This document shows, piece by piece, positions 1-32,618 of a DNA stretch of 32,618 nt. The DNA comes from a virus. The translations under genes were made by a program, and so were the position numbers. The notes below the pieces were generated by a model that made no database searches, was not told the DNA's origin, and saw only the letters and a list, made by a program, of their open reading frames with translations. Where the stretch lies: IMG/VR virus record IMGVR_UViG_3300043602_000155, positions 1-32,618 of that record, one strand, 5' to 3'. Positions within the stretch are counted from its first letter, which is position 1. The number at the start of each line of letters is the position of its first letter.

Positions 1-3
1 GCA

Positions 4-201
4 ATGAATGAGGTCGCCGTCACGCAAGCCACCACAATTGTCTGGACGGAACTACGTGACGAGCGCGGCAAGCTGTGCGCGCGCATCGACGGGCGGCTGC
101 TGCTGTTGGAAGTGCGGCGCAATGGCGAGACGGCCATCTTCGATCTGCGTGAGTATGTGGTCAAACTGTCCAGTCTTGAAATCGCAGTGGATATAGAGTA
201 G
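4..201 (+). CDS. small hypothetical protein, possibly cut at the window edge
   Basis: A 65-residue product opens MNEVAVTQATTIVW and ends at TAG. The reading frame stays open to base 1, so the true start could lie outside the window. No family is recognised. The protein is mixed charged and hydrophobic, with a short leucine run (RLLLLEV) and no membrane segment or cysteines. It sits directly upstream of the hairpins before the scaffold-like gene, where phages of this layout usually carry small genes between portal or protease and scaffold. Its reality rests on position and ordinary composition only. Confidence 0.5.
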   Translation: MNEVAVTQATTIVWTELRDERGKLCARIDGRLLLLEVRRNGETAIFDLREYVVKLSSLEIAVDIE

Positions 202-240
202 GATATACGCAACAGAAATTAAATATTCCTAGAGCGCACG

Positions 241-280
241 ACGCCGACGAGCCAGCAATGGCCGGACGGCGTTTTTTTTA
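241..280 (+). terminator. intrinsic terminator-like hairpin
   Basis: ACGCCG at 241-246 pairs with CGGCGT at 267-272, and a run of eight T follows at 272-279. The loop is large but can form an inner GCC/GGC pairing. This is a good rho-independent terminator after the first small ORF. It is preceded by AGCGCACGA, a sequence echoed just before the next hairpin. Confidence 0.65.
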
Positions 281-309
281 TTCCCTAGCCAAATAATCTC
301 AGCGCACAC

Positions 310-348
310 GATGCCCACCTATCCGCGAGGATGGCTGGGCATCTTTTG
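310..348 (+). terminator. long GNRA-capped hairpin with U-tract
   Basis: GATGCCCA at 310-317 pairs with TGGGCATC at 336-343. After one C/C mismatch (318/335), CTATCC at 319-324 pairs with GGATGG at 329-334 around a GCGA tetraloop (325-328). TTTT follows at 344-347. This is a very stable terminator or processing hairpin lying 23 bases before the scaffold-like gene, so it could attenuate late transcription. It also argues that the in-frame ATG at 311 is not a start. Confidence 0.7.
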
Positions 349-370
349 TTTCCACCACAAGCGAGGCGAG

Positions 371-913
371 ATGCCGGACGAATCAACTCCCCAGGCGGGA
401 CAGGGCGACCCAGGCGGAAGCCCACAAGAGCCACAAACACCATTCGACTTTGACGCCTGGTTAGGCGAGCAGCCTGACCAGGTTCGCAGCGGGCTAGATG
501 CCCATACCGCCGCGCTCAAGAACGCTCTGGAGTCAGAGCGCAGCCAGCGCAAGGAATTTTCCAAACAACTCCGTGACCTGACGGCGAAAGCCGAAAAGGG
601 CAGCGAGGCCGAAAAGACGCTGGGCGAGATGTCCAGCCGGCTTGAGCAGGCCGAACAACGAGCCGCCTTCTATGAAGAAGCGGGCCGGGCCGAGATCGCC
701 TGTAGCAATCCACGCGCCGCTTTCCTGGTGGCGAGCGCCGAAGGATTGTTTACCAAACGCGGCGACCCCGACTGGCCTGCGATCAAAGCGGCAGCGCCCG
801 AACTCTTTGGGCGCAAGACGATTCCCAACGGCAACGCCGGCACCGGCAGCAACTCGCCGCCTGCCGGCCCATCCATGAATGACTTTATACGCGCCGCAAG
901 TGGGCGCAGATAG
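371..913 (+). CDS. putative capsid scaffolding protein
   Basis: The 180-residue protein has an acidic, Gly/Pro/Gln-rich N-terminus, a central charged coiled-coil region (about residues 55-105, with SERSQRKEFSKQLRDLTAKA and EAEKTLGEMSSRLEQAEQRA) and a Gly/Ser/Pro-rich C-terminal region. This is the usual composition of phage scaffolding proteins, which assemble inside the procapsid and are then lost. It lies immediately before the major capsid gene, the standard position. The ATG at 371 follows a GAGG at 363-366. An in-frame ATG at 311 lies inside the terminator-like hairpin and was not used. The scaffold role is inferred from composition and position; no catalytic protease motif is seen. Confidence 0.7.
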   Translation: MPDESTPQAGQGDPGGSPQEPQTPFDFDAWLGEQPDQVRSGLDAHTAALKNALESERSQRKEFSKQLRDLTAKAEKGSEAEKTLGEMSSRLEQAEQRAAFYEEAGRAEIACSNPRAAFLVASAEGLFTKRGDPDWPAIKAAAPELFGRKTIPNGNAGTGSNSPPAGPSMNDFIRAASGRR

Positions 914-924
914 GCAACTGAACG

Positions 925-1890
925 ATGCCATATAACTCGATCATCGACCGCACCACTGACGCCGCCGCGCTGATCTCCGTCAGCGAAGCGCGTGAGATTA
1001 TGAAGACGGTCGCCCAAACCAACCCGCTGCTGCAACTGGCGCGGCGGCTGCCCGACATGCCGACCAGCCGTACCCGGATGCCGGTGATGTCGGCATTGGC
1101 GACCGCCTACTTTGTCGCCGCCGATACCGGCCTCAAGCAGACGACCGAAGTGCAATGGGCCAACAAGTACATCGACGCTGAGGAAATCGCCGCCATCGTG
1201 CCGATTCCTGAAGCCGTCTTGGACGATGCCGGCTACGACATCTGGGCCGAGATTCGCCCGGAGATTGTCAACGCCATCAACTTCGCCATCAACCGCGCCG
1301 TCTTGTTTGGCACTGGCATTCCGGCCAGCTGGACAACCAACCTCGGCGGCGCCGGCTTACTCGCCGTGATCACCGCCGCCGGCAATCTGGTTGACCAGTC
1401 GGTGCATACCGGCGACCTCTACGACGAGATCATGGGGCCGACCGGCGTCATCGCCAAAGTCGAAGAGGATGGCTATATGGTCGATGGTCACATCGGCGCC
1501 CTTGCGCTGCGCGGCCAACTGCGCGGCCTGCGTGAGTCAGCCACCGGCCAGCCGATCTTTGTCAACACGATGCAGGAAAAGACCCGCTACGCCCTCGACG
1601 GCGCGCCGATCTACTTCCCGACCGACGGCTCGATTGACCCGGCGGTGGCGCTGCTCTTCAGCGGGCAGTGGGATCAACTGGTCTGGTCGATGCGCCAGGA
1701 TATTACCTTTAAGATTCTCGACCAGGCGGTGATCACCGATGCCGGCGGGCTGGTCATCTACAACCTGCCGCAGCAGGACATGGTGGCCCTGCGCGCCGTG
1801 ATCCGCCTCGGCTTTGCCTTACCGAACCCAATCAACCGCGTCAACCAGACGCCGGCCACGCGGCTGGCCTTTGCCGCGCTCCAACCATGA
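925..1890 (+). CDS. major capsid protein, HK97 fold
   Basis: The 321-residue product resembles the phage major capsid family. It has an N-terminal helical stretch with SVSEAREIMKTVAQTNPLLQ, then MPTSRTRMPVMS and the segment AEEIAAIVPIPEAVLDD, typical of the E-loop to spine-helix transition in HK97-type capsids. A later segment reads FAINRAVLFGTG, and the C-terminal part is strand-rich (AVLLFSGQWDQLVWSMRQDI). The N-terminus lacks a long cleavable delta domain, consistent with a separately encoded scaffold. It follows the scaffold-like gene by 11 bases and overlaps the next gene by 4 bases (ATGA). Family call is strong; strand details are inferred. Confidence 0.9.
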   Translation: MPYNSIIDRTTDAAALISVSEAREIMKTVAQTNPLLQLARRLPDMPTSRTRMPVMSALATAYFVAADTGLKQTTEVQWANKYIDAEEIAAIVPIPEAVLDDAGYDIWAEIRPEIVNAINFAINRAVLFGTGIPASWTTNLGGAGLLAVITAAGNLVDQSVHTGDLYDEIMGPTGVIAKVEEDGYMVDGHIGALALRGQLRGLRESATGQPIFVNTMQEKTRYALDGAPIYFPTDGSIDPAVALLFSGQWDQLVWSMRQDITFKILDQAVITDAGGLVIYNLPQQDMVALRAVIRLGFALPNPINRVNQTPATRLAFAALQP

Positions 1891-2282
1891 CAACGCCGGT
1901 CTTTGCCAGTGGTCATCTGGAGATTCCATTGGTGGGCGCTGCTCTTTTTGCCGGCGGTGAAATCGGTTTCGTCCGCAACCCGGAAGGCGTGCCGCTGATC
2001 ATCACCGATGTCAAGATTTACGTCGAGGTCGCCAGCACAGGCGCAGCAGCGATCAACGTCGGCGTCAACCCCAGCCCGACCGCCAGCGACGCCGACCTGA
2101 TCAGCGCGCTTGCCATCAACGGCGCCATTGCCGCTACTGCCTATCACGGCATGGCGGCGGTCGTCGCCAAAGGCGCGGTGCAGGTCTGGCCGGCGAATGA
2201 CTATATCACGGCGACCGGCAGCGCCGATTCAACCGGCTTTCGGGGTCGCCTGTACATAAGTTATATACGGGTGAACCCGTGA
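1887..2282 (+). CDS. small head protein, decoration or head-fibre candidate
   Basis: The 131-residue product is Ala/Gly-rich and predicted strand-rich, with segments IITDVKIYVEVASTG and FRGRLYISYIRVN. It begins in an ATGA overlap with the capsid gene, so it is probably translationally coupled to it. Small proteins directly after the capsid gene are often capsid decoration proteins, which stiffen the shell, and the alternating hydrophobic pattern fits a beta fold. No specific family was recognised, so the role is inferred from position. Confidence 0.55.
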   Translation: MTTPVFASGHLEIPLVGAALFAGGEIGFVRNPEGVPLIITDVKIYVEVASTGAAAINVGVNPSPTASDADLISALAINGAIAATAYHGMAAVVAKGAVQVWPANDYITATGSADSTGFRGRLYISYIRVNP

Positions 2283-2707
2283 GCGGCTATGTAGGCGGTA
2301 CAAGCGCCGCTGACATTGCGCGCTTGCGGCGCATGGTGGCCGAACCAAGCACGACGACCTACAGCGATGTGCTGCTGGAGGATGCCATCACACGCCATCC
2401 CGTCGCTGACCCGGAGGATGTCTACCCCGACGAAAGCGGCTGGATACCCTCTTATGACCTGGCGCTGGCGGCAGCCGAAATCTGGGAAGAGAAGGCGGCG
2501 GCGCTGGCTGCCAACTTCGACTTTGAGGCCGACGGCGCCACCTTTAGCAAATCGCAACAGACCGACCACGCCACAGCGCAGGCGCGCATCTGGCGCAGCC
2601 GGCGCGTGGCGGGCAACTGGACGGTGATGCCGGAAGCCAACAGCGCCACCCGCTTTGGCGAGCCGCACATTGGCAATATCAATAATCCGTATGAGTACGG
2701 GCTTTAA
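2279..2707 (+). CDS. head-tail connector (adaptor) candidate
   Basis: The 142-residue product starts with GTG in a GTGA overlap with the preceding gene. It opens MSGYVGGTSAADIARLRRMV and has the helical profile of gp6/gp15-type adaptor proteins: short helices (TTYSDVLLEDAITRHP), then a longer alanine-rich helix (YDLALAAAEIWEEKAAALAA). The NFDFEADGATFSKSQQ segment resembles the loop-strand region of such adaptors, which begin with a residue check of the D..L..AI type. These proteins form the ring under the portal. The assignment rests on helix pattern and gene order. Confidence 0.65.
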   Translation: MSGYVGGTSAADIARLRRMVAEPSTTTYSDVLLEDAITRHPVADPEDVYPDESGWIPSYDLALAAAEIWEEKAAALAANFDFEADGATFSKSQQTDHATAQARIWRSRRVAGNWTVMPEANSATRFGEPHIGNINNPYEYGL

Positions 2708-2764
2708 TCACGCCCGCCGCTAGCAAACATGCGAAGCAGGCGGCGGAAAGATAGGGAGAAACAC

Positions 2765-3124
2765 ATGAAAACATACCGCCACCCGGAGACGGGGCACAAA
2801 GTACAAGTAGACGAGAACGACGCCGCGGCGATTGCCAGCTTAGAGGCGCAGGGCTATGTCGAGTGGGGCGCTGCCGAGGTCAAGCAGCGCATCAAGGACA
2901 ACGCCCAGGCGGTCAAGGATGCGGCAGCCAAGTTGGCCGCAGCCACCAAGGAAGTGCTGGGCCGCTATCCGGTCGCCGAGGCCGAAGCCCTGATGCCCAA
3001 GCCGCTCAATCCCAAGGCCAAGACAACGACCGAGGCCGACGACGAGCTGGCATCGGTCACTGTTGAAACCAAGCAGCCCAGCGGCGCCACCGATGTGAGC
3101 AGCGTGCCGCCGGCCAAGAAATAA
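2765..3124 (+). CDS. small hypothetical protein in the head-connector block
   Basis: The 119-residue product starts MKTYRHPETGHKVQVDENDA. The ATG at 2765 was chosen because AGGGAG lies about 7 bases upstream; an in-frame ATG at 2729 would only add a basic leader with no good ribosome site. The N-terminal 35 residues look like a short beta-hairpin module, followed by a lysine/alanine-rich helical stretch (VKQRIKDNAQAVKDAAAKLA) and a low-complexity Pro/Lys/Thr tail. Similar small proteins occur between adaptor and head-closure genes in many siphoviruses, sometimes with structural roles. No specific function can be assigned. Confidence 0.6.
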   Translation: MKTYRHPETGHKVQVDENDAAAIASLEAQGYVEWGAAEVKQRIKDNAQAVKDAAAKLAAATKEVLGRYPVAEAEALMPKPLNPKAKTTTEADDELASVTVETKQPSGATDVSSVPPAKK

Positions 3125-3531
3125 TGCTATCGGCGGCTGACCTCGCCTATACGCGCCAGACGCAAGGGCTGACGCTCACCGAGCGCGCCATCGTCCAGCA
3201 CACGACGACGGTCAGCGACGGCATGGGCGGCCAGCTTCCCGTGTTGACCTACACGGGCGACATCCCCTGCCGCGTGGCGCCGATGCGCGTACAGGCGGCC
3301 GAGGCGCTGGTCGGTGGGCAGTTGATGGGCCAATTGCCGTGGGAGATTACCTTGCCGGCCGGTACGGTCTTTGACGTGAGCGACCGCATCAACGTCGGCG
3401 GCACGCTTAGCGGCACGCCGCCAAATGAGGTGATAGACGGCGGGCGCTGGTTTGAAATCCTCGCCATCTACGGCGCCTGGACAAACGAGACGGCGCGTCA
3501 AACGTTATGTGCGGAGCGTGACAGTGGCTAG
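3124..3531 (+). CDS. head-closure-like protein
   Basis: The 135-residue product starts at an ATG sharing one base with the previous stop (TAATG). The segment TERAIVQHTTTVSDGMGG followed by PCRVAPM, then a long strand-rich region (WEITLPAGTVFDVSDRINVG) and GRWFEILAIYGAWTNETARQ, matches the pattern of phage head-tail joining or stopper proteins: an OB-like barrel in which a ligand value is checked against a reference and the last strand gives W-F-E-I-L. These proteins close the head after packaging. The fold and order support the call; sequence families here are very divergent. Confidence 0.65.
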   Translation: MLSAADLAYTRQTQGLTLTERAIVQHTTTVSDGMGGQLPVLTYTGDIPCRVAPMRVQAAEALVGGQLMGQLPWEITLPAGTVFDVSDRINVGGTLSGTPPNEVIDGGRWFEILAIYGAWTNETARQTLCAERDSG

Positions 3532-3868
3532 TCGAGGTGCAACCTTCACCATCGTCTATAACCATTTCCCCAGGATTACGGCTGCGCTGCGCCCGGCTGT
3601 CGGCGCCATCGTGCAGGAAACGCTCTTCGCCATCGAGACGACCGCCAAAATCAAAGTGCCGGTAGACACGGGAGCGCTGCGTGCCAGCATCCAGTCGGAG
3701 ATGACGGGCGACACCGAGGGCATGGTGGCGACCGACATCGAGTATTCGGTCTATCAAGAGTATGGCACCAGCAAGATGGCGGCCACGCCCTACATGACAC
3801 CGGCCGCCGAGAACGAACGGCGTCACTGGCTGCGCAAGCTGTCAGAGCTGGAGGCCAGTCTTGAATGA
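3524..3868 (+). CDS. HK97 gp10-like tail completion protein
   Basis: Starting at GTG 3524, with GGAG at 3513-3516, the product is 114 residues. It carries the family signature: TTAKIKVPVDTGALRASI, then YSVYQEYGTSKMAATPYMTPA. This VPVDTGxLRxSI plus YEYGTxxxxxxPFxxPA pattern is typical of HK97-gp10-like neck proteins that join tail to head. It overlaps the previous gene by 8 bases and the next by 8. An in-frame ATG at 3452 would add 24 arginine-rich residues inside the upstream gene and has no ribosome site, so it was rejected. Confidence 0.88.
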   Translation: MASRGATFTIVYNHFPRITAALRPAVGAIVQETLFAIETTAKIKVPVDTGALRASIQSEMTGDTEGMVATDIEYSVYQEYGTSKMAATPYMTPAAENERRHWLRKLSELEASLE

Positions 3869-4310
3869 ACCTGTCGCCGCTGACCAGTGGATATACAGCA
3901 CGCTCAAGGCCGACGCTGCGCTGACCGCCCTCATCGGCGGCGCTAGCAACCCGCGCATCTACAACGAGCAGGCGCCGCAGAACGGCACGCTTGGCCCTAC
4001 CTATCCCTTTGTCATCTACCAGATGCAATCGGCGGTCGATTTGATGTGGGTCGGGCCGCGCCGCGTGTGGAGCAACATGCTCTATCTGGTGCGCGGCGTG
4101 GCCGAGACGAGCAGCTATGGCGGGCCGCTCCTGACGATAGCCGAGCGCATCGATGAGGACTTACACGCCACGCCCAACGGCGCTAGCAATGCCTACGGCG
4201 TGATCTGGGTCTGCGTCGGCGAACAGCCCTTTCGCCTGCCGGAAGTCGAGGGCGGCAGGAACTTTCGGCATTTTGGACGAATCTATCGCATCTATGCGAG
4301 CAAGGAATAA
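3861..4310 (+). CDS. tail terminator-like protein (DUF3168 type)
   Basis: The 149-residue product starts at TTG 3861, preceded by GGAGG at 3850-3854. The ATG at 3865 is out of frame. The sequence has the expected elements: WIYSTLKADAALTALIGG, then RIYNEQAPQ and YPFVIYQMQSAVDL near residue 50, and the closing RHFGRIYRIYAS strand. That order (short helix, I-Y-x-x-x-A-P, P-F-V-x-Y, final strand pair) is typical of DUF3168/gpU-like proteins that cap the tail tube. Position just before the tail tube gene agrees. Confidence 0.8.
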   Translation: MNEPVAADQWIYSTLKADAALTALIGGASNPRIYNEQAPQNGTLGPTYPFVIYQMQSAVDLMWVGPRRVWSNMLYLVRGVAETSSYGGPLLTIAERIDEDLHATPNGASNAYGVIWVCVGEQPFRLPEVEGGRNFRHFGRIYRIYASKE

Positions 4311-4315
4311 AAACA

Positions 4316-5290
4316 ATGGGGCTTGCTACTATCTACCAGACCGCCCAGATCGGCGTCGAGGTCACGGCGGGAACGAGTATCGCCGCCAACAAGAAACTAA
4401 GCAGCGTCGGCTTTACATTTTCGCCCAACCCTGACATTCAGGTATTCAGGGCGGCCGGCAGCAAATACCCTTCGGTCGCCACGCTCAACCGGGAGTGGAC
4501 GGAGATCGACCTCGACGGCGCCATCACCTACACCGAGATTGTCTATCTGCTTTCCGGCATCTTGGAAAAGGCGGCCATCGTCACGACCGCGCCCGCGACG
4601 ACCTGGACATTTACGCCAGGGACAAGCAGCGCCGACATCATCCAGACCTACACCATCGAGCAGGGCAGCGCCGGCAGAGCGCACAAGGCGAGCTATGTCC
4701 TGATCAACGACCTCACGCTCAGCTTTGCCCGTGACGAATCGACCATCTCCGGCAGCGCCATCGGCACGGCCATCGTCGATGGCATCACCCTGACGCCGAC
4801 ACCGACCGAGATCGCCCTGATTCCCGTCGCCGGGCCGCAGGTCAAAGTCTACGCTGCCGACACCGTGGCCGCCTTGACGGGGGCGACGGCGCTCGACGGG
4901 GCAATCAGCGTCGAGTGGTCGCTGACCAATCGCTTTGGCCCGGCCTGGTTCCTCAACGGATTGACCGCCTATACGCAGCATGTCGAGCTGGAGCCGACGC
5001 TCGAACTGACGCTGATGCAGGAGGCCGACAGCGAGGGTATGAGCCTGCTGCCGATCATGCGTACCGGGGCGACCAAGTTCATCCGCATTGAGGCGACCGG
5101 CGCCGTGATTGGCGCTGGGCCGGGCACCTACAAACTGACGATTGACACCGCCTGCAAAGTGACCGACATCGGCGACTTCAGCGATGAGGATGGCGTCTAT
5201 GCCATCGAGTACACGCTCGGTGGTTTCCATGATGCCGTGCTAGGCGGCGCCTGCAAGGTCGTCGTCGTCAACGATATCGCTACATTGTAA
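4316..5290 (+). CDS. major tail tube protein
   Basis: The 324-residue product opens MGLATIYQTAQIGVEVTAGT, the usual start of long siphovirus tail tube proteins, where an early V-x-x-x-T-x-x-A-x-x-x-L segment precedes the tube barrel. It continues with long alternating strands (TEIDLDGAITYTEIVYLLSG, and the later HVELEPTLELTLMQEADSEG). At this length it probably contains the tube beta-barrel plus an extra C-terminal beta domain. An AAGGA lies upstream of the start. It sits between the tail terminator and the assembly chaperones, the canonical position. Confidence 0.85.
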   Translation: MGLATIYQTAQIGVEVTAGTSIAANKKLSSVGFTFSPNPDIQVFRAAGSKYPSVATLNREWTEIDLDGAITYTEIVYLLSGILEKAAIVTTAPATTWTFTPGTSSADIIQTYTIEQGSAGRAHKASYVLINDLTLSFARDESTISGSAIGTAIVDGITLTPTPTEIALIPVAGPQVKVYAADTVAALTGATALDGAISVEWSLTNRFGPAWFLNGLTAYTQHVELEPTLELTLMQEADSEGMSLLPIMRTGATKFIRIEATGAVIGAGPGTYKLTIDTACKVTDIGDFSDEDGVYAIEYTLGGFHDAVLGGACKVVVVNDIATL

Positions 5291-5299
5291 GGGGATTTT

Positions 5300-5662
5300 A
5301 TGCCAATACGCCTATCCGATTTGGGCGGCAAGACGCGCGCTGTGCGCGTCGAGTGGGAAGGGCTGGAACTCAACGTCACCTACGCACCCGGCGCCAATAC
5401 GACGGCGATGCAACTGGCCTTGCAACAGGCGGCCGCCGATGACCCGGTAGAGGGCACGCGCCAGGCGATTGACATGCTGACCAAGATTCTGGTCGGCTGG
5501 GATTTTATGAAGGAACCAAGCAGCAACGGCAAAGAGCATCCGGCCGAAACCGAGCCGATCACCGAAGAGTTCCTGCACAAACTGCCGGCCAGTTTGGTGA
5601 TGGCGATCATCGAAAGCATCAACGAGAGCCAAGCCCCAAACCGGCGCAAGTCCGGGCGCTAA
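5300..5662 (+). CDS. tail assembly chaperone, short (G-type) product
   Basis: The 120-residue product starts MPIRLSDLGGKTRAVRVEWE after an AAGGGGA site. It is mostly helical (TTAMQLALQQAAADDPVEGT, then DMLTKILVGWDF and LPASLVMAIIESI) and ends in a basic tail. Lying between tail tube and tape measure, it corresponds to the G product of lambda. A canonical -1 slippery heptamer near its end (5635-5641) leads into a second product in the -1 frame. The pair chaperones tape measure and tube assembly and is not in the virion. Confidence 0.88.
   Translation: MPIRLSDLGGKTRAVRVEWEGLELNVTYAPGANTTAMQLALQQAAADDPVEGTRQAIDMLTKILVGWDFMKEPSSNGKEHPAETEPITEEFLHKLPASLVMAIIESINESQAPNRRKSGR
5635..5641 (+). other. 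-1 ribosomal frameshift site CCCAAAC
   Basis: In the zero frame the codons are ...C CCA AAC, an exact X XXY YYZ heptamer. Slippage puts the tRNAs on CCC and AAA. The zero-frame stop is only 19 bases downstream (TAA 5660-5662). The -1 frame then runs open to 5877 and encodes a typical second chaperone domain. The sequence CCGG (5641-5644 and 5652-5655) could give a small downstream hairpin, but it is weak. Confidence 0.85.
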
Positions 5663-5877
5663 ACCTCTACCTCGAAAGCGAGGGCAGAGGCGGCGGCGTG
5701 CCGGACTGGTATAGCTTTTTGCGGGCCGCGCGCTATCTGGGCGTGGCGCCGTGGGAGTTGCTGGCGCAGCAGCCGGCCTGGTTTTATCTGGCGCTGGAAA
5801 GCGAACAGGCGGAAATTCATGGCGAGAACAAACGGGCAGAGAAGCGACAGCGCAAATCTAGCAGGCACAGAACATGA
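5641..5877 (+). CDS. tail assembly chaperone, frameshift extension (GT-type)
   Basis: After the slip, the -1 frame reads PAQVRALNLYLESEGRGGG, then VPDWYSFLRAARYLGVAPWE and LLAQQPAWFYLALESEQAEI, ending in a lysine/arginine-rich tail and TGA 5875-5877. The W...L......GVAPWELL...P.W pattern is characteristic of the second tail chaperone of siphoviruses. It has no start codon with a ribosome site of its own, so it should be made as an approximately 192-residue fusion with the upstream 114 codons. The stop overlaps the tape measure ATG (ATGA). Confidence 0.87.
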   Translation, partial: PAQVRALNLYLESEGRGGGVPDWYSFLRAARYLGVAPWELLAQQPAWFYLALESEQAEIHGENKRAEKRQRKSSRHRT

Positions 5878-8459
5878 CCATTACTGCTGCTGAACTTGCG
5901 GTCAAGGTCACAGCCGATACATCCGCCGCCGAGAGCGGGCTGAAATCCTTCTCCGGCAAAATGGACAGCATGGCGGGGCAGATGGCCGGCGTGGGCGGTG
6001 TGCTTTCGGCCACTATCGGCGCGCCGCTGATTGGCATCGGCGTCAGCGCCATCAAGACGGCGGCCGGCTTTGAGCGCAGCATGAACGTGCTCGGCTATGC
6101 CTCGAATGCCACCGGCGACCAAATGCAGGCGATGAGCGACCTGGCTTTGCAGCTTGGCGCCGATACCGTATTTAGCGCCAACGAAGCGGCCGAGGGCATG
6201 GTTGATTTAGCCAAGGCGGGCATGGATACGCAAGAGGTGATGGACTCGATACCCGGCGTGATGGACTTGGCGGCAGCCGGCGCCATCAGCGTCAGCGATG
6301 CCGCAACCTTGACGGCGGCCACGCTCAACACCTTTGGCCTTGATGCCGCCGAGTCGGCCAAGGTGGCGGACGTCTTAGCGGCGGCCGCCAATGCCTCGGC
6401 GGCTGACATCTCCGACCTTGCTTACGGCGTGCAGAATGCCGGTTCGGTCTTTGCCACCAACGGCCAAAGTGTGGAAACACTGGCGACGATGATGGCGCTA
6501 CTCGCCAACAACGGCCTCAATGCCAGCGACGCTGCAACCAGCCTCAAGACGATGACGATGCGCCTGACCGCACCGACCGCCGCCGCCTCAAAGGTGATGA
6601 AGCAACTCGGTATCAACGTCTTCAACGCCGACGGCAGTATGCGTGATTACCACGACATCATCGGTGACATTGCCTCGGCAGCCAAGGGCATGTCCGACGC
6701 CCAGCGTGACGCCGCCTTTAACACGCTCTTTGGCGCCGACGCCATCCGCGCCGCCAACATCATGGCCGAAGAAGGCACCGCCGGCTATGAGGCGATGAAG
6801 ACCGCCGTCGAAGAACAGGGTGCGGCCTCCGAGATGGCGAACGCCCAGAATAGCGGCTTGGCCGGTGCAATGGAGCAGATTAGCGGCAGCATTGACAGCT
6901 TGATGACCAAGCTCGCCTTGCCTTTCCTCGACACCATTTCCGGCTGGATGGGCGGCTTGACCGATTTCGTCAACCAGTTGGGCGACCTGCCGCAGCCGGT
7001 AATCAACGCCTCGCTGGCTTTCTTGGGCTTTGCCGCCGCGGTCGGTGCGGTACTCTTGGCGGCAGCGGGCATTGCCACCGTGATCGGCGCCTTGGCAACA
7101 CCGATTGGCTTGGTTGCCTTGGTCGTGTTGGGTCTGGCGGCTGCCGTGGCCGCGCTGTGGCTGGCCTGGGAAACCAATTGGGGCAACATCCAGGGCAAGA
7201 CGGCGGCGGTGCTGGCGGTGATCCAGCCGTTGATTGAGACGCTGAGCAGCACGCTAAGCGGCATCGGCACCAGCCTGTCCACCTTTAAGATGCCGACGCT
7301 GACCGACTTAGGGAAGCTCAAGAGCGATATTGAATTCCAAATCAAGGCCACGGTCGAGACGCTGCTCGACCCGCCCAAGCTGACGATCATGCCTTTTCCC
7401 GACATGACGATTGACCCGCCCAAAGTGACGATCAAGCCCATACCGCAGGCGGCGATCACGGAGGCGGCCAAAGGCCCCGGATTGATGATCGACAACTTGA
7501 CGCAGACGATTGCGGGCGGCAACTGGGCGGGGGCCGGACGCTTGATGGGGACGCTGATCATCGCTCGCTGGAATACGGAAATCGCCAAGATTGAGCCATT
7601 TATCACCTTTATCGAAATCGCCGGCGCCTTTAGTCAGGCGATCCTCGGACTGCAAGGGGCCATGCTGGTGGCGCTGATCGGCTTCAGCTTGGCGCTGGAG
7701 GGAACCGGCCTGCCCGCCAAGATTGCGGCGCTCGGCGAGGCGATTGCGACGGCGGTCACGACCATGTGGACAAACCTGATGGCGACGGTCATGGGCGCCT
7801 TTATTGCGCCGGCGCCCGACAACACTTCCACCTCCGACACCCTGCGTGACCGCGCCGCCGCCAGCAGCTTTAAGTGGTCGGATTATATCCAGCCTTTGGT
7901 GTGGACGAGCTTTGTGCCGGACTTCGTTTGGTCAATCTTCGTGACGCCGCTGGACTGGGTGCTTTGGATTGCCAATCTGACCTGGTCAACCTTTGTCTCG
8001 GCTTTAGAGTGGGCGAGTTGGATTTCGACCTTTGACTGGGGAAGCTTTATCTCCGGCCTCAGTTGGCCGAGCTTTATCACGAGCCTATCCTGGGGAACCT
8101 TTATCTCCAGTCTGAGTTGGGCAACCTTTATCTCCAGCCTGAGCTGGTCGAGCTTTATCCCGGAAATGTCGTGGGCGAACTTTATTCCGCACATCGATTG
8201 GGGCCGCTTCATCCCCGCCTTTTCTCCGCCAAGCGTTTCGCCAGACGGGCCACAGCAAGACAATTTACAGAAAAAAAAGGATGACGCTACTATCGGCTTC
8301 GTGACAGCGGGCGCCTCATTCGCCACGGCGAGCTATGGCGGCGGCAGGGGAAACGGCGGGCCAACCATCGTTATCCAAAACGTCAACGTGCATAACGACA
8401 TGGATATCGAGGTGCTGGCGGGCAAGCTGGCGCGTCGTTTCCAGCAGAAGTTGAGATAA
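5874..8459 (+). CDS. tail tape measure protein
   Basis: The 861-residue product sets tail length and is ejected with DNA. Residues 1-360 match the TP901-type tape measure core: SGLKSFSGKMDSMAGQMAG, IKTAAGFERSMNVLG, LGADTVFSANEAAEGMVDLA and LLANNGLNASDAATSLKTMT. Residues about 370-435 form a long hydrophobic stretch (FLGFAAAVGAVLLAAAGIAT onwards), with a second near 583-610. Residues 666-782 are thirteen nine-residue repeats with one tryptophan each. The C-terminus is glycine-rich then helical. The ATG lies in an ATGA overlap with the chaperone extension. It is short for the family, which predicts a short tail if the helical scale of about 1.5 angstrom per residue holds. Confidence 0.93.
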   Translation: MTITAAELAVKVTADTSAAESGLKSFSGKMDSMAGQMAGVGGVLSATIGAPLIGIGVSAIKTAAGFERSMNVLGYASNATGDQMQAMSDLALQLGADTVFSANEAAEGMVDLAKAGMDTQEVMDSIPGVMDLAAAGAISVSDAATLTAATLNTFGLDAAESAKVADVLAAAANASAADISDLAYGVQNAGSVFATNGQSVETLATMMALLANNGLNASDAATSLKTMTMRLTAPTAAASKVMKQLGINVFNADGSMRDYHDIIGDIASAAKGMSDAQRDAAFNTLFGADAIRAANIMAEEGTAGYEAMKTAVEEQGAASEMANAQNSGLAGAMEQISGSIDSLMTKLALPFLDTISGWMGGLTDFVNQLGDLPQPVINASLAFLGFAAAVGAVLLAAAGIATVIGALATPIGLVALVVLGLAAAVAALWLAWETNWGNIQGKTAAVLAVIQPLIETLSSTLSGIGTSLSTFKMPTLTDLGKLKSDIEFQIKATVETLLDPPKLTIMPFPDMTIDPPKVTIKPIPQAAITEAAKGPGLMIDNLTQTIAGGNWAGAGRLMGTLIIARWNTEIAKIEPFITFIEIAGAFSQAILGLQGAMLVALIGFSLALEGTGLPAKIAALGEAIATAVTTMWTNLMATVMGAFIAPAPDNTSTSDTLRDRAAASSFKWSDYIQPLVWTSFVPDFVWSIFVTPLDWVLWIANLTWSTFVSALEWASWISTFDWGSFISGLSWPSFITSLSWGTFISSLSWATFISSLSWSSFIPEMSWANFIPHIDWGRFIPAFSPPSVSPDGPQQDNLQKKKDDATIGFVTAGASFATASYGGGRGNGGPTIVIQNVNVHNDMDIEVLAGKLARRFQQKLR
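7869..8219 (+). repeat. thirteen 27-bp units encoding Trp nonapeptides
   Basis: Thirteen consecutive nonapeptides run FKWSDYIQP, LVWTSFVPD, FVWSIFVTP, LDWVLWIAN, LTWSTFVSA, LEWASWIST, FDWGSFISG, LSWPSFITS, LSWGTFISS, LSWATFISS, LSWSSFIPE, MSWANFIPH, IDWGRFIPA. The pattern is hydrophobic-x-W-x-x-(F/W/Y)-(I/V)-x-x. DNA identity is highest in the middle units, suggesting recent copying there. The phase is unbroken and ends just before a Pro/Ser-rich stretch. Confidence 0.93.
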
Positions 8460-8463
8460 CCTT

Positions 8464-9816
8464 ATGCCTTTACAGTTGACGCTACGTGTCGGCGAGACGA
8501 CGGCGCAGGATGTGCCGCTGCATAGCGGCGGGCTGATCACGACCTACGCCATGAATGCGCCCGATGTCAACCAGGATACGCTCGATACGCTGGGCGAGGG
8601 CGAGACGCTGAGCGTGCCGTCCTTTAGCAACGTCACCGAAAGCATCGACCTGCTGATTCAAGGGTCGGAGGCGGTGATCGCCGCCAAAGTGCAGAGCATC
8701 GAGCGCCTGCTTGACCTGGCGCGCCAGGGGTCAAGCGGCTATCTGGATGACAAGGTGTATCTGGTGGCGCAGTATGCTCAGGATACAGAGGTGTGGCGGT
8801 CGCAAATCCTGGCCGCCCGCTGGATTGCCGACAACGTAGCCAATGAGATGTACCGCGGCGTGCTACACGGCACGATTACGCTGACGCGCCGCTTCTATTT
8901 TGAGACGGAGGCGGTCAAAGCGATTGCGATCACGAGCGGGCCGACCTCAGTCGCCACGACCGGCTTTGCCACCGTCTACAACGCCGACGACACGCACGCC
9001 ACCAACCAAAACTGGTGGCAATGCGCCGCCGACCAGATTGAGGGCACGCTGCCGGCGCCGGCCAAGATTGAGATCAAGAACGCCAGCGGCGCAGCTCGTG
9101 CCGCCACTAGCGTCTACCTCGGCAACTATGTCTATACCGGCCCGACGACGATTGACCCGATCTACCGCGGCGAAGAGAAGGCGGGCGGCTTTGCGACAGC
9201 CAACACGGTCGAGGGCGACATGGCCTATTGGCTGGCGGGCAGCTCGGTCATCAACGGTTTTAAGAACCAGTTTGGGCGCCTCGTCGCCGTCTTTAGCACG
9301 CGCCCCAACATCGACACGCTGCTGCGCGCCTCGCTCCAGCTCAGGTACTTTCCGGCGCCGCTCGACATCGCCGTCGGCGAGCCGGTACTGGCCGCCTTTA
9401 ACGAGTGGATACTCGACCTCGGCGGCATCCCGATACCGCCGGGCGGCTACTATGCCAACAGCGCCCCGCACCTCTATGTCACGGTCAAGGCCAAAGCGAC
9501 GGTCGCCTCAGACGACATCGCCTTTGATTGGGTGCAGCTCTTTCCGTCGGGGTCAGGCCGCTACCGGGTGCTGCGCGCCTTTAGCAACGTCTCGTTGGCC
9601 GACGGCGAAAGCATTGTCGATGACGGGGCGAATGGCGGCGTCTACGGGCTGAGCGGGACGGAGCAATTGCCCATTTATCGCCCCTACTTTATGCCGATCC
9701 ACCTCTATCCCAACAAAATCAACCGCCTGCGCTTTATCCTCGGCGGCGTGACGATGGAAGCGGGCAGCGCCTGGCAGGTGCGGATGAGCTACAGGCCCAG
9801 GCGGATTTCTATCTAA
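8464..9816 (+). CDS. distal tail (Dit-like) protein
   Basis: The 450-residue product directly follows the tape measure, where the distal tail protein is expected. The first ~150 residues (GSEAVIAAKVQSIERLLDLA and ARWIADNVANEMYRGVLHGT, ending in ITLTRRFYFE) look like a tail-ring domain: a long region in which each local segment is checked against its neighbours for strand pairing. Residues about 165-450 form a second beta-rich part with GEPVLAAFNEWILDLGGIPI and a closing WQVRMSYRPRRISI, which may be a galectin-like or carbohydrate-binding module. The Dit role is inferred from order and size; the second half is not recognised. Confidence 0.65.
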   Translation: MPLQLTLRVGETTAQDVPLHSGGLITTYAMNAPDVNQDTLDTLGEGETLSVPSFSNVTESIDLLIQGSEAVIAAKVQSIERLLDLARQGSSGYLDDKVYLVAQYAQDTEVWRSQILAARWIADNVANEMYRGVLHGTITLTRRFYFETEAVKAIAITSGPTSVATTGFATVYNADDTHATNQNWWQCAADQIEGTLPAPAKIEIKNASGAARAATSVYLGNYVYTGPTTIDPIYRGEEKAGGFATANTVEGDMAYWLAGSSVINGFKNQFGRLVAVFSTRPNIDTLLRASLQLRYFPAPLDIAVGEPVLAAFNEWILDLGGIPIPPGGYYANSAPHLYVTVKAKATVASDDIAFDWVQLFPSGSGRYRVLRAFSNVSLADGESIVDDGANGGVYGLSGTEQLPIYRPYFMPIHLYPNKINRLRFILGGVTMEAGSAWQVRMSYRPRRISI

Positions 9817-11669
9817 TGCCACGATTCAGCGTCCAGCTCGAAAAGGACATCCAGTACGGCAACCGTATCCAGACGCTACCGCGTGACCTCGTGCTGGCGC
9901 CGCAGCACTGGTCGGCCAATGACCGCGGCGGCTGCGAACAGGCGAGTATTACGGCCATCGGCAGCGCCGAAAGCCTGGCCTCGCTCTGCGGCTGGCTGGG
10001 CGACAAGGTAGAAATCTTCAACGAGTTTGGCGAGTGCGTGTGGTGGGGCGACCTGTGGGACATCGAGCTGAATCTGGGCAACATCTCGATTCACATGAGC
10101 CTCGACGAGGTACGCAACCGCGTCAAAGTGACCTATCCGAGCATCCTGCCCGACGGCACCGAGCAGAGCAACGAGACGGGCTGGGCGCAGGACAACGACA
10201 GCGTGGCGCGCTATGGCAAACGGGAGATCATCTACGGATCGACGCGTGGCAACGCCAACATCGCCGCCTATATGCAGGCGACCATCCTCAAACGGATGAA
10301 GCTGCCGCAGCCGAACGTCACGACCAGCGACCAGGGCAGCTATAGCGCCACGCTGACGGCGCAGGGCACATGGTACAAGGCCGATGCGCTCTACTTTGAG
10401 AACTTGGATGGCTTAGAAGAGCATACCGATGAAAGCGGCGTGCAGGTGCTGGGCGTCTATATGACGAGCAACCAGATTGGCTTTGGCATCTGGAACCCTG
10501 CCGACCATACCGAGGGCGCCATTGAATCCGACGAAATGCAAATCTATGGCGGCGGCGACTTCCTGCCGCTCAAGCGCGACGACACCTTTACCGTCTCCGG
10601 CGCCGTCGAAGTCTTGGAGGGCACGACCAACAACGGCACCTACACCGTTGAGAACATGGATCACCCCTACCAGATCGGCGTCGGCGATGACCTGATCCCC
10701 GAAGCGCCGGGGCCAACGATCCGCATTTCATTTGGCGAACAGGTGGCGGCCGACAACATTGCCACCAAGTTCTGGCTCGACACGCCGTGGACGGTGACGC
10801 GCGTCGGCTTCATCGGGCGCAAGATTGGCGAACCGACTGACCTCTTGCGCGTCGAGATCAACGCCGACACTTTGGGCGTTCCTAGCACGATGTTGACGGC
10901 GGTCGATATCAGCGGCGCCAGCCTCTTTACCGAGTTGAACTGGACGGAGGCGCCGGTGCCGCCGGTCGAACTGGCCGCCAATACGCCCTACTGGCTGCAC
11001 ATCCATCGCCTCGGCGCCGCCAACATTGACGACGGCTACGAGATTGCGGTCGATGAAGAGCAGGGCTATACCAAGTTTGAGACGCCCGGCTCGCCGCTCT
11101 TCAACGTGCTGGTCGCACTCGGCGGCGGCTGGGTGGCGCGCTCGCCTGTCTGCGACATGCCCTTTCGCATCATCGGCGAGATTAAGAGTACCGAACAGCT
11201 ACGCAAGGCGATTGCCGGCGTCGAGAGCTACTACAACACGATCATCCACGTCGATAGCGGCATCATGGTACGCCAGTTTGACGACCGCCAGATGACGGTG
11301 ATGGATGTGATCGACGAGCTGCTGGAGATGGGCACATCAGCCGGCGACAGGATGATCGCCTGGGTGACGCGTGACCGCAGCGTGGTCATTGACCTGGCGC
11401 CGTTATCGAGCGAAGAGGATTATGTGCTGGGCATGGATGGCCGCCTGCGCCATCCCAACGGCAGCAACATCCTACCCGGCAAACTGGTCTACGGGCAGAG
11501 CGTCGGCATCGACTCGATCCTGCTGCTTGACGGGCTGGGCATCCGCCAGACGCGCGGGGCTGCCGTCTATATCCGAGCATCGACCTACAGCGCCGAAAGC
11601 GACAGGCTGACCGTGCAATCGGAAGGGTCGCCTGACCCGTTTAGCGCGCTCAAGATTGTGAAGGGGTAA
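9816..11669 (+). CDS. baseplate hub / tail-associated protein with inserted beta-sandwich
   Basis: The 617-residue product starts in a TAATG junction. Residues 1-130 (SVQLEKDIQYGNRIQTL, GDKVEIFNEFGECVWWGDLW) and residues about 455-617 (TEQLRKAIAGVESYYNTIIH, VMDVIDELLEMGTSAGDRMI, SEEDYVLGMDGRLRHPN) resemble the two halves of a hub protein that plugs the tail tube. Between them, about residues 298-450, is a separate beta-sandwich (NIATKFWLDTPWTVTRVGFI, ELAANTPYWLHIHRLGAANI) of the kind used in secreted and surface proteins to bind carbohydrate. This placement suggests receptor binding at the tail tip. Hub role comes from gene order. Confidence 0.65.
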   Translation: MPRFSVQLEKDIQYGNRIQTLPRDLVLAPQHWSANDRGGCEQASITAIGSAESLASLCGWLGDKVEIFNEFGECVWWGDLWDIELNLGNISIHMSLDEVRNRVKVTYPSILPDGTEQSNETGWAQDNDSVARYGKREIIYGSTRGNANIAAYMQATILKRMKLPQPNVTTSDQGSYSATLTAQGTWYKADALYFENLDGLEEHTDESGVQVLGVYMTSNQIGFGIWNPADHTEGAIESDEMQIYGGGDFLPLKRDDTFTVSGAVEVLEGTTNNGTYTVENMDHPYQIGVGDDLIPEAPGPTIRISFGEQVAADNIATKFWLDTPWTVTRVGFIGRKIGEPTDLLRVEINADTLGVPSTMLTAVDISGASLFTELNWTEAPVPPVELAANTPYWLHIHRLGAANIDDGYEIAVDEEQGYTKFETPGSPLFNVLVALGGGWVARSPVCDMPFRIIGEIKSTEQLRKAIAGVESYYNTIIHVDSGIMVRQFDDRQMTVMDVIDELLEMGTSAGDRMIAWVTRDRSVVIDLAPLSSEEDYVLGMDGRLRHPNGSNILPGKLVYGQSVGIDSILLLDGLGIRQTRGAAVYIRASTYSAESDRLTVQSEGSPDPFSALKIVKG

Positions 11670-11670
11670 C

Positions 11671-14600
11671 ATGCCGAGTAACAAAGCATCCTCACAGGCT
11701 GACCTGCTCTACCCCTATTTGCTCAAACGCTTCCAACGATTCTTTGGCAACGGGCATGGCGGCGGCGGCAGCGCCGTTAGCGGCGGGCGGCTGGCGACTT
11801 TGCAGGATGTCAATCTCGGCACGCTCACGGACGGCCAGGTGCTGACCTATGACGGCACGACGGCGATGTGGCGCAACGAGGATGCGACCGGCGGCAGCGG
11901 TGGCGGGCCGACCTACATTGCCGGCAACGGCATTGACATCAGCGGCACGACGATCTCGACCAAGCACGACACGGTGGGCGGGATAGGTGCGACGAGCGCC
12001 GGGTTGTATCTCAAGAAGCCCTCCGACAGCGGCCTCATCCTCGATAGTACGGGCGTCAAGATTGGGGCCGGCGTCGGATTGGATGTGCTGGGCAACTTTG
12101 TCAGCGTCGATGCGACCGAGATCACCGACACGACCAGAGGGCTTGGCGTCAACTCCAACCTGATCTATGTGCGGACGGAGGCGGGCGGCGGCATCGAGTT
12201 TGCCGGCGACGGTTCCGTGCGCGTTGACGAGGACGCCGACTTTTTGTGGACAGGCACGCACCAGTTTAACAGCCCTGTGCAGATGCATACTGACATCAAC
12301 TTTATCGCCGCCGACCGCCAGTTTACCAGCAGCGCCGGCATCGACGTCACCTGGAATCTGGGCGGCGACCTGATGCTGGCCTCGGCCAAGACCGAGCGCA
12401 GCACCGATTACCTCGACGGCATCCCGATTAACGGCTATAGCTTACATATCAACAGCGGCGGCTTCCGCCAGTTGACGACGCACGCCATCAAGGCCGACGA
12501 GCTGCACGTCCGCACCTTCATCGCCGACACCGTGCGCGTCGACGTCGGTGAAGAGTACTGGGGAAAGTCGATGGGTATCGTCTACCAGGACTTTACCGTG
12601 CCTGCCATCGGCGCCACCGTCGCCGTCACCTTTGAGGATTCGGTGGCGCTGGTCGGTGCGCTCTTTGCCAATGGCGACTGGATCATGATCTCGTCGGTCG
12701 AAGTCGGCACCGGGCTTGAGGTCAACCAGCTATGGGGCCAGGTCAGCGGCTATGTGCCTTTGGCGGCTGACATCAACGGCATTACCCGCCAGCGCTGGAC
12801 GTATACGCACCGCGCAGGCACGCCCGGCATCGTCGTCAAGAAGGGGCGGCTGGCGGTGGACTTTGGCGTCAGCGGGCAGGGCTATGTCCACCTCAGCACG
12901 CTCGACAGCGCCGACGGGCCGTGGATTCGTATTGGCGACTGGACGGGCGCCAACCCTTACGCGGCGGGCAACAGCCACATCCGCACGCAGATCGGCCTGC
13001 TCGACGGCATCGGCGACGCCGACCTCAACCCCACGGGCTGGGGCTTGTACAGCGACAACGCCTATCTACACGGCATGTTACGCACTGCCGAGACGGTGCT
13101 GGACGATGACGGGCTGGCGATTCTGATGCCGACCTTGCCGGGTGGTTGGGCGCCGGGCATTCACTCCGAGATTGCCTGGTGGTTCGATGTACTGGATCGC
13201 AGCGCCAATCCTCCGGCCAGCATTGCCGGCTATCAGCTCGATACCGGTTCGCCGCCGGTCTCGAATCGCCTTGAGCTGGAGGTGAGAAAGACCGATGACG
13301 CCGATTACTCCTATCTGAGCCTCAACGCCACCGATGACGGCGGGCCGATTGGCTCTACCAATATCCGTCTGGTGAGTACGGGCAATATCTATGTAGAGGC
13401 TGATCTTGGCGTCATCTTCGAGGGCGCGGTGCTGCCTGAGTTCGATGTGACCTTTGACCTCGGCAGCGCCTCGAAACGCTGGCGCAATCTGTACATTGAC
13501 CATCTCTTTGTCAGCGGCACGATTGCCGGTGATACCTTGTCGGGCGCTGAGTGGGAATATCCGGGCAGCATGATCATCGACGCCCACGCCGCCACCCCAA
13601 CCGTTGTCAGCGTCACCAATCAGGGCAGCGGCACAGCCTCGCTGGATGTCGAGGGCAACATCACGCTCGGCGGCACCGTGGACGGCATCGACATCAGCGC
13701 CCATGCCGCCAACCCTGCCGCCCATCATGCGCTGGCGACGGCCGGTGACGGGCTGCTCATTACAGGCCAGCAGCTACGCGTTGACCCGCTCTTGGCCGGT
13801 GGCGGCTTGACCTATACGGCGGGCGGCATCCTGGCCGTCGGCGCAGGTTCCGGTATCGTCGTCGCCGCCAACAGCATCGCCATCGACCCAAGCTATGCCA
13901 TGCCGACCACGCGCCGCGTCGATACCGCTGCTCCGCTAACCGGCGGCGGCGAGTTGAGCGTTGACCTCACGCTGGGCTTGACCCTTGCGCCGGCGGGCGG
14001 GCTGGGTATCACGGGCGGGCTGGGCTTGGCGCCGAGCGTCGCCGGTGACGGCCTGACCTTGACGGCAGGCGTCTTGGCGGTCGGCGTCGGTGCGGGGCTG
14101 GTGGCTGGTGCTGATGCCGTGACACTGGCCGCGACTTTGGCCGGCGCCGGCTTGACCTTGACAACCGGTGTGCTGGCGGTTGGGGCCGGTGATGGGCTGG
14201 TCGCCAATGCCGATACGATGGCGCTCGACCCGCTGGTGGGCGGCGCGGGGCTGACCTATACGGCGGGTGTGTTGGCGGTTGGGGCCGGTGATGGGCTGGT
14301 CGCCAATGCCGATACGATGGCGCTCGACCCGCTGGTGGGCGGCGCGGGGCTGACCTATACGGCGGGTGTGTTGGCGGTTGGCACGGGCGTGGGTATCCAG
14401 GTCAACGCCAACGACATCCAGATTGTGCTGGCCTCGCCATCCGGCCTCAACACGACCAGCGGGCTGGCAATCGATGCGGCGCTTGCCGGTGCGGGTCTGG
14501 CGCTGAGCGCAGCCAAAGCCTTGAGCGTCAACGCCGCCAAAGGCGTCAAGATTGGCGCCGGCGCTGACGTGGACAATGTGATTGTCGATACCGCCTATAA

Positions 14601-17475
14601 CTTCACCTGGACGGGCACGCACCAGTTTGACAGCAATGTCAAGCTCAACGCCGGCCTCGACTTTATCGGCAGCACGCGTAGCATTACCTCGCCGGCGGCT
14701 ACCAATCTGAGCATCATCCCCGGCGGCGACCTCATCCTCGACCCTGGCGGCTTCAACGTCTTGCCGGGCGGCGGCACGCGCACCGATTTCGGCGACTACA
14801 ACCGCAAATGGGCAACCATCTATGCCCGCGAACTCTACGTCGAGACGCTGGTTGCCAGTTCGGTGATGGCGACGATTGGCGGGCGCATCATGGTCACGCC
14901 GACCAGCAGTTTGATTAGCGACATCACGGCAGGGCAGACGACCATCGACCTCAAGCACAACGTCGCCAGTTTCACGACCGGCACCTACTTGTATCTGGAG
15001 AGCGCACCGGGCGGCGTGGCGCAGATTGAGGCGATGAAGATTACGAGCGCCACGCCAACGGCGGTGACAGGGCCGCCGGCGGGCTGGCGCTATACGGTGA
15101 CGCGTGGGCTGAATACGAGCGGGGCAAAGACATGGCTGGCCGGCGATGCCGTGGTCAGCCTCGGCGCCACCACCAGCGAGGGCTACATCGACCTAGCCAG
15201 CGTGCAGACGGTCAAGCCGATCTCACCGACGGTGCAGAAGGTCGGCCCGACCATCACCATCTACAGCCGCTCGGCCACGACCAACTGGGATGACCTGGTG
15301 CCGACGGTGACGATGGGCAACCTGACCAGCTTTGTCGATTATTCCTCGACGCGCTATGGCTTTGCCACCGGCAACGATTTGACGAAAGCGCCGGATGATC
15401 CGAGTACGCCCTTCATCGGCATGACAGCCGACCGCGTGAACGGTATGCGCCTCTTTAATACGCCCCTCAACCTCTACAACGTCGGCAACGCCATTCTCAG
15501 CATCGACAAGGTCAACGGCATTTCCTTTGAGTTTGGCACGGCGCTCTTCAACACGATTGGCTGGTATGAGGATTTGGGTATCCCGCCGACGGCGCCGCTG
15601 GTCGCCAAGCTGCTGGGCACGGTCGGCGTCTCGCGCGCCACGGCGACCTATACCGAGCTTGACCTGGTGGCGCAGGGCATCGCCGGCAGCAACACGTTGG
15701 GGGCGGTGCGGCTGCGCGCCATCAACTCGACCACCGTCGCCTACAACCTGTGGCTGGACAGCAGCGGCGCCTATTTCGGCACCGGCGCAGCGTCGGCCGC
15801 CCGACCCAGTTCGGGCGGCTTTATTACGGATGCGATCCAATACCTGAGCGGCAACGTCGGCATCGGCGCCAGCGACCCATACAGCCACCTGGAAGTTCAC
15901 TCGACCAGTGCGGCGGCGGAGCGTGGGTTGACGGTCAGCCAGGTCAGCAACAACACCTTCACGCCTGTACTCGCCTTGCAAAAGGCCAGGGGGACGCGGG
16001 CATCCAAGACCATTGTCGCCGATGGCGATTACTTCGGTTCAATGCAGGGCTACGCCTGGGATGGGGCAGCGTGGGTTCCTCCAGCAGGCATTGTCTTTCA
16101 AGTGGACGGCACGCCGGCAGCAGGAGCCATCCCTGGCAAGATTCTGTTTCAAACAGGCTTGACCGTCCAATCCGGCAAGATGGTGCTTGACGCCAACGGC
16201 AACCTCGGCATTGGCAATCTGTCGCCAGCACAAATTCTCGACATATCGCGAAATGTCGCCGGCGGCTTAACTGCCCTGATTCGCAACACCAGCACGGGCA
16301 CGACGGCGGCAGCAACGTGGCGGTCGCAAAACGACTTAGGTACTTCCACCTATGAAGCGGGCATCGTCAGCAGCCTCTTTGCGGGTGGTGCAGGAGCCTT
16401 GCAGGCGGGCGATGCCTACGTGCAAGGCAACACGACTCGTTTAGTTTTGAGAACGGTTGGCGCGGGCCAGGACATACTCTTAGCCACCGGCAACGTCGAG
16501 CGCATGAGGCTCGACGCAGCTACAGGATTCGCCAGTATCGGCGGTCTTGCTTCGCCCACCCATACCTTGCACGTCTATTCAAACAACACGGCGATTGCCG
16601 GAGTCGGCATCGTGATCCAGCAAGCGGGCGCGGGGGACGCTCGCCTACAATTTACGCAGCAGACGACGAATTGGACGATTGGCATCGACGGCAGTTTAGG
16701 CGATTCCTTCTCGGTTTCGCCCAGCACCGACCTCAGCACAGCAACGGGCTTGACGGTCAAAACAACGGGATTTACGGGCATTAACAACTCGGCTCCTGGT
16801 GCGCTCTTGCATCTTGGGACTTTGACGCCCACGCTGAACACTAATGCCAACGGCATTTGGATTGCGCCAAATGCGACCGTCGCCAATCTTCACCTGAAAA
16901 GCTCAGGTGCGGAAGGTGGATTGTTCCTGCATTCCACTAACGTTGGCTATGTAGGAACATGGACAAATCACAATTTTGTTCTCCGTACCAACAACCTCGA
17001 CCGCCTGGCGATCAGCGCGGCGGGAACGGTGACGATCAGTACGGGTCTCTTGCAAGCCTTTCAGGGCATCAACCTCGGCAACACGACACTGAGCGACTAC
17101 GCTGAGACGCCCGTCGCCTATACGCCTGTGGTCAGCGCAACGACGACAGCGCCCACAGTTGGCTATGGGACTCGCTATGGCAACTATACGCGCATCGGCA
17201 ACATGGTCATGTTCAACGCCTACATTCCCGTTACCTCTCGCTCAGGCGGTACGGGCAACATGACGGTTTCGCTGCCGCCGAGCCAACCAGCGCGCGCTGG
17301 CACGACGCAGATTATCAGCGCCGCCTACTTTGACGGCACGATTTGGAACACGACGAAGGCAACTTTACGCACGAGCGATTGCACCGTTGGCGCAGGTGCC
17401 AACGGTGCCGACTTAACCATCGCCAATGTACTGGCGGGCCATACCGTCGCCGTTTGGGGCACTTATTTCCTATAG
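11671..17475 (+). CDS. long tail fibre / receptor-binding protein
   Basis: The 1,934-residue product is the largest in the window. A glycine-rich N-terminus with SGGRLATLQDVNLGTLTDGQ is typical of fibre attachment regions. Module 1 (near residue 190) and module 2 (near 977) both carry WTGTHQF followed by a strand-rich block ending in GGDL, so the fibre contains an internal duplication. Residues about 690-950 are degenerate glycine-rich repeats (GAGLTYTAGVLAVGAGDGL), with two units identical at DNA level. Further on come NVGIGASDPYSHLEV and NLGIGNLSPAQILDI, motifs of trimeric shaft regions. The last ~125 residues (VAYTPVVSATTTAPTVGYG, NYTRIGNMVMFNAYIPVTS) match fibre-tip knobs. It should bind the host surface. 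Confidence 0.88.
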   Translation: MPSNKASSQADLLYPYLLKRFQRFFGNGHGGGGSAVSGGRLATLQDVNLGTLTDGQVLTYDGTTAMWRNEDATGGSGGGPTYIAGNGIDISGTTISTKHDTVGGIGATSAGLYLKKPSDSGLILDSTGVKIGAGVGLDVLGNFVSVDATEITDTTRGLGVNSNLIYVRTEAGGGIEFAGDGSVRVDEDADFLWTGTHQFNSPVQMHTDINFIAADRQFTSSAGIDVTWNLGGDLMLASAKTERSTDYLDGIPINGYSLHINSGGFRQLTTHAIKADELHVRTFIADTVRVDVGEEYWGKSMGIVYQDFTVPAIGATVAVTFEDSVALVGALFANGDWIMISSVEVGTGLEVNQLWGQVSGYVPLAADINGITRQRWTYTHRAGTPGIVVKKGRLAVDFGVSGQGYVHLSTLDSADGPWIRIGDWTGANPYAAGNSHIRTQIGLLDGIGDADLNPTGWGLYSDNAYLHGMLRTAETVLDDDGLAILMPTLPGGWAPGIHSEIAWWFDVLDRSANPPASIAGYQLDTGSPPVSNRLELEVRKTDDADYSYLSLNATDDGGPIGSTNIRLVSTGNIYVEADLGVIFEGAVLPEFDVTFDLGSASKRWRNLYIDHLFVSGTIAGDTLSGAEWEYPGSMIIDAHAATPTVVSVTNQGSGTASLDVEGNITLGGTVDGIDISAHAANPAAHHALATAGDGLLITGQQLRVDPLLAGGGLTYTAGGILAVGAGSGIVVAANSIAIDPSYAMPTTRRVDTAAPLTGGGELSVDLTLGLTLAPAGGLGITGGLGLAPSVAGDGLTLTAGVLAVGVGAGLVAGADAVTLAATLAGAGLTLTTGVLAVGAGDGLVANADTMALDPLVGGAGLTYTAGVLAVGAGDGLVANADTMALDPLVGGAGLTYTAGVLAVGTGVGIQVNANDIQIVLASPSGLNTTSGLAIDAALAGAGLALSAAKALSVNAAKGVKIGAGADVDNVIVDTAYNFTWTGTHQFDSNVKLNAGLDFIGSTRSITSPAATNLSIIPGGDLILDPGGFNVLPGGGTRTDFGDYNRKWATIYARELYVETLVASSVMATIGGRIMVTPTSSLISDITAGQTTIDLKHNVASFTTGTYLYLESAPGGVAQIEAMKITSATPTAVTGPPAGWRYTVTRGLNTSGAKTWLAGDAVVSLGATTSEGYIDLASVQTVKPISPTVQKVGPTITIYSRSATTNWDDLVPTVTMGNLTSFVDYSSTRYGFATGNDLTKAPDDPSTPFIGMTADRVNGMRLFNTPLNLYNVGNAILSIDKVNGISFEFGTALFNTIGWYEDLGIPPTAPLVAKLLGTVGVSRATATYTELDLVAQGIAGSNTLGAVRLRAINSTTVAYNLWLDSSGAYFGTGAASAARPSSGGFITDAIQYLSGNVGIGASDPYSHLEVHSTSAAAERGLTVSQVSNNTFTPVLALQKARGTRASKTIVADGDYFGSMQGYAWDGAAWVPPAGIVFQVDGTPAAGAIPGKILFQTGLTVQSGKMVLDANGNLGIGNLSPAQILDISRNVAGGLTALIRNTSTGTTAAATWRSQNDLGTSTYEAGIVSSLFAGGAGALQAGDAYVQGNTTRLVLRTVGAGQDILLATGNVERMRLDAATGFASIGGLASPTHTLHVYSNNTAIAGVGIVIQQAGAGDARLQFTQQTTNWTIGIDGSLGDSFSVSPSTDLSTATGLTVKTTGFTGINNSAPGALLHLGTLTPTLNTNANGIWIAPNATVANLHLKSSGAEGGLFLHSTNVGYVGTWTNHNFVLRTNNLDRLAISAAGTVTISTGLLQAFQGINLGNTTLSDYAETPVAYTPVVSATTTAPTVGYGTRYGNYTRIGNMVMFNAYIPVTSRSGGTGNMTVSLPPSQPARAGTTQIISAAYFDGTIWNTTKATLRTSDCTVGAGANGADLTIANVLAGHTVAVWGTYFL
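14174..14371 (+). repeat. exact 99-bp tandem duplication inside the fibre gene
   Basis: Copy 1 is 14174-14272 and copy 2 is 14273-14371, with no mismatch seen. The period is 33 codons, so frame is kept. A third, diverging unit begins at 14372 with TGGCGGTTG, and weaker copies lie upstream from about 13790. The protein unit includes GDGLVANADTMALDPLVGGA. Confidence 0.95.
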
Positions 17476-17516
17476 AGGCATCAATGGCTATTCGGAATTC
17501 AAAGAGGAGCAAAAGC

Positions 17517-17801
17517 ATGGAAGCAGAAGCGACCGTCCACACGACAGCAAACGGCATTGAGAAGGATGCGCCTAGTTTCGAGCCGGCAAAAGAGGATAGC
17601 ATCGCCCTTGCCAAGCTGATCGAAAAGTGGGAAAAGATGGTGCAGGGGAAGAACAGCGTCACGGCACAGATTGAAGCCGTCGAACAACGGTTGCAAGATT
17701 TGAAGGTCAGCAAGAGCCGAACCGAGGGCGCCGTCTATGCGCTGGAGCAGCTAATCGTCGAGATCGACCCGGAAGTCTTGCAGCGCATGGCGGGAGGATA
17801 G
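17517..17801 (+). CDS. small coiled-coil protein after the fibre gene
   Basis: The 94-residue product starts MEAEATVHTTANGIEKDAP. ATG 17517 is preferred because AGAGGAG lies 8 bases upstream; ATG 17484 in the same frame would add 11 basic residues. Residues about 25-75 are charged and helical (IALAKLIEKWEKMVQGK, IEAVEQRLQDLKVSKSR), a probable coiled coil. Small coiled-coil proteins after fibres can be fibre-assembly chaperones or lysis-associated proteins. Nothing more specific is visible. It is followed by the next ORF after one base. Confidence 0.65.
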   Translation: MEAEATVHTTANGIEKDAPSFEPAKEDSIALAKLIEKWEKMVQGKNSVTAQIEAVEQRLQDLKVSKSRTEGAVYALEQLIVEIDPEVLQRMAGG

Positions 17802-17802
17802 C

Positions 17803-18129
17803 ATGGGCATCAGCGCCTTACAACAGGAGGCATTCAACGCCTCGCCCGGCTTCAACAACCAGGTCAACAGCGTGGTCAAAGAAAACGCCGTCAGCACGCT
17901 CAAGGCACTGGCGGCAGGCGAGGGCGACAGCAACCTACTCGCCAATGTGATTCGCAACCCGCAGAGTTACGGCTTTCCGGCGGCGATGGTGGCCGATGCT
18001 GCTTGGGATGTCACCTATGACGCCTGGGCGGCTGACCCGGCGGCGGCCGACTATGCCATTCTCTCCAACGTGCAGGCGTTGTTTAACAAGCTGACGGGCT
18101 ACCAGCCGCCGGTTGCGGCGCCGCCCTAG
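17803..18129 (+). CDS. small hypothetical protein, last gene of the late block
   Basis: The 108-residue product begins MGISALQQEAFNASPGFNNQ. It has helical stretches with an aromatic-rich middle (VADAAWDVTYDAWAADPAAA) and a Pro/Ala end. No family is recognised. It starts one base after the preceding stop, with AGGAGG-like sequence (GGGAGGATAGC) upstream, so it is in the same operon. Its last 4 bases overlap the stop of the oppositely oriented gene at 18126, marking the end of the rightward late block. Confidence 0.65.
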   Translation: MGISALQQEAFNASPGFNNQVNSVVKENAVSTLKALAAGEGDSNLLANVIRNPQSYGFPAAMVADAAWDVTYDAWAADPAAADYAILSNVQALFNKLTGYQPPVAAPP

Positions 18130-18374
18130 CCAAATAGATGAATCCAGAACATGAGTTTGGCGACCTCGGTCTTCCATAACATGACGATGTAGCTGCCCAG
18201 CAGATGGCCGACCTGCGCCGCGGGATAGGCTTTGATGGCGGCGTTGGTGGCATGGAGCGAATCGGTAATGCCAGCAACCGTAATGGCGCCTTGGGCGCCT
18301 GTACCAATCGGATGAGTCTGCAAGACGAATAGGCAGACGCCGACCAACAGGGCAAAGAGCAAAGTACGTTTCAT
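18126..18374 (-). CDS. small exported or membrane protein
   Basis: The 82-residue leftward product has a clear signal/anchor start, MKRTLLFALLVGVCLFVLQT, then a mixed central part and a second hydrophobic stretch near the end (YIVMLWKTEVAKLMFWIHLF). AAGGAAA lies 6 bases upstream of the start. With an N-terminal signal-like segment and a C-terminal amphipathic one, it could be holin-like or a pinholin/antiholin, but the sequence does not prove it. It lies beyond the hairpin at 18431-18462 from the other leftward genes, so it may have separate expression. Confidence 0.6.
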   Translation of the reverse strand: MKRTLLFALLVGVCLFVLQTHPIGTGAQGAITVAGITDSLHATNAAIKAYPAAQVGHLLGSYIVMLWKTEVAKLMFWIHLFG

Positions 18375-18430
18375 TTGAGTTTCCTTTTTAATTAGATAAC
18401 AACCTGGAAGCAGGTGGGGACTAGAGACAG

Positions 18431-18462
18431 CAACGCGCCGGGACGGGCTTCCCGGCGCGTTG
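18431..18462. terminator. strong GC hairpin between leftward genes
   Basis: CAACGCGCCGGGA at 18431-18443 pairs with TCCCGGCGCGTTG at 18450-18462 around a six-base loop. It follows the leftward gene ending at 18500, and lies upstream of the leftward gene starting at 18374. The T-tract is poor on both strands (TCTTTGTG on the plus side), so it may be a terminator or an mRNA-stabilising hairpin. Confidence 0.6.
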
Positions 18463-18499
18463 TCTTTGTGTACCTCTGGAAATTGCTAGGCGACACCAT

Positions 18500-18988
18500 C
18501 TAGCGCGCCACTCTCTTGGCACGCGTAGACCTATACAGGGCGACAGTGATTTGGTGCGAGCGCAACCACGCCTTTGCTATGCCGAGCGTACCATAGCCGC
18601 TAAGGTTGAGGAACCAGCTATGGCGCGTCCACTCGTAAAAGAGCAGCGAATTCCCTTCTTCTTGCCAGCCAAACAGAATATCTCTGAGCGTATTCGCCTC
18701 GGATGGTTTGAGTGACCAATGAGCGTGGCCGTTCTTGCCGTGGGGCAATGGCACCAGAATACGCCCGGTCAGTCCATCGACGTTGGCGAGGCCGCCGCCG
18801 TCCGACTCGTACAGAAGGGCGACAAGGCGGCTGAGCGCCTCATTGAGTAGTTCACATACGCTTGCATCCACCGCACGCCGGGACAAGGCCGCCGCTGCGC
18901 CACGCAGGCCGACAAAGCGTTCCGGGTCGGCGTGGCTAATCTCCGGCTTGCGGTCAAGGTTGGCGAGGACGCCGTTAGTGTTTGCCAT
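18500..18988 (-). CDS. hypothetical protein, leftward block
   Basis: The 162-residue product starts MANTNGVLANLDRKPEISHA. The frame stays open upstream to 19144, but that part is Cys/Ser-rich, lies over the neighbouring gene and has no good start. A helical N-terminal half (RRAVDASVCELLNEALSRLV) is followed by a strand-rich half (GGLANVDGLTGRILVPL) and the aromatic segment NSLLFYEWTRHSWFLNLSGY. No family is recognised. It overlaps the upstream gene by 14 bases, indicating coupling. Confidence 0.6.
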   Translation of the reverse strand: MANTNGVLANLDRKPEISHADPERFVGLRGAAAALSRRAVDASVCELLNEALSRLVALLYESDGGGLANVDGLTGRILVPLPHGKNGHAHWSLKPSEANTLRDILFGWQEEGNSLLFYEWTRHSWFLNLSGYGTLGIAKAWLRSHQITVALYRSTRAKRVAR

Positions 18989-19373
18989 AGCGACGGATAC
19001 GCTCCTTCTGTTCCCGGCGCAACAGGCCGAACAGGAAAATGGTGTGCAATACGAGCGCGCCGTCTGGGCTGACAAACGTGAATACGATAAAGGAAATGGC
19101 CCAGACCAAACCAAAACCGCCCAGTGCCAGCAGCAAAGCGGCAACGCTCAGTATGGGAATGCCGAAGGCAACAAGGCCGATGAGCAGAACGACCAGGGCA
19201 GTCGTTGCGGCTAATGGCGCGGTGGCCAGGGTGAACGCACGCGCTCTGTCGGTGTGGCTGGCGTGGGGATATGGCTCGACAATCGGGGCCGGCGGCAGGT
19301 CGGATCGGATAATCTCGACGCGCGGGGCTGGTGGATCAGGGGCGACAAATCGGGTATGATTCTGCTTAGTCAC
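18975..19373 (-). CDS. membrane protein with two or three TM segments
   Basis: From a GTG start at 19373 (VTKQNHTRFVAPDPPAPRVE), with AGGAC upstream, the product is 132 residues. A proline-rich hydrophilic N-terminus of about 50 residues is followed by hydrophobic segments (APLAATTALVVLLIGLVAFG, ILSVAALLLALGGFGLVWAI, FIVFTFVSPDGALVLHTIFL) and a basic end RREQKERIRRYGKH. It could be a holin or an anchor. An in-frame ATG at 19511 would extend into the hairpin and the neighbouring gene and was rejected. Confidence 0.6.
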   Translation of the reverse strand: MTKQNHTRFVAPDPPAPRVEIIRSDLPPAPIVEPYPHASHTDRARAFTLATAPLAATTALVVLLIGLVAFGIPILSVAALLLALGGFGLVWAISFIVFTFVSPDGALVLHTIFLFGLLRREQKERIRRYGKH

Positions 19374-19402
19374 TTGGTATGTCCTGTCATATCGAATGAT
19401 TA

Positions 19403-19438
19403 GCCGCCGGCCATCTCTGGAGGGAGGGAGCCGGCGGC
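19403..19438. terminator. 9-bp GC hairpin between leftward genes
   Basis: GCCGCCGGC at 19403-19411 pairs with GCCGGCGGC at 19430-19438, with an 18-base purine-rich loop. It lies between the stop at 19447 and the GTG at 19373. On the minus strand it is followed by TAATCATT, a poor U-tract, so partial termination or RNA stabilisation is equally likely. CTTTTG follows it on the plus side. Confidence 0.55.
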
Positions 19439-19446
19439 GACTTTTG

Positions 19447-20175
19447 CTAGGCCGCCACTGCGCCATTGCGTGCGGGCTGTCGTTGCTCGATAAGCGCATC
19501 CAGCTTGCCAATCAGAACCTGCGCTTCCGTGATCTTTAGCTCGCTGAACTGGCGCACGCTGCCGGTCGAGGCGTCTTGAGCCATCTTTGCCTCACGCCCG
19601 CCCCATTCAGCGCCGTACAATTGCGCCATCTGCTTAGTCAGGCGCAGGAGTTGGGCCGGCTTGATGTCGTCAGGTGTCTTGGCCTTGCCGGAGCTGGCCG
19701 GCGTGAACAGAACATCGCCATCCATGATTTCGCCGGTATCCGGGTCGATGACGAGGTTGAGCGAATCGGCCTCACTGTAGTCTGCCACATCGTCATCGTC
19801 GTCGAGGTCGGATTGCTCGGCGACCTGCGCCGCTTGGGCTACCGGCTTAGGCATGGCTGGAATCTCTTCCTTGACGCGGATGGCATCCTGCATCGAGCCG
19901 AACGCTTTCACTTTGGTGGCATAGATGGTGATGCGCTGGCCCAGCCAGCCGTCGGTATCGTCACCGTACAGGCCGGCGATGATGTGGGCATTGGTGCTGT
20001 TCATCACGAAACCTTTTTGCGCCTTCTCAAACCAGGCGACCGGCTTCTGCACCTTCTTGTTGTCATGCGTGATCATTTCCTCCAACGTGACGGTCTTGAT
20101 CGTGAGCGTATAGGGGCGGCCGTTGAGGTCGGCAGCGGTCAGGTACTTTGACGGGAACACCTCGGATATTTTCAT
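19447..20175 (-). CDS. phage protein of single-strand-binding/recombination type, unassigned
   Basis: The 242-residue product opens MKISEVFPSKYLTAADLNGR, a start common in a widespread phage family of unknown function. A conserved N-terminal beta domain includes VMNSTNAHIIAGLYGDDTDG and WLGQRITIYATKVKAFG. A highly acidic linker (SDLDDDDDVADYSEADS) follows, then a helical C-terminal part (QLLRLTKQMAQLYGAEWGG ... FSELKITEAQVLIGKLDALI) resembling tails of phage recombination-associated proteins. The acidic linker recalls ssDNA-binding proteins. AGGAG lies 9 bases before the start. The exact function is not known. Confidence 0.72.
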   Translation of the reverse strand: MKISEVFPSKYLTAADLNGRPYTLTIKTVTLEEMITHDNKKVQKPVAWFEKAQKGFVMNSTNAHIIAGLYGDDTDGWLGQRITIYATKVKAFGSMQDAIRVKEEIPAMPKPVAQAAQVAEQSDLDDDDDVADYSEADSLNLVIDPDTGEIMDGDVLFTPASSGKAKTPDDIKPAQLLRLTKQMAQLYGAEWGGREAKMAQDASTGSVRQFSELKITEAQVLIGKLDALIEQRQPARNGAVAA

Positions 20176-20408
20176 GGCTGCACGCTCCTGGCGCCTTTGT
20201 GGCCTTTGCCTTCGGGGTCGTATGCCTTGCCGAACTTATAGCAGGCCCAAGCCTGGCGGTTGGCAAACTCGGTCACGGTCTTGATGCCCGTATAATAGGA
20301 CGCCTTGATTTTGTACACCGTGCCATCTGCGCGCTCGTAAACGGTGCAGGGGTCGGTATAGCAAAGGTTATCGACAAACTTGTCAGATGCCTCTAGTGGT
20401 CGAATCAT
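20172..20408 (-). CDS. small hypothetical protein
   Basis: The 78-residue product opens MIRPLEASDKFVDNLCYTD. It has two cysteines close together, CYTDPC, then a strand-rich stretch (CTVYERADGTVYKIKASYYT) and a basic Gly/Lys end. Its stop overlaps the start of the downstream 242-residue gene (ATGA at 20172-20175), so the two are probably co-translated. A GGGGAGA lies about 11 bases upstream of the start. No family is recognised. Confidence 0.6.
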   Translation of the reverse strand: MIRPLEASDKFVDNLCYTDPCTVYERADGTVYKIKASYYTGIKTVTEFANRQAWACYKFGKAYDPEGKGHKGARSVQP

Positions 20409-20411
20409 GGT

Positions 20412-20603
20412 TTACCATTCTCCCCGTGACCAGAATTCACGGTCGGCTATATCATCCTGCAGCTCTTGCAGCTCGGCGGCATAATCGATTGTGGCCTGTA
20501 ATGCGCCGTCTGTGGGCTGTTCCTCTGCCGCCACCGGCGAGATGCTATAGTGCATCTCGCCTTCCACAATTCTACCAACTAATAGAATACGCTCAGAGGC
20601 CAT
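20412..20603 (-). CDS. very small hypothetical protein
   Basis: A 63-residue product starts MASERILLVGRIVEGEMHYS, with its ATG one base after the stop of the upstream gene. It has a short strand pair then an acidic helix (LQATIDYAAELQELQDDIAD). The longer frame to 20756 is a Ser/Pro-rich shadow of the adjacent gene. No function is visible. Confidence 0.5.
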   Translation of the reverse strand: MASERILLVGRIVEGEMHYSISPVAAEEQPTDGALQATIDYAAELQELQDDIADREFWSRGEW

Positions 20604-20604
20604 C

Positions 20605-20808
20605 TTACCAGCCTCGGCTTTGGTCAAAGGTGCATTCGATTTCGGCAGTGACAGCGGCCATGTGACCGATGTAGGCGTTATTCCAACCGCGCCGTTGGTC
20701 GTTTGACTGGCAGGCCGTGATGGGCTGGCCGGCCTTATAGAGTTCGTAGCCGACAAGTTCGTGCTTGCGGGCGGGTGACATTCTTTGTGTTTTACTGTAG
20801 TATTGCAT
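20605..20808 (-). CDS. small hypothetical phage protein
   Basis: The 67-residue product starts MQYYSKTQRMSPARKHELVG, with AAAGG about 7 bases upstream. It includes YELYKAGQPITACQSNDQRR and ends in TAEIECTFDQSRGW. The composition is hydrophilic and slightly basic. The longer frame up to 21087 covers the hairpin at 20849-20879 and the opposite frame of the next gene, so was not used. It is followed after one base by the next small gene. Confidence 0.58.
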   Translation of the reverse strand: MQYYSKTQRMSPARKHELVGYELYKAGQPITACQSNDQRRGWNNAYIGHMAAVTAEIECTFDQSRGW

Positions 20809-20848
20809 TGTCGAACCTTTCTTGTGATAGAGACAGGATTTTGACCGT

Positions 20849-20879
20849 GGGCCGGGAGTGTTGACGCACTTGCCGGCCC
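20849..20879. terminator. two-tier hairpin between leftward genes
   Basis: GGGCCGG at 20849-20855 pairs with CCGGCCC at 20873-20879, and AGTG at 20857-20860 pairs with CACT at 20867-20870 inside it. It lies between the leftward genes at 20888 and 20808. On the minus strand it is followed by CACGGTCAAAATCC, a weak U-poor end, so attenuation rather than full termination is plausible. Confidence 0.5.
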
Positions 20880-20887
20880 GACCTCGT

Positions 20888-21124
20888 TTAGATAACTGAG
20901 ATAAAGCCGTTTTTGTAAATGTAGGCGTTGTACATGGCGCCGCGCTTGCCTTGCACGATGGCTTGTGCGGCGATTTGCTTGTTGCCCGGCCAGTTGGCTG
21001 GAACCAAGACCGCCTCAACAACCTCAAGCGTCTGGCGGCCCTTGCTGCACTTGCGCCCGTTGTATTCCTCGGTGCGAATGTGACCATATTGAGTAACCAT
21101 GTTTTCCAGAATGTATGTGCCCAT
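20888..21124 (-). CDS. small hypothetical protein, first gene of the leftward operon
   Basis: The 78-residue product starts MGTYILENMVTQYGHIRTEE. GAGGA lies about 7 bases upstream, and a sigma-70-like promoter ends near 21178. The sequence is strand-rich, with TLEVVEAVLVPANWPGNKQI and AAQAIVQGKRGAMYNAYIYK. As promoter-proximal gene of the leftward block it may be an early regulatory or host-takeover protein, but nothing in it is diagnostic. Confidence 0.65.
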   Translation of the reverse strand: MGTYILENMVTQYGHIRTEEYNGRKCSKGRQTLEVVEAVLVPANWPGNKQIAAQAIVQGKRGAMYNAYIYKNGFISVI

Positions 21125-21177
21125 CGTATTTCCTCTTTCCTGCTCCGCTTGCGCCCGTTGCGCTTGCCGTTGAATGT

Positions 21178-21206
21178 ATTCTAGCGTATTTGATTGTATA
21201 TGTCAA
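21178..21206 (-). promoter_or_regulatory. leftward sigma-70-like promoter
   Basis: Read on the minus strand, TTGACA (complement of 21201-21206) is followed after 17 bases by TAGAAT (complement of 21178-21183). This is a near-consensus promoter about 55 bases upstream of the leftward gene at 21124. Confidence 0.75.
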
Positions 21207-21242
21207 TTATCAATATTGACAGTTTATACTATTTGATTGTAT
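21187..21242 (+). repeat. operator candidates: 13-bp direct repeat and inverted repeat
   Basis: TATTTGATTGTAT occurs at 21187-21199 and again at 21230-21242, one copy in the spacer of each promoter. Between them, TGTCAAT at 21201-21207 and ATTGACA at 21215-21221 form an inverted repeat that contains both -35 boxes. The arrangement suits a regulator that controls both promoters together. Confidence 0.7.
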
Positions 21243-21245
21243 GCT
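21216..21245 (+). promoter_or_regulatory. rightward sigma-70-like promoter
   Basis: TTGACA at 21216-21221, an 18-base spacer and TATGCT at 21240-21245 form a good promoter for the HTH gene at 21291. A TATACT at 21245-21250 could serve as an alternative but at poor spacing. Confidence 0.7.
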
Positions 21246-21290
21246 ATACTTGTTCCGAGTATGAAGTTAACCACGAAGGGAGATTGAGGC

Positions 21291-21491
21291 ATGACACAGC
21301 AGTTGATGACCGTAGATGAAGTGGCAGACTATTTGCAGCTCAACCGGCAAACCATTTCACGGATGGCGCAGCGCGGCGAGTTGCCAGCCGTGAAGATTGG
21401 CCGGCACTGGCGTTTTCGTCGGGAGACACTGGATCGGTATTTGGACGAAGAAGCTGCAAAAACGTTGACCCTCATCGGAGCAACGGCGTAA
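21291..21491 (+). CDS. excisionase-family HTH DNA-binding protein
   Basis: The 66-residue product is essentially one winged-helix domain: LMTVDEVADYLQLNRQTISR, then MAQRGELPAVKIGRHWRF and RRETLDRYLDEEA. This is the HTH_17/excisionase pattern, with a recognition helix and a wing in which K-I-G-x-x-W-R-F is highly typical. AGGGAG lies upstream. It may be an Xis-like factor or a small transcription regulator of the divergent promoters at 21178-21245. No integrase lies nearby, so a regulatory role is at least as likely as excision. It has its own promoter and a terminator right after. Confidence 0.9.
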   Translation: MTQQLMTVDEVADYLQLNRQTISRMAQRGELPAVKIGRHWRFRRETLDRYLDEEAAKTLTLIGATA

Positions 21492-21525
21492 ATCACAACG
21501 ATACGGCCACCGGCGAGGGGTAACA

Positions 21526-21560
21526 AAAACGCTCCAGCCGGTGCCGAAGCGTTTTGTTTG
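21526..21560 (+). terminator. intrinsic terminator after the HTH gene
   Basis: AAAACGCT at 21526-21533 pairs exactly with AGCGTTTT at 21548-21555, followed by GTTTG. With A-tract and T-tract on either side it can act in both directions. It ends the short HTH transcript. Confidence 0.8.
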
Positions 21561-21636
21561 GTGCATCCTGCCCGTTGGTTTGGCGACTCACGGCACGATG
21601 CCAGCACATTAACATGACGTAATTAATATGCTTTAG

Positions 21637-21744
21637 TAGCGCATAGGGGATTCGAACCCCTGTCTTTGCCGTGAGAGAGCTATAGAGGGAAATGCTTTGC
21701 CCTGTCAAGGCAAAGCACTCTAATCCACGCTCCAAACTACGCTA
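21637..21744 (-). ncRNA. tRNA-like element (T-arm and acceptor stem, atypical body)
   Basis: On the minus strand the ends pair as an acceptor stem (TAGCGTA with TGCGCTA, one G-T pair). A perfect T-arm is present: AGGGG, TTCGAAT, CCCCT (21643-21659). A 9-bp stem TGCTTTGCC/GGCAAAGCA with the seven-base loop TTGACAG sits where the anticodon arm should be, formally giving GAC. But the D-arm is wobble-rich, a 35-base segment separates the anticodon arm from the T-arm, and one extra base sits beside the acceptor. Total 108 bases is too long for a normal tRNA. It could be a degenerate phage tRNA, a tRNA mimic, or an attachment-site remnant. Confidence 0.45.
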
Positions 21745-22001
21745 TCGGAAGCCAGCGAAACCGGCGAGATTAAATCCTTGCGAATGTCATCGACATCGAG
21801 CAGCGCATACTCCGCCGTCATCGAATAGCTGGCCGTTCTGAGCTGGGCGGCGCTGCTGGTCATCGTGACCGCGATTTGGGCAAAACGAGAGTGGTAAATA
21901 ATACGCCCCGGCGCCGATTCAGGCCGGCAGCCAGGGCATTCACAACAAGAATAATGACTAGGAGAAGTGTAGCATGGGTAGACGTATGTTGGACAATTCA
22001 T
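21720..22001 (-). CDS. possible small zinc-ribbon-like protein
   Basis: From an ATG at 22001 this leftward frame encodes MNCPTYVYPCYTSPSHYSC followed by CECPGC and a plausible C-terminal half (YALLDVDDIRKDLISPVSLA). It would fill an otherwise empty 230-base gap and be followed by a hairpin (TGCTTTGCC/GGCAAAGCA). Against it: no ribosome site, overlap with the start of the rightward initiator gene and with the tRNA-like element. A shorter start at MTSSAAQLRTASYSM is possible. Weak call. Confidence 0.28.
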   Translation of the reverse strand: MNCPTYVYPCYTSPSHYSCCECPGCRPESAPGRIIYHSRFAQIAVTMTSSAAQLRTASYSMTAEYALLDVDDIRKDLISPVSLASDSVVWSVD

Positions 22002-22927
22002 TGTGGAGTAACGAGAATTTTGCGGCATTGCCGCCGCGTGGACGCCTGTTGCAGATAGGCATGATCACGATTGCCGATGACCAGGGCCGGCTCAAGGCGC
22101 ATCCGCTTTTTCTCGCCAAAGAAATCTTTCCCTACGATCATATGGAGGCGAGCGACGTTAGCAAATGGCTGGCGCTGATGGAGCAAAACGGCACGATCCA
22201 GTTGTATACGGTAGACGGCAAACAGTACGCCCAATTCCTCAACTGGTGGGATTACCAGTCGCTACAGTTCGCCCACGCCTCCAGCTATCCGCGCCCGGAT
22301 GGTTGGCAGGATCGCCTGCGCTTTAACAGCAAGGGCAATCAAATGATGGTTAGTAACTGGACGACGCCCAAAGGCGATAGGCTGGTTGATACCTGTGATC
22401 AGGAGGGGAAACTGTTCCCTTTCGTCATGGAGCTGCCCGTCAATCGGGCGGCTAACTCGACTGACAAAGTACCTACTAAAGTACGTACTTTAGTACCTAC
22501 CCAAGCACCTACTGAGGCACGTACCCAAGTAACTTCTCAACTTCCCAACTACCAACTACCAACTAAAGAAGAAGAAGGAGAGAGCAACGGCGCTAAAGCG
22601 CCCGCCCGCCCGCCTTCCTTGAAAGATCATCCGCTGATAAGAGCATTCTATGAACAGCACAACAGATACCCGAACAGAGAGCAGATGGCGGAAATTGTGA
22701 GGCTCAATCCGCCGCTGCCCGATTGGATACGCGCCATCCATGCCTGGGCAATGGCCGGCAACAGGCCGACCAACGTCCAGGGGATGCTCGATTGGGCCTT
22801 TGACCCGGCGCGCTTTGAAGACCATCATGCGCCGGCCAAAGCTGCCGGCAAGGAGCAGCACAAGACGGGCTACGGCGACTACAATTATCTGTTGGCGCCG
22901 CTGCCGGATCGGGATGCCCAGCCATGA
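21974..22927 (+). CDS. replication initiator / replisome organiser-like protein
   Basis: The 317-residue product opens MGRRMLDNSLWSNENFAALP, then RGRLLQIGMITIADDQGRLK and VSKWLALMEQNGTIQLYTVD, and QFLNWWDYQSLQFAHASSYP: the N-terminal winged-helix domain common in phage replication initiators. Residues about 165-195 are a linker of tetrapeptides (KVPT, KVRT, LVPT, QAPT, EART) encoded by DNA iterons. A helical C-terminal domain (HPLIRAFYEQHNRYPNREQM, ending TGYGDYNYLLAPLPD) probably contacts the helicase or loader. AGGAGA lies 9 bases before the start. It should bind the iterons and start replication; the initiator role is inferred. Confidence 0.75.
   Translation: MGRRMLDNSLWSNENFAALPPRGRLLQIGMITIADDQGRLKAHPLFLAKEIFPYDHMEASDVSKWLALMEQNGTIQLYTVDGKQYAQFLNWWDYQSLQFAHASSYPRPDGWQDRLRFNSKGNQMMVSNWTTPKGDRLVDTCDQEGKLFPFVMELPVNRAANSTDKVPTKVRTLVPTQAPTEARTQVTSQLPNYQLPTKEEEGESNGAKAPARPPSLKDHPLIRAFYEQHNRYPNREQMAEIVRLNPPLPDWIRAIHAWAMAGNRPTNVQGMLDWAFDPARFEDHHAPAKAAGKEQHKTGYGDYNYLLAPLPDRDAQP
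22466..22537 (+). repeat. six contiguous 12-bp iterons, candidate replication origin
   Basis: Six head-to-tail 12-mers occupy 22466-22537: AAAGTACCTACT, AAAGTACGTACT, TTAGTACCTACC, CAAGCACCTACT, GAGGCACGTACC, CAAGTAACTTCT. Units 1-3 are closest. AAAGTACGTACTTT at 22478-22491 is a perfect palindrome. Directly after come short AACTACC repeats and a purine-rich run to about 22585, which is locally less GC-rich than the flanks. The array lies in the middle of the initiator gene, as in lambda O. Confidence 0.82.
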
Positions 22928-23259
22928 CCACCTCGCACATCTACTACGCCTATACCGAGGCCGGCACGCCGCAGACGGTCTGGGCCTACAATGGCGGCAG
23001 CACACGCCGCGCCGCCGTGGTCTATGCCTGCCACATGCGCGACCCCATGTACGAGCGTGAGCCGGCGCCTGACGAGCTGCGGCTGATTGTCGAATACTGC
23101 GAACACTTCATCAACGCGCCGTGCTGGGTATTCCCGGCGGATGAGATTCGCCTCTTGCGCCTGAGCATCCTGCGCGTGCGGACGACCGAGCAGTTGACCG
23201 GCTGGCTGTGGCTGTGCGGCGAGATTGGGCTGGGGCCGGTGCTGGGGGTGACGCTGTGA
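22924..23259 (+). CDS. hypothetical protein downstream of the initiator
   Basis: The 111-residue product begins in an ATGA overlap with the initiator gene: MTTSHIYYAYTEAGTPQTVW. A strand-rich start is followed by helices with charged and aromatic residues (ELRLIVEYCEHFINAPCWVF, RLLRLSILRVRTTEQLTGWL). Four cysteines are spread through it without a clear metal-site spacing. Coupling to the initiator suggests a replication accessory such as a loader, but no Walker motif is present and the protein is too short for an ATPase. It overlaps the next gene by 4 bases (GTGA). Confidence 0.6.
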   Translation: MTTSHIYYAYTEAGTPQTVWAYNGGSTRRAAVVYACHMRDPMYEREPAPDELRLIVEYCEHFINAPCWVFPADEIRLLRLSILRVRTTEQLTGWLWLCGEIGLGPVLGVTL

Positions 23260-23528
23260 CCCGCCAACCGTACCGCAAGCCGCTACCGCCGGTAAATGAG
23301 ATTGAGCCGATCGCATGCGGGCCGGAGGCCATTACCGATAATCTCAAGCCGTGTCCATTCTGCGGTGGTCAGGCAACCATGATTACCAGTTCCAAGCCGC
23401 TGATTATCGTGGAGTGCGAAACGTGCTTCGCAAAGGTGTCGAGTCTGGACGGTCTTGCAGATGCCATCGCCGCCTGGAACCGCCGCCCGGAGGATTTGCC
23501 TATGTCGCCGGGGGCGACCATTTTATGA
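23256..23528 (+). CDS. Lar-like zinc-ribbon protein
   Basis: From a GTG start in a GTGA overlap the product is 90 residues. The core is LKPCPFCGGQATMI, then IVECETCFAKVSS and ADAIAAWNRRPE. This CPFCGG - C-x-x-C - W-N-R-R pattern is the signature of the Lar (restriction alleviation) family. Lar itself reduces type I restriction of unmodified DNA, but most phage members are untested. The first residues TRQPYRKPLPP recur at the start of the next protein. The frame remains open to 23208 but the ATG there lies inside the upstream gene. Confidence 0.82.
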   Translation: MTRQPYRKPLPPVNEIEPIACGPEAITDNLKPCPFCGGQATMITSSKPLIIVECETCFAKVSSLDGLADAIAAWNRRPEDLPMSPGATIL

Positions 23529-23561
23529 AGACGCGCCCGTACCGCAAGCCGCTACCGCCGG
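23269..23561 (+). repeat. 24-bp direct repeat at the starts of two neighbouring genes
   Basis: The same 24 bases occur at 23269-23292 and 23538-23561. Each encodes PYRKPLPP a few residues after a start codon (TRQPYRKPLPPVNE and MKTRPYRKPLPPAPAP). This looks like copying of a short basic-proline leader between adjacent genes. The coordinates span both copies and the gene between them. Confidence 0.9.
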
Positions 23562-24331
23562 CGCCGGCACCCGCCGAGCGCATGGCGCGCAAATTAGAAG
23601 AGCGGCAGAAGGCGAAAGAGCAGCGCCAGGCGAAGAAGGTGGTCACCAGGTACGCCGGCCTCGTCTACGACTATGGCACGATTGACGAGGATAAGCGGGA
23701 ACGGGTGCAGGATGCGGCGCTCAAGATTCGCCAACACGAACGGCGGGCCATGCAAGACCTTGTAGCTATTGGCCAGGAGTTGATCGTCGTGCGCGACCTT
23801 TTGCCGCGTGGCGAGTTTGTCAAGTGGATTGGAGAAGAGTTTGGCTGGAGCAATGGCAGCGCCTACGACTTCATCAATATGGCTTTGCGTGCCGATCATT
23901 TTTCCAAATTTGGAAATTTGGGTATCAGTAACGCCCGTCTTTTGTCGGCGCCATCGGTATCAGATGAGGTCATTGCCGCGGTGATTGAGGCCACGCAGGC
24001 CGCCGGCAAACCGCTGCCGATCAAGGACGTGCGCGCCATCCGTGATACGCTCCAGCCACGCCAGCCTAAGCGCCTGCGAGGGCCGCAGGATTGGCCGCAG
24101 GATGAGCCGCAACTACCTAGCATTGACGCCGAATACACGGTACTACCCAAAGACGAATTCATCTTTCCCAGCCGGGCCATGACGCCCGACAAGATAGCGC
24201 CTATCATTGGGCGTGAGCTTGGCCGCAAGTTACAGGATGCGCTGGTGCATCGCATAATGAAGGCGCTGCTGACGCCGGACGAACACGACGAGCTATTGAT
24301 TGCGCTGACAAGGGCATTAGGGGAGGAATAA
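23525..24331 (+). CDS. DUF3102-like protein
   Basis: The 268-residue product starts at ATG 23525 in an ATGA overlap. A basic N-terminus (ARKLEERQKAKEQRQAKKVV) is followed by a helical domain, residues about 65-120: RRAMQDLVAIGQELIVVRDL, then PRGEFVKWIGEEFGWSNGSA and YDFINMALRADHF. This IGxxLxxxxxxLxHGxFxxWxxxxFGxSxxTAxxxMxxA pattern is typical of DUF3102/ParB-like HTH proteins in phages and plasmids. The C-terminal part is long and charged. It probably binds DNA. The longer frame from 23351 shadows the Lar-like gene. Confidence 0.75.
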   Translation: MKTRPYRKPLPPAPAPAERMARKLEERQKAKEQRQAKKVVTRYAGLVYDYGTIDEDKRERVQDAALKIRQHERRAMQDLVAIGQELIVVRDLLPRGEFVKWIGEEFGWSNGSAYDFINMALRADHFSKFGNLGISNARLLSAPSVSDEVIAAVIEATQAAGKPLPIKDVRAIRDTLQPRQPKRLRGPQDWPQDEPQLPSIDAEYTVLPKDEFIFPSRAMTPDKIAPIIGRELGRKLQDALVHRIMKALLTPDEHDELLIALTRALGEE

Positions 24332-24332
24332 A

Positions 24333-24521
24333 TTGACCATTGAAATCAGCCGGCAAAGCGGTACCTTTACCTACCGCATCTGTCCGCGTGACCCGTTTCT
24401 GATTGAACGGAAAGAAAACCGGCATGGGGCCAGGTGGACATGGCACGAATACTATGACTCGGCGGACGAGGCGAGGGCGGCATTGATGGCGATTGGCAAA
24501 GAAGAAAGGGAGCAAAAATGA
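24333..24521 (+). CDS. small hypothetical protein with TTG start
   Basis: The 62-residue product starts at TTG 24333, seven bases after a perfect GGAGGA. Sequence: MTIEISRQSGTFTYRICPRD, then RWTWHEYYDSADEARAALMA and a charged end. The strand-strand-helix shape with W-x-E-Y-Y is common among small phage proteins of unknown function. It ends in ATGA with the TcmP-like gene. Confidence 0.68.
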   Translation: MTIEISRQSGTFTYRICPRDPFLIERKENRHGARWTWHEYYDSADEARAALMAIGKEEREQK

Positions 24522-25339
24522 GACGGGCGCATGGCGATAGCAACTATACACCGACCAAACAAAGACACCTACAAATGATTTGCGATGGCTGCACAAATGG
24601 ATGGCGAAGCCTCTGCACGCTTAAGCCCGATTCGCTCCTTGTCGTGATCGATAGTACAGCGGGATCAGGACACAGCAAGGAAGGGGCAGCGGGTTCGCCG
24701 CTTATCCTCAACCGTCATTTTGCCAAACATTTTCACGACAATTTCCGTCAGCTTTGTTGTGAAAAAGATAAGCCGAATTTTGAGAACTTATCAAAAGAAT
24801 CTCTTGTTAACTGCGATATTATTCACGGTGAGTATCAACAAGTGATCCTGCCGTGGCTGTGTAATCTCAGATGGTCGGGCCGCTTTCATGGTTTGATCTA
24901 TTGCGATCCCAATGGCATCGTTGACGCGCTCGCGGGTGTTGACCTTTTTAAACAACTGCAATCTGACTATCGGTTTGACCGCATCGACCTACTTTTTAAT
25001 ATTTCGCTCAATGCCTATAAACGTCATAAGTCACCAGGTGTCATCAAGAAAACGTACCATGATGATCCCCCTGAGTGGCTCACCGTTCCCCTTATCGAGC
25101 ATCTCGATAATCTTGCCGCACTAAAGAAGGCGACCTATATTCGCAGTGAAGAAGGCCGCTTACTGGAGTTTATTATGTTATATGGCATGAACACGGCTAA
25201 AGTCAGTCTCAAGCGCAGTACTGAGAACATAGTTCACTATGAGGAATGGCGCAAGAACGCCGAGAAGTATTTAAACGGGGGCATCAAAGTGTCTCCTTTT
25301 CAGAAGGGGCTATTTGATGAATCACCAAATGGGCTTTGA
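24518..25339 (+). CDS. tcmP: TcmP-like protein (three-Cys-motif partner)
   Basis: The 273-residue product begins in an ATGA overlap. Family features: YTPTKQRHLQMICDGCTNG, then the core LLVVIDSTAGSGHSKEGAAG-SPLI, which matches the Y-x-D-x-F-A-G-x-G...GSP glycine-rich core of TcmP, and LIYCDPNGI (a D-P-N-G element), then IDLLFNISLNAYKR. TcmP is named for neighbouring the three-Cys-motif protein Gp37/Gp68, and here such a gene follows and overlaps by 23 bases. The gene is clearly richer in A+T than its neighbours, pointing to recent acquisition. Its reaction is unknown; the D-P-N-G and glycine-rich loop recall a methyltransferase fold. Confidence 0.78.
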   Translation: MRRAHGDSNYTPTKQRHLQMICDGCTNGWRSLCTLKPDSLLVVIDSTAGSGHSKEGAAGSPLILNRHFAKHFHDNFRQLCCEKDKPNFENLSKESLVNCDIIHGEYQQVILPWLCNLRWSGRFHGLIYCDPNGIVDALAGVDLFKQLQSDYRFDRIDLLFNISLNAYKRHKSPGVIKKTYHDDPPEWLTVPLIEHLDNLAALKKATYIRSEEGRLLEFIMLYGMNTAKVSLKRSTENIVHYEEWRKNAEKYLNGGIKVSPFQKGLFDESPNGL

Positions 25340-26639
25340 ACTGGCCGTCAGCAATGGCGAGATGACCGAGGGAGAAGCGCGTCTTTATCTCAAGCATATC
25401 AACGATTCCAGCAAGGCATTGATGTTGCAGTTCGCTACCTTCAAGCGCCGGCGCGGCTTTGCCGTCTTGGGCTATAACAACCTGCCGGATTGCATCCGCG
25501 AAGAATGCCCTGTCTTTGCGGAGTATACAGGGGCAAGAATTTACCAACTGGCCGATGCGGGAGAGGTTTTAGCGAATATCAGCGAGAGTCAACAAATTGT
25601 TGAAAATGCAATTTCGGAGAGCCAACTTCGTCCGATAGCGCAAGCTAAATTGCGGCCGCAGGAGCAGCGAGAAGTCTGGGGGCGAGTGGTCGAGAGTGCG
25701 CCGGAAGGCAAAGTGACGGCGGCTCATGTAACGAGTACGGTCGCAGCCTATCGGCAAGAGAATCACGCAAGCGTGCAGCCCTTGACTATCCGCAAGCCAT
25801 CCGGCATCAAAGCCTATCTGGTCGATGAGTGGGAGCGCCTAAGCTACGATGAGCGCACCTATCTGCTGGAGATGAGCGGGACTGGCCAGTTCAACGCCAC
25901 CAACGATAATGTAGAGTGGGCGCGCTGGACATGGAACCCGATCACCGGATGCCTTCACAATTGCGCGTACTGCTATGCCAGGGACATCGCCAACCATATC
26001 TATAAGCATCTGCCCGATGGCGAACGTTTCTCGCCCGCCTTCTATCCCGAACGCCTCGCCTTTCCTGAGAACACAAAAGCGCCGGACGTATCTCGAATCG
26101 ATGATCCAGTTACGGCGATGGGCCTTCGCAATGTCTTTACCTGCTCAATGGCCGATCTCTTTGGCAAGTGGGTTCCGACCGAATGGATTGAAGCGGTTCT
26201 CGCCCAGATTGCGGCCAATCCGCAGTGGACTTTCCTCCTGCTTACCAAGTTCCCGATCCGCATGGCCGAGTTCCGCTTTCCGCCGAACACCTGGATCGGG
26301 ACAACGGTTGACTACCAGTACGCGGTGGATCGGGCCGAAAAAGCCTTCCGCAAGATTCGGGCATCGGGCTATGAGGGCGTGGCCTGGTTGTCATGTGAGC
26401 CGATGATGGAGCGCCTCACATTCTCAAGCCTTGATATGTTTGATTGGCTGGTGATGGGTGGCGCAAGCCAGTCCAGCCAAACGCCCGCATTTGCGCCGCC
26501 GCTTGAATGGTGGATGAGTCTTTGGCAGCAAGCACAAGCGATCCACCTGCCCGTCTATATGAAAACGAACCTCATTCAGCAGGACGGCAGACCGATTGCC
26601 TTTGATGGGCGCATCCGTGAATACCCACACCTCGCATAA
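25317..26639 (+). CDS. Gp37/Gp68 (DUF5131) radical-SAM-like protein with extra N-terminal domain
   Basis: From ATG 25317 (AAGGGG upstream; a TTG at 25314 is also possible) the product is 440 residues. Residues about 205-440 are the phage Gp37/Gp68 family: WNPITGCLHNCAYCYARDIA carries Cys212, Cys216 and Cys219 in CX3CX2C spacing as in radical SAM enzymes, then FTCSMADLFGKWVP, WTFLLLTKFP, NTWIGTTVDYQ, WLSCEPMMERL and WLVMGGASQSS. Residues 1-200 are unusual: QLRPIAQAKLRPQEQREVWG with GKVTAAHVTSTVA resembles the linker/HTH part of ParB-like proteins. No substrate is known for the family. It overlaps the TcmP-like gene. Confidence 0.85.
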   Translation: MNHQMGFELAVSNGEMTEGEARLYLKHINDSSKALMLQFATFKRRRGFAVLGYNNLPDCIREECPVFAEYTGARIYQLADAGEVLANISESQQIVENAISESQLRPIAQAKLRPQEQREVWGRVVESAPEGKVTAAHVTSTVAAYRQENHASVQPLTIRKPSGIKAYLVDEWERLSYDERTYLLEMSGTGQFNATNDNVEWARWTWNPITGCLHNCAYCYARDIANHIYKHLPDGERFSPAFYPERLAFPENTKAPDVSRIDDPVTAMGLRNVFTCSMADLFGKWVPTEWIEAVLAQIAANPQWTFLLLTKFPIRMAEFRFPPNTWIGTTVDYQYAVDRAEKAFRKIRASGYEGVAWLSCEPMMERLTFSSLDMFDWLVMGGASQSSQTPAFAPPLEWWMSLWQQAQAIHLPVYMKTNLIQQDGRPIAFDGRIREYPHLA

Positions 26640-26680
26640 CCAAGCCCAGCCACTAACCGACCCGTCACGGCCTCGTCCCG

Positions 26681-26709
26681 TCCCGTTTGGGCGGCGGGGC
26701 CAGGCGGGA
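26681..26709 (+). terminator. hairpin downstream of the DUF5131 gene
   Basis: TCCCGTTTGG at 26681-26690 pairs with CCAGGCGGGA at 26700-26709, including two G-T pairs, around a nine-base GC-rich loop. No T-run follows, so it is an mRNA 3' structure or weak terminator. The rest of the gap 26640-26774 is GC-rich and shows no ORF that looks coding. Confidence 0.45.
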
Positions 26710-26774
26710 ACGGCGGCCGGTGGCGTCTGCCGGCGCGCTCAATATGGCTACGCGTGTTTATGGTTCACAGTTGG

Positions 26775-26803
26775 TTGACATAGCGCGCGCATGGGTCTAT
26801 CAT
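26775..26803 (+). promoter_or_regulatory. sigma-70-like promoter
   Basis: TTGACA at 26775-26780, a 17-base spacer, and TATCAT at 26798-26803. The predicted start near 26810 coincides with the first base of the hairpin at 26812. The promoter is the only consensus-like one in the gap 26640-26958. Confidence 0.7.
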
Positions 26804-26809
26804 AGCCGG

Positions 26810-26936
26810 TAGAAGTCGGGCAACCGTTTACGCGGCGGCCCGACTTCTGTTGTTCTTCGCCGCCTCCATCAAAGCCTCTATACGGCTGCGCTGAACGGTT
26901 GCCCGGTATATCCACACCGCCAGCCGTTTTTTTATT
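26810..26936 (+). ncRNA. probable small RNA or transcription attenuator
   Basis: Just after a promoter, GAAGTCGGGC (26812-26821) pairs perfectly with GCCCGACTTC (26838-26847), followed by TGTTGTTCTT. A second hairpin, ACGGCTG (26882-26888) with CAGCCGT (26921-26927), is followed by a run of T (26927-26933). CGGGCAACCGTT (26817-26828) is also exactly complementary to AACGGTTGCCCG (26894-26905), which would exclude the first hairpin and disturb the second. This layout is that of an attenuator or regulatory RNA of about 50 or 125 bases. No ORF lies within it. Confidence 0.68.
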
Positions 26937-26958
26937 TCTCCACCGTAAAACGCAAATC

Positions 26959-27153
26959 ATGGATTGGAATGTTGCCGGTTGGATCGTCGGGTACACCTCT
27001 GTCGCCGCGTTGGCGCTCTACCTATTGGATCGCAGCCATACCCGCGCCATCGCCAAGCTGATCGAGATGTACGACCAGCAAAGCCGAGTGCAGGCGATCA
27101 TCATTGAGCAATTGAGGCGTTCGCTCGATGCGCTCAAGAAGGCCCAACTATGA
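26959..27153 (+). CDS. small single-pass membrane protein with coiled coil
   Basis: The 64-residue product starts MDWNVAGWIVGYTSVAALAL, a hydrophobic N-terminal segment of about 20 residues, followed by a helical charged part (RAIAKLIEMYDQQSRVQAII, then RRSLDALKKAQL). This shape fits inner-membrane spanins or small holin partners. The ATG at 26959 has no good ribosome site; the frame is open further up but runs into the terminator-like hairpin. It lies 23 bases after the second terminator of the small RNA, so that RNA may control it. A similar protein begins at 32491. Confidence 0.6.
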   Translation: MDWNVAGWIVGYTSVAALALYLLDRSHTRAIAKLIEMYDQQSRVQAIIIEQLRRSLDALKKAQL

Positions 27154-27332
27154 CACGTGAAAAACTGCCACCGCCACCCTATCCGACCACGCTTGACATG
27201 GCCTGTCGCTCTGCCGCGCCATGTGGTGGGCAATGCGTATTGCGCGGCGATAGACGGCATCGTTTCCACACCTGCCGGGACGAGAAATGCGCCCACTGTC
27301 ACGGCCAGCAGCGATTTAGGAGGGCGGCCTAA
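27150..27332 (+). CDS. small cysteine-rich protein
   Basis: The 60-residue product starts in an ATGA overlap: MTREKLPPPPYPTTLDMACR. A proline run is followed by AAPCGGQCVLRGDRRHRF and HTCRDEKCAHCHGQQRF. Cysteine pairs C-x3-C and C-x4-C-x2-C suggest a compact zinc-binding site. A competing frame (27157-27414) lacks coupling to its neighbours. Its TAA overlaps the next ATG (TAATG). Confidence 0.58.
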   Translation: MTREKLPPPPYPTTLDMACRSAAPCGGQCVLRGDRRHRFHTCRDEKCAHCHGQQRFRRAA

Positions 27333-27514
27333 TGGAGGACAACCTACGCACGGAGCGCGTGGAACTCATCACGCAGGCCGACATCCTCGGTCGCCTGGTG
27401 CATATCCAGGATGAGCTGTATATGATCCGCCGCACGCTGGACGCCATCCTGGAACAGCTCGCCCAGCAGCGGCAGGAGATGGCTGTGGTCGATTACAACA
27501 AGAGGCAGAACTAG
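27332..27514 (+). CDS. small coiled-coil protein
   Basis: The 60-residue product starts MEDNLRTERVELITQADILG at a TAATG junction, with AGGAGGGCGG upstream. Almost all of it is one amphipathic helix (GRLVHIQDELYMIRRTLDAI, LEQLAQQRQEMAVVDYN). It has no membrane segment. One base separates its stop from the methyltransferase ATG. It could be an oligomerising partner of a neighbour; nothing more is visible. Confidence 0.6.
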   Translation: MEDNLRTERVELITQADILGRLVHIQDELYMIRRTLDAILEQLAQQRQEMAVVDYNKRQN

Positions 27515-27515
27515 A

Positions 27516-28304
27516 ATGGCGTACCAATTGATACAGGGCGATTGCCTCGACATCTTGCCGACGCTTGAGGCGGGAAGCGTGGACGCGGTGATTACTGACT
27601 TGCCCTATGGCAACGGTCAAACGGCGTGTAAGTGGGACAGTATAATTCCGCTTGATGAGATGTGGGAGCAGGTGAAACGCCTACTCAAGCCAAGAGGCGC
27701 ATTTGTCACGACGGCAAGTCAACCGTTTGCGAGTCGCTTGATTATGAGCAACGTTGAGCAATTTCGGCATGAATGGGTGTGGGACAAGCAGAGCGCGTCA
27801 AGCCCTTTGCATTCCCGAATTGCGCCAAAGCGAAGTCACGAAAGCATATTGGTTTTTGGGCAAACAGGCCATAAATACAACCCTGTTATGTGGGACAAAG
27901 GCAAGCCAAACGGCAATCGAGGAACCGCTCCGCGTGAGTTTGCTATAGGTTGTCGGCAAGATTACGCCAAGGAATTTTCGCACAAAGCCGATGGCAATTC
28001 CCGCTATCCACTGAGTGTAATTCGATTGCCGTTTCAGGTTGGCGAATGCAATAACACTTTGCGCGTTCACCCAACCCAAAAGCCTGTCGCCCTTTACGAG
28101 TACCTCATCCGCACCTACACCAACGCGGGCGATACGGTACTAGATTTCACGATGGGCAGCGGCACAACGGGAGTTGCAGCCATCAAAGAGGGACGGCGGT
28201 TTATCGGCGTGGAACTTGACCCAACCTATTTCGCCATCGCCCAGAAGCGCATTGACGAGGCCGCTATGCAATTGCCCTTGTTTGAGATGGAAGGGGCGGC
28301 CTAA
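27516..28304 (+). CDS. DNA adenine-type methyltransferase, beta order
   Basis: The 262-residue product opens YQLIQGDCLDILPTL, then VDAVITDLPYGNGQTACKWD: motif IV is DLPY (Asp28-Tyr31) in place of DPPY. LLKPRGAFVTTAS follows, and HPTQKPVALYEYLIRTYTNA precedes motif I DFTMGSGTTGVAA (Asp210) and GRRFIGVELD. Order IV-then-I marks the beta class, and D-x-P-Y favours N6-adenine methylation. The recognition region is about residues 85-170. No restriction enzyme gene is near, so it is an orphan that could protect phage DNA. The gene is somewhat less GC-rich than its neighbours. Its TAA overlaps the lysin ATG. Confidence 0.9.
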   Translation: MAYQLIQGDCLDILPTLEAGSVDAVITDLPYGNGQTACKWDSIIPLDEMWEQVKRLLKPRGAFVTTASQPFASRLIMSNVEQFRHEWVWDKQSASSPLHSRIAPKRSHESILVFGQTGHKYNPVMWDKGKPNGNRGTAPREFAIGCRQDYAKEFSHKADGNSRYPLSVIRLPFQVGECNNTLRVHPTQKPVALYEYLIRTYTNAGDTVLDFTMGSGTTGVAAIKEGRRFIGVELDPTYFAIAQKRIDEAAMQLPLFEMEGAA

Positions 28305-30154
28305 TGGCGCTGCTCTACTCCGTCCACGACCGTGACGGCCACGCCATCGTTCCCGCCGGCGGCTATTGCGTCGATGCCGTATTGGTCACGGACGAACCGC
28401 CCAACTATGGCGCCATACGCTCGGACATCAACTGGATTGTGCGGCTCAATCACGGCTGGTATCCCAACGGCACCATCCCACTGCGCCCCGACTATCCGGC
28501 CTTTGCCAAACGCTGCGCCGCCTTCGCCGCCCGCTGTCCAGCGGTCAACGTCTTTATCGTCGCCAACGAGCCGAACCATCGCCAGGAATGGCCTGGTGGC
28601 GACACGATTGAGCCGGAAGATTACGCCGACTGCTTCAACCTGTGCTACCAGGCGATCACCTACGAACGGCCCGATGCCGAGGTGCTGACCGCCGCTGTGG
28701 CGCCGTGGGACAATACCAGCGGCATCGACTGGCTGAGCTATTACAAGCAGATGCTGGCCGCCATCGTCGATTGTGACGGCCTGGCGGTACACGGATACAC
28801 GCACGGCGCCGACCCCAATCTGATTTGGTCGATGGAGAAGCAGCACGGCTGGTACTGGCACTTCCCGGTTATCTACCAGACGATTCAGGCGATCCCGCCC
28901 AAGTTTGCCACGCGGCCGGTGCATGTGACCGAAACCGACCAGGGCGACGACGCCTGGCTCGATGGCAATACGGGTTGGGTGCAAAACGCCTATCAGTCGG
29001 TCAACGAACACAACATGACGCCCGGCACGCAGAAGGTGTGCAGCCTGGCGCTCTACCGCTGGCGCGGCGATAAGTACGAGCTGCACAACAAAGACGGCGT
29101 GCAGGACGATTTTAGCGACGCTGTACGCCACGGCTACATCTCGCCGCTACCGGAGTTGCCGGAGCCGCCACGCCCGACGCCACCCAACCCACAACCTGAG
29201 CCGCCACGGCCAACACCGCCACCGCCTGAGCCAACGCGGGACATCGACCCGCGCCTGATCGCCCGCGGCGTGCATTTCGACTTTGCCAAGCCGCCGGAAG
29301 GCGTAGGCTACTGGCGCATCACCTCGGCGACCTGGCTCGACGAGGCTGAGGCCGATGCCGTCGGGCCGGATCACCACATTTTAGGGACAATCAAGCGCGC
29401 CCAGCAGGAAGTGGCCGGCGTGCTGATGCTCGTCAGTTGGCCCAGCGGCAGCGGCCGCGTCATCAGCAAGGCCGACCAGGCGTATGCGACCTATAATTGG
29501 GACTTCCCGATGTCGGCCTCGCTCAACGAGTTCTCAATCAAGGTCGATGACGGCGCGCCCAGCGACGCCGCCCACGGCATCGGCATGGGCAAGGGCGGCA
29601 ATCCGGGCATCCACACATCCACCTGGATTGAGTACGAATGGACAATATCCGAGGGCATTACAGTGCCCGTACCACCCTTTCCTCCACGACCGGAGCCGGC
29701 AGGGGATTTGACCCATCCCCTGCCAGGCTCGGTCATCACGCAGCACTGGGGCGAGAACGCCGCCAACTATGCCCGCTTTGGCATCTGGGGCCATAACGGA
29801 ACCGACCTCGGCGGCAGACCCTCACGGACGCCGGTACGCTGCCTCGCCGCCGGCATCGTGGCGTACTCCGATTTTGACGCGGCGTATGGTCACTACGTGC
29901 GCGTCGACCACCCTCAGCTTGGCTGCTATTCGATGTATTGCCACCTCGACGAGCCGGGCGCGCTCGAAGGCATACGGCTAGAGGCGGGCGCAACGGTCGG
30001 GCTGCTCGGTACAAGCGGCAACAGCAGCGGCGTGCATCTGCACCTGGAGATTCGCCTGCACAACGCCGACGGCACGTACCGCGAGGACTGCCCGATGCCG
30101 AAGGGCCGCGTTGACCCGCAGACGTGGGCAATTCTTCTCGGGCTGAAGCTATGA
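28304..30154 (+). CDS. modular lysin: GH-A-like glycosidase, beta domain, M23 peptidase
   Basis: The 616-residue product has three parts. Residues 1-280 look like a TIM-barrel glycosidase: VNVFIVANEPNH (Glu89, clan GH-A acid/base type) and VHVTETDQG (Glu210, nucleophile candidate), with DGLAVHGYTHG between them. A proline-rich linker runs about 280-310. Residues 312-450 form a beta-rich module starting GVHFDFAKPPEGVGYW. After a second proline linker, residues about 471-616 are M23/LytM: GHNGTDLGG (His497, Asp501) and VHLHLEI (His578, His580), and a repeated G-x-x-V/L strand pattern. No signal peptide. It should cut both glycan and peptide bonds of the wall. The glycosidase target is not known. 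Confidence 0.83.
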   Translation: MALLYSVHDRDGHAIVPAGGYCVDAVLVTDEPPNYGAIRSDINWIVRLNHGWYPNGTIPLRPDYPAFAKRCAAFAARCPAVNVFIVANEPNHRQEWPGGDTIEPEDYADCFNLCYQAITYERPDAEVLTAAVAPWDNTSGIDWLSYYKQMLAAIVDCDGLAVHGYTHGADPNLIWSMEKQHGWYWHFPVIYQTIQAIPPKFATRPVHVTETDQGDDAWLDGNTGWVQNAYQSVNEHNMTPGTQKVCSLALYRWRGDKYELHNKDGVQDDFSDAVRHGYISPLPELPEPPRPTPPNPQPEPPRPTPPPPEPTRDIDPRLIARGVHFDFAKPPEGVGYWRITSATWLDEAEADAVGPDHHILGTIKRAQQEVAGVLMLVSWPSGSGRVISKADQAYATYNWDFPMSASLNEFSIKVDDGAPSDAAHGIGMGKGGNPGIHTSTWIEYEWTISEGITVPVPPFPPRPEPAGDLTHPLPGSVITQHWGENAANYARFGIWGHNGTDLGGRPSRTPVRCLAAGIVAYSDFDAAYGHYVRVDHPQLGCYSMYCHLDEPGALEGIRLEAGATVGLLGTSGNSSGVHLHLEIRLHNADGTYREDCPMPKGRVDPQTWAILLGLKL

Positions 30155-31128
30155 ATTACCAACTCCTACAAGGCGACTGCATCGAAGTGATGCGAACGCT
30201 TCCCGCCGGCAGCGTGCAATGTTGCGTGACGAGTCCGCCGTATTTCGGCTTGAGGGCGTACTTGGACAATGCCGACCCTAATAAGCCGCTTGAGGTTGGC
30301 ACGGAGGAAACGCCCGACGCCTACGTCGCCAAATTGGTTGACGTGTTTAGAGAAGTGCGGCGGCTGCTGCGGGATGATGGCGTTCTGTGGCTGAATTTGG
30401 GCGACAGTTACGCCAACACGGGAAATCCGGGGCAAGACTTTAGCGCGTCTACGGTTGGCTATGGCGGCAAGGGGCGCGGGCATTTGGGCGGACAACCAAA
30501 GAAGATTATTCCCACTGGTATTAAACAAAAGGATTTATTTGGCATCCCCTGGCTCGTCGCCTTTGCCCTACGCGCGGATGGCTGGTGGCTACGCAGCGAG
30601 GTGATATGGGCAAAGAAAGCACCGATGCCGGAAAGCGTCACCGACAGGCCGACCAAGGCGCATGAGCAAGTGTTTTTGCTGACCAAGAGCGCGAATTATT
30701 TCTACGATGCGGATGCCATCGCTGAACCGGCGCAAGTATGGACAGGACAAGCCGCCACCTTTGCCCGTAGCGGGCCTGTCTCGGATCACATCCTACCTGG
30801 CCAAAGCGCGGCGCAACATCGTTCTGACAGGACGGATAGCGTTACGGCAAGCACACGAAATCGCAGGTCAGTTTGGTCATTGGGGCCGGAAAGTTATCAG
30901 GGCGCCCACTTCGCCACGATGCCGACCAAGCTAGTTGAGCCTTGCATCCTGGCCGGTAGCAGGGTGGGCGATACGGTACTTGACCCGTTCGCCGGCAGCG
31001 GCACAACCGTCGCCGTTGCGCTCAAGCATGGGCGGCGCGGCCTGGGCATCGACCTCAACCCTGCCTATATCGAACTGGCGCATGAGCGTATTCGCCGCAC
31101 GCAGCCAATGTTGCTGGCGGCAGATTAA
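30151..31128 (+). CDS. DNA methyltransferase, N4-cytosine type
   Basis: Starting at ATG 30151 in an ATGA overlap, the product is 325 residues. Motif IV is TSPPYFGLRAY (Ser28-Tyr31), the S-P-P-Y form typical of N4-cytosine enzymes, although some adenine enzymes share it. It continues with LLRDDGVLWLNLGDSYANTG, ALRADGWWLRSEVIWAKK and HEQVFLLTKSANYFYDADAI, and motif I DPFAGSGTTVAVAL (Asp278) with GRRGLGIDLNPAYIELA near the end. This is the beta class again. The recognition region probably lies at residues about 185-255. No cognate nuclease is seen. It opens with YQLLQGDCIEVMRTL, very like the other methyltransferase (YQLIQGDCLDILPTL). Confidence 0.9.
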   Translation: MNYQLLQGDCIEVMRTLPAGSVQCCVTSPPYFGLRAYLDNADPNKPLEVGTEETPDAYVAKLVDVFREVRRLLRDDGVLWLNLGDSYANTGNPGQDFSASTVGYGGKGRGHLGGQPKKIIPTGIKQKDLFGIPWLVAFALRADGWWLRSEVIWAKKAPMPESVTDRPTKAHEQVFLLTKSANYFYDADAIAEPAQVWTGQAATFARSGPVSDHILPGQSAAQHRSDRTDSVTASTRNRRSVWSLGPESYQGAHFATMPTKLVEPCILAGSRVGDTVLDPFAGSGTTVAVALKHGRRGLGIDLNPAYIELAHERIRRTQPMLLAAD

Positions 31129-31138
31129 AGGAGTCAAT

Positions 31139-31288
31139 ATGATGAGTCGTCCGCTGATTGTCGTATCACTTTTGCTGGCCGTCGTCGGCGCCATCTTTGG
31201 CCTGGCGCATATTGCCGAGGCGTTTGTGCCGCTCTTGTTCGCCGCCGCCATTCTGCTGACAGATGTGGGCATTTTGACGGGCAACTAG
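31139..31288 (+). CDS. tiny two-helix membrane protein
   Basis: A 49-residue product starts MMSRPLIVVSLLLAVVGAIF, with AAGGAG six bases upstream. A second hydrophobic segment follows (AFVPLLFAAAILLTDVGILT). Two short membrane helices, few charges and location near the lysin suit a small holin, though this is not proven. Confidence 0.68.
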   Translation: MMSRPLIVVSLLLAVVGAIFGLAHIAEAFVPLLFAAAILLTDVGILTGN

Positions 31289-31292
31289 TGCC

Positions 31293-31451
31293 ATGCCACG
31301 CGGCGATCTGCTGGCCTTCCTCGGCGTGATTACATTTGCGCTGCTGCTGGCCGAGCTGCAAGTACAGCGCGTATATTCAACGCGTTGGCTGTGCTTGGCG
31401 CTGCTGTGGATTATCGTCTGCGCCATGCTGATTTGGGCGGCTTACGGATAA
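31293..31451 (+). CDS. tiny two-helix membrane protein
   Basis: A 52-residue product starts MPRGDLLAFLGVITFALLLA, has a short basic loop (QVQRVYSTR) and a second hydrophobic segment (WLCLALLWIIVCAMLIWAAY). It lies four bases after the previous gene and its TAA directly precedes the next ATG. No strong ribosome site is visible. Together with the previous gene it may form a holin pair. Confidence 0.6.
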   Translation: MPRGDLLAFLGVITFALLLAELQVQRVYSTRWLCLALLWIIVCAMLIWAAYG

Positions 31452-32051
31452 ATGAGATTCCTGGTATCAGTTGGCGGCATCAGTGAGGGCGTCTATGGCA
31501 TCCTGGGCAGCTACAAACACAAAGGCGTACCAAGCGGCATCGCCGGCGGGCTGCCGTGGGCGGGCGACAATTGCGCCTTTACCGGCTTTGACGGCGCACG
31601 CTTTAGCGCATGGCTGGACGGCATGACCGCCTATTGCCCAACCTGTCTATTCGTGGCGGTGCCGGATGTGGTCGGCGATGCCGTCGCTACGTTGGCCCGT
31701 TATGCTGAATGGGCGCCGCAAATGAATGGCTGGCCGCTGGCCTACGTGGCGCAGGATGGCAGCGAGGCGCATAATATACCGTCCAGCGCGGCGGCGCTCT
31801 TCATTGGTGGCACAACGGCATGGAAGGAAAGCGTCGCCGCCACCCTGATGATCCAGCGTGGGCAAGAGATGGGGCTACATATCCACATTGGACGCGTCAA
31901 CTGGCGCCGGCGCTATCAGATGTTTAGACTTTTACCCGGCAGCGAACGCTTTACCTGTGATGGCACTCGCCAACGTTTTGAGGGCATTGAAAAGACATTA
32001 GCGGCATGGAAGCAGTACGAGAACCAAGAGCCACTACTAAAGTTAGGTTGA
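31452..32051 (+). CDS. DpdA/TGT-like phage protein (7-deazaguanine inserting candidate)
   Basis: The 199-residue product matches a phage family related to tRNA-guanine transglycosylase and DpdA. Elements in order: FLVSVGG, DNCAFTGFDGARFSAWLDG, VAVPDVVGDAVATL (71-76), LAYVAQDG (101-103), LFIGGTTAWK (117-124), HIHIGRVNWRRR (145-154) and CDGT (169-172). In the family the aspartates of PDVVGD and the H-x-G-R-V-N segment lie in the active site. It is much shorter than cellular TGT and lacks its zinc site, typical of phage forms. The overlapping next gene is a QueT-like transporter, which supports a 7-deazaguanine role. Base insertion into DNA is inferred, not shown. Confidence 0.8.
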   Translation: MRFLVSVGGISEGVYGILGSYKHKGVPSGIAGGLPWAGDNCAFTGFDGARFSAWLDGMTAYCPTCLFVAVPDVVGDAVATLARYAEWAPQMNGWPLAYVAQDGSEAHNIPSSAAALFIGGTTAWKESVAATLMIQRGQEMGLHIHIGRVNWRRRYQMFRLLPGSERFTCDGTRQRFEGIEKTLAAWKQYENQEPLLKLG

Positions 32052-32494
32052 TTGTGTATGCGGGGCTGGTGGCTGCCGCCTATGCGGTGATCACGATTGC
32101 GCTGGCGCCGATCAGCTTTGGCCCGCTACAACTGCGCCTCGCCGGGCTGCTCAAGCCATTGGCGTTGGTCTCGCCGGTCATCGGCTTAGGGCTGGCGGTC
32201 GGCGTGGCACTTGCCAATATCACGTCGCCTTTCGGCCCGTGGGATTTTGTCGCCATGCCGATTGTGAGCTACGGCGCCGCCCTGATTGCGTACCGGTTGC
32301 GGCGCCGTCCCTGGCTGGCTATGGTCGTGCAGGCGGCGCTTGTGGCGGTCGGCGTGGCGCTCTTTCCGCTGTACTTGGGCGGCGGCATTCCGATGTGGCC
32401 TACGGTGGCGCTGGTCTTTGCCAGCGAGGCGACACTCTATCTGATAGGTTATGCCGTGCTACGCAAGACGCCCTTACTGGAGATTGAGCCATGA
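32006..32494 (+). CDS. QueT-like queuosine-precursor transporter
   Basis: The 162-residue product is an integral membrane protein with about five hydrophobic helices: VYAGLVAAAYAVITIALAPI, PLALVSPVIGLGLAVGVALA, FVAMPIVSYGAALIAYRL, MVVQAALVAVGVALFPLYL and VALVFASEATLYLIGYAVL. The start SFGPLQLRLAGLLKPLALV and the ANITSPFGPWDFV segment match QueT, substrate-specific subunits of ECF-type uptake of queuosine precursors. ATG 32006 overlaps the DpdA-like gene by 46 bases; TTG 32048 or GTG 32054 would give less overlap. It could raise the cell's supply of preQ0/preQ1 for the neighbouring enzyme. Substrate is inferred from family and context. Confidence 0.75.
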   Translation: MEAVREPRATTKVRLIVYAGLVAAAYAVITIALAPISFGPLQLRLAGLLKPLALVSPVIGLGLAVGVALANITSPFGPWDFVAMPIVSYGAALIAYRLRRRPWLAMVVQAALVAVGVALFPLYLGGGIPMWPTVALVFASEATLYLIGYAVLRKTPLLEIEP

Positions 32495-32618
32495 GCATGG
32501 ATAATTGGTTCGCCGCCATCGTCTACCTGGGAGTTTATTTCGTGGGCCTGCTGCTGCTCGACGGCGCCCACCGCGCCCACATCAGCGAACTCAAGCGCGG
32601 CCATGCCGCTGAGCTGGC
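32491..32618 (+). CDS. membrane protein with coiled coil, cut by the window end
   Basis: The gene starts in an ATGA overlap with the transporter: MSMDNWFAAIVYLGVYFVGL, a membrane segment ending LLLLDGAH, then RAHISELKRGHAAEL, the start of a charged helix. At least 42 residues are present; the 3' end is outside. The layout is the same as the small protein at 26959 (N-terminal anchor then coiled coil), suggestive of a spanin-like or anchor protein. Confidence 0.6.
   Translation, partial: MSMDNWFAAIVYLGVYFVGLLLLDGAHRAHISELKRGHAAEL

Follow-up and report, generated by a model that had tools for sequence, protein, structure and literature searches.

A candidate replication origin of 12-bp iterons inside the gene of a phage initiator, and tandem repeats at the same place across its initiator family

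A replication origin placed inside the gene of its own initiator is an already known kind of origin. In lambda ori, the iterons lie in the middle of gene O, between the parts encoding the DNA-binding N-terminus and the C-terminus, and are followed by an AT-richer stretch; Stx phages have six iterons against four, with 13 extra residues in the protein (PMC7466680). The oriL of phage SPP1, located in gene 38, is composed of direct repeats and an AT-rich unwinding element and is bound by gp38 (PMC6316719). For both lambda O and SPP1 gp38, the initiator binds the repeats and opens the DNA, and a helicase is recruited, at an origin in the initiator gene (PMC7466680, PMC6316719). For the extrachromosomal mycobacteriophages Miko, Rachaly, and Jeeves, repA was likewise suspected to contain the origin, similarly to lambda; their RepA is described as related to plasmid RepA of the pMAB23/pMSC262 type, with a helix-turn-helix at residues 95-132, and no repeats were found (PMC7157519).

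A stretch of viral DNA of 32,618 nucleotides (IMG/VR record IMGVR_UViG_3300043602_000155, positions 1 to 32,618; hereafter the window) was analyzed, where an array of 12-bp units was found within a predicted replication initiator gene. The array very probably represents the initiator-binding part of the phage replication origin, within the gene of the initiator that would bind it. In the window, DNA-constrained direct repeats lie between the DNA-binding and C-terminal parts of the initiator, as in known origins of this kind. As in the ori of lambda and the Stx phages, the family of the window's initiator has iterons in the middle of the gene, with a unit number that varies between relatives and lengthens the protein, and the direct repeats inside the initiator gene liken the window to SPP1 oriL by layout. 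The lambda iterons, however, are four 18-bp units spaced at 20-24 bp, whereas those of the window are gap-free 12-bp units and those of its family follow an 11-bp spacing. In addition, no P-like loader was recognized in the window, unlike lambda, and no gene 39/40-like loader or helicase was seen in it, unlike SPP1. The family was compared with mycobacteriophage RepA by description only, where no repeats were reported in repA (PMC7157519). The features of the locus are as follows.

21974-22927, plus strand: predicted replication initiator gene, 317 aa (phrog_1408 and further PHROG replication-initiation families)
21974-22258, plus strand: predicted N-terminal winged-helix DNA-binding domain, residues 1-95 (AlphaFold2 pLDDT 84-98; winged-helix matches in the PDB)
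22307-22363, plus strand: clade-specific beta-hairpin extension, residues 112-130 (AlphaFold2 strands 112-117 and 124-130)
22466-22537, plus strand: putative iteron array, six gap-free 12-bp units, consensus NAAGYACSTACY (repeat finding, shuffles, motif scan)
22478-22491, no strand: 14-bp perfect palindrome AAAGTACGTACTTT, formed by unit 2 and two bases of unit 3, one of four in the window
22545-22565, plus strand: three copies of the 7-bp direct repeat CCAACTA (AACTACC), candidate second block (3.0 copies, 100%)
22565-22584, plus strand: 20-nt purine run, right part of the candidate unwinding region (from the sequence)
22619-22816, plus strand: C-terminal helical region, residues 216-281 (AlphaFold2 helices 220-281; unrelated sequence in the relative L017)

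A near-identical record (G001; L105-L108) matches the window at 99.93% over 6.95 kb, continues past its end, and re-enters its start. Because this record runs across the ends of the window, the genome is taken to be circularly closed or permuted, at about 39.5 kb. The record adds about 6.9 kb beyond the window, which encode a terminase, a portal, a ParB-like protein, and an HMC-glucosyltransferase-like protein, and its identity is only 91-94% around the start of the window. Several other features were observed in the window. A tRNA-like sequence on the minus strand (21637-21719), located between an excisionase-like ORF (21291-21488) and the initiator gene, has a well-kept T-arm and 3' end, matches Rfam RF00005 at 29.7 bits (gathering threshold 29), and was uncalled by ARAGORN; it may be what remains of a tRNA gene that contains an attachment site. 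The most AT-rich 100-bp stretch of the window (21166-21270, 73%) lies just upstream of the excisionase-like ORF and is a possible early control region. The ORF at 32006-32494 matches QueT (Pfam PF06177, E = 1.3e-24), a phage-borne queuosine-precursor transporter, and two DNA methylase genes are found nearby. A 99-bp direct repeat at 14167-14381 (2.2 copies, 99% match), within a 1934-aa ORF (11671-17475), is a recent duplication, while repeats of 27, 54, and 81 bp occur at 8036-8185 inside the tape-measure gene (5874-8459).

The N-terminal domain encoded by the initiator ORF was matched by several PHROG profiles named replication initiation protein, which include phrog_1408 (E = 1.5e-19, the best match), phrog_16167 (1.2e-16), phrog_2149 (6.7e-15), and phrog_12556 (3.8e-14). 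These profile matches and the shared N-terminal domain point to membership of the window protein in this replication initiation family. Searches of the same ORF against Pfam and NCBIfam gave no match. In an AlphaFold2 model based on a 65-row alignment, a winged helix was predicted at about residues 8-95 with a core pLDDT of 95-98. The PDB neighbors of the N-terminal model were winged-helix proteins with Z up to 7.9, none of them close, and the viral structures of BFVD that matched the initiator model were named replisome organizer or replication protein. The beta hairpin is common to the window protein and the relative L003 by alignment, and was also found by sequence in L017 and L020. The pLDDT fell below 50 at residues 132-163, 165-175, and 185-209. 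This low-confidence region spans about 75 residues, includes the array, and is predicted to form a disordered linker. The model thus agrees with an earlier sequence-only reading of this DNA, which had placed the array in the linker between the DNA-binding and C-terminal domains.

The C-terminal helical region is probably the part that would recruit a helicase. A single-sequence model of it was of low confidence and gave no useful fold match, and its only relative found among viral contigs was the near-identical record. The region may be DnaD-like, as suggested by eye, but no BLAST match to TP901-1 Rep was obtained. By hhalign, no homology of the initiator to TP901-1 Rep or lambda O was detected (for lambda O, probability 0.02%, E = 0.98). 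The proposed lambda-O arrangement in an unrelated protein is supported by this lack of sequence relation and by a positive control, in which the same pipeline recovered the known iterons of lambda O (P = 0.002) while gene P gave no repeat.

The array is composed of the units AAAGTACCTACT, AAAGTACGTACT, TTAGTACCTACC, CAAGCACCTACT, GAGGCACGTACC, and CAAGTAACTTCT, in this order and with a period of 12, exactly the six gap-free units that had been claimed at 22466-22537. These are translated into KVPT, KVRT, LVPT, QAPT, EART, and QVTS, corresponding to residues 165-188 of the protein. The sixth unit, CAAGTAACTTCT, is degenerate and still scores 12.4 bits in the unit matrix. Allowing at most one mismatch, the motif AAGYACSTACY has eight matches in the window, six of them inside the array, where 1.3 +/- 1.2 were expected, and none of 100 shuffles reached eight matches. 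Scans with the motif and the unit matrix found no second cluster elsewhere in the 32.6-kb window. The 14-bp palindrome AAAGTACGTACTTT, to which attention had also been drawn, is real and perfect, but it is nothing special: since the window has four such palindromes and about two are expected (32618/4^7), the palindrome alone was rejected as evidence for an origin.

A comparison with relatives had been proposed, to see whether the number of units differs while the rest is conserved, and such a case was found in L017/L018. Their N-terminus is 81% identical to that of the window and their C-terminus is unrelated, and they contain 12.5 units of the window's 12-bp consensus versus six in the window. 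Over 18 units of the window and L017, the only invariant columns are A at position 6 and T at position 9 (18/18 each). Both are third codon positions, in codons that encode Val/Ala/Leu and Pro/Arg/Thr/Gly/Ala, respectively. The third-position GC content is 0.125 in the array versus 0.74 in the genes of the phage, where the codons of the array are rare (GTA in 34 of 455 Val codons, CCT in 49 of 382 Pro codons). Identity at a 12-bp lag in the window was 40/60 versus 32.5 +/- 2.2 in gene-wide synonymous shuffles (P = 7.5e-4), and the same test gave P = 5e-5 in both L017 and L003/L019. Codon permutation confined to the array was not significant; with nearly a single codon set in use there, this permutation is uninformative. 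In L003, with an N-terminus 54% identical to that of the window, the corresponding position is occupied by five 12-bp units with a sequence of their own (AATCCACCTGGA, encoding NPPG), followed by GATCAA repeats.

These observations bear on an explanation at the protein level, in which a flexible linker rich in proline and threonine has grown by 12-bp replication slippage and the DNA is without a role. Slippage would be compatible with a linker predicted to be disordered, a unit length that is a multiple of three, tolerant peptides, and a varying copy number. It accounts poorly, however, for invariant columns that are synonymous and use phage-rare codons while the residues vary, for repeats that synonymous shuffles do not reproduce, and for the periods seen at the same place in relatives, many of which are not multiples of three. 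Slippage alone is considered very unlikely.

The reading of the array as part of an origin was further examined across the initiator family. The first set included 72 full-length, deduplicated relatives, and the codons of each gene were shuffled among themselves. A tandem DNA repeat beyond synonymous shuffling (P <= 0.05) was found in 62 of the 72, in comparison to 11 of the 104 control ORFs taken from the same loci. The repeat lay at residues 105-215 in 98% of these 62 relatives, and its period was not a multiple of three in 31 of them. Within the upstream portion of the linker, 7-mers were repeated at a lag of 11 bp in 33 of the 72 genes versus 2.4 expected, with harmonics at 22 bp (17 versus 1.6) and 33 bp (16 versus 4.6); this analysis was defined on gene nucleotides 310-560, by which the window's array (nucleotides 493-564) is incompletely covered. 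The 11-bp lag was seen on this first set and then checked on 43 deduplicated, independent relatives from other queries. It was present in 24 of the 43, where 0.92 were expected and the maximum of 50 shuffles was four, and 41 of the 43 had a repeat beyond synonymous shuffles. A spacing of 11 bp is not divisible into whole codons and hence cannot derive from repeats of the peptide; in length it approximates a turn of the helix. The claimed shaping of the coding sequence by the origin is supported by the third-position invariance, the synonymous-shuffle tests, and the out-of-frame spacing in the family.

The iteron spacing is 11 bp in the family as a whole and 12 bp in the window's clade. Units of 12 bp are in frame with the codons, and hence the putative origin of this clade reads as tetrapeptide repeats. 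The clade with the 12-bp spacing (the window, L017, L003, and L020) also has the N-terminal hairpin extension (GWxDRxR...NW, 22307-22363), and a larger footprint per bound protein, resulting from this extension, could be the reason for the 12-bp spacing.

Judging from their sequences, more than 100 related phages appear to have the same kind of origin at the same place of the gene. Iteron-like words were located upstream of a block of short repeats in 26 genes and downstream of it in six, and the second block in relatives consists of 5-8-bp repeats such as GGAACAGG, GATTCCT, and GGAAA. Linker repeats at the same place as in the window were found in proteins of PHROG 1408, 2149, 16167, and 12556, which include those of HK639, Che8, Purky, JBD44, and the Streptomyces Austintatious group. 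Most of these members have 11-bp iterons followed by repeats of 5-8 bp (GGAACAGG or GATTCCT, for example), while the window's clade has 12-bp units and the beta-hairpin extension. Octamer repeats of GGAACAGG occur in the initiator linkers of many actinobacterial phages (L006, L015, L112-L190), and are preceded by TCGCGAG-type 11-bp units in several of them. These linkers are candidate origins for well-studied mycobacteriophages.

The repeat sequence was found to follow the N-terminal domain. Over 114 genes, the sharing of repeated 6-mers among pairs with unrelated C-termini increased from 2.5% at an N-terminal identity below 30% to 86% at an identity above 75%, and the curve was similar in pairs with related C-termini. 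The pair of the window and L017 was not scored as sharing iterons in this test, though the consensus is common to both, because of the same limited coverage of the linker. The repeats thus go with the DNA-binding domain, as expected of its binding sites; linkage of neighboring sequence could alone suffice for this pattern, and its contribution is inseparable here.

Repeats that follow the N-terminal domain would also be found if the array bound the same protein for autoregulation, incompatibility, or copy control, and not for the start of replication, and an intragenic roadblock could repress downstream genes. However, an operator would not usually be located 490 nt into the gene, the adjoining block, strongly AT-rich in L017 and L003, fits an origin, and the lambda and SPP1 precedents are origins (PMC7466680, PMC6316719). 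A purely regulatory array is thus given very little probability. It is highly improbable that the array serves another protein, either as a centromere-like ParB-type array or as a recombination hot spot for the swapping of C-terminal domains. Although a ParB-like protein is encoded in the near-identical record, in its part beyond the window, the ParB-like matches overlap methyltransferase/nuclease families, and over the 114 genes the sequence of the array varies with the N-terminal domain of the initiator itself. The C-termini are indeed swapped directly after the array, but such swapping at the linker would result from the layout itself.

An origin would also be expected to include a region of unwinding, for which the sequence-only reading had suggested the AACTACC repeats and the purine run. 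Both are present, and the AACTACC repeat exceeded synonymous shuffles (P < 0.01) and matches the short-repeat block in the layout of the relatives. However, the 60 bp after the array are only moderately AT-rich in the window (55%, versus 45% in the gene and 40% in the whole window), in comparison to 75% in L017 and 70% in L003. In these two relatives, the least stable 50-mer of the gene starts within 2 nt of the array end. In the window, the 50-mers starting at 22452 and 22527 were among the 11 least stable, and stretches that are AT-richer than the post-array region were found at 21.2 and 24.7 kb. In the family at large, the average composition of the second, short-repeat block is not AT-rich, and thus does not support an AT-rich unwinding block as a family-wide feature. 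Cumulative GC skew, which had been proposed as a check, was computed on the window plus the missing stretch from the near-identical record, and over this circle of about 39.5 kb it showed no extremum or turn near 22.5 kb; skew is a weak test for phages.

Taken as an origin of the lambda-O/SPP1 type in a different initiator family, with iterons spaced by about a helical turn (12 bp in this clade), the locus suggests the following mechanism. The six iterons would be occupied by adjacent N-terminal domains, roughly one for each turn of the helix, and the resulting nucleoprotein array would strain and melt the DNA at its right-hand edge, at about 22527-22585. The C-terminal region would then recruit the replicative helicase. 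This is probably the helicase of the host, because no phage helicase or loader was recognized in the scanned ORFs, including the next ORF (22924-23259), with about 7 kb of the genome located outside the window. More tentatively, this large and widespread family may define a separate type of origin that follows rules other than those of lambda and SPP1. In such an origin, the arrays on 11-bp iterons (12-bp in this clade) in the initiator's own gene would contact a second block of 5-8-bp repeats that is not simply AT-rich, and that perhaps provides sequence-specific single-strand sites for the melted strand, a role comparable to that of DnaA-trios.

No report of an origin for this initiator family was found in the open-access papers searched, with most subscription journals outside the search. 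New with respect to this open-access literature are the initiator family, the helical-turn spacing of 11/12 bp, the two-block layout, and the spread over many phage groups. The family includes the initiators of cultured phages, such as HK639, Che8, Purky, Pseudomonas phage JBD44, and many Gordonia and Mycobacterium phages. If the reading is true, the origins of hundreds of phages would be readable straight from the initiator gene, and iteron specificity could be paired with winged-helix sequence in more than 100 natural examples. It would also clearly exemplify how a function of the DNA can dictate the amino acids of a protein linker.

Follow-up and report, generated by a model that had tools for sequence, protein, structure and literature searches.

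We describe a phage-borne cassette of two adjoining genes, a TcmP-like protein and a DUF5131 protein with an additional N-terminal module, which we tentatively interpret as a DNA-targeted, two-enzyme system for nucleic-acid modification that is most likely used for counter-defence. The N-terminal part, or head, of the second protein has been exchanged between related viruses, and this suggests that the chemistry of the pair is aimed at particular DNA. The cassette was identified in a 32,618-base IMG/VR virus record of an uncultivated phage, and the term window is used here for the whole of this contig. The features of the cassette are as follows:

24518..25339, plus strand: gene 1, TcmP-like protein of 273 residues with a predicted RlmJ-like class I methyltransferase fold
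24557..24559, plus strand: Lys14 of TcmP, aligned with catalytic Lys18 of RlmJ in a joint MAFFT alignment
24650..24670, plus strand: SAM-binding motif I of TcmP, DSTAGSG (consensus DLxAGxG), defined from the alignment of relatives and aligned with RlmJ
24905..24916, plus strand: motif IV of TcmP, DPNG, with Asp130 aligned with catalytic Asp164 of RlmJ
25317..26639, plus strand: gene 2, DUF5131 protein with N-terminal extension, 440 residues from the ATG at 25317
25404..25769, plus strand: all-helical N-terminal module (not ParB), presumed DNA-binding, defined by AF2 helices and by homologues in viral relatives, in a fusion on a Streptomyces plasmid and, without DUF5131, on cyanobacterial plasmids
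25812..25874, plus strand: linker motif YLVDEWERLSYDERTYLLEMS, of the L-x-x-W-x-x-L type, common to ParB-headed and helical-headed relatives
25881..26639, plus strand: predicted radical-SAM barrel domain (DUF5131), nearest in fold to spore photoproduct lyase
25950..25973, plus strand: CX3CX2C 4Fe-4S motif, CLHNCAYC, assigned from the conservation of its cysteines

A two-gene unit of a TcmP-like protein and a three-Cys partner had been proposed in a preliminary description, and this arrangement was borne out by the reading frames, by the CX3CX2C motif at Cys212/216/219 (numbered from the ATG) and by matches to PF07505 and to a TcmP family model. The two genes overlap by 23 bases, with a good ribosome-binding site (AGAAGGGG) located 5' of the gene 2 ATG and an in-frame TTG at 25314 ahead of this start. 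Gene 1 scores 30.9 bits against TIGR04474 (E=2.5e-7), which is below the NCBIfam cut-off of 53, and TcmP relatives from viral contigs also score under this cut-off. A family model built from 62 genes that neighbor the three-Cys (DUF5131) genes of relatives nevertheless gives gene 1 a score of 179 bits. Since it adjoins a DUF5131 gene and is homologous to other such neighbors, gene 1 is, judged by sequence, a divergent TcmP in this wider sense.

The chemistry of the unit had been described as unknown, and fold together with active-site residues now points to an RlmJ-like methyltransferase acting beside a spore-photoproduct-lyase-like radical-SAM enzyme. The AF2 model of TcmP (pLDDT 86, pTM 0.84) has RlmJ structures as its best Foldseek matches (1.8e-7), and VIA-align likewise places RlmJ at the top with a Z of 15.2 over 206 residues, followed nearby by COMT at 14.4. 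Comparison of profiles alone by HHalign pairs TcmP with RlmJ at 95.5% (P 1.5e-8) as against 0.2% for unrelated controls. The two RlmJ catalytic residues have counterparts in K14 and D130, which are invariant among phage TcmPs; Lys14 is a lysine in all 49 relatives that have a letter at that column and the motif IV Asp is present in 50 of 50 sequences. Both the K18A and the D164A substitutions inactivate RlmJ, an enzyme that is active on RNA but does not modify single-stranded DNA (PMC3814359). TcmP thus shares with RlmJ (the 23S rRNA A2030 N6-methyltransferase, PF04378) a common fold, motif I, a GSP motif and the catalytic Lys and Asp, but the two differ in that the stretch from motif I to GSP is longer in RlmJ, in that an RNA substrate is known for RlmJ only, and in motif IV. 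RlmJ-type m6A methyltransferases carry DPP[YF] at this position, with DPPY in RlmJ itself, whereas TcmP of the window has DPNG and most phage relatives have DPN, which lacks the second Pro and the aromatic residue. Given that phage TcmPs have DPN and bacterial TcmPs mostly DP[FY]G instead of DPPY, the substrate may differ from that of RlmJ. Overall, TcmP is predicted to be a methyltransferase of RlmJ-like fold that has kept the SAM-binding motif and two catalytic residues.

Gene 2 matches PF07505 (DUF5131, "Gp37/Gp68") over residues 199-417 with 127.9 bits against a cut-off of 28.9 (E=5.9e-37). The Cys triad is invariant in 142 of 142 DUF5131 domains, and the invariant LTK, S-x-E-P and G residues of these domains are all present in the gene 2 protein. 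Sequence searches of the PDB with a single TcmP or DUF5131 protein gave no match. The AF2 model of DUF5131 (pLDDT 86) aligns to many radical-SAM structures, with a partial TIM barrel and the three-Cys motif. Spore photoproduct lyase, a DNA repair enzyme of the radical-SAM type that carries out radical chemistry on DNA bases, accounts for the top six Foldseek and the top six VIA-align matches, the latter with a Z of 14.3 and an rmsd of 3.8 over 224 residues as compared with 11.8 for the next family, RlmN. HHalign supports the same relationship at 71% (P 3.8e-5). DUF5131 is therefore best described as a predicted radical-SAM domain with an intact cluster motif and a fold nearest to that of spore photoproduct lyase. 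The CX3CX2C motif is common to DUF5131 and spore photoproduct lyase (PF20903), and F...D and TK motifs are roughly in register, but identity is just 14%, DUF5131 is paired with TcmP and the donor Cys is not strictly kept. Specifically, spore photoproduct lyase uses an essential hydrogen-donor Cys, C141 in B. subtilis (PMC3742179). Cys276 of gene 2 (277 in P0002 numbering) lies near this position, but it is a Cys in 105 of 142 domains with Asn, Gly, Val or Asp in the others, and its register is off by two residues, so that an exact equivalence of the two residues was not upheld. As the donor Cys has no strictly conserved counterpart, the reaction of DUF5131 is probably not that of spore photoproduct lyase.

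The partner protein had been noted as longer than a bare Gp37/Gp68 domain, and we confirm that it carries an extension of ~190 residues ahead of the DUF5131 domain. Most Gp37/Gp68 proteins lack these residues; when sequenced genomes were scanned, the majority of DUF5131 domains were seen to start within a few residues of the protein start. The preliminary description had likened the extension to ParB-like or DUF3102 proteins, a likeness that is weak in the window's own module. Sorting of the extended sequences by head yields 40 of ParB type, 9 that are helical (the window included) and 6 others, with six apparent extensions judged to be overlong reading frames (L079, L081, L082, L088, L102 and L140) left out of these counts. 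The N-terminal part of the ParB-headed family profile matches solved Noc and ParB structures at 2e-7, and by sequence the head of most extended relatives is a true ParB domain. In contrast, the helical module of the window is not one. A Pfam search with residues 1-190 of gene 2 returned no ParB domain and no DUF3102 match up to an E of 1, and HHalign of the module against the ParB-type heads of relatives gave 0.1%; a GxxR-type ParB domain and DUF3102 as the module's family were both rejected on these grounds. Likeness to helix-turn-helix (HTH) proteins is suggestive at most, at E 0.11 to the DNA-binding part of Noc and at E 0.05 to Pfam HTH_ParB for one relative. The module without DUF5131 is also found on plasmids of Nostoc, Calothrix and Tolypothrix, up to 52% identical to the version in locus L034, and on the Tolypothrix plasmid it sits near a ParB gene. 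That the module binds DNA is presumed, and the earlier proposal of a radical-SAM domain carried to DNA is reasonable given ParB in most relatives and the occurrence of the window's module alone on plasmids.

A maximum likelihood tree of the radical-SAM domain, built from 44 extended proteins together with bare ones, unites the former in a single clade (100/98) that excludes the latter. One subclade of 22 (100/99) has mixed heads. Within the tree the window, with a helical head, and the viral locus L004, with a ParB head, are sisters at 97/94; their radical-SAM domains are 72% identical and their TcmPs 57% identical. Identity between the two gene 2 proteins is only about 0.13-0.2 over residues 31-150 and then climbs again via the linker into the barrel. 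The helical heads require at least three changes, on the branches starred in the tree. That the window and its nearest relative carry different heads indicates that one head replaced another on an enzyme pair that was retained.

TcmP adjoins the gene 2 homologue in 62 of 82 viral loci. Distances of TcmP and DUF5131 are correlated (Mantel r 0.74, with 0 of 2000 permutations as high), a correlation that fits co-adaptation and shared descent alike. In a survey of 198 Actinomycetota and 151 Chloroflexota genomes, with phyla taken from the titles of the centre genomes, 29 of the 40 DUF5131 loci examined have a TcmP-like neighbor and 37 are bare by reading-frame length. Three actinobacterial frames (L199, L203 and L212) are long. 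In cell genomes DUF5131 thus very rarely carries an extension and in most cases has TcmP as its neighbor. Among uncultivated viral contigs the extended form is common, and it occurs additionally in a few genomes and, with TcmP adjoining, on two Streptomyces plasmids. It is absent from the 50,697 named phage records searched, where no record matched over 80% of the length of either extended query and two TcmP queries had no match at all; short DUF5131 proteins were seen in the named phages examined (Erythrobacter phage R6L, Bipper, ANMV-1 and Confidence). The rule that the extension occurs only in pairs with TcmP holds in the viral sample and is not general because bacterial pairs are bare. A head-fused DUF5131 with TcmP is also present in cultivable hosts, namely in a Streptomyces genome (L084) and on the two Streptomyces plasmids (L189 and L191).

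The cassette had also been described as AT-richer than its neighbors, and this applies to TcmP, which at 46.5% GC is the lowest 822-base stretch in the window (mean 59.9%, z -3.35), but less so to the second gene at 55.6%. In 47 of 50 relatives TcmP has a lower GC than the sequence around it, with a mean difference of 4.9 points, so low GC characterizes TcmP genes generally and is no mark of recent transfer. Of the proposal that the cassette is mobile defence or counter-defence cargo, we retain that the pair is mobile and that its bacterial version is a listed defence candidate, and we reject low GC as proof of recent acquisition. At the other extreme, GC peaks at 0.71 at 13900-14500 (plus strand) in a 1934-residue tail protein, where near-identical AGDGLVANADTMALDPLVGGAGLTYTAGVL units stand in tandem. 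Other features of the window are as follows:

925-1890: major capsid protein
5874-8459: tape measure
23208-23528, plus strand: Lar-like restriction-alleviation protein (phrog_599, E 5e-12), just upstream of the cassette
23525-24331, plus strand: DUF3102-like protein P0003 (DUF3102 E 1.1e-4, just under the curated cut-off), upstream of the cassette
27516-28304 and 30124-31128, plus strand: two N6/N4-type DNA methyltransferases (PF01555)
28304-30154: M23 peptidase protein of 616 residues between the two DNA methyltransferase genes, probably a phage lysin
31452-32494, plus strand: QueT, queuosine precursor transporter (PF06177, E=1.3e-24), directly after a 199-residue protein

P0003 is weakly similar to the first helices of the cassette's module (E 0.009 with filters off), and no relatives of it were found outside this phage, which recurs in a second sample. 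The 199-residue protein ahead of QueT belongs to phrog_15826, of unknown function class; by eye it may resemble phage DpdA/TGT-like proteins, and with QueT it possibly forms a 7-deazaguanine DNA modification pair. DNA methyltransferases occur in just 6 of 21 related contigs and QueT in 1 of 22 records, so a DNA-modification neighborhood is not a general feature and a dependence of the cassette on these genes was rejected as a general rule.

In the interpretation that we tentatively favor, the module would dock the radical-SAM enzyme on particular DNA, for instance an element that enters the cell, the phage genome or the phage origin, where the pair would then alter bases. TcmP may transfer a methyl group to an exocyclic amine while DUF5131 may act through 5'-deoxyadenosyl radical chemistry, and the most likely use would be counter-defence, with phage DNA made unreadable to restriction enzymes or other DNA sensors. 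Counting in its favor are the pairing with its Mantel correlation, the RlmJ-like TcmP, the spore-photoproduct-lyase-like DUF5131 and head swapping, and in this phage also the two DNA methyltransferases and the Lar-like protein nearby, with QueT fitting as well. Counting against it are the RNA specificity of RlmJ, the DPN form of motif IV, the donor Cys that is not strictly conserved, the weak HTH likeness of the module and the scarcity of DNA methyltransferases among related contigs. The main rival, which we judge somewhat unlikely, is a phage-carried defence module that would act in a lysogen or infected cell, with the head recognizing the invader and the pair attacking or marking the DNA of competing phages. 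Head swapping would suit changing targets, and PADLOC lists the bare bacterial pair as PDC-M30/M41. The study that found the candidate defence system PDC-M30 by "guilt-by-embedding" predicted it for 32 of 100 P. aeruginosa strains, with phage resistance in 68.8% of these carriers (PMC10855318), and for S. meliloti TcmP and the Hna defence gene appear next to each other in a listing, with neighboring locus tags (PMC12445080). However, the PADLOC listing is an unvalidated candidate for bare DUF5131, the scanned genes of the contig included no recognizable integrase, and no nuclease-like domain was found in TcmP or the gene 2 protein.

Modification of rRNA, tRNA or mRNA, as with RlmJ and the radical-SAM enzymes RlmN and Cfr, would make the module an RNA-binding or regulatory part. 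The nearest fold of TcmP is an rRNA methyltransferase and RlmN is the second-best fold for DUF5131, but most extended relatives carry ParB, a DNA-binding fold, and the Z of spore photoproduct lyase is 2.5 units above that of RlmN, which leaves this reading improbable. The best fold match of DUF5131, spore photoproduct lyase, would suit a unit that repairs phage DNA by reversing photolesions or alkylation, with TcmP as an accessory. This seems slightly less probable still, as the hydrogen-donor Cys is not strictly conserved, a methyltransferase is ill-suited to direct reversal and sequence-addressing heads are odd for a lesion-repair enzyme. Least probable of all in our judgment is a role for the module in plasmid-like partition or in regulating its own operon, with enzymes whose chemistry is unrelated to DNA; the lone module near a ParB gene in Tolypothrix and the likeness of ParB heads to partition proteins would fit, but every extended relative has a head joined to its enzyme, and that one position is filled by DNA-binding modules of different types. 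We also consider, as a speculative and rather improbable proposal, a mobile, re-targetable DNA hypermodification in which TcmP methylates a base amine, DUF5131 then functionalizes the methylated base, and exchangeable heads (ParB, plasmid-type helical and others) set the location. If true, DNA would here be modified by a polar and then a radical step of SAM chemistry, with interchangeable modules providing the address. Both TcmP and DUF5131 are widespread yet uncharacterized, and the fold and active-site evidence names concrete residues. Additionally, head exchange on a conserved pair is a natural experiment in which the head should decide the DNA target.

Comparison with known systems places the cassette beside the PADLOC candidates PDC-M30 and PDC-M41, which together with TIGR04474 and PF07505 define the identical two families in the same neighboring arrangement. 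The PDC-M30A and PDC-M41B/M30B models match the pair as adjoining components, weakly for A (1.3e-5) and at 7.4e-31 for B. Those pairs, however, have a bare DUF5131 of ~245 residues and a TcmP with DP[FY]G, whereas the window has a head of ~190 residues, DPN and a TIGR04474 score below cut-off. ParB-headed TcmP/DUF5131 pairs in viral contigs and on a Streptomyces caniferus plasmid (L191) share the operon and the extended clade, L004 being the nearest, and differ by a true ParB N-terminal domain in place of the helical module. A head of the window's type follows TcmP on plasmid unnamed3 of Streptomyces sp. NBC_01238 (L189), which is plasmid-borne, about 35% identical and annotated only as "hypothetical protein" and "DUF5131 family protein". 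In the open literature searched we found no paper on DUF5131 by name, TcmP was mentioned in tables, and no description of the fused-head architecture was found, which others may have seen. The pair itself is an already listed, uncharacterized defence candidate (PADLOC PDC-M30); what this analysis adds is the catalytic residues that resemble those of RlmJ, a fold like that of spore photoproduct lyase and heads that can be exchanged.

Follow-up and report, generated by a model that had tools for sequence, protein, structure and literature searches.

A short DpdA-type gene overlapped by a QueT transporter gene in a viral genome fragment suggests import and DNA insertion of a 7-deazaguanine

Close to the right end of a 32.6 kb viral fragment encoding capsid, tail and lysis proteins (IMG/VR record IMGVR_UViG_3300043602_000155, positions 1 to 32,618; hereafter the window), two genes on the + strand overlap by 46 nt. 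The first encodes a short, 199-aa DpdA-type base-exchange enzyme of the TGT superfamily (31452–32051), the second a 162-aa QueT-family Q-precursor transporter, predicted to be the S component of an ECF transporter (32006–32494). Upstream of this cassette lie genes for two N6/N4 DNA methyltransferases assigned by Pfam, one at 27516–28304 and one at 30124–31128 (+ strand; N6_N4_Mtase, 155 bits), the latter taken as context outside the claimed pathway. Between them, shortly before the cassette, a 616-aa M23-peptidase protein is encoded (28304–30154), while the ORF at 25314–26639 specifies a DUF5131 (phage Gp37/Gp68-type) protein whose domain spans residues 199–417, preceded by ~200 residues with no Pfam match.

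A sister contig that is 99.95% identical to the window over 11 kb extends ~6.9 kb beyond the right end, until it reaches sequence 85–94% like the window's left end. Sister contigs continue from the right end into terminase and portal genes and then into sequence resembling the left end (1–1058). As the continuation runs into left-end-like sequence, window and continuation together amount to nearly a whole genome, which, judged from this sequence layout, is probably circularly permuted and ~39–40 kb in size. Profile searches of the two combined found no QueC, QueD, QueE, FolE, long DpdA or Vut_1, an absence whose genome-wide reading is limited by the sister contig being a close relative of the window and a different molecule; the first-pass annotation of this DNA had reported the lack of preQ0 genes for the window, and it thus extends to the continuation. 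Just past the right end, the sister contig encodes a TET-associated glycosyltransferase (TAGT; L006:9590–10438, 124 bits), whose gene is preceded by one for a weakly ParB-like protein (L006:8944–9600). TAGT relatives are also present in two other loci carrying short DpdA (L047, L036).

The 199-aa enzyme matches phrog_15826 (6.8e-31), a large viral family labelled ‘unknown function’; in actinophages, its members carry a DpdA-like annotation. Tblastn aligned it at 33–42% identity (E down to 2e-17) with proteins of Arthrobacter and Mycobacterium phages annotated as ‘DpdA-like tRNA-guanine transglycosylase’. No Pfam family was matched, TGT (PF01702) included; this silence is no argument against a DpdA identity, as the long DpdA of the phage 9g/CAjan type likewise lacks a Pfam match. 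All four motifs from which membership of the phage TGT/DpdA-related family had initially been read are in place, namely PDVVGD (residues 71–76), QDG (101–103), FIGGT (117–121) and HIGRVN (145–150), and the assignment is further borne out by the phrog and tblastn matches, by motif conservation and by a TIM-barrel model.

Key residues of the enzyme are D39, D72, Q101, G119–G120, H145/G147/R148/N150 and D170. In an alignment of 60 relatives, D72, Q101, G119, G120 and D170 occur in all 60 and D39 in 59, with D102–G103, H145, G147–R148, N150 and G171 kept as well. We matched the motifs to D102, D156, Q203, G230 and D280 of the Zymomonas TGT, which we take to be its base-binding and covalent-intermediate residues, the equivalence resting on motif order rather than on structural superposition. 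The predicted roles are those of nucleophile for D170 and acid/base for D39, while D72, Q101 and G119–G120 would hold the base. A reading in which the window enzyme lacks its nucleophile, with ‘FTCDGT’ missing the first D of ‘CDSVDGT’, was rejected, as the alignment shows the second D to be invariant.

AlphaFold modelled the enzyme as a TIM barrel (pLDDT 92) from an alignment free of rows from annotated phage records; a model from the single sequence was unusable (pLDDT 29). The best named viral structural match was the long DpdA of Arthrobacter phage Sonali (E 6.6e-5), and further named viral matches were phage proteins annotated as queuine tRNA-ribosyltransferases. Among solved structures, TGT scored Z 13.4 over 188–190 residues, tied with pyruvate kinases and other barrels. 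Foldseek searches of the PDB returned generic TIM barrels only (E > 0.001), so that the fold by itself names no function, and sequence-profile searches of the PDB with the enzyme had no TGT among their matches. In direct profile comparison by hhalign, long DpdA was matched tentatively, at E 3.4e-4 with a probability of 38%, its profile comprising four sequences only, whereas E. coli and Chloroflexota tRNA TGTs gave no match (E 0.7). Motif pairs of short and long DpdA followed the same order in this alignment (DNxAF/DSGAF, PDVVGD/LDGIGD, IGGT/IGGM, HIGRV/HAFGI and CDGT/CDSS).

Neither Pfam nor profile comparison nor a zinc motif identifies the enzyme as a tRNA TGT. It has 199 aa as opposed to ~375 (~370) aa in tRNA TGT, and its only cysteines (C41, C62, C65 and C169) form no CxCxxC...H motif. 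These properties bear on the possibility that an imported Q precursor is put in place of a tRNA guanine by the small TGT-like enzyme, at the wobble position or elsewhere, in support of late translation. Such a tRNA target would agree with the fold shared with tRNA TGTs and with the usual service of QueT in tRNA queuosine salvage (PMC11130926); yet size, missing zinc motif, the hhalign preference for long DpdA and the absence of tRNA genes from the window all speak against it, and we consider it unlikely.

Several phages combine long and short DpdA (Sonali, R29Z, phiG7 and L017), and because some phages carry the short form beside the long one, it may have a different job. It could act on the nucleotide pool, remove bases or be a non-catalytic partner of long DpdA instead of exchanging DNA bases; TIM barrels are multifunctional, and pyruvate kinases share the top solved-structure score with TGT. 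However, the complete TGT-type catalytic set is essentially invariant and the short enzyme often, as in the window, has no long DpdA within reach, which makes such a role highly improbable. Retention of short DpdA despite a full or nearly full preQ0 pathway plus long DpdA was observed in L008, L012, L015 and L017.

By sequence, the overlapping ORF (32006–32494) encodes a true QueT beyond doubt. It matches Pfam QueT (PF06177; cut-off 33.7 bits) with a score of 87.5 bits (E 1.3e-24) over positions 1–137 of the 141 in the model, confirming the QueT-like membrane protein that the first-pass annotation had proposed for a gene overlapping that of the enzyme. Its N-terminus, starting at ATG 32006, aligns with relatives, and hydropathy indicates ~5–6 hydrophobic segments compared to about six helices in an S component. 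As QueT provides the S component alone, the cassette would depend on the host for the ECF module. BLAST found no phage relatives of the window QueT and only weak pieces when started from the QueT of another viral locus (L007), a viral scan with the QueT of Streptococcus phage Dp-1 as query gave no matches, and no close QueT was found on plasmids.

Relatives of short DpdA occur in at least 545 stretches of viral contigs. To describe their neighbourhoods, the best 80 of these stretches were taken, and in a set dereplicated to 61 loci Pfam was run on the 102 ORFs immediately next to short DpdA and on 102 distant ones. Adjacent ORFs comprised 14 Vut_1, six QueC, four PTPS/QueD and three QueT; among distant ones a single QueC was found and none of the other three families. 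Q-precursor transporters or preQ0 enzymes of these four families thus made up 27/102 adjacent vs. 1/102 distant ORFs (Fisher p=1.7e-8), and the two transporters alone (Vut_1 plus QueT) were likewise enriched next to short DpdA (Fisher p 3.7e-6). Scans of individual loci add further, weaker PTPS-like neighbours, and in roughly half of the sampled loci no neighbouring Q gene was recognisable.

Searches with QueT alignments uncovered seven distinct IMG/VR loci, in six of which QueT adjoins a DpdA gene: directly a short one in the window group, L007, L096 and L132, and a longer one in L134 and L135. The exception, L133, is a 100 kb contig on which QueT has no DpdA but type III CRISPR-like (RAMP) genes around it; although classed as viral, this contig probably derives from a chromosome. 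Gene order in L007, L096 and L132 is reversed relative to the window, so that inheritance as a single block does not by itself explain the pair. Supported branches of the short-DpdA tree require QueT to have been paired with the enzyme on at least two separate occasions. The window protein clusters in this tree with those of L017 and L019 (SH-aLRT 96), its nearest relatives, where the position of QueT is occupied by Vut_1/YhhQ. Both transporters are reported to take up Q precursors, despite belonging to unrelated families (PMC11130926). Nothing points more strongly to precursor import as the job of this neighbour than the filling of one slot by two unrelated uptake families, and adjacency in six of seven loci combined with the swap in close relatives argues for selection on the pairing.

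The same observations count against a scenario in which preQ0 or preQ1 made by the host is used and QueT is a mere booster, or a host-acquired gene dispensable for modification. Compatible with host supply are the many short-DpdA loci devoid of a transporter and the presence of QueC in many genomes of Chloroflexota, a plausible host phylum, although this count includes weak PP-loop matches. Given how regularly QueT stands beside DpdA in viruses and its replacement by Vut_1 in close relatives, we regard host supply with a dispensable QueT as quite unlikely.

The host itself may be a Chloroflexota bacterium, a weak suggestion drawn from sequence matches within the only phylum searched (49% for the window QueT and 42–44% for the terminase). 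QueT is rare in Chloroflexota, being present in 5/201 genomes. The genome with the closest QueT possesses TGT and gave no match for QueC, as expected for a precursor salvager.

Phage-encoded transporters accompanying DpdA are already known in kind from Dp-1, Pantoea phage Vid5 and the survey of Hutinet et al. (2019). In Dp-1, as in the window, the QueT gene (gp06, 131.7 bits) overlaps that of DpdA (gp07). The two QueT proteins are 29% identical, but the Dp-1 DpdA is of the long type (311 aa vs. 199 aa in the window), and its pair follows a full preQ0 operon, the phage also encoding FolE, QueC, QueD, QueE and a QueF-like enzyme. Dp-1 DNA carries dPreQ1 at ~1.7% of guanines (PMC6884629); there, the QueT–DpdA pair accompanies modified DNA, a further point against tRNA as the target in the window. 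For Vid5, which has a preQ0/preQ1 transporter together with tgt/dpdA, transport-based salvage was hypothesised in 2018 (PMC6266253); unlike in the window, this transporter is a Vut_1 and resides within a longer 7-deazaguanine synthesis cluster. In the actinophages ReqiPine5 (gp04–gp03), StevieRay (53–54) and Aoka (38–40), as in the window, a member of the short DpdA family adjoins a Q-precursor transporter, which is Vut_1/YhhQ where the window has QueT.

Like the window, the group 3 phages of Hutinet et al. (2019) have DpdA in the absence of preQ0 synthesis genes, with uptake of exogenous precursor as one option; YhhQ was noted in some phages and did not correlate with phage group (PMC6884629). 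That survey searched for YhhQ only, whereas here transporter and short DpdA are repeatedly adjacent and QueT emerges as a second, unrelated transporter. The presence of DpdA alone does not imply modified DNA: mycobacteriophage Orion encodes DpdA and no synthesis genes, and its DNA showed no 7-deazaguanine (PMC6884629); its enzyme is not necessarily of the short-DpdA family. Within the open-licence literature, both a QueT plus short-DpdA cassette lacking synthesis genes and the transporter swap appear to be new.

Taken together, the pair quite probably serves to import a 7-deazaguanine and place it in phage DNA, a minimal two-gene arrangement that had been suggested at the outset and has since gained from recurrent QueT–DpdA adjacency, the Vut_1 swap and the Dp-1 precedent. 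QueT would dock on the energising ECF module of the host and supply the infected cell with preQ1 or preQ0; there, short DpdA would swap selected guanines of phage DNA for the imported base in a TGT-type base-exchange reaction; DNA modified in this way would probably be shielded from restriction. DNA rather than tRNA is the favoured target, as the surroundings of the cassette are rich in DNA-modification genes (two methyltransferases, the ParB-like protein and TAGT). An extension of this proposal, in which inserted preQ1, a primary amine, is decorated further in DNA and yields a new hypermodified 7-deazaguanine from scavenged precursor, strikes us as very unlikely; here the TAGT of the sister contig, encoded two to three genes downstream, would for example glycosylate the inserted base.

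If the import-and-insert reading is true, modification of phage DNA depends on environmental nutrients and on a host ECF transporter. Hutinet et al. (2019) did not settle where DpdA-only phages obtain the base, and the pairing suggests that it is purchased from outside, an answer based on one short DpdA family recurrently paired with two unrelated Q-precursor transporters. The same reading would assign a function to a viral family that is widespread (the at least 545 stretches above) and currently listed as unknown.

Other arrangements were noted around short DpdA. In ten loci (L026, L041, L045, L050, L076, L078, L087, L089, L091 and L094), it directly adjoins one or two preQ0 genes (QueC, QueE or QueD/PTPS) and not a transporter; these are partial pathways, which may supplement synthesis by the host. 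Three ORFs adjoining short DpdA matched Pfam QueF (best 4.4e-6), an enzyme that could reduce preQ0. Finally, in Escherichia phage phiG7 (L015:7660–8306), the homologue of short DpdA is divided between two overlapping ORFs, with a long DpdA and a full preQ0 pathway next to it.
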